Positions 1-64,000 of a stretch of DNA of 64,000 bases are shown piece by piece. The stretch covers positions 124,001-188,000 of the forward strand of contig CALSPM010000002.1 in NCBI GenBank assembly GCA_943788235.1. The letters are read 5' to 3'. A program made the translations under genes and the position numbers. The stretch's first letter is position 1. Every line of letters starts with the position of its first letter. The notes beneath the pieces were generated by a model. It saw nothing but the letters and a program-made list of their open reading frames with translations. It searched no databases and was not told the DNA's origin. Source of the stretch: an uncultured Cyclobacteriaceae bacterium (GTDB lineage: Bacteria; Bacteroidota; Bacteroidia; Cytophagales; Cyclobacteriaceae).

Positions 1-1
1 C

Positions 2-76
2 GGTTATACCATTACGATGCCGAGTAAAGGTACCCAAGATAGCTCTCCAGCTGGTGATGACCCCATGCCCTTTTAA
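2..76 (+). CDS. C-terminal tail of an upstream gene (partial)
   Basis: An open frame enters from the left edge and ends at TAA 74-76, giving about 24 residues rich in Ser, Gly, Asp and Pro and ending DDPMPF. The fragment is too short to assign to a family. It converges on the minus-strand TPR gene, with only 16 bases between the stop codons. The open frame at the window edge is also compatible with chance. Confidence 0.4.
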   Translation, partial: GYTITMPSKGTQDSSPAGDDPMPF

Positions 77-92
77 GTTAGATTCACTGAAT

Positions 93-431
93 TTATTGCT
101 CGTCATGTTCGAGTTCAAAGTTGTTAAAGGCGTTTTTTATTTCCTCTAGGGCCTTGGTGTTTTTAGAAAATGCTGTTTTCTCAATTCCTAGCTCGTAGGT
201 AGCTCTGGCTTCTTTCACATAACCACAATCTGCAAATAGCTGAGCGGCTTGATAATAAGTGGGGAGATAATCTGGAAATTCAGTCAATAATTTTCTAAAA
301 CTGGCTAAGCAGAATTCATTATTTTTTCCTAAAAATTCAAGGGTCATGGCATACAATAAGAAGGGGTCGATCGGATTTTTTTCAAGTAATTTTTGAAGCT
401 CTTTTATACGTTTAATATTCATGTTTTGCAT
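93..431 (-). CDS. small tetratricopeptide-repeat-like protein
   Basis: A 112-residue soluble protein with no signal peptide or membrane segment. Residues about 20-90 form paired amphipathic helices with the small/aromatic pattern of TPR units (PFLLYAMTLEFLGKN, then TYYQAAQLFADCG, then EARATYELGIEKT), so roughly two repeats are visible. TPR proteins usually bind other proteins; no catalytic motif is present and no specific role can be given. It is divergent from etfB, with a 64-base gap that must hold both promoters. Small TPR proteins of this size are common in Bacteroidota. Confidence 0.75.
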   Translation of the reverse strand: MQNMNIKRIKELQKLLEKNPIDPFLLYAMTLEFLGKNNEFCLASFRKLLTEFPDYLPTYYQAAQLFADCGYVKEARATYELGIEKTAFSKNTKALEEIKNAFNNFELEHDEQ

Positions 432-495
432 TTTACATTCTTGTATTAATGATTAACTTTACCCCTCAAATTTAGGATCAAATTTAATATTTAAC

Positions 496-1233
496 ATGAA
501 AATTCTTGTTTGCATAACACATGTGCCAGATACCACATCAAAAATTTCTTTTGTGGATCAAGATACAGTATTTGATAAAACGGGGGTTCAATTCATTATC
601 GGACCTTATGACGATTATGCCTTGGCTAGAGCCGTCGAATTAAAAGAACAGCTTGGAGGTAGCATTACGGCGTTAAATGTAGGTTTAGCAGAAACGGAGC
701 CAACGATTAGAAAGGCACTGGCTATCGGGGCAGATGAGGCCATCCGGATCAATGCAGAACCCAAAGATGCTTTTTTTGTAGCCCATCAAATTTCTCAAGT
801 GGTTAAAGGAGGAGATTATAATTTAATTCTTATGGGAAGAGAATCGATTGATTTTAATGGAGGACAAGTTCATGGAATGGTTGGGGAACTTTTGGGTATC
901 CCCTCTGTCTCGCCTGTGATGTACTTAGATATAGCTGGAAATGTTGCCAAATTATCTCGAGAGATTGAAGGAGGTAAAGAATTATTGGAAGTAGCGCTGC
1001 CTATCGTGGCGGGTTGCCAGGAGCCGATTGCAGAATGGAAAATACCTAATATGAGAGGAATCATGTCTGCGAGGTCAAAGCCTCTCAAAGTTTTAGACCC
1101 CTTTGAAGACGAGCATAAGACCGTAGTTGAAAACTTTCTGATGCCAGCAGCAAAAAGCGGGATAAAAATGATAGATGCAGACAATTTGGGTGAATTGGTA
1201 GATTTATTGAAAAATGAAGCAAAAGTATTTTAA
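496..1233 (+). CDS. etfB: electron transfer flavoprotein subunit beta
   Basis: A 245-residue protein of the EtfB/FixA family with the usual length. It begins MKILVCITHVPDT, followed by the AMP-binding fold of the adenine nucleotide alpha hydrolase superfamily. Family hallmarks include DDYALARAVELKE near residue 40, IRKALAIGADEAIRI near 75, and LILMGRESIDFNGGQV near 115. The EtfAB heterodimer takes electrons from acyl-CoA dehydrogenases and passes them to the quinone pool through ETF-quinone oxidoreductase. The stop codon overlaps the etfA start as TAATG, so the two subunits should be translationally coupled. Confidence 0.96.
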   Translation: MKILVCITHVPDTTSKISFVDQDTVFDKTGVQFIIGPYDDYALARAVELKEQLGGSITALNVGLAETEPTIRKALAIGADEAIRINAEPKDAFFVAHQISQVVKGGDYNLILMGRESIDFNGGQVHGMVGELLGIPSVSPVMYLDIAGNVAKLSREIEGGKELLEVALPIVAGCQEPIAEWKIPNMRGIMSARSKPLKVLDPFEDEHKTVVENFLMPAAKSGIKMIDADNLGELVDLLKNEAKVF

Positions 1234-2189
1234 TGAAAGTATTGGTATTTACAGAATCAGATGAGGGTAAAATTAAGAAATCTTCCCTTGAAGCAGTAAG
1301 TTATGCTGCCGAAATAGCACAACGCACTGTTGCTATGGTCTTTGGAGTTCTCGAGTCATCAGAACTGAATAAAATAGGTGCTGCTGGAGCAAAAAAGGTG
1401 TTGCATATCACAGACTCAGATTTTGAGCCCTCAAATATCATGGCAGTATCCACGGCTATTGCGCAAGTGTTCGAGGCAGAAGATATTGAATTGATGGTGA
1501 TGGCTAAGTCTTCATTGGCAGATTCTGTATCAGCTCGGGTATCTATCAAAATGGATGCCTCATTGGTGAGCAATGTTACCGAGTTACCCGACATGGCCAA
1601 TGGATTTACAGTAAATCGAAGTATTTATACTGGAAAAGCCTTTGCGAAAACCAAGTTAACGAGTGATAAGAAAATTCTTACCATACGTAAAAATACCGTT
1701 CCCATTGGGGAGAATGGGTCTGATCCAGAAACCGTGGTGTTTCAGCCTAATTCAATGGGTTCAGATGCTGCCGTGAAGGTACTGTCTCAAGAAAAAACCA
1801 GCGGCGACATTCTTCTACCCGAGGCCGATATCGTGGTTTCGGGAGGGAGAGGCCTTAAGGGACCTGAAAATTGGGGAATGATAGAAGACTTGGCTGCAGT
1901 CCTTTCTGCGGCAACAGGATGCAGTAAACCCGTCTCAGATATGGACTGGCGTCCCCATCATGAGCACGTAGGTCAGACGGGTATTAAAGTTTCACCATCC
2001 TTATACATTGCAGTTGGCATCTCAGGTGCCATTCAACATTTGGCAGGAGTAAATTCTTCTAAATTTATTGTGGTCATCAACAAAGATCCCGAAGCACCTT
2101 TTTTCAAAGCGGCCGATTACGGCATAGTTGGAGATGCCTTCGAGGTCCTTCCTCAATTAACTAAGGCCATTCAGGCGGCGAAAGAGTAA
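1233..2189 (+). CDS. etfA: electron transfer flavoprotein subunit alpha
   Basis: A 318-residue EtfA. The N-terminal half matches the EtfB fold. The C-terminal FAD domain (about residues 195-318) carries VVSGGRGLKGPENW, GQTGIKVSPSLYIAVGISG, AIQHLAGV and KAADYGIVGD, which line the FAD site. The usual ASRAAVD-like segment is GCSKPVSD here, with Lys in place of the common Arg. It forms the heterodimer with EtfB encoded directly upstream through a one-base TAATG overlap. It is coupled the same way to the following nuclease gene. Confidence 0.96.
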   Translation: MKVLVFTESDEGKIKKSSLEAVSYAAEIAQRTVAMVFGVLESSELNKIGAAGAKKVLHITDSDFEPSNIMAVSTAIAQVFEAEDIELMVMAKSSLADSVSARVSIKMDASLVSNVTELPDMANGFTVNRSIYTGKAFAKTKLTSDKKILTIRKNTVPIGENGSDPETVVFQPNSMGSDAAVKVLSQEKTSGDILLPEADIVVSGGRGLKGPENWGMIEDLAAVLSAATGCSKPVSDMDWRPHHEHVGQTGIKVSPSLYIAVGISGAIQHLAGVNSSKFIVVINKDPEAPFFKAADYGIVGDAFEVLPQLTKAIQAAKE

Positions 2190-2797
2190 TGCCAGATAAA
2201 GTTAAAATGGAAATTTTAGGCCTTTCAACGGGTCAAGCACAGTCAGGTTCCTTTGCTCTTGTCTTGGGCGAGTTTGAAGGGAAACGTAGACTACCCATCA
2301 TTATAGGCATGTTTGAAGCCCAAGCCATAGCGATTGAAATTGAAAGTATTACACCTAATCGTCCGATGACTCACGATTTATTTAAATCATTTGCCTATCA
2401 TTTTGACTTTCAAGTGAAAGAAATCTTGATTTCGGATCTCAAGGAAGGTGTATTTTTTGCAAAGTTAATTTGTGATAAAGAAGGAGGGGAATCAGTTGAA
2501 ATAGATGCACGTCCGTCAGATGCGATTGCGATTGGCTTACGGTTTGGAATAGATATTTTCACCACGGATCAGATTTTAAATGAAGCGGCAGTAGTAATCA
2601 GCGAAGAGGGTGACGCAGACGATATAGAACTTTTGAAAAAAACAAAAAAGCCTACCAAAGAGGTAAAAAATAAGTCATCATCGAAATTGGGAGATTTTTC
2701 ATCTGAAAAGCTCAATGACTTATTGAATAAAGCACTTGCCGATGAAGATTATGAACGAGCGGCAGCATTAAGAGATGAGTTGAACCGTAGAAATTAG
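2189..2797 (+). CDS. bifunctional nuclease family protein (DUF151 plus UVR motif)
   Basis: A 202-residue protein. Residues about 1-130 form a DUF151/bifunctional nuclease domain, with LPIIIGMFEAQAIAIEIE, PMTHDLF and the signature DARPSDAIAIGLRFG. After a Lys-rich linker (about 145-165) the last 30 residues form a UvrB/UvrC-type motif (LNDLLNKALADEDYERAAALRDEL) that usually mediates protein contacts. The family is named after a plant enzyme with RNase and DNase activity; the bacterial role is poorly known. It is coupled to etfA by TAATG and lies 4 bases before the transporter gene, so it belongs to the same operon. Confidence 0.9.
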   Translation: MPDKVKMEILGLSTGQAQSGSFALVLGEFEGKRRLPIIIGMFEAQAIAIEIESITPNRPMTHDLFKSFAYHFDFQVKEILISDLKEGVFFAKLICDKEGGESVEIDARPSDAIAIGLRFGIDIFTTDQILNEAAVVISEEGDADDIELLKKTKKPTKEVKNKSSSKLGDFSSEKLNDLLNKALADEDYERAAALRDELNRRN

Positions 2798-2801
2798 CTT
2801 A

Positions 2802-4112
2802 ATGAATATTTTTAGAGGTGCCATAGGACTTTGCTTTATCATAAGCGTAGCCTATGCTTTCTCGATTGATAGAAAAAACATCGATTGGCGGTTAGTGGCT
2901 TCTGGTATCTTCATTCAGTTGGTAATTGGACTACTGATTGCCAAAGTTGCCGTAATAGGGAGTTTTTTTGGTTTTATCAGCGACAAATTTGTTCATTTTT
3001 TAAACTTTGCTCTTGGAGGTGCTGAATTCCTTTTTGGAGATCTTGCAAAAAACAGTGATCAAGCCTCAGGTGCCAGGCACAGCTTAGGGTTTTTATTTGC
3101 CTTTCAGGCCCTTCCGATTATCATCTTTTTTTCGTCAGTCACAGCCGGACTCTATTATCTCGGAATTCTTCAAAAAATTGTCTGGGCTTTTGCCTGGCTT
3201 ATGTCAAAAACGATGCGACTCTCTGGTGCTGAGAGTGTTTCTGTGGCGGGGAATATTTTTTTAGGGCAGACCGAAGCACCTTTACTTGTACGACCTTTTA
3301 TTGCTAAGATGACTTCTTCTGAACTAAATTGTCTGATGACCGGAGGCATGGCGACTCTTGCAGGCAGTGTTTTAAGTGCTTATGTTGTTTTTTTGGGAGG
3401 ATCAGATCCTGAATCTCAGACTCTTTTTGCTACTTATTTGGTGAGTGCTTCGGTCATGAATGCACCGGCGGCTATTGTCATGTCAAAAATGTTTTTACCA
3501 GAGACCACTCCTGAGAAAATTGATCAGCACATCAAAGTCAACAAAGAGCAAATTGGTGTGAATCTCATAGATGCCTTATCCAAAGGCGCTACTGATGGGG
3601 TGAAGCTGGTATTGAATATTGGAGGTATGCTCTTGGCATTTATTGCCATTATCTTGGCTATAAATTGGATATTGATGGATGGTATTGGGGCTGTGACTGG
3701 ATTGAACGCTTATGTAGTTGTGTCTACCCAAGGTGCATTTGAGGGATTTTCATTGCAGTATATCTTAGGTCAAATTTTTAGACTTTTTGCTTTTGCTATT
3801 GGTATTAGTTGGAGTGAATCGCTTTTAGTGGGGAGTTTGCTGGGTCAAAAATTTGTTATTAATGAATTTGTGGGTTACCTCAGTCTGGCAGAGATGAAGG
3901 CGTCGAGTGTCCTAAGTGAGCGTGCGATCATAATTTCAACTTATGCTTTGTGCGGGTTTGCCAACCTAAGTAGTATTGGGATTCAGATAGGAGGGATCGG
4001 CGTGATGGCACCAGAACGCAGAGGGGATTTGTCTTTGTTGGGATTCAGAGCCTTAATAGGCGCTTCTTTAGCTACCTTGATGACGGCGGCTATTGCAGGC
4101 GCTATTTTTTAA
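2802..4112 (+). CDS. concentrative nucleoside transporter (NupC/CNT family)
   Basis: A 436-residue inner-membrane protein, typical for the CNT family, which imports nucleosides with a proton or sodium ion. It has many hydrophobic segments, starting at GAIGLCFIISVAYAF. The CNT core is visible in GNIFLGQTEAPLLVRPF near residue 150 and in MTGGMATLAGSVLSAYV near 178, which form the re-entrant and substrate-binding segments. Later motifs include GATDGVKLVLNIGGMLLAFI and ALCGFANLSSIGIQIGGIG near the C-terminus. It is the fourth gene of the etfB operon. Substrate specificity (purine or pyrimidine) cannot be read from the sequence. Confidence 0.93.
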   Translation: MNIFRGAIGLCFIISVAYAFSIDRKNIDWRLVASGIFIQLVIGLLIAKVAVIGSFFGFISDKFVHFLNFALGGAEFLFGDLAKNSDQASGARHSLGFLFAFQALPIIIFFSSVTAGLYYLGILQKIVWAFAWLMSKTMRLSGAESVSVAGNIFLGQTEAPLLVRPFIAKMTSSELNCLMTGGMATLAGSVLSAYVVFLGGSDPESQTLFATYLVSASVMNAPAAIVMSKMFLPETTPEKIDQHIKVNKEQIGVNLIDALSKGATDGVKLVLNIGGMLLAFIAIILAINWILMDGIGAVTGLNAYVVVSTQGAFEGFSLQYILGQIFRLFAFAIGISWSESLLVGSLLGQKFVINEFVGYLSLAEMKASSVLSERAIIISTYALCGFANLSSIGIQIGGIGVMAPERRGDLSLLGFRALIGASLATLMTAAIAGAIF

Positions 4113-4364
4113 TTTTGACTCAAATCATTTGATTTATGTTTTGATTGACAATTTGAAGGCATTCATCAAGATTTTTTTGTGTATTAGTGATATGTAACAG
4201 CATATTTTATTGAATAAATTGAGGGGTGTAGATCTTTAAAAAATGATTCATAAATAGCTCTTTGTCGTAGAGAAGTGGATGTCAAAATATTTTTTAGTAT
4301 TTTGCGAATCAAGCAACGGATTTCCTGATATTTGGAGGCCGAATCATATAATGAGTAAAATCCT

Positions 4365-5939
4365 ATGAAATATAAATTTGGAGGTTCAGAAACGAATCAA
4401 ATGACAGTATTAGATCACCCCTCAGGACTTTTTGTGCTGTTTTTTACAGAGATGTGGGAGCGATTTTCTTATTACGGCATGCGCGCGATACTGGTACTTT
4501 TTCTTATCTCCTCCATATTAGAAGAAGGTGGCTGGGGCTGGGAGCGTGCCGAGGCATTAGAACTATATGCTATCTATACTGGTTTAGTATATCTGACTCC
4601 CATACTTGGCGGATTTTTAGCAGATAAATATTTGGGATATCGAAATTCCATCATCGCAGGAGCCATGTTGATGACCCTTGGGCATGCTTCTTTAGCCTTT
4701 GAGGGCTTTGCAGAAGTGTTTTTCTATTTTGGCTTGGCTCTAATCATCATGGGTAATGGTCTATTTAAGCCCAATATTTCTTCGATTGTGGGACAATTGT
4801 ATAAAAATCAAGGAAAAGAAAAAGATGCAGGCTATACTATATTTTATATGGGAATTAATTCAGGTGCGTTCTTGGGTATTTTATTGTGTGGCTATATAGG
4901 AGAGAAAATCGGATGGCATTTTGGATTTGGTTTGGCGGGTATTTTTATGTTTTTTGGAATGTTGCAATTTTACTTTTCACAAAATATATTTGGGAAAATT
5001 GGACTATCTCCCGCGAAATCTCAGGACTTCATTCAAAAAGATGAAGAGCAAAAGAGTCAAAAGAAACCTTTTGAAACGCTGTCCAAGAAAGTCGTTCGAG
5101 ATAGGTTAATTGTGATCGGTATTTTTTCATTTTTTGTTATTTTCTTTTGGTGGGCATTTGAGCAGGCGGGAGGCTCTATGACCATATTTGCAGCGGATTA
5201 TACCGATAGATTATTGGTAGGTGCGGATGCATTGACTTTTAAAATTTTCAACACCTTATTGACGGTCATACCGATGCTCATTATTACCTGGGTATTGCTC
5301 ATGTTGTTTAAGCAAACTTTCTCCAAATTCGCATTATCCAATGTCTTTCTTGGAACCAGTTTTATGATTATTTGGATAGTAGTGATATGGATGTTGGATA
5401 GAGAATTTAGATCAGAATCAACAGAAGTACCTGCTTCTTGGTTTAGTATATTGAATTCCTTTTATATTATCACATTTGCTCCATTGATTTCTAAAGTTTG
5501 GCAAAGTAAGTTTAATCCAACGGGGCCAATAAAATTTTCCATTGCCTTAATCCTAATGGGGCTGGGTTTTGCCATATTGTCTTATGGCTCAATGGGTATT
5601 CCTTTGGGTGCTCAGACTGCATCGGTAAGTATGGTTTTTTTAATTCTTGCTTACCTTTTTCATACGTTAGGTGAATTGTGTATATCGCCTGTAGGTCTGT
5701 CTTATGTGAGTAAATTAGCACCGGTCAAATTGGTAGGTCTGATGTTTGGGATTTGGTTTGTTGCCAACTTTGTTGCCAATTATATGGCAGGGATTACTGG
5801 AAGTTATATTGACCCTATCGTAGAAGAATATGGTATGACTACCTTCTTTCTGATTTTTACCATCATTCCTGTTGTGGCTGGAATTATCATGTGGATGCTA
5901 AATAATACCTTGTTAAAAATGATGCATGGTGTTCGATAG
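4365..5939 (+). CDS. POT-family proton-dependent oligopeptide transporter
   Basis: A 524-residue major facilitator protein of the PTR2/POT family with about 12-14 membrane segments. The ExxERFxYYG proton-coupling motif appears as FTEMWERFSYYGMRAIL near residue 27. The family signature GNGLFKPNISSIVGQLY lies near 133, with FYMGINSGAFLG near 162. The TM10-11 region contains LGELCISPVGLSYVSKLAP. The transporter imports di- and tripeptides with protons. It follows a 252-base gap after the nucleoside transporter, so it is probably transcribed on its own. Gly-rich loops and length are normal for bacterial members. Confidence 0.94.
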   Translation: MKYKFGGSETNQMTVLDHPSGLFVLFFTEMWERFSYYGMRAILVLFLISSILEEGGWGWERAEALELYAIYTGLVYLTPILGGFLADKYLGYRNSIIAGAMLMTLGHASLAFEGFAEVFFYFGLALIIMGNGLFKPNISSIVGQLYKNQGKEKDAGYTIFYMGINSGAFLGILLCGYIGEKIGWHFGFGLAGIFMFFGMLQFYFSQNIFGKIGLSPAKSQDFIQKDEEQKSQKKPFETLSKKVVRDRLIVIGIFSFFVIFFWWAFEQAGGSMTIFAADYTDRLLVGADALTFKIFNTLLTVIPMLIITWVLLMLFKQTFSKFALSNVFLGTSFMIIWIVVIWMLDREFRSESTEVPASWFSILNSFYIITFAPLISKVWQSKFNPTGPIKFSIALILMGLGFAILSYGSMGIPLGAQTASVSMVFLILAYLFHTLGELCISPVGLSYVSKLAPVKLVGLMFGIWFVANFVANYMAGITGSYIDPIVEEYGMTTFFLIFTIIPVVAGIIMWMLNNTLLKMMHGVR

Positions 5940-6054
5940 GAACCATCAATAAAGATGACCAAAGGGGGGGGTGATTTATTCATAATAATCACTGAGTGTG
6001 AGAATGCCTATTTGAAGGGGATCTTAATTTTTTTGTAAAAGTATTGATTATCTC

Positions 6055-6573
6055 ATGTCGTTGTTCGCCATAAAGCCTTGCCGGTTAGAAGAAATAGATT
6101 GTTTGATGACCTTATCAAAAGAAACCTATTATCAGGCATTTAAAGCTTTTAATACCCGAGAGAACATGGATCATTATGTAATGAAAGCGTTCTCTAAAGA
6201 ACAATTATTGGCTGAGATGAGAGATCAGCAGGCCTCATTTTATTTTGGAATTTATCAAAACCAACGGATAGGTTATCTGAAATTAAACAAATATAAGACC
6301 CGCTCAGAAGGCCATCAAGGACCTTCTGTTGAAATTCAGCGTTTGTACGTGCTGTCGGATGTCCAGAATTTAGGAATGGGTCATTTTTTAATGGAAGAAG
6401 CGATAAAAATAGCTCGACATAAAGGATTTATATTCATGTGGTTAGGGGTTTGGGAGCACAATGAAAAAGCCCTTCGATTTTATGAAACATTCAATTTTGA
6501 GCATATAGGATCTCATATTTTCATGATGGGAGATGATCCCCAACAGGATCATCTTTTGGGACGGATTATTTAA
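6055..6573 (+). CDS. GNAT family N-acetyltransferase
   Basis: A 172-residue single-domain GNAT. The acetyl-CoA binding motif A is visible as IQRLYVLSDVQNLGMGHFL (about residues 95-113; Q/R-x-x-G-x-G/A form). Motif B follows as FMWLGVWEHNEKALRFYETFNF (about 124-145). The family transfers an acetyl group from acetyl-CoA to an amine; the acceptor is not predictable. The gene stands alone between the POT transporter and a helicase. Confidence 0.88.
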   Translation: MSLFAIKPCRLEEIDCLMTLSKETYYQAFKAFNTRENMDHYVMKAFSKEQLLAEMRDQQASFYFGIYQNQRIGYLKLNKYKTRSEGHQGPSVEIQRLYVLSDVQNLGMGHFLMEEAIKIARHKGFIFMWLGVWEHNEKALRFYETFNFEHIGSHIFMMGDDPQQDHLLGRII

Positions 6574-6640
6574 TGATTCAAGTATGAGAGTATGCGCAAT
6601 GCGCTCACAATATAAATCAATAAATCTGATTGTCTTAACC

Positions 6641-6648
6641 TACCTTTG
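6641..6648 (+). promoter_or_regulatory. candidate -7 promoter element (TACCTTTG)
   Basis: TACCTTTG matches the Bacteroidota -7 consensus TAnnTTTG exactly. It ends 5 bases before the GTG start of the DbpA-like helicase, which would place transcription start almost at the start codon. No TTG was found at the expected spacing upstream, so the call is weak. Confidence 0.35.
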
Positions 6649-6653
6649 TCCCT

Positions 6654-7964
6654 GTGGAAAATCAGGCAAAAAACAATCAGGAAATATTGGTCAAGTTAGG
6701 TATTGAGCAACTCAATCCCATGCAATTAGATGCGATCAAAAGTATCAATAATCATGTAAACAATGTGTTATTGGCACCCACAGGTTCGGGCAAAACATTG
6801 GCTTTTTTATTGCCCATATTGACATTAATGGAATTTGAATTGAGTGAAATCCAAACCCTGATCGTTGTGCCGACCCGAGAACTGACTTTGCAAATTGAGC
6901 AAGTGCTCAGGGATATGGGTTCGGGATTCAAAGTCAATGCCATCTATGGTGGTCGAACTGGCCAAAAAGACAAAATAGAGCTTCGTCAACCACCGGCCAT
7001 ACTCATAGGGACTCCAGGTCGTATTGCTGACCGGATTCGCAGGGGAGATGTCGAGACTAATTTTATTACCCATTTGATTCTTGATGAATTTGACAAATCT
7101 TTAGCGTTTGGCTTTACCTCCGAGATGAAGGAAATCATGGGAGCCTTGCCCATGCTTAGGAAAAAAACACTCACTTCGGCGACGCAGCAAGTAGAAATTC
7201 CTGAATACCTTCGATGTAAGGAACCAAAAATCTTGAATTACCTTGAGAAAAGTGAATCTAAGCTGGAGTTGAAGGCCATTATCGCAAAAGACAAAAAGAA
7301 GTTAGAGGCCTTAGAAGAAGCGCTAGGCTATTTGGGGGATGAGCCGGGGATTGTATTTTGTAATTTTAAAGATACCGTTAGTCAGGTAAGTGATTATTTG
7401 AACGAGCATAAAATAAGTAATGGCTGTTTTTCTGGTATTCTGGATCAGAGGGACCGTGAAAGAATGCTTATCAAGTTTAGAAATGGGAGTCTGCGCCTGA
7501 TTATAGCCACAGACTTGGCCGCCCGCGGTTTAGATATCCCTCGAATTAAGTTCATTATTCATTTTGAGCTTCCTTACAATCAGGATGAGTTCACCCATAG
7601 AAATGGTCGCACAGCACGGATGAATAAAGAAGGTATCGCTTATGTGATACAGTCAAAAGATGAGTACTTGCCCACATTCATAGCGGGGCTACCTGTAGTC
7701 AAATGGGAGGAGAAGAAATCACCAAGTACCTCCTTATGGCAGACATTATTTGTCTCTGGGGGACGCAAGGATAAAATCTCTAAGGGAGATTTAGTAGGAT
7801 TTTTTATAAAAAAAGGATTGTTAGGTGCCAATCAATTGGGAGTTATAGAAATCAAGTACGATTGTGCGTTTATCGGGGTACAAGCTTCAGATATTGAAGC
7901 TCTGATCCAAAGGACTACGAACCAATATTTGAAAAAGAGAAAGGTCCGAATAAGTTTAGCTTAA
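6654..7964 (+). CDS. DEAD-box RNA helicase, DbpA-like with C-terminal RNA-binding domain
   Basis: A 436-residue protein starting at GTG 6654; no in-frame ATG lies before the conserved Q-motif region (LNPMQLDAI). Helicase core: Walker A APTGSGKT (about 41-48), motif Ia PTRELTLQ, motif Ib TPGRI, motif II DEFD instead of DEAD, motif III SATQ, motif V ATDLAARGLD and motif VI HRNGRTAR. The C-terminal 75 residues (FVSGGRKDKISKGDLVGFF to KKRKVRISLA) resemble the DbpA RNA-binding domain, which in E. coli recognises 23S rRNA helix 92. This suggests a role in large-subunit assembly. It converges on the RhlE-like gene with a 3-base gap. Confidence 0.88.
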   Translation: MENQAKNNQEILVKLGIEQLNPMQLDAIKSINNHVNNVLLAPTGSGKTLAFLLPILTLMEFELSEIQTLIVVPTRELTLQIEQVLRDMGSGFKVNAIYGGRTGQKDKIELRQPPAILIGTPGRIADRIRRGDVETNFITHLILDEFDKSLAFGFTSEMKEIMGALPMLRKKTLTSATQQVEIPEYLRCKEPKILNYLEKSESKLELKAIIAKDKKKLEALEEALGYLGDEPGIVFCNFKDTVSQVSDYLNEHKISNGCFSGILDQRDRERMLIKFRNGSLRLIIATDLAARGLDIPRIKFIIHFELPYNQDEFTHRNGRTARMNKEGIAYVIQSKDEYLPTFIAGLPVVKWEEKKSPSTSLWQTLFVSGGRKDKISKGDLVGFFIKKGLLGANQLGVIEIKYDCAFIGVQASDIEALIQRTTNQYLKKRKVRISLA

Positions 7965-7967
7965 CTT

Positions 7968-9194
7968 TTAGTAGCGCCTTTTAGATGAGAAATTCCGTTT
8001 ACCATTGGGTGATTTTTTGCCCATTTTTTTCTGGGCGATCGCCGCGGCCACTTCATTGGCAGGATCAGGCGCGTAACCTTCAATTGTGCTGCTTGGAATA
8101 TTCTGTTTGGTCAATTTCTCAATATCCTTGAGGTACGTTACTTCGTCAAAGCTCACCAATGAAATGGCTTCTCCACTGGCTCCGGCACGTCCGGTACGGC
8201 CAATTCGATGCACATAATCTTCGGGTATATTAGGGAGTTCAAAATTGACCACGTGTGGGAGCAAGGGGATATCTAATCCTCTGGCTGCGATATCGGTGGC
8301 CACTAAGACACGGACATTGCCAGTTTTAAAACTTGAAAGGGCTGTAGTTCGAGCCCCTTGCGTTTTATTACCATGTATGGCTGCTGAGTCGATTCCTGCT
8401 TTTTCCAATTTTTGACAAAGTCGATTGGCTCCGTTTTTGGTACGGGTGAAAATCAACACTTGGCTCCATTCACCTTCCGATATAAGCTTAATAATCAAAC
8501 TTGTTTTCTTAGATTGATCTACGCGGTAGATGCGTTGATCAATTTTTTCTACGGTTGTATTTTCGGGCGTAGCTTCGACAAGCACAGGACGGTCCAGAAA
8601 ACTGTTGGACAGATGTTTGATCTCTTTTGAAAAAGTCGCTGAAAACAATAAATTTTGTCTTTTGGTAGGAAGCAAATCTAAAATTCTTCGGATGTCGCGA
8701 AGAAATCCCATGTCAAGCATTCTATCGGCTTCGTCTAGAACTAAAATTTCTACTTCTGATAAGCTCAAAACTCTTTGTCCATGCAAGTCCAACAGCCTTC
8801 CTGGGGTGGCAATCAATATATCGACGCCACTTTGAAGAGTTTTAATTTGAGGATTGGCATTGACACCACCAAAGATGACCGTAGATTTGATTTCTATAAA
8901 ATGGCTATATTCATCAACATTTTGCTTGATTTGCGCGGCCAGTTCTCGAGTTGGTGTGAGAATCAAGGATCTGATGACCCTTCTCTTTGTTGCGGGTCTC
9001 TTGGAGAGCAACTCAAGGATGGGCAGAGTAAATCCTGCAGTTTTTCCCGTACCCGTTTGGGCAGAAGCTAAAATATCTTTTCGATCTAGAATTACCGGAA
9101 TGGCTTTTTCCTGAATTGAGGAAGGATCTGAATATCCTTTTTTAGTTATCGCTTTAAGTAAAGCTTCGGAAAGGCCTAATTGATTGAACGACAT
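7968..9194 (-). CDS. DEAD-box RNA helicase, RhlE-like
   Basis: A 408-residue protein with all canonical motifs in order: Q motif ([14 protein letters not shown]), Walker [60 protein letters not shown] and [10 protein letters not shown]. The short basic tail ([17 protein letters not shown]) is typical of RhlE-type enzymes and probably contacts RNA. The family unwinds RNA duplexes using ATP in ribosome assembly, mRNA turnover and cold adaptation. The start ATG at 9194 is preceded by a long AT-rich region. It converges on the DbpA-like helicase. Confidence 0.92.
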
Positions 9195-9571
9195 GTAAAA
9201 GGGTTAGGTTTTGGCTGCAAAATGGCAGCTCCTAAATAAAATGCAAACTTAACCAATCAATAGCTCAATCGTTCTGCTTTTCAGAAAACTTAATTAATTT
9301 ATCCATTATTACAGCTGTGAACGATACACAAGACCATAAAAAAGGTAAGGTCAGTAGCGGTTTTTTTGGGGATAGTAGAATTAAAACTTAAACAATGATA
9401 AATGACTAAAAAAAACCTAAAAGCCTGAAAAAACAGTTTCAAAATTTTAACTTAATTTAGTAATCACTCTATCTTACCTATTGAGTCAAAATATTCATAT
9501 TTATTTTACGCTTTACATTTGTATGATATTAGAAGTTTGATCCACTGCACCCTTTAGAAACTAAACTAACC
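9195..9571. other. AT-rich intergenic region between rhlE-like gene and OMP pseudogene
   Basis: No open frame of note. It must hold the promoter of the minus-strand helicase. On the plus strand TACATTTG at 9524-9531 fits the TAnnTTTG -7 consensus and lies about 40 bases before the pseudogene ATG at 9572, but no TTG sits at the right distance upstream. Confidence 0.4.
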
Positions 9572-10093
9572 ATGAAGATAATAGACAATCGATCCTTAAT
9601 TTATCAGTGGTTGTTTTTTTGCTATTGATGATGGGGTATATGCCAATGAATCCATAATGTTGACCCAAGATTTTTTATTGTTTGAGCATAATGATGGGCT
9701 TAACTATTTCAATGTCGATATCAGACGTTTTGATCCGAGATGTCTGTCAACTTTTTGGATATGACATTCGATGTCGTTGAAGGCTTTGGTATGGGTTTTC
9801 TATATCCGCGGACCCATCCTACGGTGATGGATTTTGAATCCATTGATGAGTGACATGTGGCGGGCTATGGCATGAGTTTTTTGGTTGGTGTTGAGCTGAG
9901 CTTTTTAAAGCATTTCTTTTTACAAACCGAATTAAAATTAGGCTATATCAATATGCTCGATATTTTAACCCATCCAGCAGGAGCGGATAGGGCAAGTTAA
10001 AGTTTTTGGTTCCTACAAAAATTACTATATTTTTGGGGGCAGATGGGGGCAGATGGGGGCAGATGGGGGCTGAATTTCAATAAAGACTCATAA
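9572..10093 (+). pseudogene. decayed outer-membrane beta-barrel protein gene
   Basis: Joining fragments across frames recovers a secreted barrel protein. A start MKIIDNRSLIYQWLFF runs into a hydrophobic segment LLLMMGYMP only if one T is added to the T7 run near 9613-9620. Further shifts give TQDFLLFEHNDGLNYFNVDI, then MTFDVVEGFGMGF. An in-frame TGA follows FESIDE. After it come GYGMSFLVGVELSFLKHFF and LQTELKLGYINM, alternating strands typical of barrels. A last shift gives VKVFGSYKNYYIFGG, and the C-terminus LNFNKDS ends at TAA 10091-10093. Several independent lesions show true decay. Expression as a full protein is not possible. Confidence 0.75.
10035..10070 (+). repeat. 10-bp tandem repeat, 3.6 copies of GGGGGCAGAT
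   Basis: Three perfect units of GGGGGCAGAT followed by GGGGGC lie inside the last codons of the OMP pseudogene. Reading through a single unit joins the strand YYIFGGRWG to the terminal LNFNKDS in frame. The unit is not a multiple of three, so copy-number change alters the frame. Confidence 0.9.
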
Positions 10094-10139
10094 AAAAAAG
10101 AAGGGCGAGACCTGCATTGTGCGCACCCATTCATTTTAG

Positions 10140-11351
10140 TTATAAACTCACTTTTGCATGTTTGATGTGATGACGTTCTTCTTCCGATGCGGTCCAGGCG
10201 AAATACAATTGATTTTCAAATAATTCCATTTGAGGAAAACCACTGGATCTTGAACTGTTGGTTTCGGAGATGACGATAGGATTCCCTATGATTCCAGTGC
10301 TATTGACTGCGATAGCTTTAATTTGGGATTTCTCAGCTTGAAAACTCAACCAACTCACAAAAGCCATTCCTTTTTCATCCATGGCTACATCTACTCTTCC
10401 CAGTGGATTGCGGTCATCTATGACGATTGGGGCTTCAAAGGTAGCACCGGCATCTTTTGAGAAGATTATTTTTACTTGAGGGATATCATTGGGTGCTGAA
10501 AACCAGGCTACGGCTACTTGGTTACCTTGTGCCACGATGCGCGGCCCATTCACTGGACAGCCCGCAATTTTCCATTGGTCATTGAATACGGTCTTAGGTG
10601 CCGTCCATTGCCCCTTTACTTTTCTTACGATGGATATATCTCGGTATTCCTCCTCTGTTCGATCTCTATAAACAAAGACAGGACCAGCAGAGGTCAGCGC
10701 GCCACTTGTTTGACAGCAGTCACATACGCGCGCGTCTAGCTCAGTTGGTTCGGTGAGCACTCCTTGTAGATTGATATTGGCTGTTCTGAGGGTCATCGCC
10801 CCTTTACCATACCCATCATTTGACTTTGGGCTGCTTGTATTTCTGCCATCCAGCCAAACCGCGGTGAAAGTTTGGTTTGGCATGGGGAGAAGAGTGGCAA
10901 AGCCGTGTTCGGTGGGTGTTTGATCATCATGAGGGATGATGCTTGAACTCCAAGGTTGTGAATCCATACTCAAGGTCAGATTGACGTCGTATGAATAGGT
11001 ACCTGATGAGCTTTTAGCCAAAAAATGGCTGATTTTATTTCCTTCGCTATCTATGTTAAGAGATGGATAATCCGCCCAATTCACAAACCAATCAGTACCT
11101 GATGCAATGATTTCCGTGTGACTCCATTTTTTTTCTTTTTCCAAAGAAGCAAAATAAAGGGTCGATCGGTCTTCGGTTTCCCCGATCCAACTGAGATAAA
11201 GCTGATGGTCTTCTCCCACTTTAAGAAAAGGTAAAGAGGTACCTTCATCCGCGGGACCCTTGAATAGTTCAACACTTGTTTGATGTAACCCGGCTTCTTC
11301 ACTGCATGCGCTGAAGAAGATCATAAAGCCTATGAGCGAAATATATTTCAT
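10140..11351 (-). CDS. exported lipoprotein with BNR/sialidase-like repeats and a Cys cluster
   Basis: The start chosen is the ATG at 11349-11351 (MKYISLIGFMIFFSACSEE), because it gives a clear lipoprotein signal with lipobox SAC at about residues 14-16; the frame is open 52 codons further upstream without signal-like sequence. The mature part (about 403 residues in all) has repeating segments such as HQLYLSWIGETEDR, ISHFLAKSSSGT, QVAVAWFSAPNDIPQVKIIFS and FVSWLSFQAEKSQIKA. They resemble Asp-box/BNR propeller blades. A cysteine cluster VCDCCQTSG near the middle, with a later AGCPVNGP, is unlike sialidases and could bind metal. It follows the TlpA gene of the copper-efflux locus. No enzyme activity is assigned. 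Confidence 0.72.
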   Translation of the reverse strand: MKYISLIGFMIFFSACSEEAGLHQTSVELFKGPADEGTSLPFLKVGEDHQLYLSWIGETEDRSTLYFASLEKEKKWSHTEIIASGTDWFVNWADYPSLNIDSEGNKISHFLAKSSSGTYSYDVNLTLSMDSQPWSSSIIPHDDQTPTEHGFATLLPMPNQTFTAVWLDGRNTSSPKSNDGYGKGAMTLRTANINLQGVLTEPTELDARVCDCCQTSGALTSAGPVFVYRDRTEEEYRDISIVRKVKGQWTAPKTVFNDQWKIAGCPVNGPRIVAQGNQVAVAWFSAPNDIPQVKIIFSKDAGATFEAPIVIDDRNPLGRVDVAMDEKGMAFVSWLSFQAEKSQIKAIAVNSTGIIGNPIVISETNSSRSSGFPQMELFENQLYFAWTASEEERHHIKHAKVSL

Positions 11352-11591
11352 GGAATGTTCGTTAATGAGGTTACGCTGAGAATATACCTTCTTAATATGC
11401 AATATAGCCATGTTCTTACTCATCTCAAAGCAAGGATAAGCTGAAACAAAATAAACCCTAAGTAGGACAAGATCATTTATCAACCTGAAATTATGACAAT
11501 CATTCAAAAAAATTGGGGTTATGTTTATATACGACTTGGTAAACTGATCTAACCGCTCATACTGCAGTAGTTTCGCCTGGATGCGTCGACT

Positions 11592-12086
11592 TCAAGGCAA
11601 CATATTATTGAATAATAATAGGGTTTCTTCACTGGTCCAACCTCTGTCACCCAATAATCTGTTAATTTCCTTCCCTGATCGATCATAGATCAAGGTAGTG
11701 GGCAGGGCATAAACCCCCAAAGATTCAATACTATTTTGCAGTTGCACATAATGGAGATCGAGTCCTCGTTTGGAAACAAATTTATCCATCGTTTTCATAC
11801 TCTGATCTGTAGCCAACAGTAATTCAAACTGGTCAGGAGGCAATATTTTGGTCAATGCCAACAAGTCTGGCATCTCTTTGACACAAGGCATGCACCAAGT
11901 AGCCCAGAGATTGACGATTAATATTTTACCCTTCAATTTTTCAAAATCAACGGGCGCTCCATTCCTTTCGAGCATTTTTGGGATACCCATTGGTTTTGTT
12001 GAATCAATCGTCTCAACAAGTTTTTCCTTACTTCCTGAGCAGCGGATAAGAGTGAAAAATAAAAAAACTAATGGGATGATCCTCAT
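11592..12086 (-). CDS. TlpA-family thiol-disulfide lipoprotein
   Basis: A 164-residue protein with lipoprotein signal MRIIPLVFLFFTLIRCSGS and a thioredoxin fold. The active site is WATWCMPCVKEMP (CxxC, about residues 62-65). The cis-Pro segment is GVYALPTTLIYD. Members reduce or isomerise disulfides, or deliver thiols for cytochrome and copper-site assembly outside the inner membrane. The start ATG abuts the stop of the DUF3347 gene with no gap, so it belongs to the cus operon. A role in keeping the metal-binding Cys residues of its neighbours reduced is an inference. Confidence 0.88.
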   Translation of the reverse strand: MRIIPLVFLFFTLIRCSGSKEKLVETIDSTKPMGIPKMLERNGAPVDFEKLKGKILIVNLWATWCMPCVKEMPDLLALTKILPPDQFELLLATDQSMKTMDKFVSKRGLDLHYVQLQNSIESLGVYALPTTLIYDRSGKEINRLLGDRGWTSEETLLLFNNMLP

Positions 12087-12623
12087 TTAGTTAATTTTTT
12101 CGTCAATACGTCCACAACTTAGCATCATGGCGCCAAAATAAGGATTTTTAATTTCCTCTGACCTGCTCAGCCAAGTAGCTCCTTCACTCTTAAAGGCCAT
12201 GGGACAAAATTGGACAAATAAGGTTTCTTGCGTATTTGATGCTTTGATCCATTGGATCAGGACTTCAGTGACTGATTTAAATGCCTGCCTCTGCGTATCT
12301 AGGTCCGGCGCATTTGATAAGCTGTATGCCGCCTCAGACAATGCCTTTGATGGAGGATTCATTTCATTATTAAGATTATTTAAAAAGGTTTTGGCAAGTA
12401 TGGAGACTTTTTCGCTATCGGAGGCGACTAAGGCATCTTTGATCTTTATATAGTCCATTAAAATCAGGGAATCTGAGACGTTTTGCCATTTTTCTGAAGA
12501 TTTTGATTGTTCACTAGCCAGGTGCTGCGAATGATCTGAAGGGGTAGTAGGCGTCGTACAGTAACTGAGCCCTACTGCGAGGATCATCCATTGGACTTGT
12601 TTCATTAATTTCATGTTCATCAA
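12087..12623 (-). CDS. DUF3347 lipoprotein
   Basis: A 178-residue exported protein with a lipobox near residue 21 (GLSYC). The DUF3347 signature lies at the C-terminus: FCPMAFKSEGATWLSR, EIKNPYFGAMMLSCG. Cys, Met and the final Cys-Gly are the likely copper ligands in this family, which accompanies copper efflux systems in Bacteroidota. The same domain forms the C-terminus of the adjacent CusB protein. It lies 6 bases after cusB and directly before the TlpA gene. It probably acts as a periplasmic metal chaperone or sensor; this is inferred from domain and context. Confidence 0.85.
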   Translation of the reverse strand: MMNMKLMKQVQWMILAVGLSYCTTPTTPSDHSQHLASEQSKSSEKWQNVSDSLILMDYIKIKDALVASDSEKVSILAKTFLNNLNNEMNPPSKALSEAAYSLSNAPDLDTQRQAFKSVTEVLIQWIKASNTQETLFVQFCPMAFKSEGATWLSRSEEIKNPYFGAMMLSCGRIDEKIN

Positions 12624-12629
12624 ATAGTT

Positions 12630-14342
12630 TTAGTTTAATTGTTCTTTAACTTCTCCACAAAACCTCATTTCTTCTTCAAAATAAGGATTGTAGATTTCTT
12701 GGGTATTACTGAGCCAATAGGCTCCTTTATTATCAAATGCCATCGGGCAATATTGTCGAAACAGTATTAAGTTTTTATTTTTATAATGGTCAAGGAAATC
12801 ATAAAACAAATCGCTTATTTCTGCAAAAGGCCCATAGACTTCAACTATTTTTTTAGTTGCATTTATTTCCTTCATCACTTTATTTAATTGAATTAGGGTA
12901 GGTTGATCAATATCAGCTGAAAAATTCTTTTGATCACTGAGCTGACTGATGAACAATGCAGTTTCTGATGTTATGATGTTATGATTTTTCAGTGCCAACG
13001 CATTTTTTATACTCAGGTAGGTATCGGTCATTTTTTTCAGGGTGAGCGTTACCGACGGGGATGGATTTATTTTACCAGTCTTCTTTTGATCCAACGACTC
13101 CTTGGAATTCTTGAGGTGAGGTAAGTTCATCATACTGTTTTTCCCGGCCAGTTGTGCGGCCGCATCGATGGTAAAGACTCCGTTTACCACTACTTCTTCA
13201 CCCACTTCAAGGCCTTTTTCTATGGCATAGCCCGAGGTATATAAAGCGCCTAAGATCACCTCACGCAAATGGAAGGTGGGCTCATTTGATGTCGGATCTT
13301 TGACATAAACTATAGATCTTTTGCCCGTCCATAATACCGCGGTTTTGGGTAGAATGATGATTTTCTGATCATCTTTTGGTTGGCTATTTAATAGCCCTTT
13401 GACACTCGTACCTGGATAAACGGGTTTGAAAGTATTGGTATAGATGACCCTAATTTGGGCTACTTGTGTTGCGGGATCCACAATGGGATTGATGAAGTTA
13501 ACTTGTCCTATAAATATTTTGCCAGGATAGGATGAAAACTCCATATTTATTTTATCACCAACATGGACCATTTTTAAATCGGTTTCATAAAGATCAAAGG
13601 TGACCCAAACACTCTTGAGATTGGCGATTTCATAAAGCTGGGTACCCCGTTCGATGTGTGAACCCTTGCTTACATATTTGTCGAGAATCATACCTGTCCA
13701 TTCAGAGACCAAAGGGAAGCTTTCAATGGGCTCACCTAGTCTCAGAATGGTATCAATCTGGGCAGAGGTTAGTTTCCAATTTTCCAATTTTTTTCTTGTG
13801 GTCTCAAAGAGCTCAGGCTGAGCCTCTTTCATTGCGAAGGCTTCAAACAATTCGTTTTGGGCTTCGATTAAATCTGGTGAATAGACATAAGCGATGATTT
13901 CACCGGCTCTTACATGTTGTCCTTTTGACCCAATCAATAGTTGTTCTATTTGACCCGAGATGTGCGTAGTCTGAACCGCTGTTTTTCGTTTATCAGGCCA
14001 TACTCTACCGTTGAGATATAAGGCGATCGAAGGTGATGATTTTGTGACTTTTAGCGTCTGAATATCTGCTAGTTTTTGTGCATCTTCGGACAGTTGTATA
14101 GCATTGGGATCGGTGGTCGTCTGGAGACTTTTGGATGGGATCAGGTTCATGCCGCATAGAGGACAAGTACCGGGTTGGTTTTGCCTTATTTGTGGATGCA
14201 TTGAGCAACTGTATTCTGCAGCTGCGCCATGTGCATGTACTTCAAAGGAAACAGGAGGGGTGCCGGTATTGGATATCCAGCCAATCAAGATTCCTAAACC
14301 TAATATCAAAGGAAAAACGATAGTTTTTGAAAAAAATTTCAT
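12630..14342 (-). CDS. cusB: CusB-type RND efflux periplasmic adaptor with heavy-metal-binding and DUF3347 domains
   Basis: A 570-residue membrane-fusion protein. It has an N-terminal membrane anchor (residues 7-22), then a heavy-metal-binding domain with YSCSMHP (44-50) and CPLCGMNLIP. The adaptor core has a barrel-sandwich hybrid (TTHISGQIEQLLIGSKGQ, VRAGEIIAYVYSPDL), a helical hairpin and beta-barrel domains (LKSVWVTFDLYETDL). The C-terminal 125 residues are a DUF3347 domain ending YCPMAFDNKGAYWLS and FCGEVKEQLN. Adaptors link the RND pump to the outer-membrane channel and in CusB hand Cu(I)/Ag(I) to CusA. The gene overlaps the TolC gene by 4 bases. The extra DUF3347 domain makes it longer than E. 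coli CusB. Confidence 0.92.
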   Translation of the reverse strand: MKFFSKTIVFPLILGLGILIGWISNTGTPPVSFEVHAHGAAAEYSCSMHPQIRQNQPGTCPLCGMNLIPSKSLQTTTDPNAIQLSEDAQKLADIQTLKVTKSSPSIALYLNGRVWPDKRKTAVQTTHISGQIEQLLIGSKGQHVRAGEIIAYVYSPDLIEAQNELFEAFAMKEAQPELFETTRKKLENWKLTSAQIDTILRLGEPIESFPLVSEWTGMILDKYVSKGSHIERGTQLYEIANLKSVWVTFDLYETDLKMVHVGDKINMEFSSYPGKIFIGQVNFINPIVDPATQVAQIRVIYTNTFKPVYPGTSVKGLLNSQPKDDQKIIILPKTAVLWTGKRSIVYVKDPTSNEPTFHLREVILGALYTSGYAIEKGLEVGEEVVVNGVFTIDAAAQLAGKNSMMNLPHLKNSKESLDQKKTGKINPSPSVTLTLKKMTDTYLSIKNALALKNHNIITSETALFISQLSDQKNFSADIDQPTLIQLNKVMKEINATKKIVEVYGPFAEISDLFYDFLDHYKNKNLILFRQYCPMAFDNKGAYWLSNTQEIYNPYFEEEMRFCGEVKEQLN

Positions 14343-15568
14343 AATTCTTTGGAGATGAGATAAGTCATTTTAGCCAATGCTTCAGCATAATTCCTTTTCC
14401 AAGTTACTTGACTCAGTTTGAATTTCAATAAGTTTCTTTGGGATTCAAGTATGTTCTTAAAGTTCCCATTGTCAACCGTAAAGTCACTGAAGGCGAAGGT
14501 GATCTCTTGATGCGCATTTTGAATTCTTTTTTCATCAAGATTATATTGTGTTAGTGATTCAAAGTGTTTATTTTGAACTATAGCCCATTCAATGGCCAAG
14601 GTATTTTGGAGTTGTGTTTTTTGAGCGGCCAATTGTTCTTGATACAGTTGAATTTCTCGGGTTTGGCTTTGGTATTTTTTTCTGAAAATGGGCAGACTCA
14701 GAGAAACCATAGGCATCAAGGCATCTTTACCATTATTTTTTATCGTTGAACCATTTAGAGGTTGAATGACCATGTAATCAATGCCCACTCCCATTTGGGG
14801 AAGTCCATTTTTACGAGCTACGTTTTCTTCGTTGATAGCTGCGGCCATTTGCTGCTCCAAGGCAGCCATTTTTGGATGATGGGCCAGCAAGTTCTCAGGG
14901 TCCTTATTGATATCGAGATCAGTGGGTGCAGCCAAAGTAATGGGAGTGATATCGAGGCTATCTTGACGGTTCAAGAGTCGGTTAAAGGATCGTTTTAAGA
15001 GATCTAATCGTTGGACCAATATCTGGATATTGCTCGTGATTTCATTCAACATGAGGTTGGCATCCAAAATCTCTGTATTTTCACTTTTACCGTTGCTATA
15101 GGCTATTTTGGCCATGTTCTTATGAGATTTCATAATACTCAAGTTTTGGCGATGAATTTCCAGTAACTCCAAGGCTTCTAAATAGTTATAATAAGCAGTT
15201 TTTACCTCAAAGGCGAGCAAGGCTTGCTTATTTCTGAATTGTTCAAACTGCACCGCTGCCATCAGGGAAGCGGCATCTTGTTTTGCACGTAAGGTCCCAA
15301 ACCAAGGAAACATTTGACTCAAGGATATTTTGGTTTGTTGTGATCCAATTCGGGTTTCAATGGGCGATATGAAGTAGCCAAAACCCAGGGTTGGGCTGGC
15401 TAGAAATTTTACTTGCTCCACTTTTTCTAATTGGGCTTCAAAGGAAAAATAGGCAGCCTTGAGATCAGGATTGTTTTGTAAGGCCATCTCCAAGTAATCA
15501 TCCAAGGATTGATTCATGGCCGTATGGGCTGTCAGAATTAAAAGCAAAAAAGCAAGATAATTTTTCAT
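14339..15568 (-). CDS. cusC: TolC-family outer-membrane efflux channel (CusC-like)
   Basis: A 409-residue protein with a signal peptide (MKNYLAFLLLILTAHTAMNQ). It has the two long coiled-coil halves of the TolC family, seen in LDDYLEMALQNNPDLKAAYF at the start of the mature protein and repeated near residue 215 (NLLAHHPKMAALEQQMAAA). It forms the trimeric tunnel for the Cus pump. It overlaps cusA by 4 bases upstream and cusB by 4 bases downstream, so all three pump components are made from one message. Confidence 0.88.
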   Translation of the reverse strand: MKNYLAFLLLILTAHTAMNQSLDDYLEMALQNNPDLKAAYFSFEAQLEKVEQVKFLASPTLGFGYFISPIETRIGSQQTKISLSQMFPWFGTLRAKQDAASLMAAVQFEQFRNKQALLAFEVKTAYYNYLEALELLEIHRQNLSIMKSHKNMAKIAYSNGKSENTEILDANLMLNEITSNIQILVQRLDLLKRSFNRLLNRQDSLDITPITLAAPTDLDINKDPENLLAHHPKMAALEQQMAAAINEENVARKNGLPQMGVGIDYMVIQPLNGSTIKNNGKDALMPMVSLSLPIFRKKYQSQTREIQLYQEQLAAQKTQLQNTLAIEWAIVQNKHFESLTQYNLDEKRIQNAHQEITFAFSDFTVDNGNFKNILESQRNLLKFKLSQVTWKRNYAEALAKMTYLISKEL

Positions 15569-18500
15569 GATTTCCCTTTTTTAAGTTGGATTTCTTTTTG
15601 CCAGCTATACAACACAGGTACGATAAAATAAGTAATAGATGCGATGACCATACCTCCAAAAATAGGAATAGCCATAGGAATCATGATGTCACTGCCCCGT
15701 CCTGATGAAGTTAAAATTGGCAATAAGGCAATCAAAGTGGTTGCTGTAGTCATGACTGCTGGTCTAATCCTACGAAGGCCCGCTTCTGTGGTGGCTTTTC
15801 GAATCTCGGCGATGGTGCTCGGCTTCTTTTTTTGGAAATTTTGATTCAAATAAGTACCCATCAAGACTCCGTCGTCCGTAGAAATGCCAAATAAGGCAAT
15901 AAAGCCAACCCAAACGGCCACACTCAAATTGATGGGTTGTATTTGAAAGACCTCCCGCATAGGGGTATCAAAAAGGGTAAAATTTAAAAACCAATCGGTA
16001 TGGTAAAGACCCATCAAAATAAAGCCCCCACTAAAAGCCATTGCAATACCGAAAAAGATCATCAAGGAAGTAGTTATCGATTTGAATTGCATATAAAGGA
16101 TAATGAAAATAATCAAGAGTACCAGAGGGACGATGATCATTAATCTTTTTTCGGCGCGAATTTGGTGCTTAAAACTACCGTCAAACTCATAATGAACTCC
16201 GGTGGGTACGATGAGGCTCCCATTTTCTATATTGTCTTGGATGATTTCATTCAATTCTTGGATGACATCCTTAATCTCATATTGGGGGTATTTATCCAAC
16301 AATAGATAGCCAAGTAAAAAGGCATCTTCACTTTTTATGACTTGGGGTCCCCGTTCGTAGTCCAGGGTGACCAAATCGCCGAGTCTTACCTGTCCGCCCA
16401 TAGGGGTATTTACATAAATATTTATCAAGGCTTCAGGATGGTCGCGCCGCTCTCGGGGATATCTTACCCGAATGGGATATCTTTCCTTTCCATTGACAGC
16501 AGTTCCAACTTTAACTCCTCCGATGGCCGTTTCTATATGTTGCTGAACCGACTCAAGTGAGAGGCCATATTTAGCAATCCTCTCGCGTTCTAAATGAATC
16601 ATTATATAGGGTTTTCCGATGATATTATCAGCAAATACGGTTGCTGGATTTACGGATTTCGCTCGCCTAATGAAAGGCTCTAATCGGAAGGAGAAATCGT
16701 TGATGCTTTGTAGATCAGGCCCAAATATTTTGATACCAATGGGCGATCGCATGCCTGATTGGAGCATGATAAGTCGAGTTTCTATCGGCTGCAGCTTAGG
16801 AGCAGAGGTGACACCCAAAACTTTTGATTCCAAGACAATCTCCTTCCAAATATCATCTGAAGATCTAATTTTGGATCTCCAATTTCGAAAATAGCTTCCT
16901 TTGGGATCCACTACCAAATCATCAACTCTCAGGGCTTGGTCGAGCAGTTCGTCATTGGTATAGCTCATGCCGGATTTCAAGAGGAAGCGTTGTGACTCGT
17001 CTGTTTTGAATTTAACAAGGTTTCCCTGGTCATTTTTATAGTATTCAGGTTTGTAATTGATGGTATTCTCATACATCGAGATGGGAGCGGGATCAAGAGC
17101 CGAGTTGACTCTGCCGAGCTTACCAATCACAGATGAAATCTCAGGAATATGGGCCAGGCGGCGATCAATGGTTTGCAGGATGTTCTTATTTTCCTCTATA
17201 CCAATGTGTGACATGGCAGAGGGCATGAGTAAAAAACTGCCCTCATTTAAGCTGGGCATAAACTCCGAATTCAGGCCAGGGAATTGATTATTTAAAACGA
17301 TAAAGGGCCCATATTGACCGGGTGTAAAACCGACCCGCTCCAAGGCACTGGTTAATGGGGACGCTACTTTTTCAAAGCCCAACCAAATATTGGCAGCTAA
17401 GAAGATCAGCAATACAGGGATACTTAAGAAGGTCTTTTTATAAGTCAGACACTTGTTCAAAATGTATTCATATTTGAAGGTAATGAGTCCCAAGAGCCCT
17501 AGGATGACCCCTAGGATGAGGACAATGAAGAGGATGTTTAAAGGTAAAGCTTCATTTAAGCCCAAAGGCATCCAATGTGCGGCCAGTAGTCCGATACTGG
17601 TCACAATCATGATTCCGATGGGAAGGGTCTTTATCCAGCGGTTATTCCACGGCCCGTAAGTCTTTAAAAACCATGAAAGGCCCAATACCAACATGAATAG
17701 GCCAAACCAGGACAATATCCACAGCATTACGCAGCCCGTCGCAATGAGAAGTGCATTGAAGAGCATGTTAATTTTTTTCTCCTTGACTTTGATTCCAAAA
17801 AGGAAATAGGCAATGGTAGGGAGTACCAATAAAGTGAGTAGCAAGGCCGTCACCAGGGCAAAAGTTTTGGTATAAGCCAAAGGCCTAAATAATTTTCCTT
17901 CCGCTGCTTCAAGGACAAAAATAGGGATGAAGCTGATGATGGTGGTAGCGACTGCAGTAAGGATGGAACCACTTACTTCCTGAGTAGCGGTCTTTATTTT
18001 TTCAAATAAATGGTCACTTCCCTCTTTAAGATGTCGAACGATGTTTTCAGATAAAATTATACCCAGATCCACCAAAGTGCCTATCGCAATGGCAATGCCT
18101 GACAAGGCGACAATATTTGCTTCCACATTAAACATCCGCATCAGTATAAATACGATCAATATCGAGATAGGCAATACCGCGGCGATCATCAAGGAAGCTC
18201 TGAGATTAAACAACATGATCAGTACGATAATAATGGTAATCAATATCTCAAGGCTTAGGGCGTCCCATAAGGTGTCTAGGGTCTCTTTGATGAGTTGTGT
18301 CCGGTCATAAAAGGGGATGATGGTCAAGGTACTCTCTATCCCATTTTCAAGGATTTTTTTGGGCATTCCTTGCTCTAGTACGCTGATTTTTCTTTTGATT
18401 GCTTTGATGACCTCCAACGGGTTGGCACCAAATCTAGAAACCACCACCCCACCTACGACTTCAGCGCCTTCCTTATCTAAAATACCTCTTCGGATTTCGG

Positions 18501-19356
18501 GGCCTATGGCTACCTGCGCTATGTCTTTAATTCTTAAGGGAACGTCACCTTTCATTTTTACGACGGCATATTCTAGATCTGTAACGGAGGTGAGGTTGCC
18601 CAATCCCCTGATCAGGTATTCGATTTTGTTAATTTCCATCGTTTTGGCACCTACGTCTCTATTGGCATTTTTTACAGCCCTAACTACTTGGTCAATAGAT
18701 ACCTCATAAGTTTTCAAGAGATCAGGATCCACATGCACTTGATATTCTTGAACAATCCCCCCAATGGAGGCGACTTCTGATACCCCTTGAACTGCGCTTA
18801 GACCGTATTTTACATAAAAGTCCTGAACAGATCGGATTTCATGCAAATCCCAGCCTCCTGTAGTATTCCCTTGGTCATCTCGACCTTCGAGAGTATACCA
18901 AAATATTTGTCCCAGTGCGGTAGCGTCCGGTCCGAGGGTAGGGTGGATATTTTCGGGTAATAAATCATTGGGTAAGGCATTTAATTTTTCTAAGATTCGA
19001 GTTCTCGTCCAATAATACTCTTTGTCATCATTAAAAATTACGTAAATACTTGAAAAACCAAAAACTGAGGAGCTTCGTATGGATGTTACGCCAGAGATTC
19101 CCAACAAGGTAGAGGTGAGCGGGTTGGTGATTTGATCCTCAATATCTTGAGGAGATCGACCGGGCCATTCGGTAAAAACAATTTGTTGGTTTTCGCCAAT
19201 GTCAGGAAGGGCGTCCACAGAAACTTTTGAAAGGGCTGCGGCTTGGTTTTCCCCATAAAAAGGGGAGACAATAAAACCCCAGCTGATCAATATGAACATG
19301 AGAATCAGGGTAATTAGTCGATATTGAAGAAAATATAATATTATTTTATCTAACAT
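15565..19356 (-). CDS. cusA: CusA-type copper/silver RND efflux pump
   Basis: A 1263-residue inner-membrane proton antiporter of the heavy-metal RND (HME) class. The TM4 charge relay appears as LVDLGIILSENIVRHL. Three methionines align with the Cu(I)/Ag(I) triad of E. coli CusA (M573, M623, M672): Met711 in LLMPSA, Met761 in PISMYENT, Met864 in RLIMLQSG. The 50-residue spacing of the first two is identical to E. coli; the third lies farther because of an insertion. This favours monovalent copper/silver over zinc/cobalt. The protein is longer than E. coli CusA, partly from an extra hydrophobic stretch (about 530-650). It is the first pump gene, 73 bases after the HYC_CC_PP gene. Confidence 0.94.
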   Translation of the reverse strand: MLDKIILYFLQYRLITLILMFILISWGFIVSPFYGENQAAALSKVSVDALPDIGENQQIVFTEWPGRSPQDIEDQITNPLTSTLLGISGVTSIRSSSVFGFSSIYVIFNDDKEYYWTRTRILEKLNALPNDLLPENIHPTLGPDATALGQIFWYTLEGRDDQGNTTGGWDLHEIRSVQDFYVKYGLSAVQGVSEVASIGGIVQEYQVHVDPDLLKTYEVSIDQVVRAVKNANRDVGAKTMEINKIEYLIRGLGNLTSVTDLEYAVVKMKGDVPLRIKDIAQVAIGPEIRRGILDKEGAEVVGGVVVSRFGANPLEVIKAIKRKISVLEQGMPKKILENGIESTLTIIPFYDRTQLIKETLDTLWDALSLEILITIIIVLIMLFNLRASLMIAAVLPISILIVFILMRMFNVEANIVALSGIAIAIGTLVDLGIILSENIVRHLKEGSDHLFEKIKTATQEVSGSILTAVATTIISFIPIFVLEAAEGKLFRPLAYTKTFALVTALLLTLLVLPTIAYFLFGIKVKEKKINMLFNALLIATGCVMLWILSWFGLFMLVLGLSWFLKTYGPWNNRWIKTLPIGIMIVTSIGLLAAHWMPLGLNEALPLNILFIVLILGVILGLLGLITFKYEYILNKCLTYKKTFLSIPVLLIFLAANIWLGFEKVASPLTSALERVGFTPGQYGPFIVLNNQFPGLNSEFMPSLNEGSFLLMPSAMSHIGIEENKNILQTIDRRLAHIPEISSVIGKLGRVNSALDPAPISMYENTINYKPEYYKNDQGNLVKFKTDESQRFLLKSGMSYTNDELLDQALRVDDLVVDPKGSYFRNWRSKIRSSDDIWKEIVLESKVLGVTSAPKLQPIETRLIMLQSGMRSPIGIKIFGPDLQSINDFSFRLEPFIRRAKSVNPATVFADNIIGKPYIMIHLERERIAKYGLSLESVQQHIETAIGGVKVGTAVNGKERYPIRVRYPRERRDHPEALINIYVNTPMGGQVRLGDLVTLDYERGPQVIKSEDAFLLGYLLLDKYPQYEIKDVIQELNEIIQDNIENGSLIVPTGVHYEFDGSFKHQIRAEKRLMIIVPLVLLIIFIILYMQFKSITTSLMIFFGIAMAFSGGFILMGLYHTDWFLNFTLFDTPMREVFQIQPINLSVAVWVGFIALFGISTDDGVLMGTYLNQNFQKKKPSTIAEIRKATTEAGLRRIRPAVMTTATTLIALLPILTSSGRGSDIMIPMAIPIFGGMVIASITYFIVPVLYSWQKEIQLKKGKS

Positions 19357-19429
19357 AGTTGAGTTCAGTTATTTTAAGGTAACTGGCAATAGAAAAATTG
19401 CAGTCAGGACGAATCCTAACACTATGGGT

Positions 19430-19819
19430 TTAGATAATATAGACTTGGTTCCAAGATTGAGGGTCTTCTTCAATCAAGGGAGGTATCTGAATCGGTTGTT
19501 TTATGAGGAGTAGGGATGCACCCACAGCGTTAGCTGGGTACACAGGTCTTTTTATCGCCGAAAGGCTCATAAATTGGGTTGAGTCAATGTCTAACGACAA
19601 GGCTGCTGAAGGGATTTTAAGCTGCAAAACTTCTGAGCTGCAACAAGGGGCATCGATAGCTGAGCCTTTGTCATTTGCGCTTTCGCAACAGGCTTTTGGC
19701 TGAAAAAAGGTTGTCTCTGTTTGATTGAATAGCTTGCAGGTATGCTTATACACTGATATGCTCATTGAACCAAAGAGGATGGTCAATGACAATAACAGCG
19801 ATAGTAAAGATTTAAGCAT
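19430..19819 (-). CDS. HYC_CC_PP-type small exported protein
   Basis: A 129-residue protein with signal peptide MLKSLLSLLLSLTILFGS. Motifs match a small Bacteroidota family named for HYC, CC and PP: here HTC (about residue 26), two Cys pairs (KACCES and DAPCCSSE) and IQIPP near the C-terminus. The middle residue of the first motif differs (HTC rather than HYC). Family members commonly sit beside heavy-metal efflux genes, as here, where it is the first gene of the cus locus. Direct metal binding by the Cys pairs is plausible but not shown. Confidence 0.75.
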   Translation of the reverse strand: MLKSLLSLLLSLTILFGSMSISVYKHTCKLFNQTETTFFQPKACCESANDKGSAIDAPCCSSEVLQLKIPSAALSLDIDSTQFMSLSAIKRPVYPANAVGASLLLIKQPIQIPPLIEEDPQSWNQVYII

Positions 19820-19947
19820 ATCTTCTAATTTCCGATCTGGTTCATACCATATCTTGTTTACAAAGTTAATGAAAATGGGACAACCTCAAAAATTATCGTT
19901 CTTCAAACCGCTTAATTTAAGAGGTTTATGATTTTTTAACAAATGAA

Positions 19948-19978
19948 AAAAGGTCTTTTTGATTCAAAAAGACCTTTT
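19948..19978 (-). terminator. Rho-independent terminator after tRNA-Arg
   Basis: A perfect 13-bp inverted repeat (AAAAGGTCTTTTT / AAAAAGACCTTTT) around a 5-base loop, followed on the minus strand by a T run. It starts two bases beyond the 3' end of the tRNA. Confidence 0.85.
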
Positions 19979-19979
19979 G

Positions 19980-20053
19980 TGCATCCGGAAGGATTCGAAC
20001 CCTCAACCCCCAGAGCCGAAATCTGGTATTCTATCCAGTTGAACTACGGATGC
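19980..20053 (-). tRNA. tRNA-Arg (anticodon UCG)
   Basis: A 74-base cloverleaf read on the minus strand. The acceptor stem GCATCCG pairs with CGGATGC with discriminator A. The D arm contains TTCAACTGGATAGAA. The anticodon stem CCAGA/TCTGG closes the loop TTTCGGC with anticodon TCG. The T arm GAGGG-TTCGAAT-CCTTC is present. No CCA is encoded. It decodes CGN arginine codons, chiefly CGA. A strong terminator follows, so it is a single-gene transcript. Confidence 0.96.
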
Positions 20054-20066
20054 CTTATTCAAAAAT

Positions 20067-20505
20067 TCATCGCAAATATAGTTGTACTTCTATGAATTGA
20101 TCTACATCTAGGTTTATTTTAATTCCTACTTTCTCAGATCGATACCCCATTCTATTTCAGTACTCTTTTAAGGAGGATTCAATAAATCTTTCACCATTTA
20201 ATATAAAGTGGACTTCTTAGGCTCAATCTTTGAGATCCAGGAGTGTGGGCAAGTCCAGTAGCCATCGTATCTTGTTGGGGTTATTATAATTTTCTATACT
20301 TGATCCAAAAAATAATTTTAGTATTCATTTTGTATTCAAAAAGCAGATAGCTCTGTAAGCCTGAACCTTGATAAGCGGGTATTTTAAGTCGGTAGCACAC
20401 GTCTCGTTCATAGGCATATTGTCTGTTGGCATAGTCTTGGGTATGAAAGATGGTCATTTGGATGCTGAATAATAGGACAGGGGCAAATGAAAATTTCTTA
20501 ATCAT
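20067..20505 (-). pseudogene. possible remnant of a small secreted protein gene
   Basis: A 73-codon frame (20284-20505) begins with a signal-like MIKKFSFAPVLLFSIQMTIF and ends abruptly. Downstream in other frames come coherent stretches such as VHFILNGERFIESSLKEY (then a stop) and VGIKINLDVDQFIEVQLYL, ending at 20067. This pattern suggests one gene broken by frameshifts and a stop, but no family is recognised and chance cannot be excluded. The short first frame could also be an expressed small protein. Confidence 0.3.
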
Positions 20506-20610
20506 GTTCAGTGCAGTTGGTACAACCTAATCTGCTCAGTGTTATTAGCCAGATCATTCATTAAATATTAATTTTATTGTTTGTATAATGCAATTACCTT
20601 TAGGTGAACT

Positions 20611-21234
20611 ATGATTTTAAGGTTACCAATATTGATATTAATGTGGTCAGTTACTTTAGTACTCGCTGCTCAGGATACGACTTATTACGAAGATTCTGGT
20701 GAGATGAAATCCATAGGCCTGAGTATTGATGATCAGAGAGTGGGTGACTGGAATTTCTATTATGCCAATGGTGCTCTGAGTGCACAACTCGTTTATCGTG
20801 AAGGTAATTTGGATGGAAAGCAGCAGTATTATTACCCTAATGGATCTTTGCAAGCCGTTGAAATTTGGGACCAAGATGCTTTACAAGATTCTGCGTTTTA
20901 TTATCATCAAGCAGGAACCTTTGAGAAGAAAGGGAGGTATCTTAATAATTTGTATTTGGGGATATGGGAATTTTATCATTCCAATGGGAATTTGAAAAGA
21001 AGGGGTAATTATGAGCAAGGAACCCCCGTTGGTCATTGGCAATTCTTTTATGAAGATGGGGCGCTTTGGCAAGAGGGTATATTGATCTCTGGATTGGAGT
21101 CAGGTCTGTGGCAATACTACAATGAATTAGGTCAACTTAAGTATGTAGGAGCATTTAATCAGGGAAAACAAATAGGGCTTTGGTATAAATACAATCGGCA
21201 GGGCAAAAAGAAAAAATGGAAGCAATTTGACTAA
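20611..21234 (+). CDS. MORN-type repeat protein (YwqK-like)
   Basis: A 207-residue exported protein with signal peptide MILRLPILILMWSVTLVLAA. The mature part is built of about six MORN_2-like repeats of roughly 22 residues with the pattern G.W.fYy.nG.l...g.y..G: for example VGDWNFYYANGALSAQ, LGIWEFYHSNGNLKRRG, VGHWQFFYEDGALWQEG, SGLWQYYNELGQLKYVG, IGLWYKYNRQGKKKK. Such proteins are widespread in Bacteroidota and often labelled YwqK-family antitoxin; no toxin partner is visible here, so that function should not be assumed. Its stop overlaps the convergent barrel gene by 4 bases. Confidence 0.85.
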   Translation: MILRLPILILMWSVTLVLAAQDTTYYEDSGEMKSIGLSIDDQRVGDWNFYYANGALSAQLVYREGNLDGKQQYYYPNGSLQAVEIWDQDALQDSAFYYHQAGTFEKKGRYLNNLYLGIWEFYHSNGNLKRRGNYEQGTPVGHWQFFYEDGALWQEGILISGLESGLWQYYNELGQLKYVGAFNQGKQIGLWYKYNRQGKKKKWKQFD

Positions 21235-22652
21235 AGGTCGGCCTTTATATTCAGAGCAAAATTAAGTTCATTTTCAGAATTATAGGAGTATTCTAAACGC
21301 AGGACCATATCATACATTGCGACGAGATCCAAACCTACTCCGAAACTATAAAGTAATTGATTGGTTAGTCTACTGCTGATTTCATAGTTAGGATAATTAT
21401 CTACCCAAGCAAAGTCAGCAAAGAATTTGAAGTAAGTGGTCATTCGTAATTGAGCAAATTGGGAGATGGGCATGACGTTTCGGATGTCTTTCGACCAGTC
21501 AAAAATCTTTTTTCTTACTGTATTTTTTTGAAGTAAAAAACTAGAACCTTCGATTAAGTCTAATTCAAAACCCCGCGCTAGGTCTTGATTGTACCCGAGT
21601 CCTTGATAGTTGAAATAGGGTTGCTCTTTAGGGAAGGTTTGGAGTCCCATGATGCCATTGGCTAAAAAAAAGTCATTGCCCAGAGGAGTATACTTATTGA
21701 ATTTGAGGCTAATCGTAGAAATATTAAATTGATTTCGATGTCCCAAGCCAATGGTTTCAAGGGAACCTTCTAAAAACGTTCCTGAAGTAGCAAAACGTTT
21801 GTTATTTCGATGATCACTGATGAAATTATAGCTCATTCCAAAATAGGATTGTTTTTTTTCTTGATTGAAATGGTAATTAGGATTTAAGCGCAGAACAGTA
21901 TCATATATTTCGCTATGCAGATAGCTTAAACTGATTTGATGAAAATTGTAAAAGGAGGGGCGATAGGTATAACTGGTTGAAGCAAAATATTGTTTTTTAT
22001 TGATGACATCCGAATCAAAAAAATCAGGCACATGATCTTTGGTTATGTAAGAGGCATTCTCACTTTCGTTGTAAGAATATGTAAATCCTAAACCATGTTT
22101 TTGATCTTTATCAATGAAAGGGATCATATAATCGATAAGTAAATTTCTTTCAAAACCTACTTTTCCTATGAATTTCAATGTTTGATTTTGACCTAGAAGG
22201 TTATACTGAGTAATTCTCAAACCATAATTGAAACGGTTGATATCACCTTCTCTATTGATCAGCCAATCCATCAAATTCCGATCAGCTATATCTAACAACG
22301 GTGTGGGAAAAAAGTACCATCGCTCATCAACTTGAACAAAAATATTGATCGATGCTTTTTCAGAGTCTTCTAAAATATCAATAGAGACGGTATTGAATAA
22401 ATTGGTATTGATGATATTTATTTTATCTAATTCAATACTTTTTTTGATATTATCGAGCGTGCTATGAATTCCCTTTTTTAAACTCATTTCTCTAAGAATA
22501 ATTTTTTCTTTGGTCTTTTTATTTCCTAAAATGAAAATTTCATCGACTCTCAATAGTGAGGCATCCATAGGAAGATCAGATGCATTTTGAGCTTTCAAGT
22601 TTAGGATTGAAAGGATAAAAATAAAAATAAGTAAATAGAGGTTATTATTCAA
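21231..22652 (-). CDS. BamA/TamA-family outer-membrane protein with one POTRA domain
   Basis: A 473-residue protein with signal peptide MNNNLYLLIFIFILSILNLKA. A single POTRA-like domain occupies about residues 35-115 (RVDEIFILGNKKTKEKIILREM, INTNLFNTVSIDIL). The rest is a 16-strand-type barrel with alternating segments such as FNYGLRITQYNLLG, KHGLGFTYSYNESE and the terminal MVLRLEYSYNSENELNFALNI. With only one POTRA it is far shorter than BamA and resembles surface-antigen D15-like proteins of unknown cargo, possibly involved in outer-membrane insertion or secretion. Confidence 0.82.
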   Translation of the reverse strand: MNNNLYLLIFIFILSILNLKAQNASDLPMDASLLRVDEIFILGNKKTKEKIILREMSLKKGIHSTLDNIKKSIELDKINIINTNLFNTVSIDILEDSEKASINIFVQVDERWYFFPTPLLDIADRNLMDWLINREGDINRFNYGLRITQYNLLGQNQTLKFIGKVGFERNLLIDYMIPFIDKDQKHGLGFTYSYNESENASYITKDHVPDFFDSDVINKKQYFASTSYTYRPSFYNFHQISLSYLHSEIYDTVLRLNPNYHFNQEKKQSYFGMSYNFISDHRNNKRFATSGTFLEGSLETIGLGHRNQFNISTISLKFNKYTPLGNDFFLANGIMGLQTFPKEQPYFNYQGLGYNQDLARGFELDLIEGSSFLLQKNTVRKKIFDWSKDIRNVMPISQFAQLRMTTYFKFFADFAWVDNYPNYEISSRLTNQLLYSFGVGLDLVAMYDMVLRLEYSYNSENELNFALNIKADL

Positions 22653-22710
22653 GCTGATATCTTCTGACGTGGTATCTATTCAATTAAGAACGCAAACAGA
22701 ACTAAAATTA

Positions 22711-22741
22711 TTGGTTAGACCAAATCAATTATCTAGTATTG
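22711..22741 (+). promoter_or_regulatory. candidate promoter TTG-N20-TAGTATTG for yidD
   Basis: TTG at 22711-22713 and TAGTATTG at 22734-22741 are spaced by 20 bases and match the Bacteroidota consensus with one mismatch. The -7 element ends only 4 bases before the yidD ATG at 22746, so the transcript may have almost no 5' leader. Confidence 0.4.
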
Positions 22742-22745
22742 TGTC

Positions 22746-22967
22746 ATGAAAATGCTTTTTCGCAAGTTGTTGACCCTGCCTATTGTTATCTATCAACTCA
22801 GCATTTCTCCATTTTTACCAAGTTCCTGTAGGTTTACCCCAACATGTTCTAATTATGCCAAAGAGGCCATTATGAAGCATGGGGCATTAAAAGGATTATT
22901 TTTAGCTGCCCAAAGGTTCTCTGCTTGTCATCCTTGGGGGCGGAGTGGGCACGATCCTGTTCCTTAG
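22746..22967 (+). CDS. yidD: membrane protein insertion efficiency factor YidD
   Basis: A 73-residue protein with the full family signature: LPIVIYQLSISPFLPSSCRF, PTCSNYAKEAI and the C-terminal HPWGRSGHDPVP. The Cys residues in SCRF, PTCS and SACHPWG are conserved. YidD assists YidC-dependent insertion of inner-membrane proteins. In many bacteria it lies between rnpA and yidC; here it is isolated between a BamA-like gene and nadE. It converges on nadE with a 2-base gap. Confidence 0.95.
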   Translation: MKMLFRKLLTLPIVIYQLSISPFLPSSCRFTPTCSNYAKEAIMKHGALKGLFLAAQRFSACHPWGRSGHDPVP

Positions 22968-22969
22968 AA

Positions 22970-24805
22970 TCATATTTTGTCCAATTCATCCAATTCTTCT
23001 TTGAATCCACTGGATAAGATGGGGAATCTACACCAAGTCCTTGGATCTACATTAAAGGCATCCATGTGAAAGCTTGGCGCTAACCGTTCTCTTTTCCATT
23101 GATTAATAGACCAAAGTCTAAAAAATTTCTTGATCCAACTTTTAATATCTGCCCCGTATGCGGGCTTCATTTTTTCGTAGATCATGGTGGGAGAATATTT
23201 ATGTTGGATCGCCCATAGTTCAATTTCTACTAAAACCTTGAAAGGCATAAGATCTGTTTCATCTTCTTGTTTTTTATTTAAAGGTCTCAGTTCTGCCGTA
23301 GGTGTAAGGTTGTTTACGTGACTTAATCCCGTATATTTTAAGGTAGTTTCTGCATATTTTAGCCACTCTATAATAAAATACTTATCTACCGCAGCAATAG
23401 GCGATATACTACCGCTGGTATCACCGTCCATAGTCGTATAGCCCACATCACCTTCGCTTCTATTGGAGGTGGTTAGTAATAGAGAATGATTGATATTAGC
23501 CAACATCCAAATGATGGGAGATCTACTTCGAGCTTGGATATTTTGTAGGGTGATGTCATCTTGATCCCAAGTGAGTTTTCTCCCAATGGCATCCTCAATG
23601 GTATCGCAATATCCTTTGACCTGGTTATCAATATTCCACTCATAATGGGTAGCACCTATGAACTCAGCTAATTTCCGTGCGGAGGCTGCGGTTTCTGCAG
23701 AGGAGTTTTGAGTACCTTGATAAGCAGTAACCATTATTGAAGCCATTATCTCCTTGATATTTTTTAAGTCGACAGGAAGCTTTAGTCTTCTTATTACCGT
23801 TGCAATTCCTAATTCTTGAATGGCCAATTCCACCATTCTTCGTACCATGATGGCAATAGTGCACGAATCAGCTCCCCCACTCAAGGAGAGTACAAATCCT
23901 TTGTTTTTACTTTTTATCAAGTAATCAAAAAGTGCTAAGGGCAGTGCTTGACTCATTTCTTCGAGTTTGCTGGTATAATCTTTCTTTATATTTGTGGAGG
24001 AGGTTTGGCCATCAAAGTCCACCTCACAGTAGAGTATATTGAAGGGTTTGAAGGAAAATCGGGTATTATGTCCAATCAAATTTCCATTTTGAGCAATTAA
24101 AATATCGCCGTCATAAATCATTCTACCCGCTTCATTACCAAGGAGATTGGTATAAAGGTAGGTGCAATTGAATTTTTTTGAACTAGAGACCACTAGTTGT
24201 TCTCTATATTTTTCTTTTTCGAAAGCAAAATGGCTGGCGCTTGGGTTGAGTATGAGTTCAACCCCTTTGGTGACTAAATGATTGGCGGGACGGTCTTCTT
24301 GCCAAGCATCTTCACAAATTTCAAATCCAACCTTTATATTTTTTAATTCTAAGGAAATAGCACCGATCTGAATTGGTTGACTGGCAATATTTAAAGTTTC
24401 TATTTTATGGTAGGGCCAAGAGGAGAACCATCTTTTTTCATAGTGAATGCCATCATTCGCTAGATTATGTTTGGCATAAACACCGAGAATTTTCTTATCT
24501 TTAATAATCGCAATACAGTTATAGATTTGGTCCTCAAATCGGACAGGCAAGCCCAGAGAGGTAGTGAGGCCCGAGGTGAAAGGGAGGAGTTCAATCAATT
24601 TGGTCTGAGCGGTCTCACAAAGCCAGGTACTTAAAAACATGTCTTCACAGCCATATCCGGTAATACAGAGTTCGGGAAGACACAAAAGCTCAATACTATT
24701 TTTTTGAGCTTCTTGAAAGACATCTTTAATGTTTTTCAAATTATGGTCCCAATCCATCGGAATTTGGTTGAGGCAGGCGCCTCCAATACGCAAAATTTTA
24801 CTCAT
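22970..24805 (-). CDS. nadE: glutamine-dependent NAD+ synthetase
   Basis: A 611-residue two-domain enzyme. The N-terminal nitrilase-type glutaminase (about 1-270) has Glu in LCLPELCITGYG, Lys in GVYAKHNL and the nucleophile Cys in GFEICEDAW. The C-terminal NAD synthetase domain (about 290-611) has the PP-loop LSLSGGADSCT and later TTSNRSEGDVGYTTMDGD. The enzyme amidates nicotinate adenine dinucleotide with glutamine and ATP, the last step of NAD synthesis. The start overlaps the end of rnc by 8 bases. Confidence 0.95.
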   Translation of the reverse strand: MSKILRIGGACLNQIPMDWDHNLKNIKDVFQEAQKNSIELLCLPELCITGYGCEDMFLSTWLCETAQTKLIELLPFTSGLTTSLGLPVRFEDQIYNCIAIIKDKKILGVYAKHNLANDGIHYEKRWFSSWPYHKIETLNIASQPIQIGAISLELKNIKVGFEICEDAWQEDRPANHLVTKGVELILNPSASHFAFEKEKYREQLVVSSSKKFNCTYLYTNLLGNEAGRMIYDGDILIAQNGNLIGHNTRFSFKPFNILYCEVDFDGQTSSTNIKKDYTSKLEEMSQALPLALFDYLIKSKNKGFVLSLSGGADSCTIAIMVRRMVELAIQELGIATVIRRLKLPVDLKNIKEIMASIMVTAYQGTQNSSAETAASARKLAEFIGATHYEWNIDNQVKGYCDTIEDAIGRKLTWDQDDITLQNIQARSRSPIIWMLANINHSLLLTTSNRSEGDVGYTTMDGDTSGSISPIAAVDKYFIIEWLKYAETTLKYTGLSHVNNLTPTAELRPLNKKQEDETDLMPFKVLVEIELWAIQHKYSPTMIYEKMKPAYGADIKSWIKKFFRLWSINQWKRERLAPSFHMDAFNVDPRTWCRFPILSSGFKEELDELDKI

Positions 24806-25544
24806 CGATTTGCTCTTCCAATACTTCTAAAGTCCTCCTTGCAGCATCTTGCGCTGCCTTTTTTTTACTTAATCCGTAGCCAATTTCGTAAACTTGTTTG
24901 TCAATGACCACTTGTGTGGTAAATTGGTTTTTCTTAATTGAGCCGTTTAAATCGAGTGCTTTAAAGAAGATTTGCTTATTTTCTTTTTGTGCCCACTCAA
25001 TCAGTTTACTTTTATGATTGGTAGTGGTATGTATTAACTCATCCAAATCATAATGGGCAAGTATGATTTTTTCAATGATAAATTTGCGGCATTTCGAAAA
25101 CCCTTTATCTCTATAAACGGCCCCAATTAATGCTTCTAAAGAATCACCAAAAATTGATTTAGGCATGACCGCGTACTGATTCTTATGAAATTTAATCAGT
25201 TGATTCAGGCCTATTTTTCTTGAAAGCAGATTGAGGGATTCTCTATTCACAATTTTTGATCTGATCTCTGTCAGAAATCCTTCATCTTTAAAAGGAAATT
25301 GGGTAAACAGGTAGTCTGCTACGACCATGCCCAGAACCGCATCGCCTAGATATTCTAATCTTTCATTGGACTCTTTGATTCCGTGGAAATTTACGGCAGC
25401 AGCACTACTGTGGTTTACCGCTAATTTGTAGAGGCCAACGTTGTAAACAAGTTGGCCGGTGATGGATTGGATGGCGTTTAAAAAAACGCGTTCTTTTTTT
25501 GATAAAAATAGGTTCCGTAGGCTCGCTAAATTACGAAAAAGCAC
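24798..25544 (-). CDS. rnc: ribonuclease III
   Basis: A 248-residue enzyme. The catalytic domain (about 15-160) has the signature NERLEYLGDAVLGMVVADYL and the second acidic set GDSLEALIGAVYRDKG. The C-terminal double-stranded-RNA-binding domain (about 172-245) ends in GYGLSKKKAAQDAARRTLEVL. It processes rRNA precursors and other duplex RNA. It abuts fabF (one shared base) in the order acpP-fabF-rnc, common in Bacteroidota. Confidence 0.95.
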   Translation of the reverse strand: MLFRNLASLRNLFLSKKERVFLNAIQSITGQLVYNVGLYKLAVNHSSAAAVNFHGIKESNERLEYLGDAVLGMVVADYLFTQFPFKDEGFLTEIRSKIVNRESLNLLSRKIGLNQLIKFHKNQYAVMPKSIFGDSLEALIGAVYRDKGFSKCRKFIIEKIILAHYDLDELIHTTTNHKSKLIEWAQKENKQIFFKALDLNGSIKKNQFTTQVVIDKQVYEIGYGLSKKKAAQDAARRTLEVLEEQIDE

Positions 25545-26797
25545 TAAGCTTTGTATTTACCTAAAATAAGTGAGGTATTATGACCTCCAAATCCAAAGGT
25601 GTTGCTCATGACAACATCTACATTCCTTTTCTGTGCCTTATCAAAGGTTAGATTGAGTTTGGCATCAATTTCAGGATCATCTGTAAAATGATTGATCGTG
25701 GGAGGGATGACTCTTTTTTCAATGGCCATAAGGCAGGCTATGGCTTCAATGGCTCCCGCCGCTCCCAATAGATGTCCCGTCATGGACTTGGTCGAACTGA
25801 TATTTAGGTCGTAGGCATGGTCGCCGTAAACTCTTTGAATGGCTTTTATTTCTCCAGAATCTCCCAAGGGCGTAGAAGTGCCGTGGGTATTTACATAATC
25901 TATTTCATTTCCACTCAAGCCTGCCTCTTTCAGGGCATACTGCATGACTTTAGTAATTCCTGTTCCCTCAGGGTGAGGTGCGGTAATGTGGTAAGCATCT
26001 GCAGACATTCCACCTCCCAAAACTTCCGCGTATATTTTAGCTCCCCTTGCTTTGGCATGCCCCAGTTCTTCAAGCATGAGGGCACCAGCTCCTTCACCCA
26101 AAACAAAACCATCCCGGTCTTTGTCATAGGGTCTTGACGCGGTTAATGGATCATCATTGCGCTCCGAAAGAGCTTTCATGGCGTTAAAACCACCCATGGA
26201 AGCAATTTGTACTCCAGCTTCTGAACCCCCAGTTAAGATCATTTTGGACTTGCCTAATCGTATGTAAGTAAAACTGTCATAAATGGCATGATTAGAGGAA
26301 GCACATGCAGATACTGTAGCATAGTTGGGACCTCTAAACCCATATTTAATGGAGAGTAGTCCTGGAGTAATATCAATGATCATTTTGGGTATGAAAAACG
26401 GGTTAAATCTAGGGGTACCGTCTCCCAATCCGTAAGCAATGGCTTCTTCTTGAAATGTTTTCAATCCTCCAATTCCAGATCCCCAAATAACACCTACGGA
26501 ATCTTTGTCTAAGCTTTCTAAGTTGATACCACAATCTTTGACAGCTTCTTCGCCTACGACCATTCCAAACTGGGTATTGGGATCCATTTTTTTGACCTCT
26601 TTTCTATTTAAGTGGTCAAGGATATCAAAGTTCTTTATCTCACAGGCAAACTTTGTTCTGAATTTTTCTGGATCGAAACGTGTAATGGGGCCAGCGCCAT
26701 TAGTACCCTTTTCTAAACTTGACCAATATTCTTCTCTATTGTTGCCAATGGGTGTTAGGGCGCCAACCCCTGTTATAACTACACGTTTTAATTCCAT
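25544..26797 (-). CDS. fabF: beta-ketoacyl-ACP synthase II
   Basis: A 417-residue thiolase-fold condensing enzyme. The catalytic Cys lies in TVSACASSNHAI (about residue 165), the two His residues in NTHGTSTPLGD (about 305) and STKSMTGHLLGAAGA (about 342). The C-terminal NTFGFGGHNTSLIL is typical. It elongates acyl-ACP with malonyl-ACP in fatty-acid synthesis and, in E. coli, controls temperature-dependent cis-vaccenate. It lies 16 bases after acpP, which encodes its substrate carrier. Confidence 0.96.
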   Translation of the reverse strand: MELKRVVITGVGALTPIGNNREEYWSSLEKGTNGAGPITRFDPEKFRTKFACEIKNFDILDHLNRKEVKKMDPNTQFGMVVGEEAVKDCGINLESLDKDSVGVIWGSGIGGLKTFQEEAIAYGLGDGTPRFNPFFIPKMIIDITPGLLSIKYGFRGPNYATVSACASSNHAIYDSFTYIRLGKSKMILTGGSEAGVQIASMGGFNAMKALSERNDDPLTASRPYDKDRDGFVLGEGAGALMLEELGHAKARGAKIYAEVLGGGMSADAYHITAPHPEGTGITKVMQYALKEAGLSGNEIDYVNTHGTSTPLGDSGEIKAIQRVYGDHAYDLNISSTKSMTGHLLGAAGAIEAIACLMAIEKRVIPPTINHFTDDPEIDAKLNLTFDKAQKRNVDVVMSNTFGFGGHNTSLILGKYKA

Positions 26798-26813
26798 TTG
26801 TATTGAACTGAAC

Positions 26814-27050
26814 CTATTTAACGTTTTCTTCCAAATAAGTAATTGCCTGTCCTACCGTGCCGATGTTTTCAGCTTGGTCGTCAGGGATGGAAATATTAAA
26901 TTCTTTTTCAAATTCCATGATTAATTCTACTGTATCAAGGGAGTCGGCTCCCAGATCATTGGTGAAGCTGGCCTCGGTAGTTACCTCAGGCTCTTCAACA
27001 CCTAACTTATCTACAATGATCGCCGTTACTTTTTGAGCAATTTCTGACAT
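26814..27050 (-). CDS. acpP: acyl carrier protein
   Basis: A 78-residue acidic protein with the phosphopantetheine attachment site [17 protein letters not shown], the Ser at about residue 40. Length and helix pattern are standard. It carries growing acyl chains in fatty-acid and lipid A synthesis. It heads the acpP-fabF-rnc-nadE run and is divergent from the IPExxxVDY gene across a 186-base AT-rich gap holding both promoters. Confidence 0.97.
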
Positions 27051-27236
27051 TTCTTTAATGTTTAATTTAAAATCTTTGCAAAGAAATACATATCCGATGT
27101 AAATTCAAACTCTTTGATTTATCCAAATGATGAGGAGGGTATTTATTTTTGTAATTTTATTCTCTAATTTAACGATAAAAGCATAAACTCTAAAATTTAG
27201 CTTAACAAAAAATATTTGCTTTTTGAAAATAGATAA

Positions 27237-27662
27237 ATGAAAAAGAATAAGCTCGTTGTTCAACAGGATTATAGTTTCATATTGCTTGGCATCGTTTCAA
27301 ATATCAAAGAATACAGCCTTGCTTGGCATTTAAATCAAAGTGGTGTTTTTCATTTTGTAAAAGCTGCAGATCTCCATATTGGCTTTAATAATGACTCAGA
27401 AATGATCATTTCAAACTATATTTGTAAATCAGAGCAACATACTTATACACTTTTTAGGAATCGACTAATTATTTCTTCTTTCGAGAGCCCTCTTTTGTTG
27501 CCCGAATTAAGTCAATTTGATTATTTTCTAAAATTAGAATCTAAAATTGATCATTTTGATTTGCAAATGTTGGTAAATAATTTGCGAGTGATTGATAAAA
27601 TTGATTATTTGGCACGTCTGGATATCAATAAAATAAAAAACAAAGAGAATGTCTTACATTGA
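27237..27662 (+). CDS. IPExxxVDY family protein
   Basis: A 141-residue protein of a family largely limited to Bacteroidota and found directly before pyk. The naming motif appears as LPELSQFDYFLKL (about 98-110), with Leu in place of Ile and FDY in place of VDY. The N-terminal half contains YSFILLGIVSNIKEYSLAWHLN, also conserved in the family. No signal peptide or catalytic motif is seen and the role is unknown. Its last 14 bases overlap the start of pyk in another frame, which supports coupled translation. Confidence 0.85.
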   Translation: MKKNKLVVQQDYSFILLGIVSNIKEYSLAWHLNQSGVFHFVKAADLHIGFNNDSEMIISNYICKSEQHTYTLFRNRLIISSFESPLLLPELSQFDYFLKLESKIDHFDLQMLVNNLRVIDKIDYLARLDINKIKNKENVLH

Positions 27663-29103
27663 TAAAAATTGGAATCAAGGAGTACACCAAAAAGCAAAAA
27701 TCATAGCGACGGTGGGTCCGGCTTCCAGAGAGAAAGAAATATTAATTGAACTAATTAAGGCAGGCGCAGATGTTTTCAGATTGAATTTCTCTCACGGTAC
27801 CCACGAAGATCATCAAAAAACTATTGATATGGTGCGTGAGATCAATGCAGAATTAGGAACACACATTGCATTGCTGCAAGATCTACAAGGGCCTAAAATC
27901 CGTGTAGATCAAGTTGAAAATGGCGGCGTTGAAATTATTGAAGGCCAGACCTTAATCATTACAACAGATGATGTTCTCGGTACCAAAGATAAGGTTAGTA
28001 CATCATATAAATTACTCGCCAAGGATGTTAACATAGGGAATTCCATACTTATAGATGATGGGAACTTAGAAGTAAAAGTCACCTCAGTACGGGGAAAAGA
28101 TGTCTATACTGAAGTGGTTTATGGAGGTACCTTGAAGTCTAGAAAAGGGATTAATCTGCCTAATACGGTAGTTTCCGCAAACTCATTGACAGAGAAAGAT
28201 CACGCGGATCTTGAATATGGTTTAAGGCAAAATTTAGACTGGGTGGCATTATCTTTTGTAAGAAAAGCCAGTGACATAATTGAACTTCGCATGATGATGG
28301 AAGATGCTGGGAGTCGTACTAAAATCATTGCTAAAGTTGAAAAGCCTGAAGCCTTAGAAAACATTGATGAAATTATAGCTGCAACAGATGGCGTCATGGT
28401 GGCCAGAGGTGATCTAGGAGTGGAAATTCCCGGTGAACAGGTACCTGTTTGGCAAAAAAAGATCATCGAGAAATGTAACCAATCAGGTAAACCCGTCATA
28501 GTGGCTACCCAGATGATGGAAAGCATGGTTGATAATCCTAGACCAACGAGAGCAGAAACCAATGATGTCGCCAATGCGATACTCGATGGAACAGATGCGG
28601 TCATGCTCTCGGCGGAGTCTGCTTCTGGTAAATATCCGATGGAAGCCGTGCGGGCAATGGCCAATACGATCGCCAATATTGAGCATGCGGGAAGTGCTTT
28701 TTACAATAAAACAAATGACTTTTATAATTCAGGAGAAGGTTCTCAGCTCGGTGATATGTTGATTAAGTCGGCTTGTGCGTTGGTTGAAGACAGTGATGCA
28801 AAAGCAATGGTAACGATGAGTAAATCTGGATACAGTGGGTATCGAGTGGCCATGTACCGGCCCAATTGCCCTATCTTTTTGGTAACCAATAATAAGGCCT
28901 TGCTCACGCAAATGAATTTGGTTTGGGGAGTCAAAGGACTTTTTTATGATAAGGAGACTTCTATCAACGATACGCTCAGTGACATTGAGGCTATACTTTT
29001 GGAAAAAAACTTAATTACTAAAGGAGATATTTACATTACTACTTCTTCGATGCCCAAACATTGGGACGGACATGCCAATATGATTAAAATCAAAGAGATT
29101 TAA
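27649..29103 (+). CDS. pyk: pyruvate kinase
   Basis: A 484-residue glycolytic enzyme with the usual domains. The A domain starts with KIIATVGPASREKEIL and FRLNFSHGTHEDH. The B domain covers about 80-175. The metal and substrate motif is AKVEKPEALENIDEI and MVARGDLGVEIPGEQV. The C-terminal regulatory domain runs from about 355. It makes pyruvate and ATP from phosphoenolpyruvate and ADP. It starts inside the end of the IPExxxVDY gene and converges on the NFACT gene with a 4-base overlap. Confidence 0.96.
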   Translation: MSYIDKNWNQGVHQKAKIIATVGPASREKEILIELIKAGADVFRLNFSHGTHEDHQKTIDMVREINAELGTHIALLQDLQGPKIRVDQVENGGVEIIEGQTLIITTDDVLGTKDKVSTSYKLLAKDVNIGNSILIDDGNLEVKVTSVRGKDVYTEVVYGGTLKSRKGINLPNTVVSANSLTEKDHADLEYGLRQNLDWVALSFVRKASDIIELRMMMEDAGSRTKIIAKVEKPEALENIDEIIAATDGVMVARGDLGVEIPGEQVPVWQKKIIEKCNQSGKPVIVATQMMESMVDNPRPTRAETNDVANAILDGTDAVMLSAESASGKYPMEAVRAMANTIANIEHAGSAFYNKTNDFYNSGEGSQLGDMLIKSACALVEDSDAKAMVTMSKSGYSGYRVAMYRPNCPIFLVTNNKALLTQMNLVWGVKGLFYDKETSINDTLSDIEAILLEKNLITKGDIYITTSSMPKHWDGHANMIKIKEI

Positions 29104-30623
29104 AGTTTGGGTTGAACCAAGAGTATCTTTTCTTTCATGACGGCTACTTGTCCCGGGAGACCTCCTTTAATCTTTCTGACATATTTTCTTTCTGTAAATA
29201 TGACGGGTGCCATGTTTTCTGTTTTTCTTTTAGAGAAATAGGCTGCCAGTGCTGCGGCCCTTTCAATAACAGGTTTGGGAATGGGCAGAATACCTTGTTT
29301 TTTTATGACCACATGCGAGCCTGTAGCATCTTTAACATGGAGCCACAGGTCGTCTTTTTTTGCATAATCAAAGGTTAAAACATCATTGCATTTATTATTT
29401 CTACCTACGTAAATACTGTAATCAGTCATTGAAAAAGTATTGAAAGGAAGGACCTTGGCAGGCGGATCCAAAGGCGTTGTTTTGATTAAGCGTTGGAGCT
29501 CTTTCCAGTCAGTGGTAAGTTCAATGGCTTCTATTTTCTGATCGAGCTGTTGAATGACTTTTTTCTTGGCTGCTATGTTTTCTTTGATTTTGTTGATTTC
29601 AAGTCTTTGATTTTTAGACTTTCTGTAAAGTATTTCTGCATTTCTTTGGGGAGAAATCTGAGGTTTCAATTTGATAGTTATATTAGTGTTCTCATGATAA
29701 AGATCTGGAACTTCAATTTGGGCATCGTTTGGATTGATAATATGTAGATTGGCCATGATGATGTGGGCGACTTCCTCAAGATTTCTTCGGTTCCTTAAAT
29801 GGGAAATTTTTGCTTCACTCTTCTCTATATAAGTAGCAGCTTGTTTTCGTTTTTTGTTGAGTTCTCGCGTGATTCCATTCTTTTTCTGCTGAGTCAAATA
29901 TTTTTGGGTAAATATTTTGTAGAGTTCATTACAAGCGATGATGGGATCATCGGTTTTGAAGCAATGAAGGTCAGTATCAAATAAGCTCATCTTCGGTAGG
30001 CCCTGATCTGAAATAAATAGGTGCGCAGTATTCAGAGATTCAATAAAAGCAGGTATAAATGCTTTCTTCTCATAGAAATTCAGCTGCCCGTATTGGGTGT
30101 TGTTTTTAAGGTAATTCTTTATATCCTGATCAAACGTCTTTTCCAATGCCTCAAGGTTTTCTTTGTTTAATGTTGATACATCAATATTTCGAGCCAAGGA
30201 TTGGGAATCATTGGGAGCCATTAGTTTAGATTTAAACGACTGGAGCGCTTTCCTTTTGTTGATTAAACTGATGTTTGATCTACGACCATACATTTGGAAC
30301 AAGAGGGCACTATCATCACTTAATAATAGCTCAAAGGACCGGTCAAAATGTATTTGGTTAACAGCTAGAATTTTTTTACCAATGATTGATTCAAAAAGGT
30401 TAATGCTGTTTTTTTTGGCTCTATTGAACACTTCTGGAAAGCACCAAAGGTTCAGTTGACTGTCTAAATTGGCTTGGATGTAAAAAGGATTATTATCTAA
30501 TAATTTAAAGCCAAAGATCAATTCGTTTTTACTTTGACTGAAGCATGCCGTGAGATGCCCCCCAGTGAGTAGGGTACTTAATTTTTTTGAAAGGCGATTT
30601 ATGAAATAATAATTATGGTACAT
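29100..30623 (-). CDS. NFACT-domain RNA-binding protein (RqcH-like)
   Basis: A 507-residue protein. The N-terminal NFACT-N-like part has residues such as GKKILAVNQIHFDRSFELLL and LFQMYGRRSNISLIN. A central coiled coil (about 240-390) has charged heptads (KKRKQAATYIEKSEAKI). The C-terminal NFACT-R/DUF814 domain contains YVGRNNKCNDVLTFDYAKKD and DLWLHVKDATGSHVVIKK. In Bacillus the homologue RqcH adds alanine tails to nascent chains on stalled 50S subunits. The same rescue role is likely here but is inferred. It shares one base with the following phosphoesterase gene. Confidence 0.85.
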   Translation of the reverse strand: MYHNYYFINRLSKKLSTLLTGGHLTACFSQSKNELIFGFKLLDNNPFYIQANLDSQLNLWCFPEVFNRAKKNSINLFESIIGKKILAVNQIHFDRSFELLLSDDSALLFQMYGRRSNISLINKRKALQSFKSKLMAPNDSQSLARNIDVSTLNKENLEALEKTFDQDIKNYLKNNTQYGQLNFYEKKAFIPAFIESLNTAHLFISDQGLPKMSLFDTDLHCFKTDDPIIACNELYKIFTQKYLTQQKKNGITRELNKKRKQAATYIEKSEAKISHLRNRRNLEEVAHIIMANLHIINPNDAQIEVPDLYHENTNITIKLKPQISPQRNAEILYRKSKNQRLEINKIKENIAAKKKVIQQLDQKIEAIELTTDWKELQRLIKTTPLDPPAKVLPFNTFSMTDYSIYVGRNNKCNDVLTFDYAKKDDLWLHVKDATGSHVVIKKQGILPIPKPVIERAAALAAYFSKRKTENMAPVIFTERKYVRKIKGGLPGQVAVMKEKILLVQPKL

Positions 30624-31384
30624 TAGACATTCAACGTTAGCCCATCATAGGCTAAGAAAACATTTTCGGGAAGTTCTTTGTTTACGCTCCGATGAAGTCC
30701 CATCGTATGACTGATATGGGTAAAATAGGTTTTTTCAGCATCTATTTGCTGCGCAATAACTAGAGCTTGATTTAGATTAAAATGACTGAGATGTTCTTTT
30801 TTTTGTAAGGCATTGAGGATCAAAATCTTTGATCCTTTTATTTTTTTAAGCTCCTTTTCATCGATGGCATTGGCATCTGTGATGTAGGTGAAATCACCAA
30901 TTCTAAATCCAAAAACAGGTAGTTTATGGTGCATGACATGGATGGGTGTGATGTTGACCGCTTGGATATTAAAAGGGGTATTTGTGATGATATTTTCTGA
31001 AATCTTTGGGGTACCCGGATATCTTTTTTCTGCAAAGACATAGGCAAATTCTTGTCGAAGCTGGGTCAGTACTTGCTTCCTGGCATAGATGGGCATATCT
31101 GCCTTTTGTTTGAAATTAAAGCTTCTCACGTCATCCATCCCCGCTGTATGATCTTTGTGCTCATGCGTATACAGAATAGCGTCTAGATGACGGATCTGGT
31201 TATTGAGCATTTGCTGACGAAAATCAGGTCCTGTATCTACGACCAAGCTTAATTTATCAGTTTGGATATATATGGAACTTCTTAAGCGTTTATCGCGAAA
31301 GTCCAGAGACTTACAGACTTCACATTCACAGGTGATGACAGGTACGCCCTGCGAAGTTCCCGATCCTAAAACAGTTATTTTCAA
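30623..31384 (-). CDS. MBL-fold metal-dependent hydrolase (PhnP-like)
   Basis: A 253-residue metallo-beta-lactamase-fold enzyme. The N-terminus SGTSQGVPVITCECEVCKS carries the Cys pair seen in PhnP-type proteins. The metal motif is THEHKDHTAGMDDVR (HxHxDH, about residues 74-79); further ligands are in the later HVMHHKLPVFG, ITDANAID and THISHTMG. PhnP is a cyclic phosphodiesterase, but Bacteroidota members of this branch are uncharacterised and no phn genes are nearby. It overlaps the 91-residue gene upstream by 4 bases. Confidence 0.85.
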   Translation of the reverse strand: MKITVLGSGTSQGVPVITCECEVCKSLDFRDKRLRSSIYIQTDKLSLVVDTGPDFRQQMLNNQIRHLDAILYTHEHKDHTAGMDDVRSFNFKQKADMPIYARKQVLTQLRQEFAYVFAEKRYPGTPKISENIITNTPFNIQAVNITPIHVMHHKLPVFGFRIGDFTYITDANAIDEKELKKIKGSKILILNALQKKEHLSHFNLNQALVIAQQIDAEKTYFTHISHTMGLHRSVNKELPENVFLAYDGLTLNV

Positions 31385-31656
31385 AATTTGAGTTCATTTT
31401 GGCGAATGGCACTAAAAAATTTTCTATTGTTTTCGCTGAGTTCTTCTGGATTGAAGTTAATAGTTCTTATGATGTCTATAAGGCTGTTTATTTTTCCTTC
31501 AAGGGGAAAGTATTTATTAATTATAGCAATTTTTGAATCATTTAATAGGCAATATCCAGACTGGAAATTACCCTTTTCATAGCGCAGTATATAAGTCGAT
31601 TCAGAAAACAGATCTTCGAGTTTACTTAAAAAATGAGGGGTATACTTTATTTGCAT
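31381..31656 (-). CDS. conserved small hypothetical protein
   Basis: A 91-residue soluble protein with no recognised domain. It contains KYTPHFLSKLEDLF near the start and GKINSLIDIIRTI near 58. It starts at ATG 31656 and overlaps the PhnP-like gene by 4 bases, so the two are probably co-translated. The sequence looks like a compact alpha/beta protein; no function is proposed. Confidence 0.65.
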   Translation of the reverse strand: MQIKYTPHFLSKLEDLFSESTYILRYEKGNFQSGYCLLNDSKIAIINKYFPLEGKINSLIDIIRTINFNPEELSENNRKFFSAIRQNELKF

Positions 31657-31659
31657 ATC

Positions 31660-31980
31660 TTAAATATACTTATTAATAATCAGGACTATATAGTCATAAT
31701 TTAGAGGTTTGCATAATACCTCATTAATATCTTTGTCAATATATTGCCATTTTGAATATTTTTTTGGGTCTCCCGTCATTGCAATGATAAGAATGATACG
31801 CATCAAAGGCTCTTCATTACTTCTAATTTTTCGGTACTTGTAAGTTCATCAAAAACCGTCATATTGATGTCAAGGAGTATGAGGTTTTAGGTATTTTTGT
31901 ATATTTTTCAAGTGCTCTTTTACTATTTGTCGCGAGATCTGTATCGAAGTACTGCAGCAGTAATATTTGTTTAGTGTAAT
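31660..31980 (-). pseudogene. degraded response-regulator receiver domain
   Basis: Three frames together give a CheY-like receiver. First comes a helix ISRQIVKEHLKNIQKYLKP. A frameshift leads to LILLDINMTVFDELTS, where the Asp of LLDIN is the phospho-acceptor position. A second shift leads to MRIILIIAMTGDPKKYSKW, and the C-terminal INEVLCKPLNYDYIVL holds the conserved Lys-Pro. It ends at TAA 31660-31662. The first beta strand with its acidic pair is not visible. At least two frameshifts exclude function. It closely resembles single-domain receivers of Bacteroidota. Confidence 0.7.
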
Positions 31981-32454
31981 TTTATATTGCCACAGGGTCT
32001 TTTGCTCAGCGTATTTTTTTGTTCATTTGATTTTAATCATGCGTCGTATTTTTTACAGTTTAATAAAAGAATGTTTGAACTTTACCAGTTAAAAGCCCAA
32101 ATTAAGAAACTTATTTTGGATAATCAATTTTCTATGCAGATCACTTGATGCGTAAATGATTTTAGGTTCATAGAGGTAACTGTTTCCTTCATTTTACGAA
32201 TTAAATTAAGATTTTCCCCCTTTTTTTATGGTGAATTTTAATGCATTAAATATATCTCTTGATTCGGAGATAAAGCCTGTCAATGATTTTAATTTTTGTT
32301 CTTAACTAAAAGTAGTTTTTTTTTCTTTTGCTTTGGGCATTCTAAATTAATGGGTGGTTTATTTGATTTTAAATAGGTTTAACTTTCGGCTTACATTGCG
32401 GGACATGGGGAGATTTAAATTTATAATTACACAGAGCCACATTTCACCTTTCGG
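31981..32454. other. AT-rich region before miaA, no gene seen
   Basis: No convincing open frame, RNA or repeat is visible. The right end must contain the miaA promoter; no good TAnnTTTG with a spaced TTG was found. The left part may hold further eroded sequence of the receiver gene. Confidence 0.5.
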
Positions 32455-33369
32455 ATGAAGCCTAAAAATATATTATTATCTATCGTAGGGCCCACAGCTT
32501 CTGGTAAGAGTGATCTAGCCTTGAAATTAGCGGCATATTTCAAAACAAGTATTATTTCTGCTGATTCGAGACAATTTTATCGCGAATTAAATGCAGGAAC
32601 GGCAAAACCTACCAAAGAAGAATTAAAAAGGATTCCACATCATTTCATTAACTCACATGCTATAACGGAGGAATTTAACGTGGGTGATTTTGAGAAATCA
32701 GCTTTAGGCTTATTAAATAAACTTTTTAAGGAACAGGAGATCTTAATTATGGTAGGGGGTTCGGGATTGTTCTGTAAGGCTGTTTGGGAGGGATTGGACG
32801 AATTGCCAATAATAGACAAAGGCCTTCGCAGTGTTATTAACGAGGAAGTTTCAAAAAATGGATTGGACCCACTTTTAGCTGAATTATCGAAAAATGATCC
32901 TGTATATTTCAATCAAGTGGACCAGCAAAATCCGATGCGTATTCAAAGAGCTATTGAGGTCATTCGCAGCACTGGCCAGCCTTTTAGCTCTTTCCATGGT
33001 AAAGCTAAAGCACCTAGGCCTTTTGAAAATTTGAAGATAGGCATCTCCATAGACCGAAAAGTATTGTATCAAAATATAGACCTCCGCATGGAGCAGATGA
33101 TTAAAAAAGGTCTTTTTGAAGAAGTAAAATCGTTGACCCCGCACCAACATCTTAATGCCCTTCAAACCCTAGGCTATACGGAAGTTTTTGGGTATTATGA
33201 GGGTAAATATGACCAAGAAGAAACCATTCGTCTGCTAAAAAGGAACAGTCGTAGGTATGCGAAAAGGCAATTGACCTGGTTTCAAAAGGATCCTGAAATA
33301 AAGTGGGTCGATCCAAATGAGGGTTGGGACAGGATCTTAGATCAAATAGAGCAGAAGTTAAATACTTAA
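32455..33369 (+). CDS. miaA: tRNA dimethylallyltransferase
   Basis: A 304-residue enzyme with P-loop VGPTASGKSDLA (about 12-23). The catalytic Asp region is ISADSRQFYRELNAGTAKP, followed by HFINSHAITEEFNVGDF and VGGSGLFCKAV. The tRNA-contact segment is NPMRIQRAIEVI; the C-terminus has LNALQTLGYTEVFGYYEG and RRYAKRQLTWF. It adds a dimethylallyl group to A37 of tRNAs reading UNN codons. Its end overlaps the convergent pfkA gene by 12 bases. Confidence 0.96.
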   Translation: MKPKNILLSIVGPTASGKSDLALKLAAYFKTSIISADSRQFYRELNAGTAKPTKEELKRIPHHFINSHAITEEFNVGDFEKSALGLLNKLFKEQEILIMVGGSGLFCKAVWEGLDELPIIDKGLRSVINEEVSKNGLDPLLAELSKNDPVYFNQVDQQNPMRIQRAIEVIRSTGQPFSSFHGKAKAPRPFENLKIGISIDRKVLYQNIDLRMEQMIKKGLFEEVKSLTPHQHLNALQTLGYTEVFGYYEGKYDQEETIRLLKRNSRRYAKRQLTWFQKDPEIKWVDPNEGWDRILDQIEQKLNT

Positions 33370-34329
33370 TATCTTGACCATGCGCAACATATCTAGATTG
33401 ATGGGTTTTGACTTGGTAATGGCAAGTTTAAAGTTGGTGTACTGAATCTGATTGTCAACGATTCCAACCATGACTCCTTTATTGCCATTGACCAGACCTT
33501 CAACTGCGGCCATCCCCAATCTAGAGGCCAAAATACGATCAAAAGCGGTCGGGGTTCCCCCTCGTTGAACATGCCCCAGCGTGGAGACCCTGATGTCAAG
33601 TTCGGGTAATTCTGCAAGCACTTGATTGGCAATCTCATGCGCATTTCCATGAACTTCTCCTTCGGCCACGACAATGATGGATGAGGTTTTTTCTTTATCT
33701 CGACCTTCTTTTAGATTTTGGATGATATCCTCGATGGTTGTAGAAGTTTCTGGGACCATTACCATTTCCGCGCCCCCTCCAATACCGCATTGAATTGCAA
33801 TATAGCCAGAGTTTCGGCCCATGACTTCTATGAAGAAGACTCGATCATGTGAGTTGGCAGTATCTCTGATAGAATCTATGGCACTGAGTGCGGTGTTTAC
33901 AGCCGTATCGAATCCTATCGTATAGTCTGAGCCAAAGAGGTCATTATCAATGGTACCAGGAACACCGATGATTGGAATGCTATACTCTTTATAAAATAAG
34001 TTAGCTCCAGTAAAGGTACCATCTCCTCCAATGGCGACCAAGCCTTCAATACCCCGTTTTTGAAGTTGTTGAAATGCTTTTTTTCGACCTTCTGGTGTCA
34101 TGAATCCTTTGGATCGAGCGGATTTTAAAATGGTTCCACCGCGTTGGATGATGTTACTCACTGAATAAGATTTCATTTTATAGATATCTCCTTCTATCAT
34201 CCCATTGTATCCATATTTAACTCCGTAGACGTCGATACCTAAGTAAAGGGCATTGCGAACGACAGATCTGACACAAGCGTTCATGCCTGGGGCATCTCCT
34301 CCAGAAGTAAATACAGCTATACTTTTCAT
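33358..34329 (-). CDS. pfkA: ATP-dependent 6-phosphofructokinase
   Basis: The start chosen is ATG 34327-34329 (MKSIAVFTSGGDAPGMNACV), giving 323 residues, the normal length; the frame is open 16 codons further but those residues are not family-like. ATP site: GGDAPG and GGDGTFTGA, the Gly after GGD marking ATP rather than pyrophosphate use. Substrate and catalytic motif: PGTIDNDLFGSDYTIG; fructose-6-phosphate contacts: VMGRNSGYIAI. It commits glucose to glycolysis, as the partner of pyk encoded in this window. Confidence 0.95.
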   Translation of the reverse strand: MKSIAVFTSGGDAPGMNACVRSVVRNALYLGIDVYGVKYGYNGMIEGDIYKMKSYSVSNIIQRGGTILKSARSKGFMTPEGRKKAFQQLQKRGIEGLVAIGGDGTFTGANLFYKEYSIPIIGVPGTIDNDLFGSDYTIGFDTAVNTALSAIDSIRDTANSHDRVFFIEVMGRNSGYIAIQCGIGGGAEMVMVPETSTTIEDIIQNLKEGRDKEKTSSIIVVAEGEVHGNAHEIANQVLAELPELDIRVSTLGHVQRGGTPTAFDRILASRLGMAAVEGLVNGNKGVMVGIVDNQIQYTNFKLAITKSKPINLDMLRMVKILSI

Positions 34330-34790
34330 ATAATAATTATTGTTAAAAGTTAAGGTGTTTTGTTTTCCTTGAAGCAAAATGCAATTTAATGGAAATTAGA
34401 TTTAAACAGAATGATATTGCTTTGGAAATTGTTTTTTGATAGTGAAAATTTTGTTTCTTAATTTTTTTTGTGTGGGGGTATGCGATGTTGAATGGGGGGA
34501 GTGATAAAAAAATCTAAGAGATATGAATAAGCTACTTCCTTCAGTTCATTAAAGAGATATTGTAAATATTTAAAAATTATATCATCTAATAAACGGCGAA
34601 TTCATTTTTTTACTGGTAAGGAAGCAATCTTCGTTTTTTTCCAAATTTAATCATGACAGCTTTTATTTCAAATTCATATATCGTTAATTTTATATAATTC
34701 AATCGGTAATTTCGTTGAGGAAGATTTTTTTTCATATAAATTTTATTTTGCATACTCAAGGGTTTATTTCAAACTTTCTTTGAAATAAAC
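34330..34790. other. AT-rich spacer between pfkA and the epimerase pseudogene
   Basis: No open frame, RNA or clear repeat is visible. It is strongly AT-rich, like other decayed stretches nearby. It should contain the pfkA promoter on its left side. Nothing further can be supported. Confidence 0.5.
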
Positions 34791-35716
34791 TTAGGAATGA
34801 TATCCTATTAGCTCTGCAGTCTTTTTGATACTTGCCAAACTAAGTTTTATGTCTCCTGCTCTCTCCTCTAAAAAGACTGGTGTTAAATTTATATTTTTTC
34901 CATTTGTCTGAGTTGCTCCCAAATCTGAAGCAAGGATGTTTACTTCCACAGGCAATATTAACCATCTCATGCTGCTTTAGGGCTCTTCCATTAAGCATGC
35001 CTTTAATATTTGACTGTACTGCATTTTCAACATAGGTAAAATTACAAGCCGTCGCACCGTCTCCAAATATTTTTGGTCTTTCTTTTTCCAATGCGGCAGC
35101 TACAAAAAGAGGGACAACGGCGGCACATGGATTATTAGGATCTTGTTTAGGGCCCTAAATATTAAAATACCTAAGTCCTATAGAATACAAGTTGTAAACA
35201 TTAGAAAATACTTCTGCGTAAAGTTCATTGACAAGGTTCGTTATTGCATATGGTGAGAGTGGACGACCTCCAGCTCCCTCTACCTTGGGCGAGACTTTGC
35301 TGTCCCCGTAAGTAGAAGATGATGCGGCATAGACCATTTTTTTAAGATATTTAGCATCTTTGGCGGCAAAGAGCATATTCAAGAAACTATCAATATTTGC
35401 TTTATTGGTGGCCACTGGATCTTGGAACACTCCCAAGTGCTGCTTGATGGCTAATAAAATCGATATCCTTAACGGCCTCTTTGCAGGTTACTAGATCGGA
35501 GATATCACCTTCTATAAATTCAAACCGATCTTTATATAAAAGAAAGGGAGCTCTGTTGGCACGACTTCCATTGGATAAATTATCAACAATTCTTACTAAG
35601 TCTGCGTTGTGCTTTAGTAAATATTACGCTAAGTTCGATCCAATAAAATCTGCTCCTCCCGTGATTAGAAATTTAAAGTTCTCTAAACTTTCTTTATGAA
35701 AAATAGTGTTTCGCAT
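34791..35716 (-). pseudogene. degraded UDP-hexose 4-epimerase (TviC/WbpP-like)
   Basis: Fragments in several frames add up to an SDR-family epimerase. The N-terminus MRNTIFHKESLENFKFLITGGADFIG has the Rossmann GGxxFIG motif, followed by a stop. Then come [14 protein letters not shown] and [11 protein letters not shown]. The catalytic region is [19 protein letters not shown] with SPYAITN in place of the usual YxxxK; then LRYFNI and a stop. The C-terminus has IFGDGATACNFTYVENAV, a frameshift near GKSKHP, and SIKKTAELIGYHS. At least four lesions are present. Intact relatives convert UDP-GlcNAc or its uronate to the galacto form for surface polysaccharide. Confidence 0.85.
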
Positions 35717-35725
35717 TTCTTATTA

Positions 35726-37022
35726 TTAATATAAGCCACTGTCGGTCATGCTGGCCGGCAAAAGACCTTTTATGTCATAGATCACCGCTTGCTCTTTTGT
35801 TAATTTGGTTAAATCCATATGTCTAAATTAATCATGTGCGACTGTCAAAATCATCCCATCAAAGCCATTACCTTTCTCAGCTATGGATTGAATTGAGATT
35901 TTTCCTATAGTTTGCTTTACCTCTTCAGGATCAGCATGAGGATCTAAATTTGTAATATTAGTGTCAAAGCGTTCCAATACCGTTATAATATCGACTACTT
36001 TTGAATTTCTAATATCGAGACAATTTTCTTTAAATGTGATTCCCATTACAAGAATTTCTGCGTCTTTTACACGAAGATCCTTTTTAATGATTAACCGAAT
36101 CACTTCCATAGCTACATATTCGCTCATACTGTCATTTAGCCTTCGTCCTGATAAAATAATTTCAGGATGGTAATCCAGTTCCTGAGCCTATTGTGCTAGA
36201 TAGTATGGATCTACACCTATACAATGCCCTCCAACGAGTCCCGGTTTAAACTTGAGAAAGTTCCATTTCGTTTCAGCAGCATCGAGCACATCTTTAATTC
36301 TGATTCCTATTTTAATGGAATATTTTTGATAATTCATTAATAAAAGCGATTTTGACATCACGTTGGGAATTCTCAATGACTTATGCCGCTTCAGCTACTT
36401 TAATAGAAGGTTCGAGGTGTGTCCCTGCTACGATAATAGATTTATAAAGTGCGTCGACCTTTTTGCAATATCAGGAGTTGAACCTGAGGTCACCTTTTTG
36501 ATCTTTGTAATTGTGTGTTCTTTGTCACCAGGATTAATTCTCTCTGGTGAACAACCGCAGAAAAAATCAATATTATATATAAGTCCGGATATCTTTTCCA
36601 GTATCGGGGCACACTCTTCTTCAGTAACTCCAGGATATACGGTTGATTCATAAATCACAGTATCACCTTTTTTTAAAACGTGCCCAATCACTTCACTTGT
36701 TTTGAACAAAGGCGTCAGATCTGACTTATGATTTTTATCGATAGGATTGGGAACGGTTACAATATAGTAGTTAGAATTTCGAAGATTTTCAATTTCAGTA
36801 CTTACTAAAAAGACCTTTGATAGTTTTTTGGTCAACTAATACATTTAAAAGTACTTTTGATTATATTTATTGGGCTTTATCTAGGCCTTTTTTAATTTCC
36901 TTGATTCGCGTAGTATTAATGTCAAATCCAACAGTGTAGTATTTTTCAGCAAATGCTACTGCTAAGGGTAATCCGACATATGCCATTCCGATTACGGCAA
37001 TCTGATTATTTTCTGCATTCAT
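35726..37022 (-). pseudogene. degraded UDP-N-acetylhexosamine 6-dehydrogenase (TviB/WbpO-like)
   Basis: The start MNAENNQIAVIGMAYVGLPL is a clear Rossmann motif for NAD. The reading stops after KKGLDKAQ. Later frames give NYYIVTVPNPIDKNHKSDL and YESTVYPGVTEEECAPIL. The catalytic Cys segment is [22 protein letters not shown], ended by an in-frame stop; then YHPEIILSGRRLNDSM, VMGITFKENCLDIRNSK and, after another stop, YDIKGLLPASMTDSGLY. At least four lesions and a deletion near residue 55 show it is non-functional. Intact homologues oxidise UDP-GlcNAc or UDP-GalNAc to uronates, as in Vi antigen synthesis. It lies immediately before the epimerase pseudogene, so the pair was a two-gene pathway. 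Confidence 0.9.
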
Positions 37023-37473
37023 AGGTCTTTGTTTGAATGAAAAAATAAAAAATTATAATATTCAATCATCTTTTATAAATATTAAAAAAAAACATAAATG
37101 TATTTATCTCATAAAGTTGATAACCTACTTATATATTTTCTGTAAAATAAAAATTTTAGATTATTATTAATAAAATCTACTACATAGATTTTGATTGATT
37201 TTATATTTTTTTGGATGGGATTTATCCATTCTCTGAGTTCTATTATTTCATTAGTTTCGAATAACTGACGGGATGTTTTCATCCGTATTTAATTATATCA
37301 TATTTTAATCAATCAAGTTAATTCAAAACCTTTTAATCTGCTGCTAAATAAGCTAGCGCTTCCAAATCACTCTTTGTCAAGCCATGATTACAGTTATCTT
37401 TTTAGAATAACCAATAAAATATGATGAGGTTCAAATAGTTATTCCTAAGTAATTTTTATATTTAAAGAAATCT
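37023..37473. other. very AT-rich spacer downstream of the glycan operon
   Basis: The stretch is nearly all A and T. It contains no open frame, RNA or hairpin strong enough to call a terminator. It separates the end of the intact glycan operon from the start of the degraded tviB-like gene. Confidence 0.5.
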
Positions 37474-38862
37474 TTATTGATCAATTAATTCATTGGTTTT
37501 ATTTGATTTTTGATTTTTTTTGGTAATATCTGATATTATTTCAACATCAATGTTTGAAAAAAGCCCAAGTCCGGCTTTTTGATCAATTACCACATGTCCC
37601 ACTTTGCCACATAACATTTGTTTACTCTCATCAAAGGCTACTTTTCTCACTGCAGTGATTCCACCTAATTGTTTAAAAAGAGCTTCTCGTTCTAGTTTAG
37701 TGAATTTATCACGATTCAAAATAGGATGCAGTCCATCTCCGTGATGTTGATAAAAAATAGCATTGTCAGGTCTAACTGAAACAATTGAATCGGTACCAAA
37801 AAGTGCCATAGTATTGATTGCATCATCAATATGTTCTCGCCTAATCAAAGGGTATTCGAGCGTAATGATGGCAAGATTGGCAACTTTATTATCAAACTTA
37901 TTACTGATATCAAATATTGTAGCATTCAAATTATCGTTAATTCTTGCTTCAGTTTCATTTCTAAAGTGGAATAGAACATTTTTTTTGGTTTTATATGGCG
38001 TGATATACTTTTCAATTCTTGAATCAGGAGAGCTTACAATAATTTTTTCAACATATGTTGATTTGAGAAGCATATTTATTTTAGCGGTTAAAATATTTAC
38101 TCCGTTGATTGTTTGAAATGCTAAGTCTTTATCACCTCCACGAATGGGGATAATGGCCAGAGTATTGTTATTAGTTTGCAGCTTATTGATATACTTTTGA
38201 TTTATTTTAGCTCTCGTCTGAAGTATCATTTCTTCGTTGGAGGTAAGATTCGCTCCATGTTTTCGATAATAAAAAAGAGGTTCTTTCAAGTTTGTAACCT
38301 TGTATCTTTGCGTAAATTTTATCCAAAGCTCATAACCATCTTGACAATTAAATGACTCATCATATCCACCGATTTCATTTAAAAAATCAGTTCTAATCAT
38401 GGTGCATGCTCCATGGGCTGGTTGGTCGAGTAAGCTTACCTTATTATTGTCGAAGTCATGTCGAACTTCTTCTCCAATTACTTGATCTTTTTCATCAATA
38501 TAATAGTAATTTGGAAAAATCATACCTAATTCAGGGTTGGCCTCTAGTTTCCCACTCATCTGCTCTAGGGCATTTGATACTAAATAATCATCAGCGTCGA
38601 GTCTAATGATATACTTTCCTGAAGCGGCGCGTATGGCGATGTTGTTAGTGACATTGAGTCCTTTGTTATGCTGATAAATTATTTTTATTTTAGGGTTTGA
38701 AGCATAACCCTCAATTATATTTTTAGAATCATCGGTTGATCCATCATCGATAATCAGCAGTTCGTAATCATGACATGATTGTGAAAGAACGCTATCTATC
38801 GCTTTCTTTAAAAATCTGGCGTAGTTGTAGTTAGTTATGTAGACACTGATTAGTGGAGACAT
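37474..38862 (-). CDS. GT2 glycosyltransferase fused to a NeuA-like cytidylyltransferase domain
   Basis: A 462-residue two-domain protein. Residues 1-230 are a GT-A family 2 transferase: SVYITNYNYARFLKKAIDSV, IDDGSTDDS, the metal motif RLDADDYL, and GYDESFNCQDGYELWIKF. Residues about 235-455 resemble CMP-nonulosonate synthetase: LAIIPIRGGDKDL in place of the usual PARGGSKG loop, VEKIIVSSPDSRIEKY, and DDAINTMALFGTDSIVSV. The canonical QPTSPLR segment is replaced by ITLEYPLIRR, so catalysis is uncertain. It is the last gene of the operon, one base after the methyltransferase. It may link activation and transfer of the nonulosonate, or the second domain may be only a binding module. Confidence 0.72.
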   Translation of the reverse strand: MSPLISVYITNYNYARFLKKAIDSVLSQSCHDYELLIIDDGSTDDSKNIIEGYASNPKIKIIYQHNKGLNVTNNIAIRAASGKYIIRLDADDYLVSNALEQMSGKLEANPELGMIFPNYYYIDEKDQVIGEEVRHDFDNNKVSLLDQPAHGACTMIRTDFLNEIGGYDESFNCQDGYELWIKFTQRYKVTNLKEPLFYYRKHGANLTSNEEMILQTRAKINQKYINKLQTNNNTLAIIPIRGGDKDLAFQTINGVNILTAKINMLLKSTYVEKIIVSSPDSRIEKYITPYKTKKNVLFHFRNETEARINDNLNATIFDISNKFDNKVANLAIITLEYPLIRREHIDDAINTMALFGTDSIVSVRPDNAIFYQHHGDGLHPILNRDKFTKLEREALFKQLGGITAVRKVAFDESKQMLCGKVGHVVIDQKAGLGLFSNIDVEIISDITKKNQKSNKTNELIDQ

Positions 38863-38863
38863 T

Positions 38864-39976
38864 TTAAAAAGGGATTCCTGCTAAAGTGAGACCATCTGAA
38901 AATCGAGATTCATCAACAAATTGTTGTAGATCTGTTTGCATGGGACCCGTTTTGATTAACGCATCGTATTGATCTACTTTGTTAGCAACTTGCATTAACG
39001 TTTCATACACATCCATCCCATAATACCAAGCTGAGGTCGGTGCAAAATTATTTTTATGATAAATTTCTGCGGCTGATGCATCAGTAAAGCACATAATATG
39101 TCCCATTGGATCTAAATGTCTAATGACCGTATCTGATTTTATTCGTTGAATAGCCGCACTTAACGAATCCCATCTTGGAACTTTAGAAATAACCATTCCA
39201 TAGCCGCTCTTGGAGACTACATCATATGCTGATTTCAAAATAGTTGATGGATTGGGCGTATGCTCTAGCAGTCCCCAGAAGGTGACTATGTCATAGCCAG
39301 AATAATCTTTTGCTGCTTTAATGAAGTCTCTTTTATCTAGTTCAATGTTCCAAATTTCTTTTGAAAACTGACGGCTTGATTCACTTAATTCAATACCATC
39401 ACAATGTATACCAGACCTTCTGCAAGCAGCAACAAAATGACCAGCCCCTGACCCAACATCAAGAATTTTTAAAGGTTTTCTAGCATGTACTTTTTGATAG
39501 CATGCTACTGTCCAGTCTACCCAAGGAATTGCGATCGCATTTAATCGTGCTTCAGCTGAAGTACGATCAGTATAGGTGGCAGCATAGGTAACATCATTGA
39601 GGTAAAAGCCGTCTATAGCTGATTTGGTAGGTCTTCGCTTGACATAGACGTGGGTGCAGTTGTTACAGCTGCAATATTGTGCACCATAGATAGTTACTTT
39701 ATGTAGTGAATTTGCACTTGGGGATTCACAAACTGGGCAGTTAGCTACGGGTTCGGTATTGGAGTCGAGATAAATTTTCTCACGACTTTCTTTATAATAT
39801 TCTTGTTTTTCTTTTAGTGAGCTGACAATATTTTTTTTTAGCTTGAGCAAGTCAGTTTTCTTGCCAAGTTTTACATCCAATTCATATTTGATTATGTCAC
39901 CCTGTTCATTTCTAATCCAAGATTCTTTACTTTCTTCACCAAATGCGGACATAGGTAATTCTCTATTCCAATTCAT
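38864..39976 (-). CDS. SAM-dependent methyltransferase with N-terminal zinc-ribbon-like motif
   Basis: A 370-residue protein. A Cys4 cluster lies at about 94-122 (NCPVCESP and YCSCNNCTHVYV). The class I methyltransferase domain follows with motif I LKILDVGSGAGHFVAACR (about 168-185), acidic motif II DGIELSESS, and IVTFWGLLEHTPNPS. This architecture is common in glycan clusters where sugar or acyl groups are methylated. The N-terminal 90 residues are charged and unassigned. It overlaps the NeuB-like gene by 4 bases. The acceptor cannot be named. Confidence 0.8.
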   Translation of the reverse strand: MNWNRELPMSAFGEESKESWIRNEQGDIIKYELDVKLGKKTDLLKLKKNIVSSLKEKQEYYKESREKIYLDSNTEPVANCPVCESPSANSLHKVTIYGAQYCSCNNCTHVYVKRRPTKSAIDGFYLNDVTYAATYTDRTSAEARLNAIAIPWVDWTVACYQKVHARKPLKILDVGSGAGHFVAACRRSGIHCDGIELSESSRQFSKEIWNIELDKRDFIKAAKDYSGYDIVTFWGLLEHTPNPSTILKSAYDVVSKSGYGMVISKVPRWDSLSAAIQRIKSDTVIRHLDPMGHIMCFTDASAAEIYHKNNFAPTSAWYYGMDVYETLMQVANKVDQYDALIKTGPMQTDLQQFVDESRFSDGLTLAGIPF

Positions 39977-41007
39977 TTTTTCTCTTTATTTAAGTAGGTC
40001 CATTTTAATGTTTCATGTTTCTTAATGTCTTGATTTGTGATCTTTCCTATCATCTTTTGAAATTGAGTAGAACAAATACCGTGATTGGGTCTTAATGCAA
40101 TTAAATCACTTTCCTTAATAGTTGATCCCTTGGGTAAGTCGTGTTTCAAATATAGGGCCCTTCTAAAAGTAGTCACATGATTATTTTCTAATTCAATTTT
40201 TAATTGAGTTTTTATTTGATTCCCTTTTAAAGCATTGATTATTTTAATTTCTGCGATTAAATTTCCCACATCTGCTTTCGTCAAGGAAACGGTATGATCT
40301 CGAAAGCTTCTATTGTTTCGATCATCTGTAAAATGGAATTCTAAAACGTCAGCATTCATGGCATAGGCATATTTCAATGCATCAATGCCAATGGTATGAT
40401 CTGAGTATCCAACATGGCTAAGTCTTGTGATTTCCTTAAATCTATTCATGACATTCAAGTGTGCATCTGAATGAGTTATGGGATACATACTCGTGCATTG
40501 AAGTAAGGCGAGTCTACCTGCTTTTATATAATTGCGGTTAATTTTTTGAATAAATTTAACACTTTCAATTACTTCAATCTCTGTTGCGAGACCAGTAGAG
40601 AGTAATATAGGCTTGTCAATTTCAGCAATTTTTTTCAATAGGGGATAAGCAGTAAGATCTCCAGATCCAATTTTATAAAAATCTAAATAGTCGTCTATCC
40701 AAGGGAAAAAATCTTCATGCCAAACTGATGCCGCATAACCCACAAGATTTTTTTTGCATAATTGAGCTAATTCGAGATGATTTTCTTTTGATAGTTCAAA
40801 CTTCTTGAAATGCTCATTTCTTGAGGTACTTTCTAATGGATTAACCAAACTATCTCCTGTGTATAACTGAAACTTGATAAAGTCAACGTCAGCGGCAATC
40901 GCTAACTTTGTCAGTTTTTTCGCATATTCAAGATTACCCTCATGATTTCCACCAATTTCAGCAATCAAGAGCGGACCGTGCTTACCTCTCCAAATTGATT
41001 TATTCAT
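39973..41007 (-). CDS. N-acetylneuraminate synthase family protein (NeuB/SpsE)
   Basis: A 344-residue TIM-barrel plus SAF-domain enzyme. Motifs: LLIAEIGGNHEGNLEYA (start of barrel), DFIKFQLYTGDSLVNP, KPILLSTGLAT, LLQCTSMYP, GYSDHTIGIDAL, and FHFTDDRNNRSFRDHTVSL, where most NeuB proteins have EKHFT and G-x-DH. The C-terminal SAF domain (about 275-340) includes RRALYLKHDLPKGSTI. These enzymes condense phosphoenolpyruvate with an N-acylated hexosamine to give a nonulosonic acid. No NeuC or PseB-type enzyme is in the window, so the sugar (sialic, legionaminic, pseudaminic or other) is unknown. It overlaps the SpsF-like gene by 8 bases. Confidence 0.85.
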   Translation of the reverse strand: MNKSIWRGKHGPLLIAEIGGNHEGNLEYAKKLTKLAIAADVDFIKFQLYTGDSLVNPLESTSRNEHFKKFELSKENHLELAQLCKKNLVGYAASVWHEDFFPWIDDYLDFYKIGSGDLTAYPLLKKIAEIDKPILLSTGLATEIEVIESVKFIQKINRNYIKAGRLALLQCTSMYPITHSDAHLNVMNRFKEITRLSHVGYSDHTIGIDALKYAYAMNADVLEFHFTDDRNNRSFRDHTVSLTKADVGNLIAEIKIINALKGNQIKTQLKIELENNHVTTFRRALYLKHDLPKGSTIKESDLIALRPNHGICSTQFQKMIGKITNQDIKKHETLKWTYLNKEKK

Positions 41008-41689
41008 TATTTAAGTATAAATTGACAATTTCTTTCCAATTATAGTGGACATGATTTTTCTGCATATTCTTAATATGATAGGCGGCCAAATTTAGGTCAT
41101 TTAAATGATCTATAGCCAACTTTAAACCTTTTGCTTCTGGCAAATCATTATTTTCAATAAACTTGAATTTACCGTAGGTTAAATTTTTATAAAAATATAA
41201 GGTCACATGTTCCTTGTACTGGTCCTCGTCAAAATTTGAGATAGTTTCACGCATAAATAAAATTTTTATTACTTCTACGCTCATACCTGAGGGGTAGGTT
41301 CGATTGGGTACATTTGATACTAGATCATAGGCCCCATTTATTGCTAAATCGCAATAGCTGTCAATTAAGGATGGATCGGCAAATAAATTATCACCATTAA
41401 TTCTTACTGCGTAATTAAATTCATAGTGAATGGCACAATTCAAAAACCGTTCACTGACATTTTCTAAAGATCCTCTATAGCAAGTAATATTATTTTGGAT
41501 GCAATAGTCATGAATGGGTTGATCAGTTTCGTTGATTGATGTTGCCACTACGATATTTGAGTTGTACTTTGAGATGGCAAGACGCTCCAAAATATAAGCA
41601 ATTACAGGCTTATCATTGATTGGGCTTAAGATTTTTCCAGGTAATCTAGAAGAGTTAAACCTGCAGAGGACGATGATACCAATATTCAT
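41000..41689 (-). CDS. SpsF-type cytidylyltransferase
   Basis: A 229-residue nucleotidyltransferase. The nucleotide loop CRFNSSRLPGKILSPINDKP (residues 9-28) is typical for SpsF and related CMP-sugar synthetases. VVATSINETDQPIHDYC and YAVRINGDNLFADPSLID contain the metal-binding Asp region. In Bacillus, spsF follows spsE in a spore-coat polysaccharide operon. Here it lies directly upstream of the NeuB-like gene and probably supplies an activated sugar (CMP- or other nucleotide-linked). It overlaps the acetyltransferase gene by 4 bases. Confidence 0.8.
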   Translation of the reverse strand: MNIGIIVLCRFNSSRLPGKILSPINDKPVIAYILERLAISKYNSNIVVATSINETDQPIHDYCIQNNITCYRGSLENVSERFLNCAIHYEFNYAVRINGDNLFADPSLIDSYCDLAINGAYDLVSNVPNRTYPSGMSVEVIKILFMRETISNFDEDQYKEHVTLYFYKNLTYGKFKFIENNDLPEAKGLKLAIDHLNDLNLAAYHIKNMQKNHVHYNWKEIVNLYLNNE

Positions 41690-42237
41690 TTCCGATCAGA
41701 AATTTTTTTGGCGGGGATACCTGCGAAAATTTGATAAGGAGCTACATTGCTTGATACAACTGCACCAGCTGCAACAACACCCCCTTGCTCAATAGTTACT
41801 CCTTTAAGGATTTTTGCTCCAGTAGCCAACCACACATCGGCTTTTATGTTTATTGGCCTATTTATATTTGGCTGTTCATTGATTAATGCATTTTTTTCTA
41901 TGCTGTGATCACTATCAACGATATAAACGAAGGGAGCTACTAAACAGTCATTCCCAATCGTAATGGAATCACTGGCAAAAATAAAAGTATGATAACCTAT
42001 GGTTGTATTGTCTCCAATGTGGATTTTGGCATTCTCATTGCAAGTACAAATTTTAGCTCCTTCTTTGATGACTACATTATTTCCAATATAAATATTCTCA
42101 GGATAGCGCATGATGTCGATATTTTTATCAAAGAATACATTATTCCCGCAATTACCTAATGCTTTTTTATAGTGAGCAAGTCTTTCTCTGTGATCAGATC
42201 CTAAGTTCAAATGTTTTCGTAACTGATTATTTTTCAT
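41686..42237 (-). CDS. left-handed beta-helix acyltransferase (sugar O- or N-acetyltransferase)
   Basis: A 183-residue protein built of hexapeptide repeats (IYIGNNVVIKEGAKI, IHIGDNTTIGYHTFI, ITIGNDCLVAPFVYI, VWLATGAKILKGVTI, GGVVAAGAVVSSNVA). The catalytic-type His is in YIVDSDHSIE (about residue 114). Such trimeric enzymes acetylate sugars with acetyl-CoA; in this cluster the nonulosonate or a nearby sugar is the probable acceptor. It overlaps the gene before it by 11 bases and the gene after it by 4. Confidence 0.88.
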   Translation of the reverse strand: MKNNQLRKHLNLGSDHRERLAHYKKALGNCGNNVFFDKNIDIMRYPENIYIGNNVVIKEGAKICTCNENAKIHIGDNTTIGYHTFIFASDSITIGNDCLVAPFVYIVDSDHSIEKNALINEQPNINRPINIKADVWLATGAKILKGVTIEQGGVVAAGAVVSSNVAPYQIFAGIPAKKISDRK

Positions 42238-43138
42238 CTTTTATTGATTTTTTTTCAAAAGCATCGATGAATGAATTTTCCGTACAATTCCATATTTTTA
42301 TATTTTTAGATTCCGCAAATTCATTTAAGGTCCAATATGATTTAAATGAGATTGCAAATTTCTCTAGTACTTCGTGTAATTTACGTTTTTCATTACTTGT
42401 TCCTTGATACATTGGTTTAGGAATAGGTTTATTGACTGAATGATTTTGTTTTTCTGTTTGATTGTCATAATAATGTTTTTGACTGAGAAAAACTTCATTT
42501 GACTTCGAGACGAATATTTCAGACAGCCATGAATGATCCGCTCCGACCACATAAATATTCCTAAAATCTAAATTAATTGCATGTAAAATTGTTGGAATCA
42601 ATACATTGTGGGGCCTTGGCATTCCTAATTGTCTTGAAATTAAATGAAAAGAAATGTTCTCAAATCCCTCAACTGGAGTTGTGTTCATATAGTGAACATG
42701 AATCATTTTATTATCGATGAGATAAGATCTCCAATGGGTATTTTTTTTTGCTATTAACGGGATAATTAGAACCATCGGCCAAACGGTTTCTTTAAATATT
42801 GTTTTTAAGGTTATGATTCGCTCATTTGCATAATCTTCCTTTTGCTCATTAAGGAAATACTCCGGCGAGGTGATGACGTAAAACTCAGGTTTAACTTTTT
42901 TATATTCCGCAGTTCTTGCGAAATAATTCACAGCAAAAATTGTTTTATTTTCCATAAATGCCATTTCCTTTTTAAAAAAATGCTTAAGGGATGGGCCGTT
43001 ACCGAGAATTAATGCTTCGTCATATCTTCTTTTTATTTTTATTTTATTCATCAAAAGATCAGATAATAAGATAATTTTTATTATTGAGAGGAAACTTCGA
43101 GTCAGTTGAAAGATGAATAGTTGTATTTTTATGATCAT
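42227..43138 (-). CDS. putative glycosyltransferase with GT42/DUF115-like signature
   Basis: A 303-residue soluble protein. Near residue 42 it has EALILGNGPSLKHF, like the GNGPSL nucleotide-binding loop of GT42 sialyltransferases and DUF115 proteins. YVVGADHSWLSEIF (about 187-200), GTSNEKRKLHEVLEKFA and IWNCTENSFIDAFE near the C-terminus are also family-like. The context beside a nonulosonate synthase makes a sialyltransferase-like function attractive, but sequence similarity seen by eye cannot separate GT42 from DUF115. It overlaps both neighbouring genes. Confidence 0.6.
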   Translation of the reverse strand: MIIKIQLFIFQLTRSFLSIIKIILLSDLLMNKIKIKRRYDEALILGNGPSLKHFFKKEMAFMENKTIFAVNYFARTAEYKKVKPEFYVITSPEYFLNEQKEDYANERIITLKTIFKETVWPMVLIIPLIAKKNTHWRSYLIDNKMIHVHYMNTTPVEGFENISFHLISRQLGMPRPHNVLIPTILHAINLDFRNIYVVGADHSWLSEIFVSKSNEVFLSQKHYYDNQTEKQNHSVNKPIPKPMYQGTSNEKRKLHEVLEKFAISFKSYWTLNEFAESKNIKIWNCTENSFIDAFEKKSIKDEK

Positions 43139-44070
43139 TTAAAATATCCTTTTAATACCCAAAACCTAAATACGACAAGCATTTTAGCCGCTTGAATTTT
43201 TCCCTTTAAAAGGAAAGAGAAAAAAAGCACACCTGTTCCGCATATTTTAATAAATTCAGACAAAATTTTGTTAGATTTTTGAAAGATGTCAGTATTTTTT
43301 AATCTTTTACGTTCACTGCTTCCCACTCCAATAGCAAGTCCTTGAATATAGGTCAATTGGAGCCTACTTTCTGGGATGATATGAGTGACTTTGATATTAG
43401 GGTCATACAATATTTTCGTTCCTGACTTATGTAATTTTAAAAATATATCTTTTTCATCTCCGCCTTCTAATCCTTTCGAACCTCTGCGGCCAAGTTCAAT
43501 ATTGAACCATCCGAAATTTTGAAAGACATTCTTTCTAAAAGCCATATTGGCACCAATCGGGAATTTTCCTTTTCTAAAATACTGTTTATGTATCCCCATA
43601 TCTAATGCTGCCACAAGGGGTAATAAATATTTTGACATCCATACTGGAGGATTCCCTGATTCATAATGAGGCGTTATTTTTCCTCCCAACGCCACTATTT
43701 CGAGGTTTGAAAATGCTTTATTAATATTTTCAATATAATCAACTTCTACAAAAGCATCATCATCGATAAATGCAAGAATTTCCCCTTTTGATTCTGTAAT
43801 TCCTCTATTTCTTGAATATGTATGCCCTTGCTTTAACTCCAGAAAGTAGTGCACATTGATCGTTTTGTGCGTATCTATAAATAACTCACATACCAATTCA
43901 GATTCATCTGTACTGTTATTGTCTATGATGATAATTTCGTATTCCGAAGAACTGACCGTTTGATTTGCCAACTTTTCTAAACAAATAGGCAAGTATTTTA
44001 CCCTATTAAATGTACATACAATTACAGAAACCAAGGTATTATTTCTTTGGGATGGTTTTGAATAAACCAA
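43135..44070 (-). CDS. family 2 glycosyltransferase
   Basis: A 311-residue GT-A enzyme: SVIVCTFNRVKYLPICLEKL, IIDNNSTDES, and ILAFIDDDAFVE as the DxD metal motif near residue 104. KGLEGGDEKDIFLKL (about 205-220) is a typical acceptor-side acid motif. Hydrophobic sequence near the C-terminus (GTGVLFFSFLLKG) suggests membrane association. The first Met lies inside the 3' end of the YfhO-type gene (32-base overlap); no later Met precedes the fold, so the start is kept. It adds one sugar of the repeat unit; specificity is unknown. Confidence 0.85.
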   Translation of the reverse strand: MVYSKPSQRNNTLVSVIVCTFNRVKYLPICLEKLANQTVSSSEYEIIIIDNNSTDESELVCELFIDTHKTINVHYFLELKQGHTYSRNRGITESKGEILAFIDDDAFVEVDYIENINKAFSNLEIVALGGKITPHYESGNPPVWMSKYLLPLVAALDMGIHKQYFRKGKFPIGANMAFRKNVFQNFGWFNIELGRRGSKGLEGGDEKDIFLKLHKSGTKILYDPNIKVTHIIPESRLQLTYIQGLAIGVGSSERKRLKNTDIFQKSNKILSEFIKICGTGVLFFSFLLKGKIQAAKMLVVFRFWVLKGYFK

Positions 44071-46486
44071 AACCTAAAATTAATAAAACAGTTGCAGAAA
44101 ACGCAGCAGTTATTTTATTTCCAATGAAATATGCTGCGGGCTTGAATTCAAAAATAACTTCTTGTGAATTTGCTGGAATTTCTAGGCCTCTCAGCACATA
44201 GTTGACTTGCTTGATTTGGGTAGGAATCCCATCGACAGTCGCTTCCCAACCGAAAGGGTAATAAATTTCCGAAAAAATAGCAAAGCCGGCATTTTGGTTA
44301 TTAACACTGTATCTCAAAAGATTGGGCTGGTAGGTTTCCAGAGTAATGGTGGCTGCAGCATCATAGATCGACTGTGAAGATTTAAATTTGTTAGTATTTA
44401 TGACGGTCGTTTTTTGATTCACAAGACTACAGATGGCTGCCAATTCTTCATCAGGGCTTTTTACTGAAACCATACTTTCAGTAAACCATGCATTGCCAAA
44501 AGCATGGTCATTTTGGAGTACATTATTGGCTTGGTCACCAAATTTTAAATACTGGGCATTGAGCATATTGACAGCTGTAAAATTGGACAAATCTTTGGAT
44601 CCATTTTGCAGCACACCAATCATCTCGGCAAGATTGCTTGAGAGACAATTTTCAATCAATTCCTGATATCGTTTCATTTTAGCCCCATGATAGCCTCCTA
44701 AAGAGCCGTGATTAGCGGATGTTTTGGCTTCATTAAAGGGGTTGTTTAAATTCAGTACGCGGTAGTGCTGATCCGTATTATTTTTAATGAATTGATCTGC
44801 CGCAGAGGGATCAAGAAAGCCTTGTACGGCCTGCCTTTGATAATTTTCATCATTAATATAACGCCGGTCTACGTTCCATAAATCAAAGGCAACCAATATA
44901 GAAATACCTAGTAATGCCATAGGTACTTTTATTTTCTCTTTGATCACACCATATATCAAGGCAAAGGCGAGTCCAATCAATATCAAGGTACGTAAGGCAT
45001 CTGCTTTTAATAAGGATTGTCTATCGGCTCTTAGCGCTTCTAAAAACCAATTGGGAACATTAGCCAATTGTACATCTACTGCACCCTTATAGCTAAATAG
45101 TCCACCTATAATAAAGAAAGTGAGGGCCAGACCGCCTGTCATAGCAGCACTGATGATCAGGGGTTTCACCATTTGATTTTTTGTCTCATTGAATAAGGTC
45201 TCTAGGGCCAGCATAGACATTAATGGTACACCAACGAGAAAAATAACAATGGCCATACTTACCGAACGAAATTTATCATAACCCGGGAAATAATCAAATA
45301 GTGCATAATTGAACCATTCGAGATTTTTACCCCAGGCGAGCAAAATCGAAAATATACAAGCGATTAAAATCCAATTTCGGATCTTAGGGTCTACGATGAA
45401 TACACCTAGTATAAACAGGAAACACATGATGGCACCTGCGTAGGTAGGGCCGGCAGTAATGGGTTGATCGCCCCAGTAGGTAGGCGCTACTTTTAATTGA
45501 TTACTCACTTGATTCCTAGTCATACCATTTTGGCTCAATGCTTTGCCTAAATGGGAATCGGTCGCTAGGATTTGTTGACTTGCACCGCCAGAGAAATTAG
45601 GAATGAGAAATGTGAAGGACTCCATTATTCCATAGCTCCAATTGAAGACATAATCTTTATCTAAGCCCGAATTTCCCCTACTTTCAGCATTGCTGCTGAG
45701 TTCTGACGGGCCCCTAGTAGAATATTTACTATATTCTAAAGTTGTCCAAATACGACCAGCATTGGCACCTACGCCCAGAATGCCTGCCAAAATTAAGAGG
45801 GCAACTTGGATGCCTAGTTTTGAATATTGCTTTGATTTTATCATCGCTACTAAGTGAAACAGTCCATAAATAATGAGCATCAACAATAAGTAATAGGTGA
45901 TTTGCAGGTGATTGGCTTGAATTTCTAATGCAACCGCCAAACTCAGTAAGCCCAAGGGGAACAGCTTCTTTTTTCGGGTAACAACCATGTGTACGGCTCC
46001 CAGCACGAGGGGCATATAGGCAATGGCACGCACTTTCCAGATGTGTCCTGCTTCGATACTGATCATGCTGAAGGTATTGAAACTAAAAGCAATGGCGCCT
46101 ATGAAGGCCAGCCAAGGTCTGACTTTAAAGACGAGGAGCATGAAATAGCAGGAAAGGAAAGCTAAAACACTTACTTGGGCAGCAGAAGGAAATGCAAATG
46201 TAATGATGCGCTGAATATGTTTAATAAAGTCACCACTCCAAGAAATATTGATTAAATAGGCTGGCATACCACTGAACATACTGTTGGTCCATAGGGCCTC
46301 TTCTCCAGTCTCCAGTCTAAAATTAGAAGCTTCTTGTCCTGAACCAACTCCTTGGAAGACGTCATTTTGATTCATGCTTTTGTTCTCTATGAACAGCGGA
46401 TGGAAAAAGGCCATTACCAACAAAAAACCTAGGGTTATGAAAATAGCATGGGATTGTACTGCCTTCATTAATTCTTTAATTTTCAT
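44039..46486 (-). CDS. YfhO-type polytopic membrane protein
   Basis: An 815-residue protein of the YfhO family. A first membrane segment (14-32, AIFITLGFLLVMAFF) is followed by a periplasmic loop with SMFSGMPAYLINIS. About a dozen further membrane segments run to residue 560. The rest is a soluble exported domain (VLNLNNPFNEAKTSANHGSL), and a last membrane helix precedes GFGLFKTIPKK. In Firmicutes YfhO acts in glycosylation of cell-wall polymers; Bacteroidota members are untested. The C-terminal LRGLEIPANSQEVIFEFKP is typical of the family. It overlaps the flippase gene by 4 bases. Confidence 0.8.
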   Translation of the reverse strand: MKIKELMKAVQSHAIFITLGFLLVMAFFHPLFIENKSMNQNDVFQGVGSGQEASNFRLETGEEALWTNSMFSGMPAYLINISWSGDFIKHIQRIITFAFPSAAQVSVLAFLSCYFMLLVFKVRPWLAFIGAIAFSFNTFSMISIEAGHIWKVRAIAYMPLVLGAVHMVVTRKKKLFPLGLLSLAVALEIQANHLQITYYLLLMLIIYGLFHLVAMIKSKQYSKLGIQVALLILAGILGVGANAGRIWTTLEYSKYSTRGPSELSSNAESRGNSGLDKDYVFNWSYGIMESFTFLIPNFSGGASQQILATDSHLGKALSQNGMTRNQVSNQLKVAPTYWGDQPITAGPTYAGAIMCFLFILGVFIVDPKIRNWILIACIFSILLAWGKNLEWFNYALFDYFPGYDKFRSVSMAIVIFLVGVPLMSMLALETLFNETKNQMVKPLIISAAMTGGLALTFFIIGGLFSYKGAVDVQLANVPNWFLEALRADRQSLLKADALRTLILIGLAFALIYGVIKEKIKVPMALLGISILVAFDLWNVDRRYINDENYQRQAVQGFLDPSAADQFIKNNTDQHYRVLNLNNPFNEAKTSANHGSLGGYHGAKMKRYQELIENCLSSNLAEMIGVLQNGSKDLSNFTAVNMLNAQYLKFGDQANNVLQNDHAFGNAWFTESMVSVKSPDEELAAICSLVNQKTTVINTNKFKSSQSIYDAAATITLETYQPNLLRYSVNNQNAGFAIFSEIYYPFGWEATVDGIPTQIKQVNYVLRGLEIPANSQEVIFEFKPAAYFIGNKITAAFSATVLLILGFGLFKTIPKK

Positions 46487-47967
46487 ATTTTTATATTCAG
46501 TCTTTTTCCTAGATCGCGCATTATTTGATTGATCTCAAAAGACAATTTTAAATGGTAGATTGAAAGCGAAAAAATTACAACAATCAACACCGATCGAATC
46601 ATCATATCAATAAATGGATTGATCAATAGCGGTATAAAACAATTAATTAAAAGTAACCCTAAAATAGTTAAGGCTGCTAAAATAGTTTTGGTTGTGAAAG
46701 GAAAAAAATTGTAAGTCATTTTAAGAAGTATTAATTTAGACAATCCATGTAGGGTAAAGACTCCGAGCAGGGCGGCGGCAGCACCGATCAATCCATATTT
46801 GGGGATCAGGATGATGTCTGAACCGATCATGAGCAAACCCAAGAATAAAGTCAGTGACATATTAAAACGATAATACTTGGACATAGAAATGATCCCATCA
46901 TTTAGACTGAAAAGCAAATTGATAAGCTTAGCCAAACCTACCAAAATAACGACATTTCTGCCGGCTTCATAGATTTGACCTTTGGGCATGATAGCGTAGA
47001 TATTATCTAAATTAATGATGATTAAAACGTAAATGAGACCGCCTAATAGAAAGAGATTGATAGAGGCTTTTCTGTAATGTTCATTGATACTGGCCAAATT
47101 GCCTGACCCAAAGGCTTCAGAAATAATAGGGGCTGAAATTTCGCCGACAAATCTTCTTGGCATCTCAATCACCATGACCATAAAAATAGCCGTCATGTAG
47201 ATGCCGCTGGCTTCTAGGCCCAAATACCGACTGACTAATTGTTGGTCGGCTAAGTTTAAGAAACTTAAACCCAGACCCGAAATGAATAGAGTTCCACAGT
47301 AATAAATTAATTCACGAGTGATTTTAGGAGTTAAGGGTTTGAACGAAATCTTAATTTTATATTTATAAAGAGATTCAAAAAAGAGAAGGGTAATTAAAAT
47401 AACATAAAAGCAAACATGAAGGCTGATAAAGGTATGAAAGGAAATCATGGAGGTGGCAAATAAGAAGATACCTACCATATTCAAACATTTATAAACTAAA
47501 TCTTTGAGTAGGTTAGCGACAAAAATATTTTTGTGAATACTGGCTAAAGTTTGTAAAAACTGAAAAACAATGAGCTCTAAGGTCAGTACGATAAGTAAAA
47601 TAAAATAATCATTGACTTGAGGAGATTTTTCAGCATAAAAATCTGACCATAAACTGCGAAAAATGATCAAGATGATTAAAAAAAATAGAGTCGATAAGAA
47701 CACGATCAAAATACCTAATCCATATAAAGATTTAAGCTCTGTTTGAGGATGTTTTAACAAGGATTTAAATCGAACTAATCCAGAATTGACGCCAAATCGA
47801 CCAATGTTAGATAATAGCAACGCGGCACTCAATAAAGTCCTGAATAACCCAATTTGATCTGGGGTCATAAATTTTGGCATTAAGATGACCGCATTTACAA
47901 ACCCTATGGCTACCCCAAGATAAGACGCAGCGCTACTTAATAAACTTTGACGAATGACTATTCCCAT
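46483..47967 (-). CDS. polysaccharide flippase (Wzx-like, MOP superfamily)
   Basis: A 494-residue protein with about 14 hydrophobic segments, beginning MGIVIRQSLLSSAASYLGVA and LMPKFMTPDQIGLFRTLLS, a typical Wzx/RfbX start. LYFCGTLFISGL-like hydrophobic blocks and ADQQLVSRYLGLEASGIYM (about 245-263) follow the family pattern. It would move lipid-linked repeat units across the inner membrane. It is the first gene of the nine-gene glycan operon, and all its downstream neighbours are transcribed with it. No Wzy polymerase was recognised. Confidence 0.85.
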   Translation of the reverse strand: MGIVIRQSLLSSAASYLGVAIGFVNAVILMPKFMTPDQIGLFRTLLSAALLLSNIGRFGVNSGLVRFKSLLKHPQTELKSLYGLGILIVFLSTLFFLIILIIFRSLWSDFYAEKSPQVNDYFILLIVLTLELIVFQFLQTLASIHKNIFVANLLKDLVYKCLNMVGIFLFATSMISFHTFISLHVCFYVILITLLFFESLYKYKIKISFKPLTPKITRELIYYCGTLFISGLGLSFLNLADQQLVSRYLGLEASGIYMTAIFMVMVIEMPRRFVGEISAPIISEAFGSGNLASINEHYRKASINLFLLGGLIYVLIIINLDNIYAIMPKGQIYEAGRNVVILVGLAKLINLLFSLNDGIISMSKYYRFNMSLTLFLGLLMIGSDIILIPKYGLIGAAAALLGVFTLHGLSKLILLKMTYNFFPFTTKTILAALTILGLLLINCFIPLLINPFIDMMIRSVLIVVIFSLSIYHLKLSFEINQIMRDLGKRLNIKI

Positions 47968-48111
47968 AATTGAATGGTGAAATTACATCATTTCTTGTTA
48001 TCGATGGATGATGGCTCATCTAAGGTTTCCCATGATAGTTTGATATAAATGTTATTATAGACTTGCTTCAATAACTATCCTTGTATCATTGAGTCAATTT
48101 GAGTAGCTCAC

Positions 48112-48861
48112 TTAGGTCATCCATAATTTTATAGTAAGGGTAGATAGGGTCAAAATAACGATAAGTCGAATCCATTTCTCATTTACTCTCACAGACCATC
48201 TACTGGCAATCCATCCCCCAATAGCATTGCCTAATGCTAAAATAAGGCCATAGGTCCATAGAACTTTCCCATTGAAAATAAATACCAACAAAGCCACTGA
48301 AGTGTAACATAATACGACAAAGACTTTAACGCTATTGGTTTTAGCCAAATTTAAACCATGGATTCCGGTGAGGGCAGCCATTATGATAAAGCCCACACCT
48401 GCTTGAATAAAGCCTCCATAAATGCCAATACTAAAAAAAAGAAGGATAGAAATTAGATTGCGCTTATTAGTGAAGCGCTCAAGGGCTTCTTTTTTATCTA
48501 AATAAGGTTTCAAAACCGTAATCACCAACACAAAAACCATGACAACAGATAATATTTTATTAAAGGAGCTATTGCTGATTTCTGTAGCAAGATAGGCACC
48601 TAACAGGGCACCTAAAGTAGCAGAAATACTTACCCAATAGGTGAAAGGAAACACCTTAATACCCTTACTTTTAAAACCTTTAACAGCAAAAATGTTTTGA
48701 ATGATAATAGCCACTCTATTTGAGGCATTGGCTTCTGCGGCAGGAAGCCCCATAAAAATTAGCAAGGGTAAGGTCAATAGCGAACCCCCTCCAGCCACGG
48801 TATTGATGAATCCTGCAGTAATGCCCGTACTTATCAACAAAACATATTCAGAGAAGGTCAT
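48112..48861 (-). CDS. TauE/SafE-family sulfite exporter-like membrane protein
   Basis: A 249-residue protein with about 8 membrane segments. The family signature is near the N-terminus: GITAGFINTVAGGGSLLTLP and LIFMGLPAAEANASNR. It repeats in the second half as FSIGIYGGFIQAGVGFII. Members export sulfite, sulfoacetate or other organosulfur anions, or have unknown substrates. Its start overlaps the end of folK by 14 bases. Confidence 0.88.
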   Translation of the reverse strand: MTFSEYVLLISTGITAGFINTVAGGGSLLTLPLLIFMGLPAAEANASNRVAIIIQNIFAVKGFKSKGIKVFPFTYWVSISATLGALLGAYLATEISNSSFNKILSVVMVFVLVITVLKPYLDKKEALERFTNKRNLISILLFFSIGIYGGFIQAGVGFIIMAALTGIHGLNLAKTNSVKVFVVLCYTSVALLVFIFNGKVLWTYGLILALGNAIGGWIASRWSVRVNEKWIRLIVILTLSTLTIKLWMT

Positions 48862-49366
48862 GATCTAGTTTTTCAGAAGTGAGATGGCACGTTAAATTAT
48901 CATCACAATGGGCTAATAGTTCTTTTTGGTTCTTTTGTAATTGAGGGTGAATTAAAAGCGGATTCAATACCACCAAAGGCAATAAGTTAAATCGGCGATT
49001 TTGTATTTCAGGATGAGGAATTTTTAAGTATTCAGTATCTATAACCAGATCACCAAAATACAATATATCAATATCAATGATGCGCTGATCCCATTTGATT
49101 TTTCTAATGCGGCCTAATTTTTTCTCAATACCTAGACAAATCTCCAAAAGCTGTTCAGGTCCATAAGTGGATTCAATGTCTAATATGAGGTTATAAAACC
49201 AAGGTTGATCGGATTTACCCCATGGAGCTGTTTCGTAGATAGGAGACGATGTTTTTATTTTTATAGCATAATTGGACAGCAATATACATGCTGTTTGTAG
49301 GTTTTCTAATCTTGATCCTTGATTGGTGCCTAATGAAAGGTATATTTTTTTCATACTTGTGCTCAA
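48848..49366 (-). CDS. folK: 2-amino-4-hydroxy-6-hydroxymethyldihydropteridine diphosphokinase
   Basis: A 172-residue HPPK. Its motifs are IYLSLGTNQGSRLENLQTA near the start, YETAPWGKSDQPWFYNLI (about 45-62), IRKIKWDQRIIDIDILYFG (metal-binding Asp pair, about 95-113) and IPHPEIQNRRFNLLPL. It transfers pyrophosphate from ATP to the pterin in folate synthesis. It is divergent from sppA with a 70-base gap, an arrangement seen in other Bacteroidota. Confidence 0.95.
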   Translation of the reverse strand: MSTSMKKIYLSLGTNQGSRLENLQTACILLSNYAIKIKTSSPIYETAPWGKSDQPWFYNLILDIESTYGPEQLLEICLGIEKKLGRIRKIKWDQRIIDIDILYFGDLVIDTEYLKIPHPEIQNRRFNLLPLVVLNPLLIHPQLQKNQKELLAHCDDNLTCHLTSEKLDHDLL

Positions 49367-49387
49367 ACAAATGTAAAGATGAATACG

Positions 49388-49415
49388 TTGATTAAGCTAT
49401 TAACAACTATTTTTG
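49388..49415 (+). promoter_or_regulatory. promoter of sppA, TTG-N17-TATTTTTG
   Basis: TTG at 49388-49390 and TATTTTTG at 49408-49415 are spaced by 17 bases and match the Bacteroidota sigma consensus exactly. Transcription would start near 49420, 17 bases before the ATG at 49437. This excludes the upstream TTG at 49413 as start codon, since it is part of the -7 element. Confidence 0.65.
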
Positions 49416-49436
49416 ACTAAAATTAATAATAGGGAT

Positions 49437-51176
49437 ATGAATTTCTTTAAAAACGTGTTGGCCTCTCTGTTGGGCTTGATTATTTTTTCCTTTCTTTTTT
49501 TCTTTCTATTGATAGGTATTGCCGCTGCAGGAGAGGGAGAAAAAATGGTCAGCGTTGAACCGTCATCTATTCTTTATTTAAAATTGAGTGGCGTTCTTCA
49601 GGAGCGTACCACTGAAGATCCTTTGAAAGATCTTTTCCCTGAAGCTGCGGTTTCGGAAATTGGACTGCGTGATTTGGTCTCGACCATTCAGCATAGTAAA
49701 GAGGACGAGCGTATCAAAGGCATTTATCTAGATCATCAGCTGTTGAGTGGTGGTTTTGCTTCTTTAAAAGAAGTTAGAGATGCTTTGATTGATTTTAAAG
49801 CCTCGGGAAAAATCATATATGCTTACGGAGAATACTTAAGTGAAGGAGATTATTATCTAGCATCAGCTGCAGATGTCTTTTTTATGCATCCGGAAGGATC
49901 TTTAGAGTTCAATGGTTTGATGGCCAATATTACTTTTTTTAAGGGGTTGTTTGAAAAGTTAGAGGTAAAACCTGAAATATTCAGAGTGGGTGCATTTAAA
50001 AGTGCGGTTGAGCCCTTTTTAAGAAAAGATATGAGTCCCGAAAATCGGCTTCAATATACCTCACTACTTTCCACTATATATGATATTTATCTTACGGATG
50101 TGGCTCAAACTCGAGATATTCAAAAGGAGGATCTCTCAAGATTTTCAAAAGATTTATTGGTTCAAGTTCCTGAAGATGCCTACCAATTTGAATTGATAGA
50201 TTCTCTGGGATATAAAGATGAACTTAAATCATTGATCGCATCAGATTTAGAATTAGAAGAGGTATCTGATGTGTATTTTATTTCCTATCAGAATTACAAA
50301 AAATTATATAAAGATAAATATGCTAAGGATAAAATCGCTGTAATACATGCGAATGGATCTATTGTAATGGCGGGAGATGATACCCAAGTAGTGGGTTATA
50401 AATTGGCCAAAGAAATCAGAAAAGCCCGAGAAAACAAATCGGTGAAAGCTATTGTATTAAGAATTAATTCACCAGGTGGAAGTTTGGTAGCTTCAGATCT
50501 TATCTGGCATGAAGTGTCTTTAACCAAAGGGGTGAAGCCCATCATCGCTTCAATGGCTGATGTAGCTGCCTCAGGAGGTTATTATATCGCCATGGCCTGT
50601 GATACTATTATCGCACAGCCCAATACGATCACTGGATCGATAGGCATCTTCGGTATGTGGTTCAATTTTGAGCAATTGCTTGAAAACAAATTTGGCATCA
50701 CCCATGATGTAGTCAAGACGGGAGATCATTCAGATTTGTATACTTTAACCCGTAATCTTACTGATTTTGAGCGCAGCGTTATCCAAAAAGGGGTCAATAA
50801 AGGATATCAAACATTTATTACCAAAGCAGCTGTGGGCAGAGGAGTGACCCCGGAAGCAATTGACGAGGTAGGCAGTGGTCGCGTCTGGTCTGGGACCCAG
50901 GCTCTAGATAATGGTTTGGTCGATATAATAGGTAATTATGATGATGCCGTCGCCTTGGCTGTCGCCATGAGTGGTGTTGACGGAGCCTATAGAGTGGTTA
51001 ACTATCCCACACAGAAATCTATGTTTGAAAAAATATTGGGTTCGGTAACTAATGAAATGATGATTTCAAATCCGATGAACAATGAGGTAATGGCACCTTA
51101 TCTCAAGCAAATTAAGGCATTACAAGAGATGAAAGGGATTCAAGCGAGAATGGCAGAAGAATTCACGATATATTAA
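49437..51176 (+). CDS. sppA: signal peptide peptidase SppA (67K type)
   Basis: Starting at ATG 49437 it has 579 residues; the frame can be read from TTG 49413 but that codon lies in the promoter. An N-terminal membrane helix (LASLLGLIIFSFLFFFLLIG) is followed by tandem protease domains. The general-base Lys is in FRVGAFKSAVEPFLRKDMS (about residue 187) and the nucleophile Ser in AASGGYYIAMACD (about 380), the same split arrangement as E. coli SppA. It degrades signal peptides remaining in the inner membrane. Confidence 0.94.
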   Translation: MNFFKNVLASLLGLIIFSFLFFFLLIGIAAAGEGEKMVSVEPSSILYLKLSGVLQERTTEDPLKDLFPEAAVSEIGLRDLVSTIQHSKEDERIKGIYLDHQLLSGGFASLKEVRDALIDFKASGKIIYAYGEYLSEGDYYLASAADVFFMHPEGSLEFNGLMANITFFKGLFEKLEVKPEIFRVGAFKSAVEPFLRKDMSPENRLQYTSLLSTIYDIYLTDVAQTRDIQKEDLSRFSKDLLVQVPEDAYQFELIDSLGYKDELKSLIASDLELEEVSDVYFISYQNYKKLYKDKYAKDKIAVIHANGSIVMAGDDTQVVGYKLAKEIRKARENKSVKAIVLRINSPGGSLVASDLIWHEVSLTKGVKPIIASMADVAASGGYYIAMACDTIIAQPNTITGSIGIFGMWFNFEQLLENKFGITHDVVKTGDHSDLYTLTRNLTDFERSVIQKGVNKGYQTFITKAAVGRGVTPEAIDEVGSGRVWSGTQALDNGLVDIIGNYDDAVALAVAMSGVDGAYRVVNYPTQKSMFEKILGSVTNEMMISNPMNNEVMAPYLKQIKALQEMKGIQARMAEEFTIY

Positions 51177-51186
51177 AAACTAAGTT

Positions 51187-51348
51187 TCATTCCCCCTCCC
51201 CAATAACGCTGATATTATTGATAAGGACTGATTTTGAGGCTTTTAGGTCTTGAAAACTTTCTGTAGAGTGGGTGTCTTTTTTTGATGACAGCTTCCATCC
51301 TCTGTTTTCACTGATTCTTTTATCCAATAAATCTGGGCCTCTCGTACG
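51187..51348 (-). pseudogene. short coherent reading frame, possible gene remnant
   Basis: A 54-codon frame open from a TAA to the stop TGA at 51187-51189, with no ATG. It reads RGPDLLDKRISENRGWKL followed by DLKASKSVLINNISVIGEGE. The composition is protein-like (charged and hydrophobic alternation), suggesting the 3' end of a lost gene. No family is recognised, and chance is possible in this AT-rich gap. Confidence 0.25.
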
Positions 51349-51425
51349 TTAATCCTGCTATATATTTTTTGTAATTAGTTCTCAACTTTATTAGTTTCAG
51401 GTATCAAACAATTAAATCAAATCAA

Positions 51426-52181
51426 ATGAAAAATTTTTTAATAATAACGCTTACTTTTTTTAGTCTCAATGCTTTTTCACAGCATCTTTTTCAAGATTCA
51501 GAATATTGGAATACTTGGGTTTACAAACCCAAGGCTGGAATGACAGAACAATTTGAAAAATCAGCAGGAAAAAAGACTAAAAAATTCAACTCATCGAAAG
51601 ATAACACAATCATAACATTTAAAGTGGTCACGGGTGCCAATAATGGCCAATATGTGAGAATGATGCCTTGGCAATCTTCGGCTGATTATGATAAAGATAA
51701 GTCTGAAGAATTAAAATATTGGCAAGAGAATGTTGCAGAATATGCCGATGCCATTGGAGGACCTCAGAGATGGGCAAGAATGAAATGGGGAGACATGAAT
51801 ATTAAAGAAAGTGATGGACCTTCAAAATACCTTCATCAAGCAGATTTCCTTGTAAAATCAGACAAGTGGGATGATTTTAGAAGATGGCTTGAAAGAATTG
51901 GTAAAATATATGGAGAGCGGGTTCCTGAGCATAGAAGAATTATACTATCCATAGTATCTGGCGGAAATTGGAATTTAACTACCGTATTGATCGGCTTTGA
52001 TCAATACGGTAGAACGCCTAATGAATTTGATACTACTTGGGAGAAGGATTACAATACAAAATTTGGTGCAAACGCTTGGAATTATGACCGAACGGCTTTT
52101 AGTGAATCAACTGAAATGATTGTTGGTCAACAAGTCCAAAGTCTTGAACTCGTTGAATCAATGCTTCCAAATATGGATTAA
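51426..52181 (+). CDS. secreted protein of unknown function, two alpha/beta halves
   Basis: A 251-residue protein with signal peptide MKNFLIITLTFFSLNAFS. The mature part has two similar halves. In the first, YWNTWVYKPKAGMTEQFEKS leads to a strand IITFKVVTGANNGQYVRM. In the second, LHQADFLVKSDKWDDFRRWL leads to IILSIVSGGNWNLTTVLIG. Each looks like a ferredoxin-like unit, as in dimeric alpha/beta barrel proteins; this is visual inference. No catalytic motif is known. A terminator follows at 52201-52230, so the gene is a single unit. A 13-bp perfect hairpin lies inside it. Confidence 0.8.
   Translation: MKNFLIITLTFFSLNAFSQHLFQDSEYWNTWVYKPKAGMTEQFEKSAGKKTKKFNSSKDNTIITFKVVTGANNGQYVRMMPWQSSADYDKDKSEELKYWQENVAEYADAIGGPQRWARMKWGDMNIKESDGPSKYLHQADFLVKSDKWDDFRRWLERIGKIYGERVPEHRRIILSIVSGGNWNLTTVLIGFDQYGRTPNEFDTTWEKDYNTKFGANAWNYDRTAFSESTEMIVGQQVQSLELVESMLPNMD
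51980..52011 (+). repeat. perfect 13-bp inverted repeat within a coding sequence
   Basis: TACCGTATTGATC (51980-51992), loop GGCTTT, then GATCAATACGGTA (51999-52011). The arms are exact reverse complements. The segment codes for the strand TTVLIGFDQYG of the secreted protein. A stem of this strength is unusual inside a gene. Confidence 0.9.
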
Positions 52182-52200
52182 TTCATTAAGAAAAGAAATA

Positions 52201-52230
52201 AAAAAGCCCTTCGAAAGTATGGGCTTTTTT
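52201..52230 (+). terminator. Rho-independent terminator
   Basis: AAAAAGCCC and GGGCTTTTTT form a GC-rich stem of 9 bp around an 11-base loop, followed by a T run, 20 bases after the stop of the secreted-protein gene. Confidence 0.85.
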
Positions 52231-52268
52231 TGTTAAATCGTAGTGCTAAGTTTAAATTTAATAGATCA

Positions 52269-52542
52269 TCAATAAGTATTTGATAAGTACCTCATGGATT
52301 TGTTTTTTATGACAAAGGTGAAGGCATTAAAGATAATGGCTAAAATGAGAAGGAGGAAGGGGACTCGGTGTAATAAGGTATCAAACCACAGTCATGAGTT
52401 CCATGCCTATAGCACCTCCTTGAATCCATTTGATTTTACCCCAAATATGTGGTTCTCGGGAATATGGGGCTAACCCTAGGGTTACGGAGACCAAGGCTAT
52501 GAATCCCATGTTTTTAGTTAAGATTTTTTTTAATTCACTCAT
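52269..52542 (-). pseudogene. small membrane protein gene with one-base frameshift
   Basis: From ATG 52542 the frame reads MSELKKILTKNMGFIALVSV, LGLAPYSREPHIWGKIKW and GGAIGMELMTVV, then stops. Skipping one base near 52382 continues as WFDTLLHRVPFLLLILAII and NKSMRYLSNTY to TGA 52269-52271. The joined 90-residue protein, with two membrane helices flanking a PEPH-type loop, resembles a small Bacteroidota family seen as intact single genes. One extra base is the only lesion, so a sequencing error or a recent mutation is equally likely. The longer frame upstream of 52542 is not family-like. Confidence 0.6.
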
Positions 52543-52758
52543 TGTCTTAATTAGATTCAGCAACAGTAATCTTTTTTGAAATAAAAAAATGCTTAGAACT
52601 CCCTTTAAAGATTTTAAGTCTACTTGAGTTCCAAATTGGCACGCAACTTTTATTTCGAAAGACAGGTGGTCCCAATCATTGAATACCACTCAAATCAGAG
52701 ATATATTTTTTATTCTCGACGGTGAAGGACATCTTTAGCATAGACAAACTCAATATTC

Positions 52759-53235
52759 ATGAAATATCTGAAACTTTTCATTTTTCAAATGCTGTATATT
52801 TCATTTTCCCAATGCACAATTGGACAAGAATTTGGGAAATTATCTATCACTTTTAATGACTTGACACTCTCTGTAATAGATGCCGATCAATCTGCTGAAT
52901 TTTATAAAAAGACTCTAAAGCTTGAAGAAATTATCAATAAAACCGAAAATAACCAAATCAGATGGTTGTTTTTGGGATAAGGAAAAGAGCTGCACGTCTT
53001 ATCTTTTCCTGATGATGAAATTAAAATTACTCGAGCGGTTCATTTGGCATTAACAACATCTGATTTTGATGCATTCATAGAAAGGCTAGATACTATGAAA
53101 GTAAATTATTCTGATTGGATAGGAGAAATACCCAATAAAATAAACATTCGAGCCGATGGAATTAAACAGATGTACCTTCAGGACCCAAATGGCTATTGGA
53201 TTTAAGTAAATAGTGTTGGGCCAAAAAATCGTTAA
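52759..53235 (+). pseudogene. VOC (glyoxalase/bleomycin resistance-like) protein gene with two in-frame TAA codons
   Basis: One uninterrupted frame of 159 codons codes for a signal peptide (MKYLKLFIFQMLYISFSQCT) and one VOC domain: LTLSVIDADQSAEFYKKTL, IRWLFLG then TAA at 52978-52980, GKELHVLSF, VHLALTTSDFDAFIERL, MYLQDPNGYWI then TAA at 53203-53205, VNSVGPK. In VOC proteins both stopped positions are normally Glu (LGEG and YWIEV), so both look like GAA to TAA changes. There is no frameshift. The metal-binding second Glu is thus lost as well. Confidence 0.8.
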
Positions 53236-53395
53236 AATTGGCTATCGATTGTAATTATTCATAATTAATTAGGTCGCTATTTCAGAAGCTCTTGCGAACA
53301 AATATTTATGATAAGGTCATCGTTTTATGACTGATTCAATGATGATGTTAAAAAGTATGATTTAGGGCAATTAAATTTTTGGTAATCCAAATCTA

Positions 53396-56293
53396 TCAAA
53401 AGGCAATAGACGCTACGATAAACTCAACTTTTTGGCTGTATACTGTCGTATTTAAAGGATAGGAGAACCTGACACCTAAATCAAAATCAACTAATCGAAG
53501 GGTCCGGACATCAAAAGTTAGTTCAATGCCTGCCGACTCGTAAACATCTTCAGCGTAAGGTACACTTCCGTTAAATGTAACCGGGCTGAGGGGGGTAAGA
53601 TCACCGATAGAAGTATTATTTAAAATTACCCTTGAGTGATCATAAAATAAGTTTGCCTTGATTCTTTTGATGAAAAATAAGGGTCCTATGGCTAAATCAG
53701 GATAGCAAATAGGGAAGGTATAATTGAGACCCATTCGATTGATTTCATCATGGATGAGTTTGCCATAACCTCGGGGATACCTGAAATTATCTAAAAACTT
53801 GTATTGCGCGGTAAAGGGTTCTGAATGATGGTCTATTTCAGCGTAGAAGCTATGGTTTTTAAATATTCCGGGCAAATAAAGCCTACTATTGATTAAAAAA
53901 GCATGGGAAGTATTGGGGGTTATTCCCATACTTTTTTGGTAATTTGACTGAAACAAAACGCCCAATCTTGGGTTGATGTGCTGATAAGCTTGTCGCCGGG
54001 TAAAACGCATTCGGATATCTAATTCATAGCTAGCAAAGGAACCATCTTTTCCAGTTTCTTCCAGAGCATAGTTTACCCAATGTTGGCGGAAGTTTTGGTT
54101 GATCTCAATGAAATTATAAAAATTTCCTACAGTTAAGTTGAAAGGCAATCTTAGGCCTAGACCTACTTTGTTTTCGGTCCAGTTTTGATTTCTTGTTTCT
54201 AGATTAGGCGTGATCGCATCATTTTTTTCGGTTTCAAAGTAGACCGGCACATAGCTATTTCTGTTTTCTAGTGCCGTTTCTAGTTTCAAAATAGGATAGT
54301 ATTTTGCCCATTGTAAGCCGGCAGACCATGAACTATTTTTTTCATTTAAATTGAATCGGTAGGCGCCTATACCAGATAAATTGCTCATCTTGTTGTCTGC
54401 GTACACATTAAATATCAGATTGGGACGTTCATAAGCCAATAACCGACTGTGCAGTTGTAATCGATCTGTAGTAGGATAGGATTGCTCTTCATAAGATTGC
54501 TCGGAAATATTTTCAAGAATATCATCTTTAAACAGGGGTTCAAAATAATCAACCAATGAATGTTCTGCGCTTTCAAGAGGTTTCCAATTTTCTTTGATCA
54601 CCGGAGTGGTCTGGATGTCATAACCCATATCCGAATACGCACTATAAGCCAGCATTTTTCCATTTGGGGAAATACTTGGTTGGATAGCACCAAAGAGGGT
54701 AGAGGTTACTTGATAAACGCGCTGATCTTGGATTGAAAAGGCATAAATATTATCTATGCCATTGAAGATGCCATCGAAGTAAATATAATTTTGGTGGGAT
54801 GTTAAATGGGCTATTTTTTCACTCCACCAGGGGGTGATCAGGTGACTTTTTCCTGTGCCAAGATGGATGATTTGAATAGCATTTTTTCCTGATTTCCGTA
54901 CGATTGTAGCGATCCTTGTTTCATCTATCCAAGTGGGAAACGCATATTGATATTGATCTTCATTATTGATTATTTCATCCAGATGACCGTTTTGAACATT
55001 GAGGATATGAAGCTCATACCCTTGATTGGCAGGGGCATGAACTGCGACAATTTTATCCTTACTCTTGTTGATTTCGGGGGCAAAATATCGAGCTTTAAGG
55101 GTGAGTTGCTTTTTTAATTGCAGGGTATGATCATATCTAATGAGATTACTATATTCTACATTTCCCCATCTGGGGTCATAGGCTTTTTCGGTCCAAATGA
55201 GATAAGATTTATTGATACTTAATTGGGCATTGGAGGGAGTATAAAATCCAGGACACGTGATGCGATTTTCTGTCCCATCTGTTTGTATGCGGTAGAATGT
55301 CGGAATTTCATTGAACCCTACCTTCTCAGCGATGAGGGTTTCCGCATCAAGGTAGTTGGGGTGTGCGTAGCTCGTAAAAGTCTTTTTTACCTTATTATTT
55401 ATCGTTTCTGCCTCTGTAAGTTTAATTTTAGCTGCTTTTTGTGCCCATTCTTTCTTTAATTTTGAAAAGGTAGCTTCATAATATTTAGGGGTGCGCATAC
55501 CCGTATGTTTTTTTAAGCTTTTACTGAAAGGGTAAAATTTAAGAAAACTTGATTTTACAGCTTCTTGAAGTAGGTTCCCCATGATGCCTTCGCCATAATC
55601 TAGATTCAGGGATGCCGTCAGGTGATAACCCATATTATAAATATTGGGAATCAGTTTTTTATAAGATCCTGCACTATTTTTTTCATAATTCAAGGAGTTT
55701 CCTGTCAGTAATAGGGCACGATACTGTCCCTCGAAATAGGGCATCCGACCACGTCCTGCATTACTTAAGAGGGTCTCTGTGAAAACCGCATCTCCTTCAA
55801 AAAACCAAGGAGGCATAATTAAATGTGCCAAGGAACTCCAAAAATAATCACCAAAAATCATATAGGCGGCGTTGACGATATTTATCCGGGCGTTTTGTAA
55901 TTGCTGTACATGTCGATATTCGTGGATGGCCAATAGGTCATTCCAGTCAATCGCTCCACCAAAATTATTTTGTGGGGGGTTGGTATAAAATTCTGAACGA
56001 AAAGGTCCCACTGCAACAAATGCATTGGGAGTGATGGATTGATTTTGAAGAATGATACTCACTTGTTCTTTTTTCGGACCTAAGGAAAAGTAACTGCTAT
56101 CACTAAGTTTCTGAATGACATTGGCAATCCGAGCAGCTTGGCTATAAATGCCTTCTTGATAGATGATCTTTGTCGCATCGTTTTCTATGTATTTCCATTG
56201 AATAGTGGGTGGATTAAGTCCTATATTGTAGGACTGAGCCATCAATCTATAGGAAAAAATAACAATAGAAAGAGTTAAATGTATTCTTTTCAT
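53396..56293 (-). CDS. large exported protein: peptidase-MA-like domain, propeller and C-terminal barrel
   Basis: A 965-residue protein with a signal peptide (ending LMAQ). Residues about 30-290 form a gluzincin-like domain: a zinc motif HEYRH in LLAIHEYRHVQQLQNA (near 127) and PPWFFEGDAVFTETLL about 35 residues on, whose Glu could be the third ligand. The middle (about 320-580) has TolB/WD40-type blades, such as QYAFPTWIDETRIATIV and AIQPSISPNGKMLAYSAYS. The last 330 residues form barrel strands, ending VKFIVASIAF-like. It is TAATG-coupled to the broken LpxR-like gene. A surface protease-like role is inferred; no exact family name is given. Confidence 0.75.
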   Translation of the reverse strand: MKRIHLTLSIVIFSYRLMAQSYNIGLNPPTIQWKYIENDATKIIYQEGIYSQAARIANVIQKLSDSSYFSLGPKKEQVSIILQNQSITPNAFVAVGPFRSEFYTNPPQNNFGGAIDWNDLLAIHEYRHVQQLQNARINIVNAAYMIFGDYFWSSLAHLIMPPWFFEGDAVFTETLLSNAGRGRMPYFEGQYRALLLTGNSLNYEKNSAGSYKKLIPNIYNMGYHLTASLNLDYGEGIMGNLLQEAVKSSFLKFYPFSKSLKKHTGMRTPKYYEATFSKLKKEWAQKAAKIKLTEAETINNKVKKTFTSYAHPNYLDAETLIAEKVGFNEIPTFYRIQTDGTENRITCPGFYTPSNAQLSINKSYLIWTEKAYDPRWGNVEYSNLIRYDHTLQLKKQLTLKARYFAPEINKSKDKIVAVHAPANQGYELHILNVQNGHLDEIINNEDQYQYAFPTWIDETRIATIVRKSGKNAIQIIHLGTGKSHLITPWWSEKIAHLTSHQNYIYFDGIFNGIDNIYAFSIQDQRVYQVTSTLFGAIQPSISPNGKMLAYSAYSDMGYDIQTTPVIKENWKPLESAEHSLVDYFEPLFKDDILENISEQSYEEQSYPTTDRLQLHSRLLAYERPNLIFNVYADNKMSNLSGIGAYRFNLNEKNSSWSAGLQWAKYYPILKLETALENRNSYVPVYFETEKNDAITPNLETRNQNWTENKVGLGLRLPFNLTVGNFYNFIEINQNFRQHWVNYALEETGKDGSFASYELDIRMRFTRRQAYQHINPRLGVLFQSNYQKSMGITPNTSHAFLINSRLYLPGIFKNHSFYAEIDHHSEPFTAQYKFLDNFRYPRGYGKLIHDEINRMGLNYTFPICYPDLAIGPLFFIKRIKANLFYDHSRVILNNTSIGDLTPLSPVTFNGSVPYAEDVYESAGIELTFDVRTLRLVDFDLGVRFSYPLNTTVYSQKVEFIVASIAF

Positions 56294-57281
56294 TAGAACC
56301 GATTATTGAGCGTAATACCTACATACTGGTGGGCTTCTGCTTCAAGAGTTTCTTTGGTTTTAATATAATAAGTAGTAATCAAGTCAAATCGGGGCCAACT
56401 CAGAGCAAAACCGATACGATTTTGAAAAATCCATGATTTTGCTGTTTCAGTATGTGGACTTTGAGGCCCAATGAAGTTGCCTTCAATGGTGGCATTATAT
56501 GCGTTATAGATAAATCCAGGAGCATAAAAAAAATAACTTTCTATTATTTTCTTGGTCCGGTTTGAAGAAGAGGGGCTACCTAAATGTCCTCCGAACAAAG
56601 TTGTTGAGCCCTGATGTTTTACAAAATTGAATCTTACCAGTAGTTCTTCCGAAAATTGATTGAAAACAGTTCCTACGGATATATTTGACTGGGAATAGAG
56701 ATCGATAATTTCATTACCTACCAACCTTCGAGTATAAGAAGCATGAAAATTAATCACGGGACTATGGGCGATTTGGTACTTCCAACCGGCGGGTATAGGA
56801 ATATTTAATACCGTATGCCAGGTAATTTGAAAATCGTCGGTCAGTGTATGAGGCCCCATTAATCCAAGTTCAACACTTATTTTTAAATACTCCTTTTGGT
56901 TGATATAAAATTCTCTATTTAAGCTAAGTCCCAAGAGGCCTGCATAAGGGCGATCAAACTCCTTAGGATCATCCCAAGAGACCCTTCTGGGTGTATAAAT
57001 TCGTTGATGAAGCGATATGTGAATGAATTGATTTTATGTTTATTGATTTTATGTTTATTGATTTTATGTTTATTGATTTTATGTTTATTGATTTTATTTT
57101 TACTGAGCCATCTGTAATCAAGATAAAGACCAGAAGTATAGTACTGATCTCTTTCTAGAGAGGTAAACACATCATTATCAATGGTCAATCTGACTTCTTT
57201 GGTGTGCACATTTACGGTGTCTTGCGCTTTCATAAGACAGGGACATAGAAGGAACAGGCAAAACCAAACCAATTTGTACAT
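56293..57281 (-). pseudogene. LpxR-like lipid A deacylase gene split by a frameshift
   Basis: The N-terminal piece starts at ATG 57281 (MYKLVWFCLFLLCPCLMKA signal) and has the LpxR signature LTIDNDVFTSLERDQYYTSG. It then runs into a KHKIN repeat and ends out of frame at 56919. The rest, in another frame, has LHQRIYTPRRVSWDD, FDRPYAGLLGLSLNR and LGLMGPHTLTDDFQITWH and ends at 56293. A one-base deletion or two-base insertion next to the repeats explains the split; joined length is about 329 residues. LpxR is an outer-membrane barrel enzyme removing the 3'-acyloxyacyl chain of lipid A. Confidence 0.85.
57027..57101 (-). repeat. 15-bp tandem repeat, five copies
   Basis: Four perfect copies of ATTGATTTTATGTTT and one copy with a single change (TTTTT end) on the plus strand. 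On the coding strand each gives KHKIN-like residues. The unit is a multiple of three, so copy change would lengthen or shorten the protein but not shift its frame. Confidence 0.92.
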
Positions 57282-57481
57282 ATAGATCAAAGATAAGCGG
57301 GTTTTACTTCTATAAATAACAGCGAAGAGCATCAATTTAACAAAGCGTACATTTTCTTATTGCCAAAAAAGGCACTAGCTTCTCAAAAATGCATGAAACT
57401 ATACTGTTCTTGGAGGTATGAAGCTATCGCCGATGTATTTATTTAGGGGATTTAAGCCCGTGATTTTTTGGAAAAAAAAGG

Positions 57482-58772
57482 CTAGATAGATCTATTAATG
57501 TCAAATTTTTCAAGATAGTCTGCCACACGTCTCACAAAACCACCACCCAAAGAGCCATCGATGACACGGTGGTCATAGCTATGGGACAAAAACATTTTAT
57601 GACGGATGCCTATAAAGTCACCTTCGGGAGTTTCGATTACCGCAGGTTTTTTTTGTATGGCACCTATAGCCATAATGGCTACTTGAGGTTGCATGATGAT
57701 GGGTGTACCCATAACGTTACCAAATGATCCTACATTAGAAACAGTGAACGTACCCCCGTCCAGTTCATCGGTTTTAAGTGCATTAATGCGTGCTCTATGG
57801 GCTAGATCATTTACTGCTATGACCAAGGATTTAAGATCTAGTAGTTCCGCATTCTTAATGACAGGCACGATGAGATTTCCTGAAGGAAGTGCCACAGCAA
57901 CACCAATATTAATATGGCTTTTTTTAATAATTTGATCACCTTGGACTTGAATGTTGATCATAGGGTGATCTTTGATGGCTTTCACTACTGCCTCAATAAT
58001 GATGGGGGTAAAAGTTAACGATTGATATGAGGTTGCCTTGAATTTTTCTTTGAATTTATTTCTCCAAGAAACAATGGGACTCATGTCTGCTTCGACAAAG
58101 GAAGTCACATGTGCAGAAATGGATTTAGATTCAATCATGCGCGAAGCAATTATTTTTCGCATCCGATCCATAGCCATGATTTCATCTTCACCTGAGATTG
58201 TCAGGAGTGTATCGTCTATTGGGTTTTCAAGTATTCCATCAACGGAATCTGATTGCAAATTCCTTGTGCTGAGATAGTCCAACACATCTTGCTTGGTCAA
58301 TCGATCCTCTTTACCTGATCCAGTTATATTTTCAAGTTCGCTGAGATCTATTTGCTCTTGTTTTGCAATATTACGCACCAAGGGAGAATAGAACCGGTTT
58401 TTTTTTGGGATTTGTCAATAGGGTGTCAGGACTTTTCAGATCCATGGCCTGATCTACATCGACCCCATTTTTTTGCTCCGTGGGTTCAGGTGTTACCGAA
58501 GGTCGGATAGTGAGAGGCTCGTCTCCTTCGGTCAAAAGCTCTATGATGGCTATGGGCTTACCGACTTGAATGACATCCCCTTCTTGGGCCAGTATTTCTT
58601 TGAGAATTCCGGCGTGAGTGGAGGGAATTTCTGTATCTACTTTGTCAGTAGCAACTTCGAGAACAGACTCATCTTCATCTATAGAATCGCCCACCTTCTT
58701 TAACCATGACAAAATAGTACCTTCCATTACACTTTCACCCATTTTGGGCATCGTCATTTCAATAGAAGCCAT
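57482..58772 (-). pseudogene. 2-oxoacid dehydrogenase E2 (dihydrolipoamide acyltransferase), split at an A9 tract
   Basis: The first frame (58371-58772) holds the lipoyl domain, MASIEMTMPKMGESVMEGTI with the lipoyl Lys in EVATDKVDTEIP (about residue 44), and then runs out of frame. The second (57482-58381) holds the peripheral-subunit-binding segment RNIAKQEQIDLSELENI and the catalytic domain with SHSYDHRVIDGSLGG (His and Asp of the active site). They meet at nine A on the coding strand (58398-58406). With eight A the reading becomes NPKKNRFYSPLVRNIA and gives one normal 429-residue E2. The protein transfers acyl groups to CoA in the pyruvate, branched-chain or 2-oxoglutarate complex; which one is unclear because E1 and E3 are not in the window. 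Confidence 0.82.
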
Positions 58773-58787
58773 ATTTTAATACATTGG

Positions 58788-60065
58788 TTAAAGACTAGAC
58801 AAAGATATAGTATTTTGCTTTTTCACTCCAACATTTAATCGGATCATATTCAAGGCGGCTAAGGCTGACCAATGAACAATGAAGGTGCGGTCTCGTGAAA
58901 AATTAAATTTCTTTGCTAGGGTCTTATGCTTGTCTGAATAGGCAATCCAAACGGTGCCTACTGGTTTTTCTACGGTACCACCATCAGGTCCAGCGATACC
59001 GGTGATGGCGATGGCAATGTCGGCATTGAGTTCTTTTCTTACTCCTTTTGCCATGGCTTTAGCGACCTCTTCACTAACGGCACCCTGTTGTTTTAGGTCT
59101 TCCGTACTTACACCTAATTGTGCTATTTTGACCTCATTTGAATAAGCAATTACGCTCCCCTTAAAATATCTTGAGCTGCCAGGTACGCTCGTAATCATAT
59201 GGGCTAAATAACCCCCAGTACAGCTTTCTGCAGTTGCCAAAGTCAGGTTATTTTTATTCAGTAATTTGCCAATGACTCCTTCTAATGAATCTGCACCAAA
59301 TCCATAAACATATTTGGCTATTTTGGGCATAATGGCCATTTGCAGTGTATCAATTTCTTGCTTTAGGGTATTGAGGTCATCACCTGATCCCGTCATTCTA
59401 AGCTTGACTTGTCCTTTGGTAGGTAGGTAGGCCAATTTTATATGCTTGGGTAAGTTCACTTCCCAGTCTTCAATTAAGTCTGATAAACTCGATTCAGTGA
59501 TACCAATGGTTTTGATGATGTGATGGTGCAATACGCCTTTGCTGAACATTTCATGAAGCTTGGGTAGAATACCTTGGGTCATGATGCTTTTCATTTCATA
59601 AGGTACTCCCGGCATGGCTACAAAAACGGTATTGTTTTCATAAAACCACATGCCTGGGGCCGTACCTACAGAATTGGTAATTTTTTCACAATTTGTAGGT
59701 AAATCAGCTTGTTGGGCATTGAGTGCGGTTACCTCTCTACTTGCCTTAGCGAAGAGTAGAGTAATGTCCCGCAGTACCTCCTCATGATGGACCATACCTA
59801 CTCCGAAATATTTAGCTAAAAGGGGTTTGGTGAGATCATCTTTGGTAGGGCCAAGACCCCCTGTGATCAATACGATGTCAACTCTTTCGGCCGCTGTTGC
59901 GAAGGCATTTAAAATTTGATCTGCATCATCGCCAATGGTCGTTCTTTGGAAAACTTTGATGTTGTATTCATCTAATTTATGACTGATCCAATGCGCATTG
60001 GTATCAAGGGTTTGGCCATAAAGGAGTTCATCTCCAATAGAAATTATTTCTGCTGTTGTGGTCAT
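58788..60065 (-). CDS. cinA: CinA family protein (nicotinamide-nucleotide amidase)
   Basis: A 425-residue protein. The N-terminal MoaB/MogA-like domain (about 1-170) begins AEIISIGDELLYGQTLDTNA and has VLITGGLGPTKDDLTKPLL. The C-terminal CinA domain (about 265-415) has ATAESCTGGYLAHMITSVPG and TGIAGPDGGTVEKPVGTVW. The C-terminal part hydrolyses nicotinamide mononucleotide, recycling NAD, which fits the presence of nadE in the window although the genes are distant. It starts 85 bases from the next gene. Confidence 0.95.
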   Translation of the reverse strand: MTTTAEIISIGDELLYGQTLDTNAHWISHKLDEYNIKVFQRTTIGDDADQILNAFATAAERVDIVLITGGLGPTKDDLTKPLLAKYFGVGMVHHEEVLRDITLLFAKASREVTALNAQQADLPTNCEKITNSVGTAPGMWFYENNTVFVAMPGVPYEMKSIMTQGILPKLHEMFSKGVLHHHIIKTIGITESSLSDLIEDWEVNLPKHIKLAYLPTKGQVKLRMTGSGDDLNTLKQEIDTLQMAIMPKIAKYVYGFGADSLEGVIGKLLNKNNLTLATAESCTGGYLAHMITSVPGSSRYFKGSVIAYSNEVKIAQLGVSTEDLKQQGAVSEEVAKAMAKGVRKELNADIAIAITGIAGPDGGTVEKPVGTVWIAYSDKHKTLAKKFNFSRDRTFIVHWSALAALNMIRLNVGVKKQNTISLSSL

Positions 60066-60150
60066 TAGTTTATAATATTTTTCATAGTTATTGATGAAAC
60101 CATTTTTTGGCTGCGAGAATTCATGTTTATATTTTTAAATTTTTACTAAA

Positions 60151-60930
60151 TCAATATTCATAATTTACCGAACCTTGTGTTCTGGAACTTAGGAAGGCAG
60201 TCACCTGCGACATAATACTTTTCTTACCCCTCAATTCTTGTATTTGAGGCTGATTGAGGTTCATGACGATCAGGAGTCTGTCTAATTCTGAATCGGATAA
60301 ATTGAATTTATTTTTAAGCTCACTGCGTATCGATTCAAGCTCTATCAATTTGGCATAGGTAATGAATTTTTCAGTCTGAATCCTGGCCTCTACAGCTTTT
60401 CGCTTTTCTATATTCTCTTTGGTGAAATAACTAAGGGCACCACTAATGGCTACGCCTGGTGCATAAAACTCATTGATCATTGGAGAGAAAGATACTTGAG
60501 GGGTTGGACTTGTTCCAGGCTCGGCGAGCCCTGGGATTTTCATGGGCCTGCCTTTATATCTTTTTGGAATACGATAATCAGTATTGGAAAAAACCCAGAC
60601 AGAACCTAAAATAATATTCATTGGAGCCATGGTACTCGTGATTTGTCGGAGAATCATACTTTGGTCTACAATGACCACGAGAGGTTTGTAACCAATGAAG
60701 GTCATTCTTACCGTATCATTTGGAGCGGCTTTAATTATGAAGACTCCATTATCTGCTGATAAGGAGCCTACTTCCTGGGTAATGTTAACTATGTAGACAT
60801 AGGGCATGGGCGATTGATTCTCATTCAAAACGACTCCTTGTAACTCTTGACTCGTGACGTCCCATGCCAAAAGTAGACTTAGAATAAGGACTAAAAATTT
60901 CACATCGTAAAAATACAGTTTCACAATCAA
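60151..60930 (-). CDS. exported protein with carboxypeptidase-regulatory-like domain
   Basis: A 259-residue protein. The first residues are followed by a signal-like FLVLILSLLLAWDVTSQ; a GTG at 60903 (VKFLVLILSL) would give a cleaner signal start. Residues about 30-105 form a small beta-sandwich (LQGVVLNENQSPMPYVYIV, GVFIIKAAPNDTVRMTFIGYKPL), as in TonB-dependent receptor N-termini. The rest is polar and helical (YAKLIELESIRSELKNKF) and unassigned. It stands alone. Such proteins probably bind surface partners; no enzyme role is visible. Confidence 0.7.
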   Translation of the reverse strand: MIVKLYFYDVKFLVLILSLLLAWDVTSQELQGVVLNENQSPMPYVYIVNITQEVGSLSADNGVFIIKAAPNDTVRMTFIGYKPLVVIVDQSMILRQITSTMAPMNIILGSVWVFSNTDYRIPKRYKGRPMKIPGLAEPGTSPTPQVSFSPMINEFYAPGVAISGALSYFTKENIEKRKAVEARIQTEKFITYAKLIELESIRSELKNKFNLSDSELDRLLIVMNLNQPQIQELRGKKSIMSQVTAFLSSRTQGSVNYEY

Positions 60931-61094
60931 TATATTGGATTCTTAACGAATCTTAACGAGTTAAAATAGGATTTTAATTCACAATAATAAAAATAGTTTA
61001 ATCGATAATTTATTCAATGATTGAATAAATATGAGGATTCAAATGATGATATTGTGTTGTATTTTAATTTTTTTCATGTTGTAATAATTAACCT

Positions 61095-61796
61095 ATGTTG
61101 GAAATTCTTTATGACCATCCAGACTTTGTTGCCATCAATAAGCCCCATGATCTTTTGGTTCATAGAACGGCTATAGCCAAAGATGTCCAAGAATGCGCAC
61201 TTCAGCTTTTGAGAGATCAATTAGGTCATCCGGTGTATCCTGTCCATAGGTTAGACCGTAAGACGGGAGGTGTTTTACTTTTTGGAAAGTCACGTCAGGC
61301 ATTGACCCTAATATCCAATCAATTTCAGTCTCGGTCGGTTCAAAAGTCGTATTTGGCTATAGTGAGAGGCTTTACAGATCCCAAAGGCACCATTGATTAT
61401 CCCTTGAAAAATGATTCTGGTAAAACTCAAAAGGCCATCACTCATTATTGGACCCTAGCCAAAACAGAATTAAATTTTCCATCGGCTCATCATTCGACCA
61501 GCAGGTATTCGCTGGTAGGCTTACTCCCCTTTACAGGAAGAATGCATCAACTTAGGAAGCATATGGCGCACATACTACATCCAATTGTCGCAGATAGACC
61601 TTATGGCTGTAATAAGCAAAATAATATGTTTAAGGAAAAGTTTACTATGATGACGATGCTACTGCATGCCTTAAAATTAACTTTTGAATGGGAGGGAGCC
61701 ACGATTGAGATTCACGCAAATCCGCAAGCAGAATTTAAGCGCATGTTGACTTTTTTAAAATTAACTGTTAATTCGTTTAATCTCTGTGATATTTAA
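61095..61796 (+). CDS. truC: tRNA pseudouridine synthase TruC-like (RluA family)
   Basis: A 233-residue RluA-family enzyme without an S4 domain. The catalytic Asp is in YPVHRLDRKTGGVLLFG (about residue 56). The start MLEILYDHPDFVAINKPHDLLVHR and the later AITHYWTLAKTEL, TGRMHQLRKHMAHILHPIV and MLLHALKLTF all follow E. coli TruC, which makes pseudouridine 65 in some tRNAs. Specificity for that site is inferred from similarity. Confidence 0.88.
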   Translation: MLEILYDHPDFVAINKPHDLLVHRTAIAKDVQECALQLLRDQLGHPVYPVHRLDRKTGGVLLFGKSRQALTLISNQFQSRSVQKSYLAIVRGFTDPKGTIDYPLKNDSGKTQKAITHYWTLAKTELNFPSAHHSTSRYSLVGLLPFTGRMHQLRKHMAHILHPIVADRPYGCNKQNNMFKEKFTMMTMLLHALKLTFEWEGATIEIHANPQAEFKRMLTFLKLTVNSFNLCDI

Positions 61797-61814
61797 GGAC
61801 ATTTGAAAGAAACA

Positions 61815-61851
61815 AAAAAAAGCCCTTACTCAAAATATAAGGGCTTTTTTT
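61815..61851. terminator. bidirectional terminator between truC and groL
   Basis: A stem of AAAAAAAGCCCTTA and TAAGGGCTTTTTTT with a 9-base loop lies 18 bases after truC and 15 bases after groL on the opposite strand. A runs and T runs flank it on both sides. Confidence 0.88.
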
Positions 61852-61866
61852 ACGGTAATTATGATA

Positions 61867-63531
<1,665 letters not shown>

Positions 63532-63558
63532 TTAAATTTGTTAAAAAAATGATTTTGA

Positions 63559-63837
63559 TTAGATGGTTCCAAACACGTCGGAATTTTTCATAATTAAATA
63601 TTCGATCCCACCAATGGTGATTTCTGTTCCCGAGTACTTGCCATACAATACGCGGTCTCCCACTTTCAATGTCACGGGCTTTTCGTCCGTACCTTGACCT
63701 ACGGCTACAACCGTTCCTTCTTGAGGTTTTTCCTTTGCAGTATCAGGAATAATGATACCTGATGCTGTTTTTTCTTCAGCAGCAGCTGCTTCAACGAGGA
63801 TTCTATCTTCGTTTGGTATGAATTTTACTTTTGACAT
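63559..63837 (-). CDS. groS: co-chaperonin GroES
   Basis: A 92-residue protein. Residues 1-25 have [20 protein letters not shown]; the mobile loop is [20 protein letters not shown] (about 24-43), which binds GroEL; the C-terminal part has [19 protein letters not shown]. Length is usual. No inverted-repeat CIRCE operator was seen in the 163 bases upstream, so heat regulation would depend on another mechanism. Confidence 0.97.
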
Positions 63838-64000
63838 TTTTGTTTAACGTTTAGTTATCTTAAAATTTTACAAGATAAAAATGTCACTACACATAATATG
63901 CCAATTTTTTTATTGAGGTGATATCCTAAAAACCATGACATTTTAGCAGATATAAACAGAAATCTTGTCATAAAAAGGAAAATGAACATTGCGTAATGCT

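Follow-up and report, generated by a model that had tools for sequence, protein, structure and literature searches.

A frame break at a nine-adenine run in an E2 acyltransferase gene of an uncultured marine Cyclobacteriaceae bacterium

Described systems and the split E2 locus

In dnaX of Thermus thermophilus, a templated run of nine A is described as being in frame for the long product, with the short form making up about half of what is made; the same account gives nine as the run length at which counter-selection shows in many genomes (PMC1088944). In the endosymbionts Blochmannia and Buchnera, poly(A) frameshifts are described in which a single indel lies within or next to an A tract and the rest of the gene stays in frame (PMC3017870). 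The 2-oxoacid dehydrogenase E2 has a lipoyl, an E3-binding, and a catalytic domain. The gene analyzed here has all three in the same order, but its chain is broken between the lipoyl and E3-binding domains. It lies on the minus strand of the window, the whole stretch of 64,000 nucleotides that was analyzed (GC content, 37.9%), in a source genome of 3.25 Mb. Its features are as follows.

58371..58772, minus strand: 133-aa ORF encoding the lipoyl domain and the first part of the linker, with the C-terminal end NPKKKPVLFSLGA
58398..58406, minus strand: A9 run where the frame breaks, within the linker that joins the lipoyl and E3-binding domains
57482..58381, minus strand: 299-aa ORF starting at TTG and encoding the E3-binding domain, matched from profile position 7, and the catalytic domain of a 2-oxoacid dehydrogenase acyltransferase

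The plus strand reads T9 at 58398-58406 and the coding strand AATCCC-A9-CCGG, so the nine A counted in a preliminary description of this DNA are present. That description had also set the lipoyl half of the E2 apart from its binding and catalytic half, and the two halves do lie in different frames. Domain profiles agree, each match exceeding its cut-off: PF00364 (lipoyl domain, 3.3e-22) is found in the 58371-58772 ORF, and PF02817 (E3-binding domain, 2.1e-7, only from profile position 7 on) and PF00198 (catalytic domain, 2.3e-72) follow in the 57482-58381 ORF. The domains that a member of the E2 family carries in a single open frame are thus distributed over two in the source genome. The lesion is a single one, both halves being open apart from the frame break. 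In the second frame, a TTG begins 8 bases and a GTG 5 bases ahead of the stop of the first ORF, which makes restart possible; judging from the reading frames, a catalytic core started there would have no arm and a clipped E3-binding domain.

The source genome has two further E2 genes, whose frames are open for 512 and 542 codons; an E1 gene with a 919-codon frame lies about 2 kb from one of the two. The split gene, with its single lipoyl domain, is therefore the third E2. Neither of its halves reaches the NCBIfam equivalog cut-offs, and the gene may, by elimination only, be of the branched-chain type. When the intact orthologue of the same-genus relative G007 was compared with solved E2 chains, the best match was 9y7v (2.5e-92), followed by 3duf (2.8e-63), both of which are named pyruvate dehydrogenase E2.

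The E2 gene and its linker in relatives

The catalytic half was matched in all 58 other genomes searched, in some of them by other E2 genes only. Eight of nine same-genus relatives (G001 to G008) have a whole orthologue in one open frame, of 430 to 431 codons in seven and 436 codons in G006, which bears out the earlier reading of an otherwise normal, intact-type E2. In G009 (67% complete, same genus) no E2 orthologue was found, no match being better than those of the other E2 genes. Identity of the 299-aa ORF to its same-genus orthologues is 82 to 95% in seven genomes and 71% in the eighth. We collected 109 locus rows (L005 to L113, including duplicates between two collections) and left out L072, whose 321-codon frame is at a contig end. 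In all of the 108 judgeable rows the linker motif lies within a frame that is open for 429 codons or more, and a split E2 was found in none of them.

A comparison of tract length among relatives, which the preliminary description had proposed, gave A6, A8, A9, or no run longer than four A, every judgeable row being in frame. The linker reads CCCC-A6-G in G007, CC-A9 in G003 and G008, and CCC-A8 in G005, and it lacks an A run of more than four in G001, G002, and G004. The poly-A stretch is confined to a close group, comprising the source genome, G003, G005, and G008, and is located in a poorly conserved part of the protein, the linker. With CCC-A9, the source genome has one base more than G003, G005, G007, and G008. 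Because G003 and G008 carry A9 in frame, run length by itself does not account for the split: the break is at A9, as had been noted, but A9 is not itself the lesion. Since the node that defines the nearest relative of the source genome has a support of 49, the extra base, as far as the alignment can tell, may be an A after CCC (the G005 form) or a C before A9 (the G003 and G008 form).

Age of the lesion and the favored account

To date the lesion, codons unique to one genome among five close genomes were scored as silent or changing. For the catalytic half, the silent/changing counts are 6/5 in the source genome, 19/2 in G007, 7/3 in G003, 9/5 in G005, and 7/7 in G008, and the source genome does not differ significantly from the other four summed (42/17; Fisher p=0.30). 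The same holds for the lipoyl half (2/2 vs. 12/14; p=1.0). In a three-way comparison with G007 and G003, the source branch of the whole E2 shows 18 silent and 14 changing codons, the corresponding counts for intact genes being 2,026 and 983 (p=0.19). With a single lesion, and with relaxation that is significant neither in the catalytic half nor over the whole gene, the E2 does not look like a decayed pseudogene, and its lesion is apparently young. The lack of decay suits an error, a recent mutation, or a rescue equally well and counts only against an old null allele.

Of the readings considered, the likeliest is that an otherwise ordinary E2 gene has recently acquired a +1 frameshift, with rescue that is leaky at best; we hold this view with moderate confidence. 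An error in base counting comes next, and programmed slippage is unlikely. The evidence therefore favors what the preliminary description had named as the rival explanation, a recent mutation or a sequencing error. In the poly-A stretch shared with G003, G005, and G008, an extra base would have arisen either within the A run or where it meets the C run, replication slippage being the simplest route. The main product would then be the 133-residue lipoyl protein. Full-length E2 would be made only through leakage, from RNA with 8 or 11 A, and the catalytic half only through restart at the TTG or GTG just ahead of the first stop. If the assembly is right, the host genome has many genes cut by frameshift. 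The Blochmannia and Buchnera cases, as described in PMC3017870, resemble the E2 gene also in that there is no clear acceleration and leaky rescue is possible. They differ from it in setting, since here the genome is of 3.25 Mb, the GC content of the window has the value given above, and the lesion is found in one genome and known from DNA alone.

Truncated genes elsewhere in the source genome

Among reference ORFs of at least 150 aa, an ORF was counted as truncated if its best same-strand counterpart was shorter than 85% of the reference. By this measure, 10 of 150 G007 ORFs are truncated in the source genome (C2:1-388000 and C5:1-200000), and 1 of 153 in the reverse comparison. Other ORF comparisons contain start-site artefacts, and the 85% tally is therefore the count to use. 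When G003, a FRAM bin that reportedly comes from a long-read study, is taken as the partner, 9 of 167 ORFs are truncated in the source genome and 23 of 162 source-genome ORFs in G003; being itself full of frame breaks, G003 was rejected as the sole yardstick.

Four of the ten truncated genes carry several lesions each: the PEP carboxykinase gene and those at C2:40.1k, 48.6k, and 306.9k. Genes with a single lesion lie at C2:52-55k, C2:80-84k, C2:275k, and C2:280k. The PEP carboxykinase gene (C2:103592-105199) has at least six indels, one of them a 31-nt insertion of repeated sequence; its source-branch codons are 51 silent and 56 changing. Because this gene is broken too, and because the split gene is one of three E2 genes, the earlier argument that loss of a core metabolic enzyme is the less likely explanation is weakened. 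An RND permease gene (C2:80706-84135), whole in eight of nine same-genus relatives, is broken by a single-base frameshift and counts 1 changing codon against 14 silent ones on the source branch; by this pattern it resembles an error or an extremely recent event, and the E2 may be a similar case. We also considered the permease as a second homopolymer case, with an insertion in a T8 run; the alignment has a run of equal length in both genomes, with the break just outside it, and the candidate was dropped.

Constraint in the G007 and G003 lineages could be assessed for seven of the ten truncated genes, the remaining three having no usable G003 data; YheT, which is only slightly shortened, was left out. 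Pooled, the seven show 123 changing and 276 silent codons, against 985 and 3,143 in intact genes (p=0.003), and are thus less constrained; without the RND permease the counts are 121 and 246 (p=0.0002). The E2 itself, with 14 changing and 40 silent codons in these lineages, is near the intact-gene average, so that the argument from low constraint does not rest on it. Over 94 intact genes, the changing/silent ratio is raised on the source branch (983/2,026, vs. 586/2,123 for G007 and 399/1,020 for G003). Given the lower constraint and the raised ratio, most of the lesions look real; together with the multi-lesion genes, these patterns of codon change appear to be a better fit to real mutation than to random error. 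A mutator arising from loss of mismatch repair genes was also considered and is unsupported: MutS1 and MutL, whose presence was judged by sequence, have open frames and score above their cut-offs, so their loss does not explain the frameshifts. The truncated fraction and the raised ratio may reflect either early genome erosion or residual assembly error.

Homopolymer runs and a possible consensus error

The main alternative is that the assembly is one base over at a C/A homopolymer junction and that the organism has a normal, whole E2. We regard this as a serious possibility, if a less probable one. Miscounts are likely where CCC meets A9, the E2 lacks a decay signature, and the strictly conserved RND permease likewise bears a single-base frameshift. 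A run of this kind is not unusual in the source genome, since 588 kb of it (the window and further stretches) contain 25 A9 runs and 41 homopolymer runs of at least nine within ORFs of at least 100 aa. Other runs, however, are mostly consistent in length: of 210 A or T runs of at least seven that the source genome has in aligned coding sequence, 203 have no frame change within four bases relative to G007. The 7 that do compare with 4 of 186 runs in G007, so that no clear excess of frame changes at homopolymer runs was found in the source genome relative to G007. Moreover, 38 of 50 frame-changing indels relative to G007, which are assigned to neither genome, lie outside homopolymer runs. Taken with the run counts, this means that the frame breaks of the source genome are not chiefly a homopolymer matter. 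The several lesions in four of the ten truncated genes also speak against a consensus error, as does an expanded repeat in the gene next downstream of the E2, which is itself frameshifted and belongs to the truncated set.

56293..57335, minus strand: LpxR-like outer-membrane protein gene, next downstream of the E2, frameshifted (ORFs 56919-57335 and 56293-56934)
57027..57106, minus strand: 15-nt tandem repeat, 5.3 copies (KINKH in the protein), within the broken LpxR-like gene

The LpxR-like gene is open in five of the seven relatives examined, a motif search having found none in G001 and G004, and KINKH occurs in at most about one copy in the translations of the five. Elsewhere in the window, a 10-nt tandem repeat, TGGGGGCAGA, is present in 3.7 copies at 10034-10070, between the ORFs 7968-9194 and 10140-11507; its unit is not a multiple of three, yet it lies outside ORFs of at least 100 aa.

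Slippage and other readings

The reading preferred in the preliminary description was transcriptional slippage, in which RNA polymerase slips on A9 so that a lipoyl-only protein and a full E2 are both made on purpose. We consider this improbable. The run is the same as that of Thermus dnaX, nine A on the coding strand in both (PMC1088944), and some frameshifted A-tract genes of endosymbionts are reported to still yield the full product (PMC3017870). An A or T run of at least nine stands at the frame break, as in a slippage gene, but the out-of-frame arrangement is kept in none of the orthologues (0 of 108 judgeable rows), the A9 runs of G003 and G008 being in frame. The likeness to dnaX also ends at the frame, since the A9 of the source genome is out of frame and the split is found in that genome only. 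Long A runs are fewer than expected besides: in 451 ORFs, coding A runs of at least nine number 31, against 56.8 ± 3.3 expected from 30 synonymous-codon shuffles, and T runs of that length are depleted as well (10 vs. 27.4 ± 3.4).

The direction of slippage is equally unfavorable. Rescue calls for one A lost or two gained (8 or 11 A), the less favored direction. In the E. coli and Buchnera runs reported in PMC5574713, insertions predominate and no frame-restoring transcription error was seen, and for the poly(A) runs examined in PMC6260861, no rescue by deletion was obtained with E. coli RNA polymerase. One A gained in RNA leads into the third frame, which reads TGSILPWCVILQNKSK and stops after 16 codons, and a -1 ribosomal shift on A-AAA-AAA enters that same frame, with the same stop. 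The other frameshifts of the source genome also argue against a programmed event here. Because RNA polymerases differ, as Thermus dnaX illustrates, and because about 30% of transcripts of frameshifted endosymbiont genes are given as full length (PMC3017870), leaky rescue is conceivable, although it is unsupported at the E2. It seems very doubtful that an E2 with a fixed extra base is kept alive by slippage on A9, lipoyl-only and full-length proteins coexisting, in a gene-losing marine lineage of Bacteroidota. A literature search pairing slippage with dihydrolipoamide acyltransferase returned no match.

Reversible on/off switching, with a tract that changes length often and both alleles in the population, is still less credible. 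The tract does vary between close relatives (A6, A8, and A9), and the neighboring LpxR-like gene has an expanded repeat, but the close relatives are all in frame, and a repeat unit of 15 nt leaves the frame unchanged whatever the copy number. Metabolic E2 genes are, moreover, not usually known as phase variable. Least plausible of all is a working two-chain E2, in which the lipoyl protein and a catalytic core started separately at the TTG or GTG codon act together, given that the first six positions of the E3-binding profile have no match in the second chain and that the arrangement occurs in none of the relatives examined.

Implications

Taken alone, the finding has little import, since frameshifts of one base next to A tracts are ordinary lesions. 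The locus does illustrate that tempting slippage sites need to be checked for conservation, for slip direction, and for the frameshift background of the genome. Were slippage nevertheless to keep this E2 alive, it would be a free-living parallel of the endosymbiont case. If the truncations prove real in sequencing reads, a marine genome in which about 7% of the compared genes are truncated (10 of 150) and amino acid change is raised may deserve a separate look.
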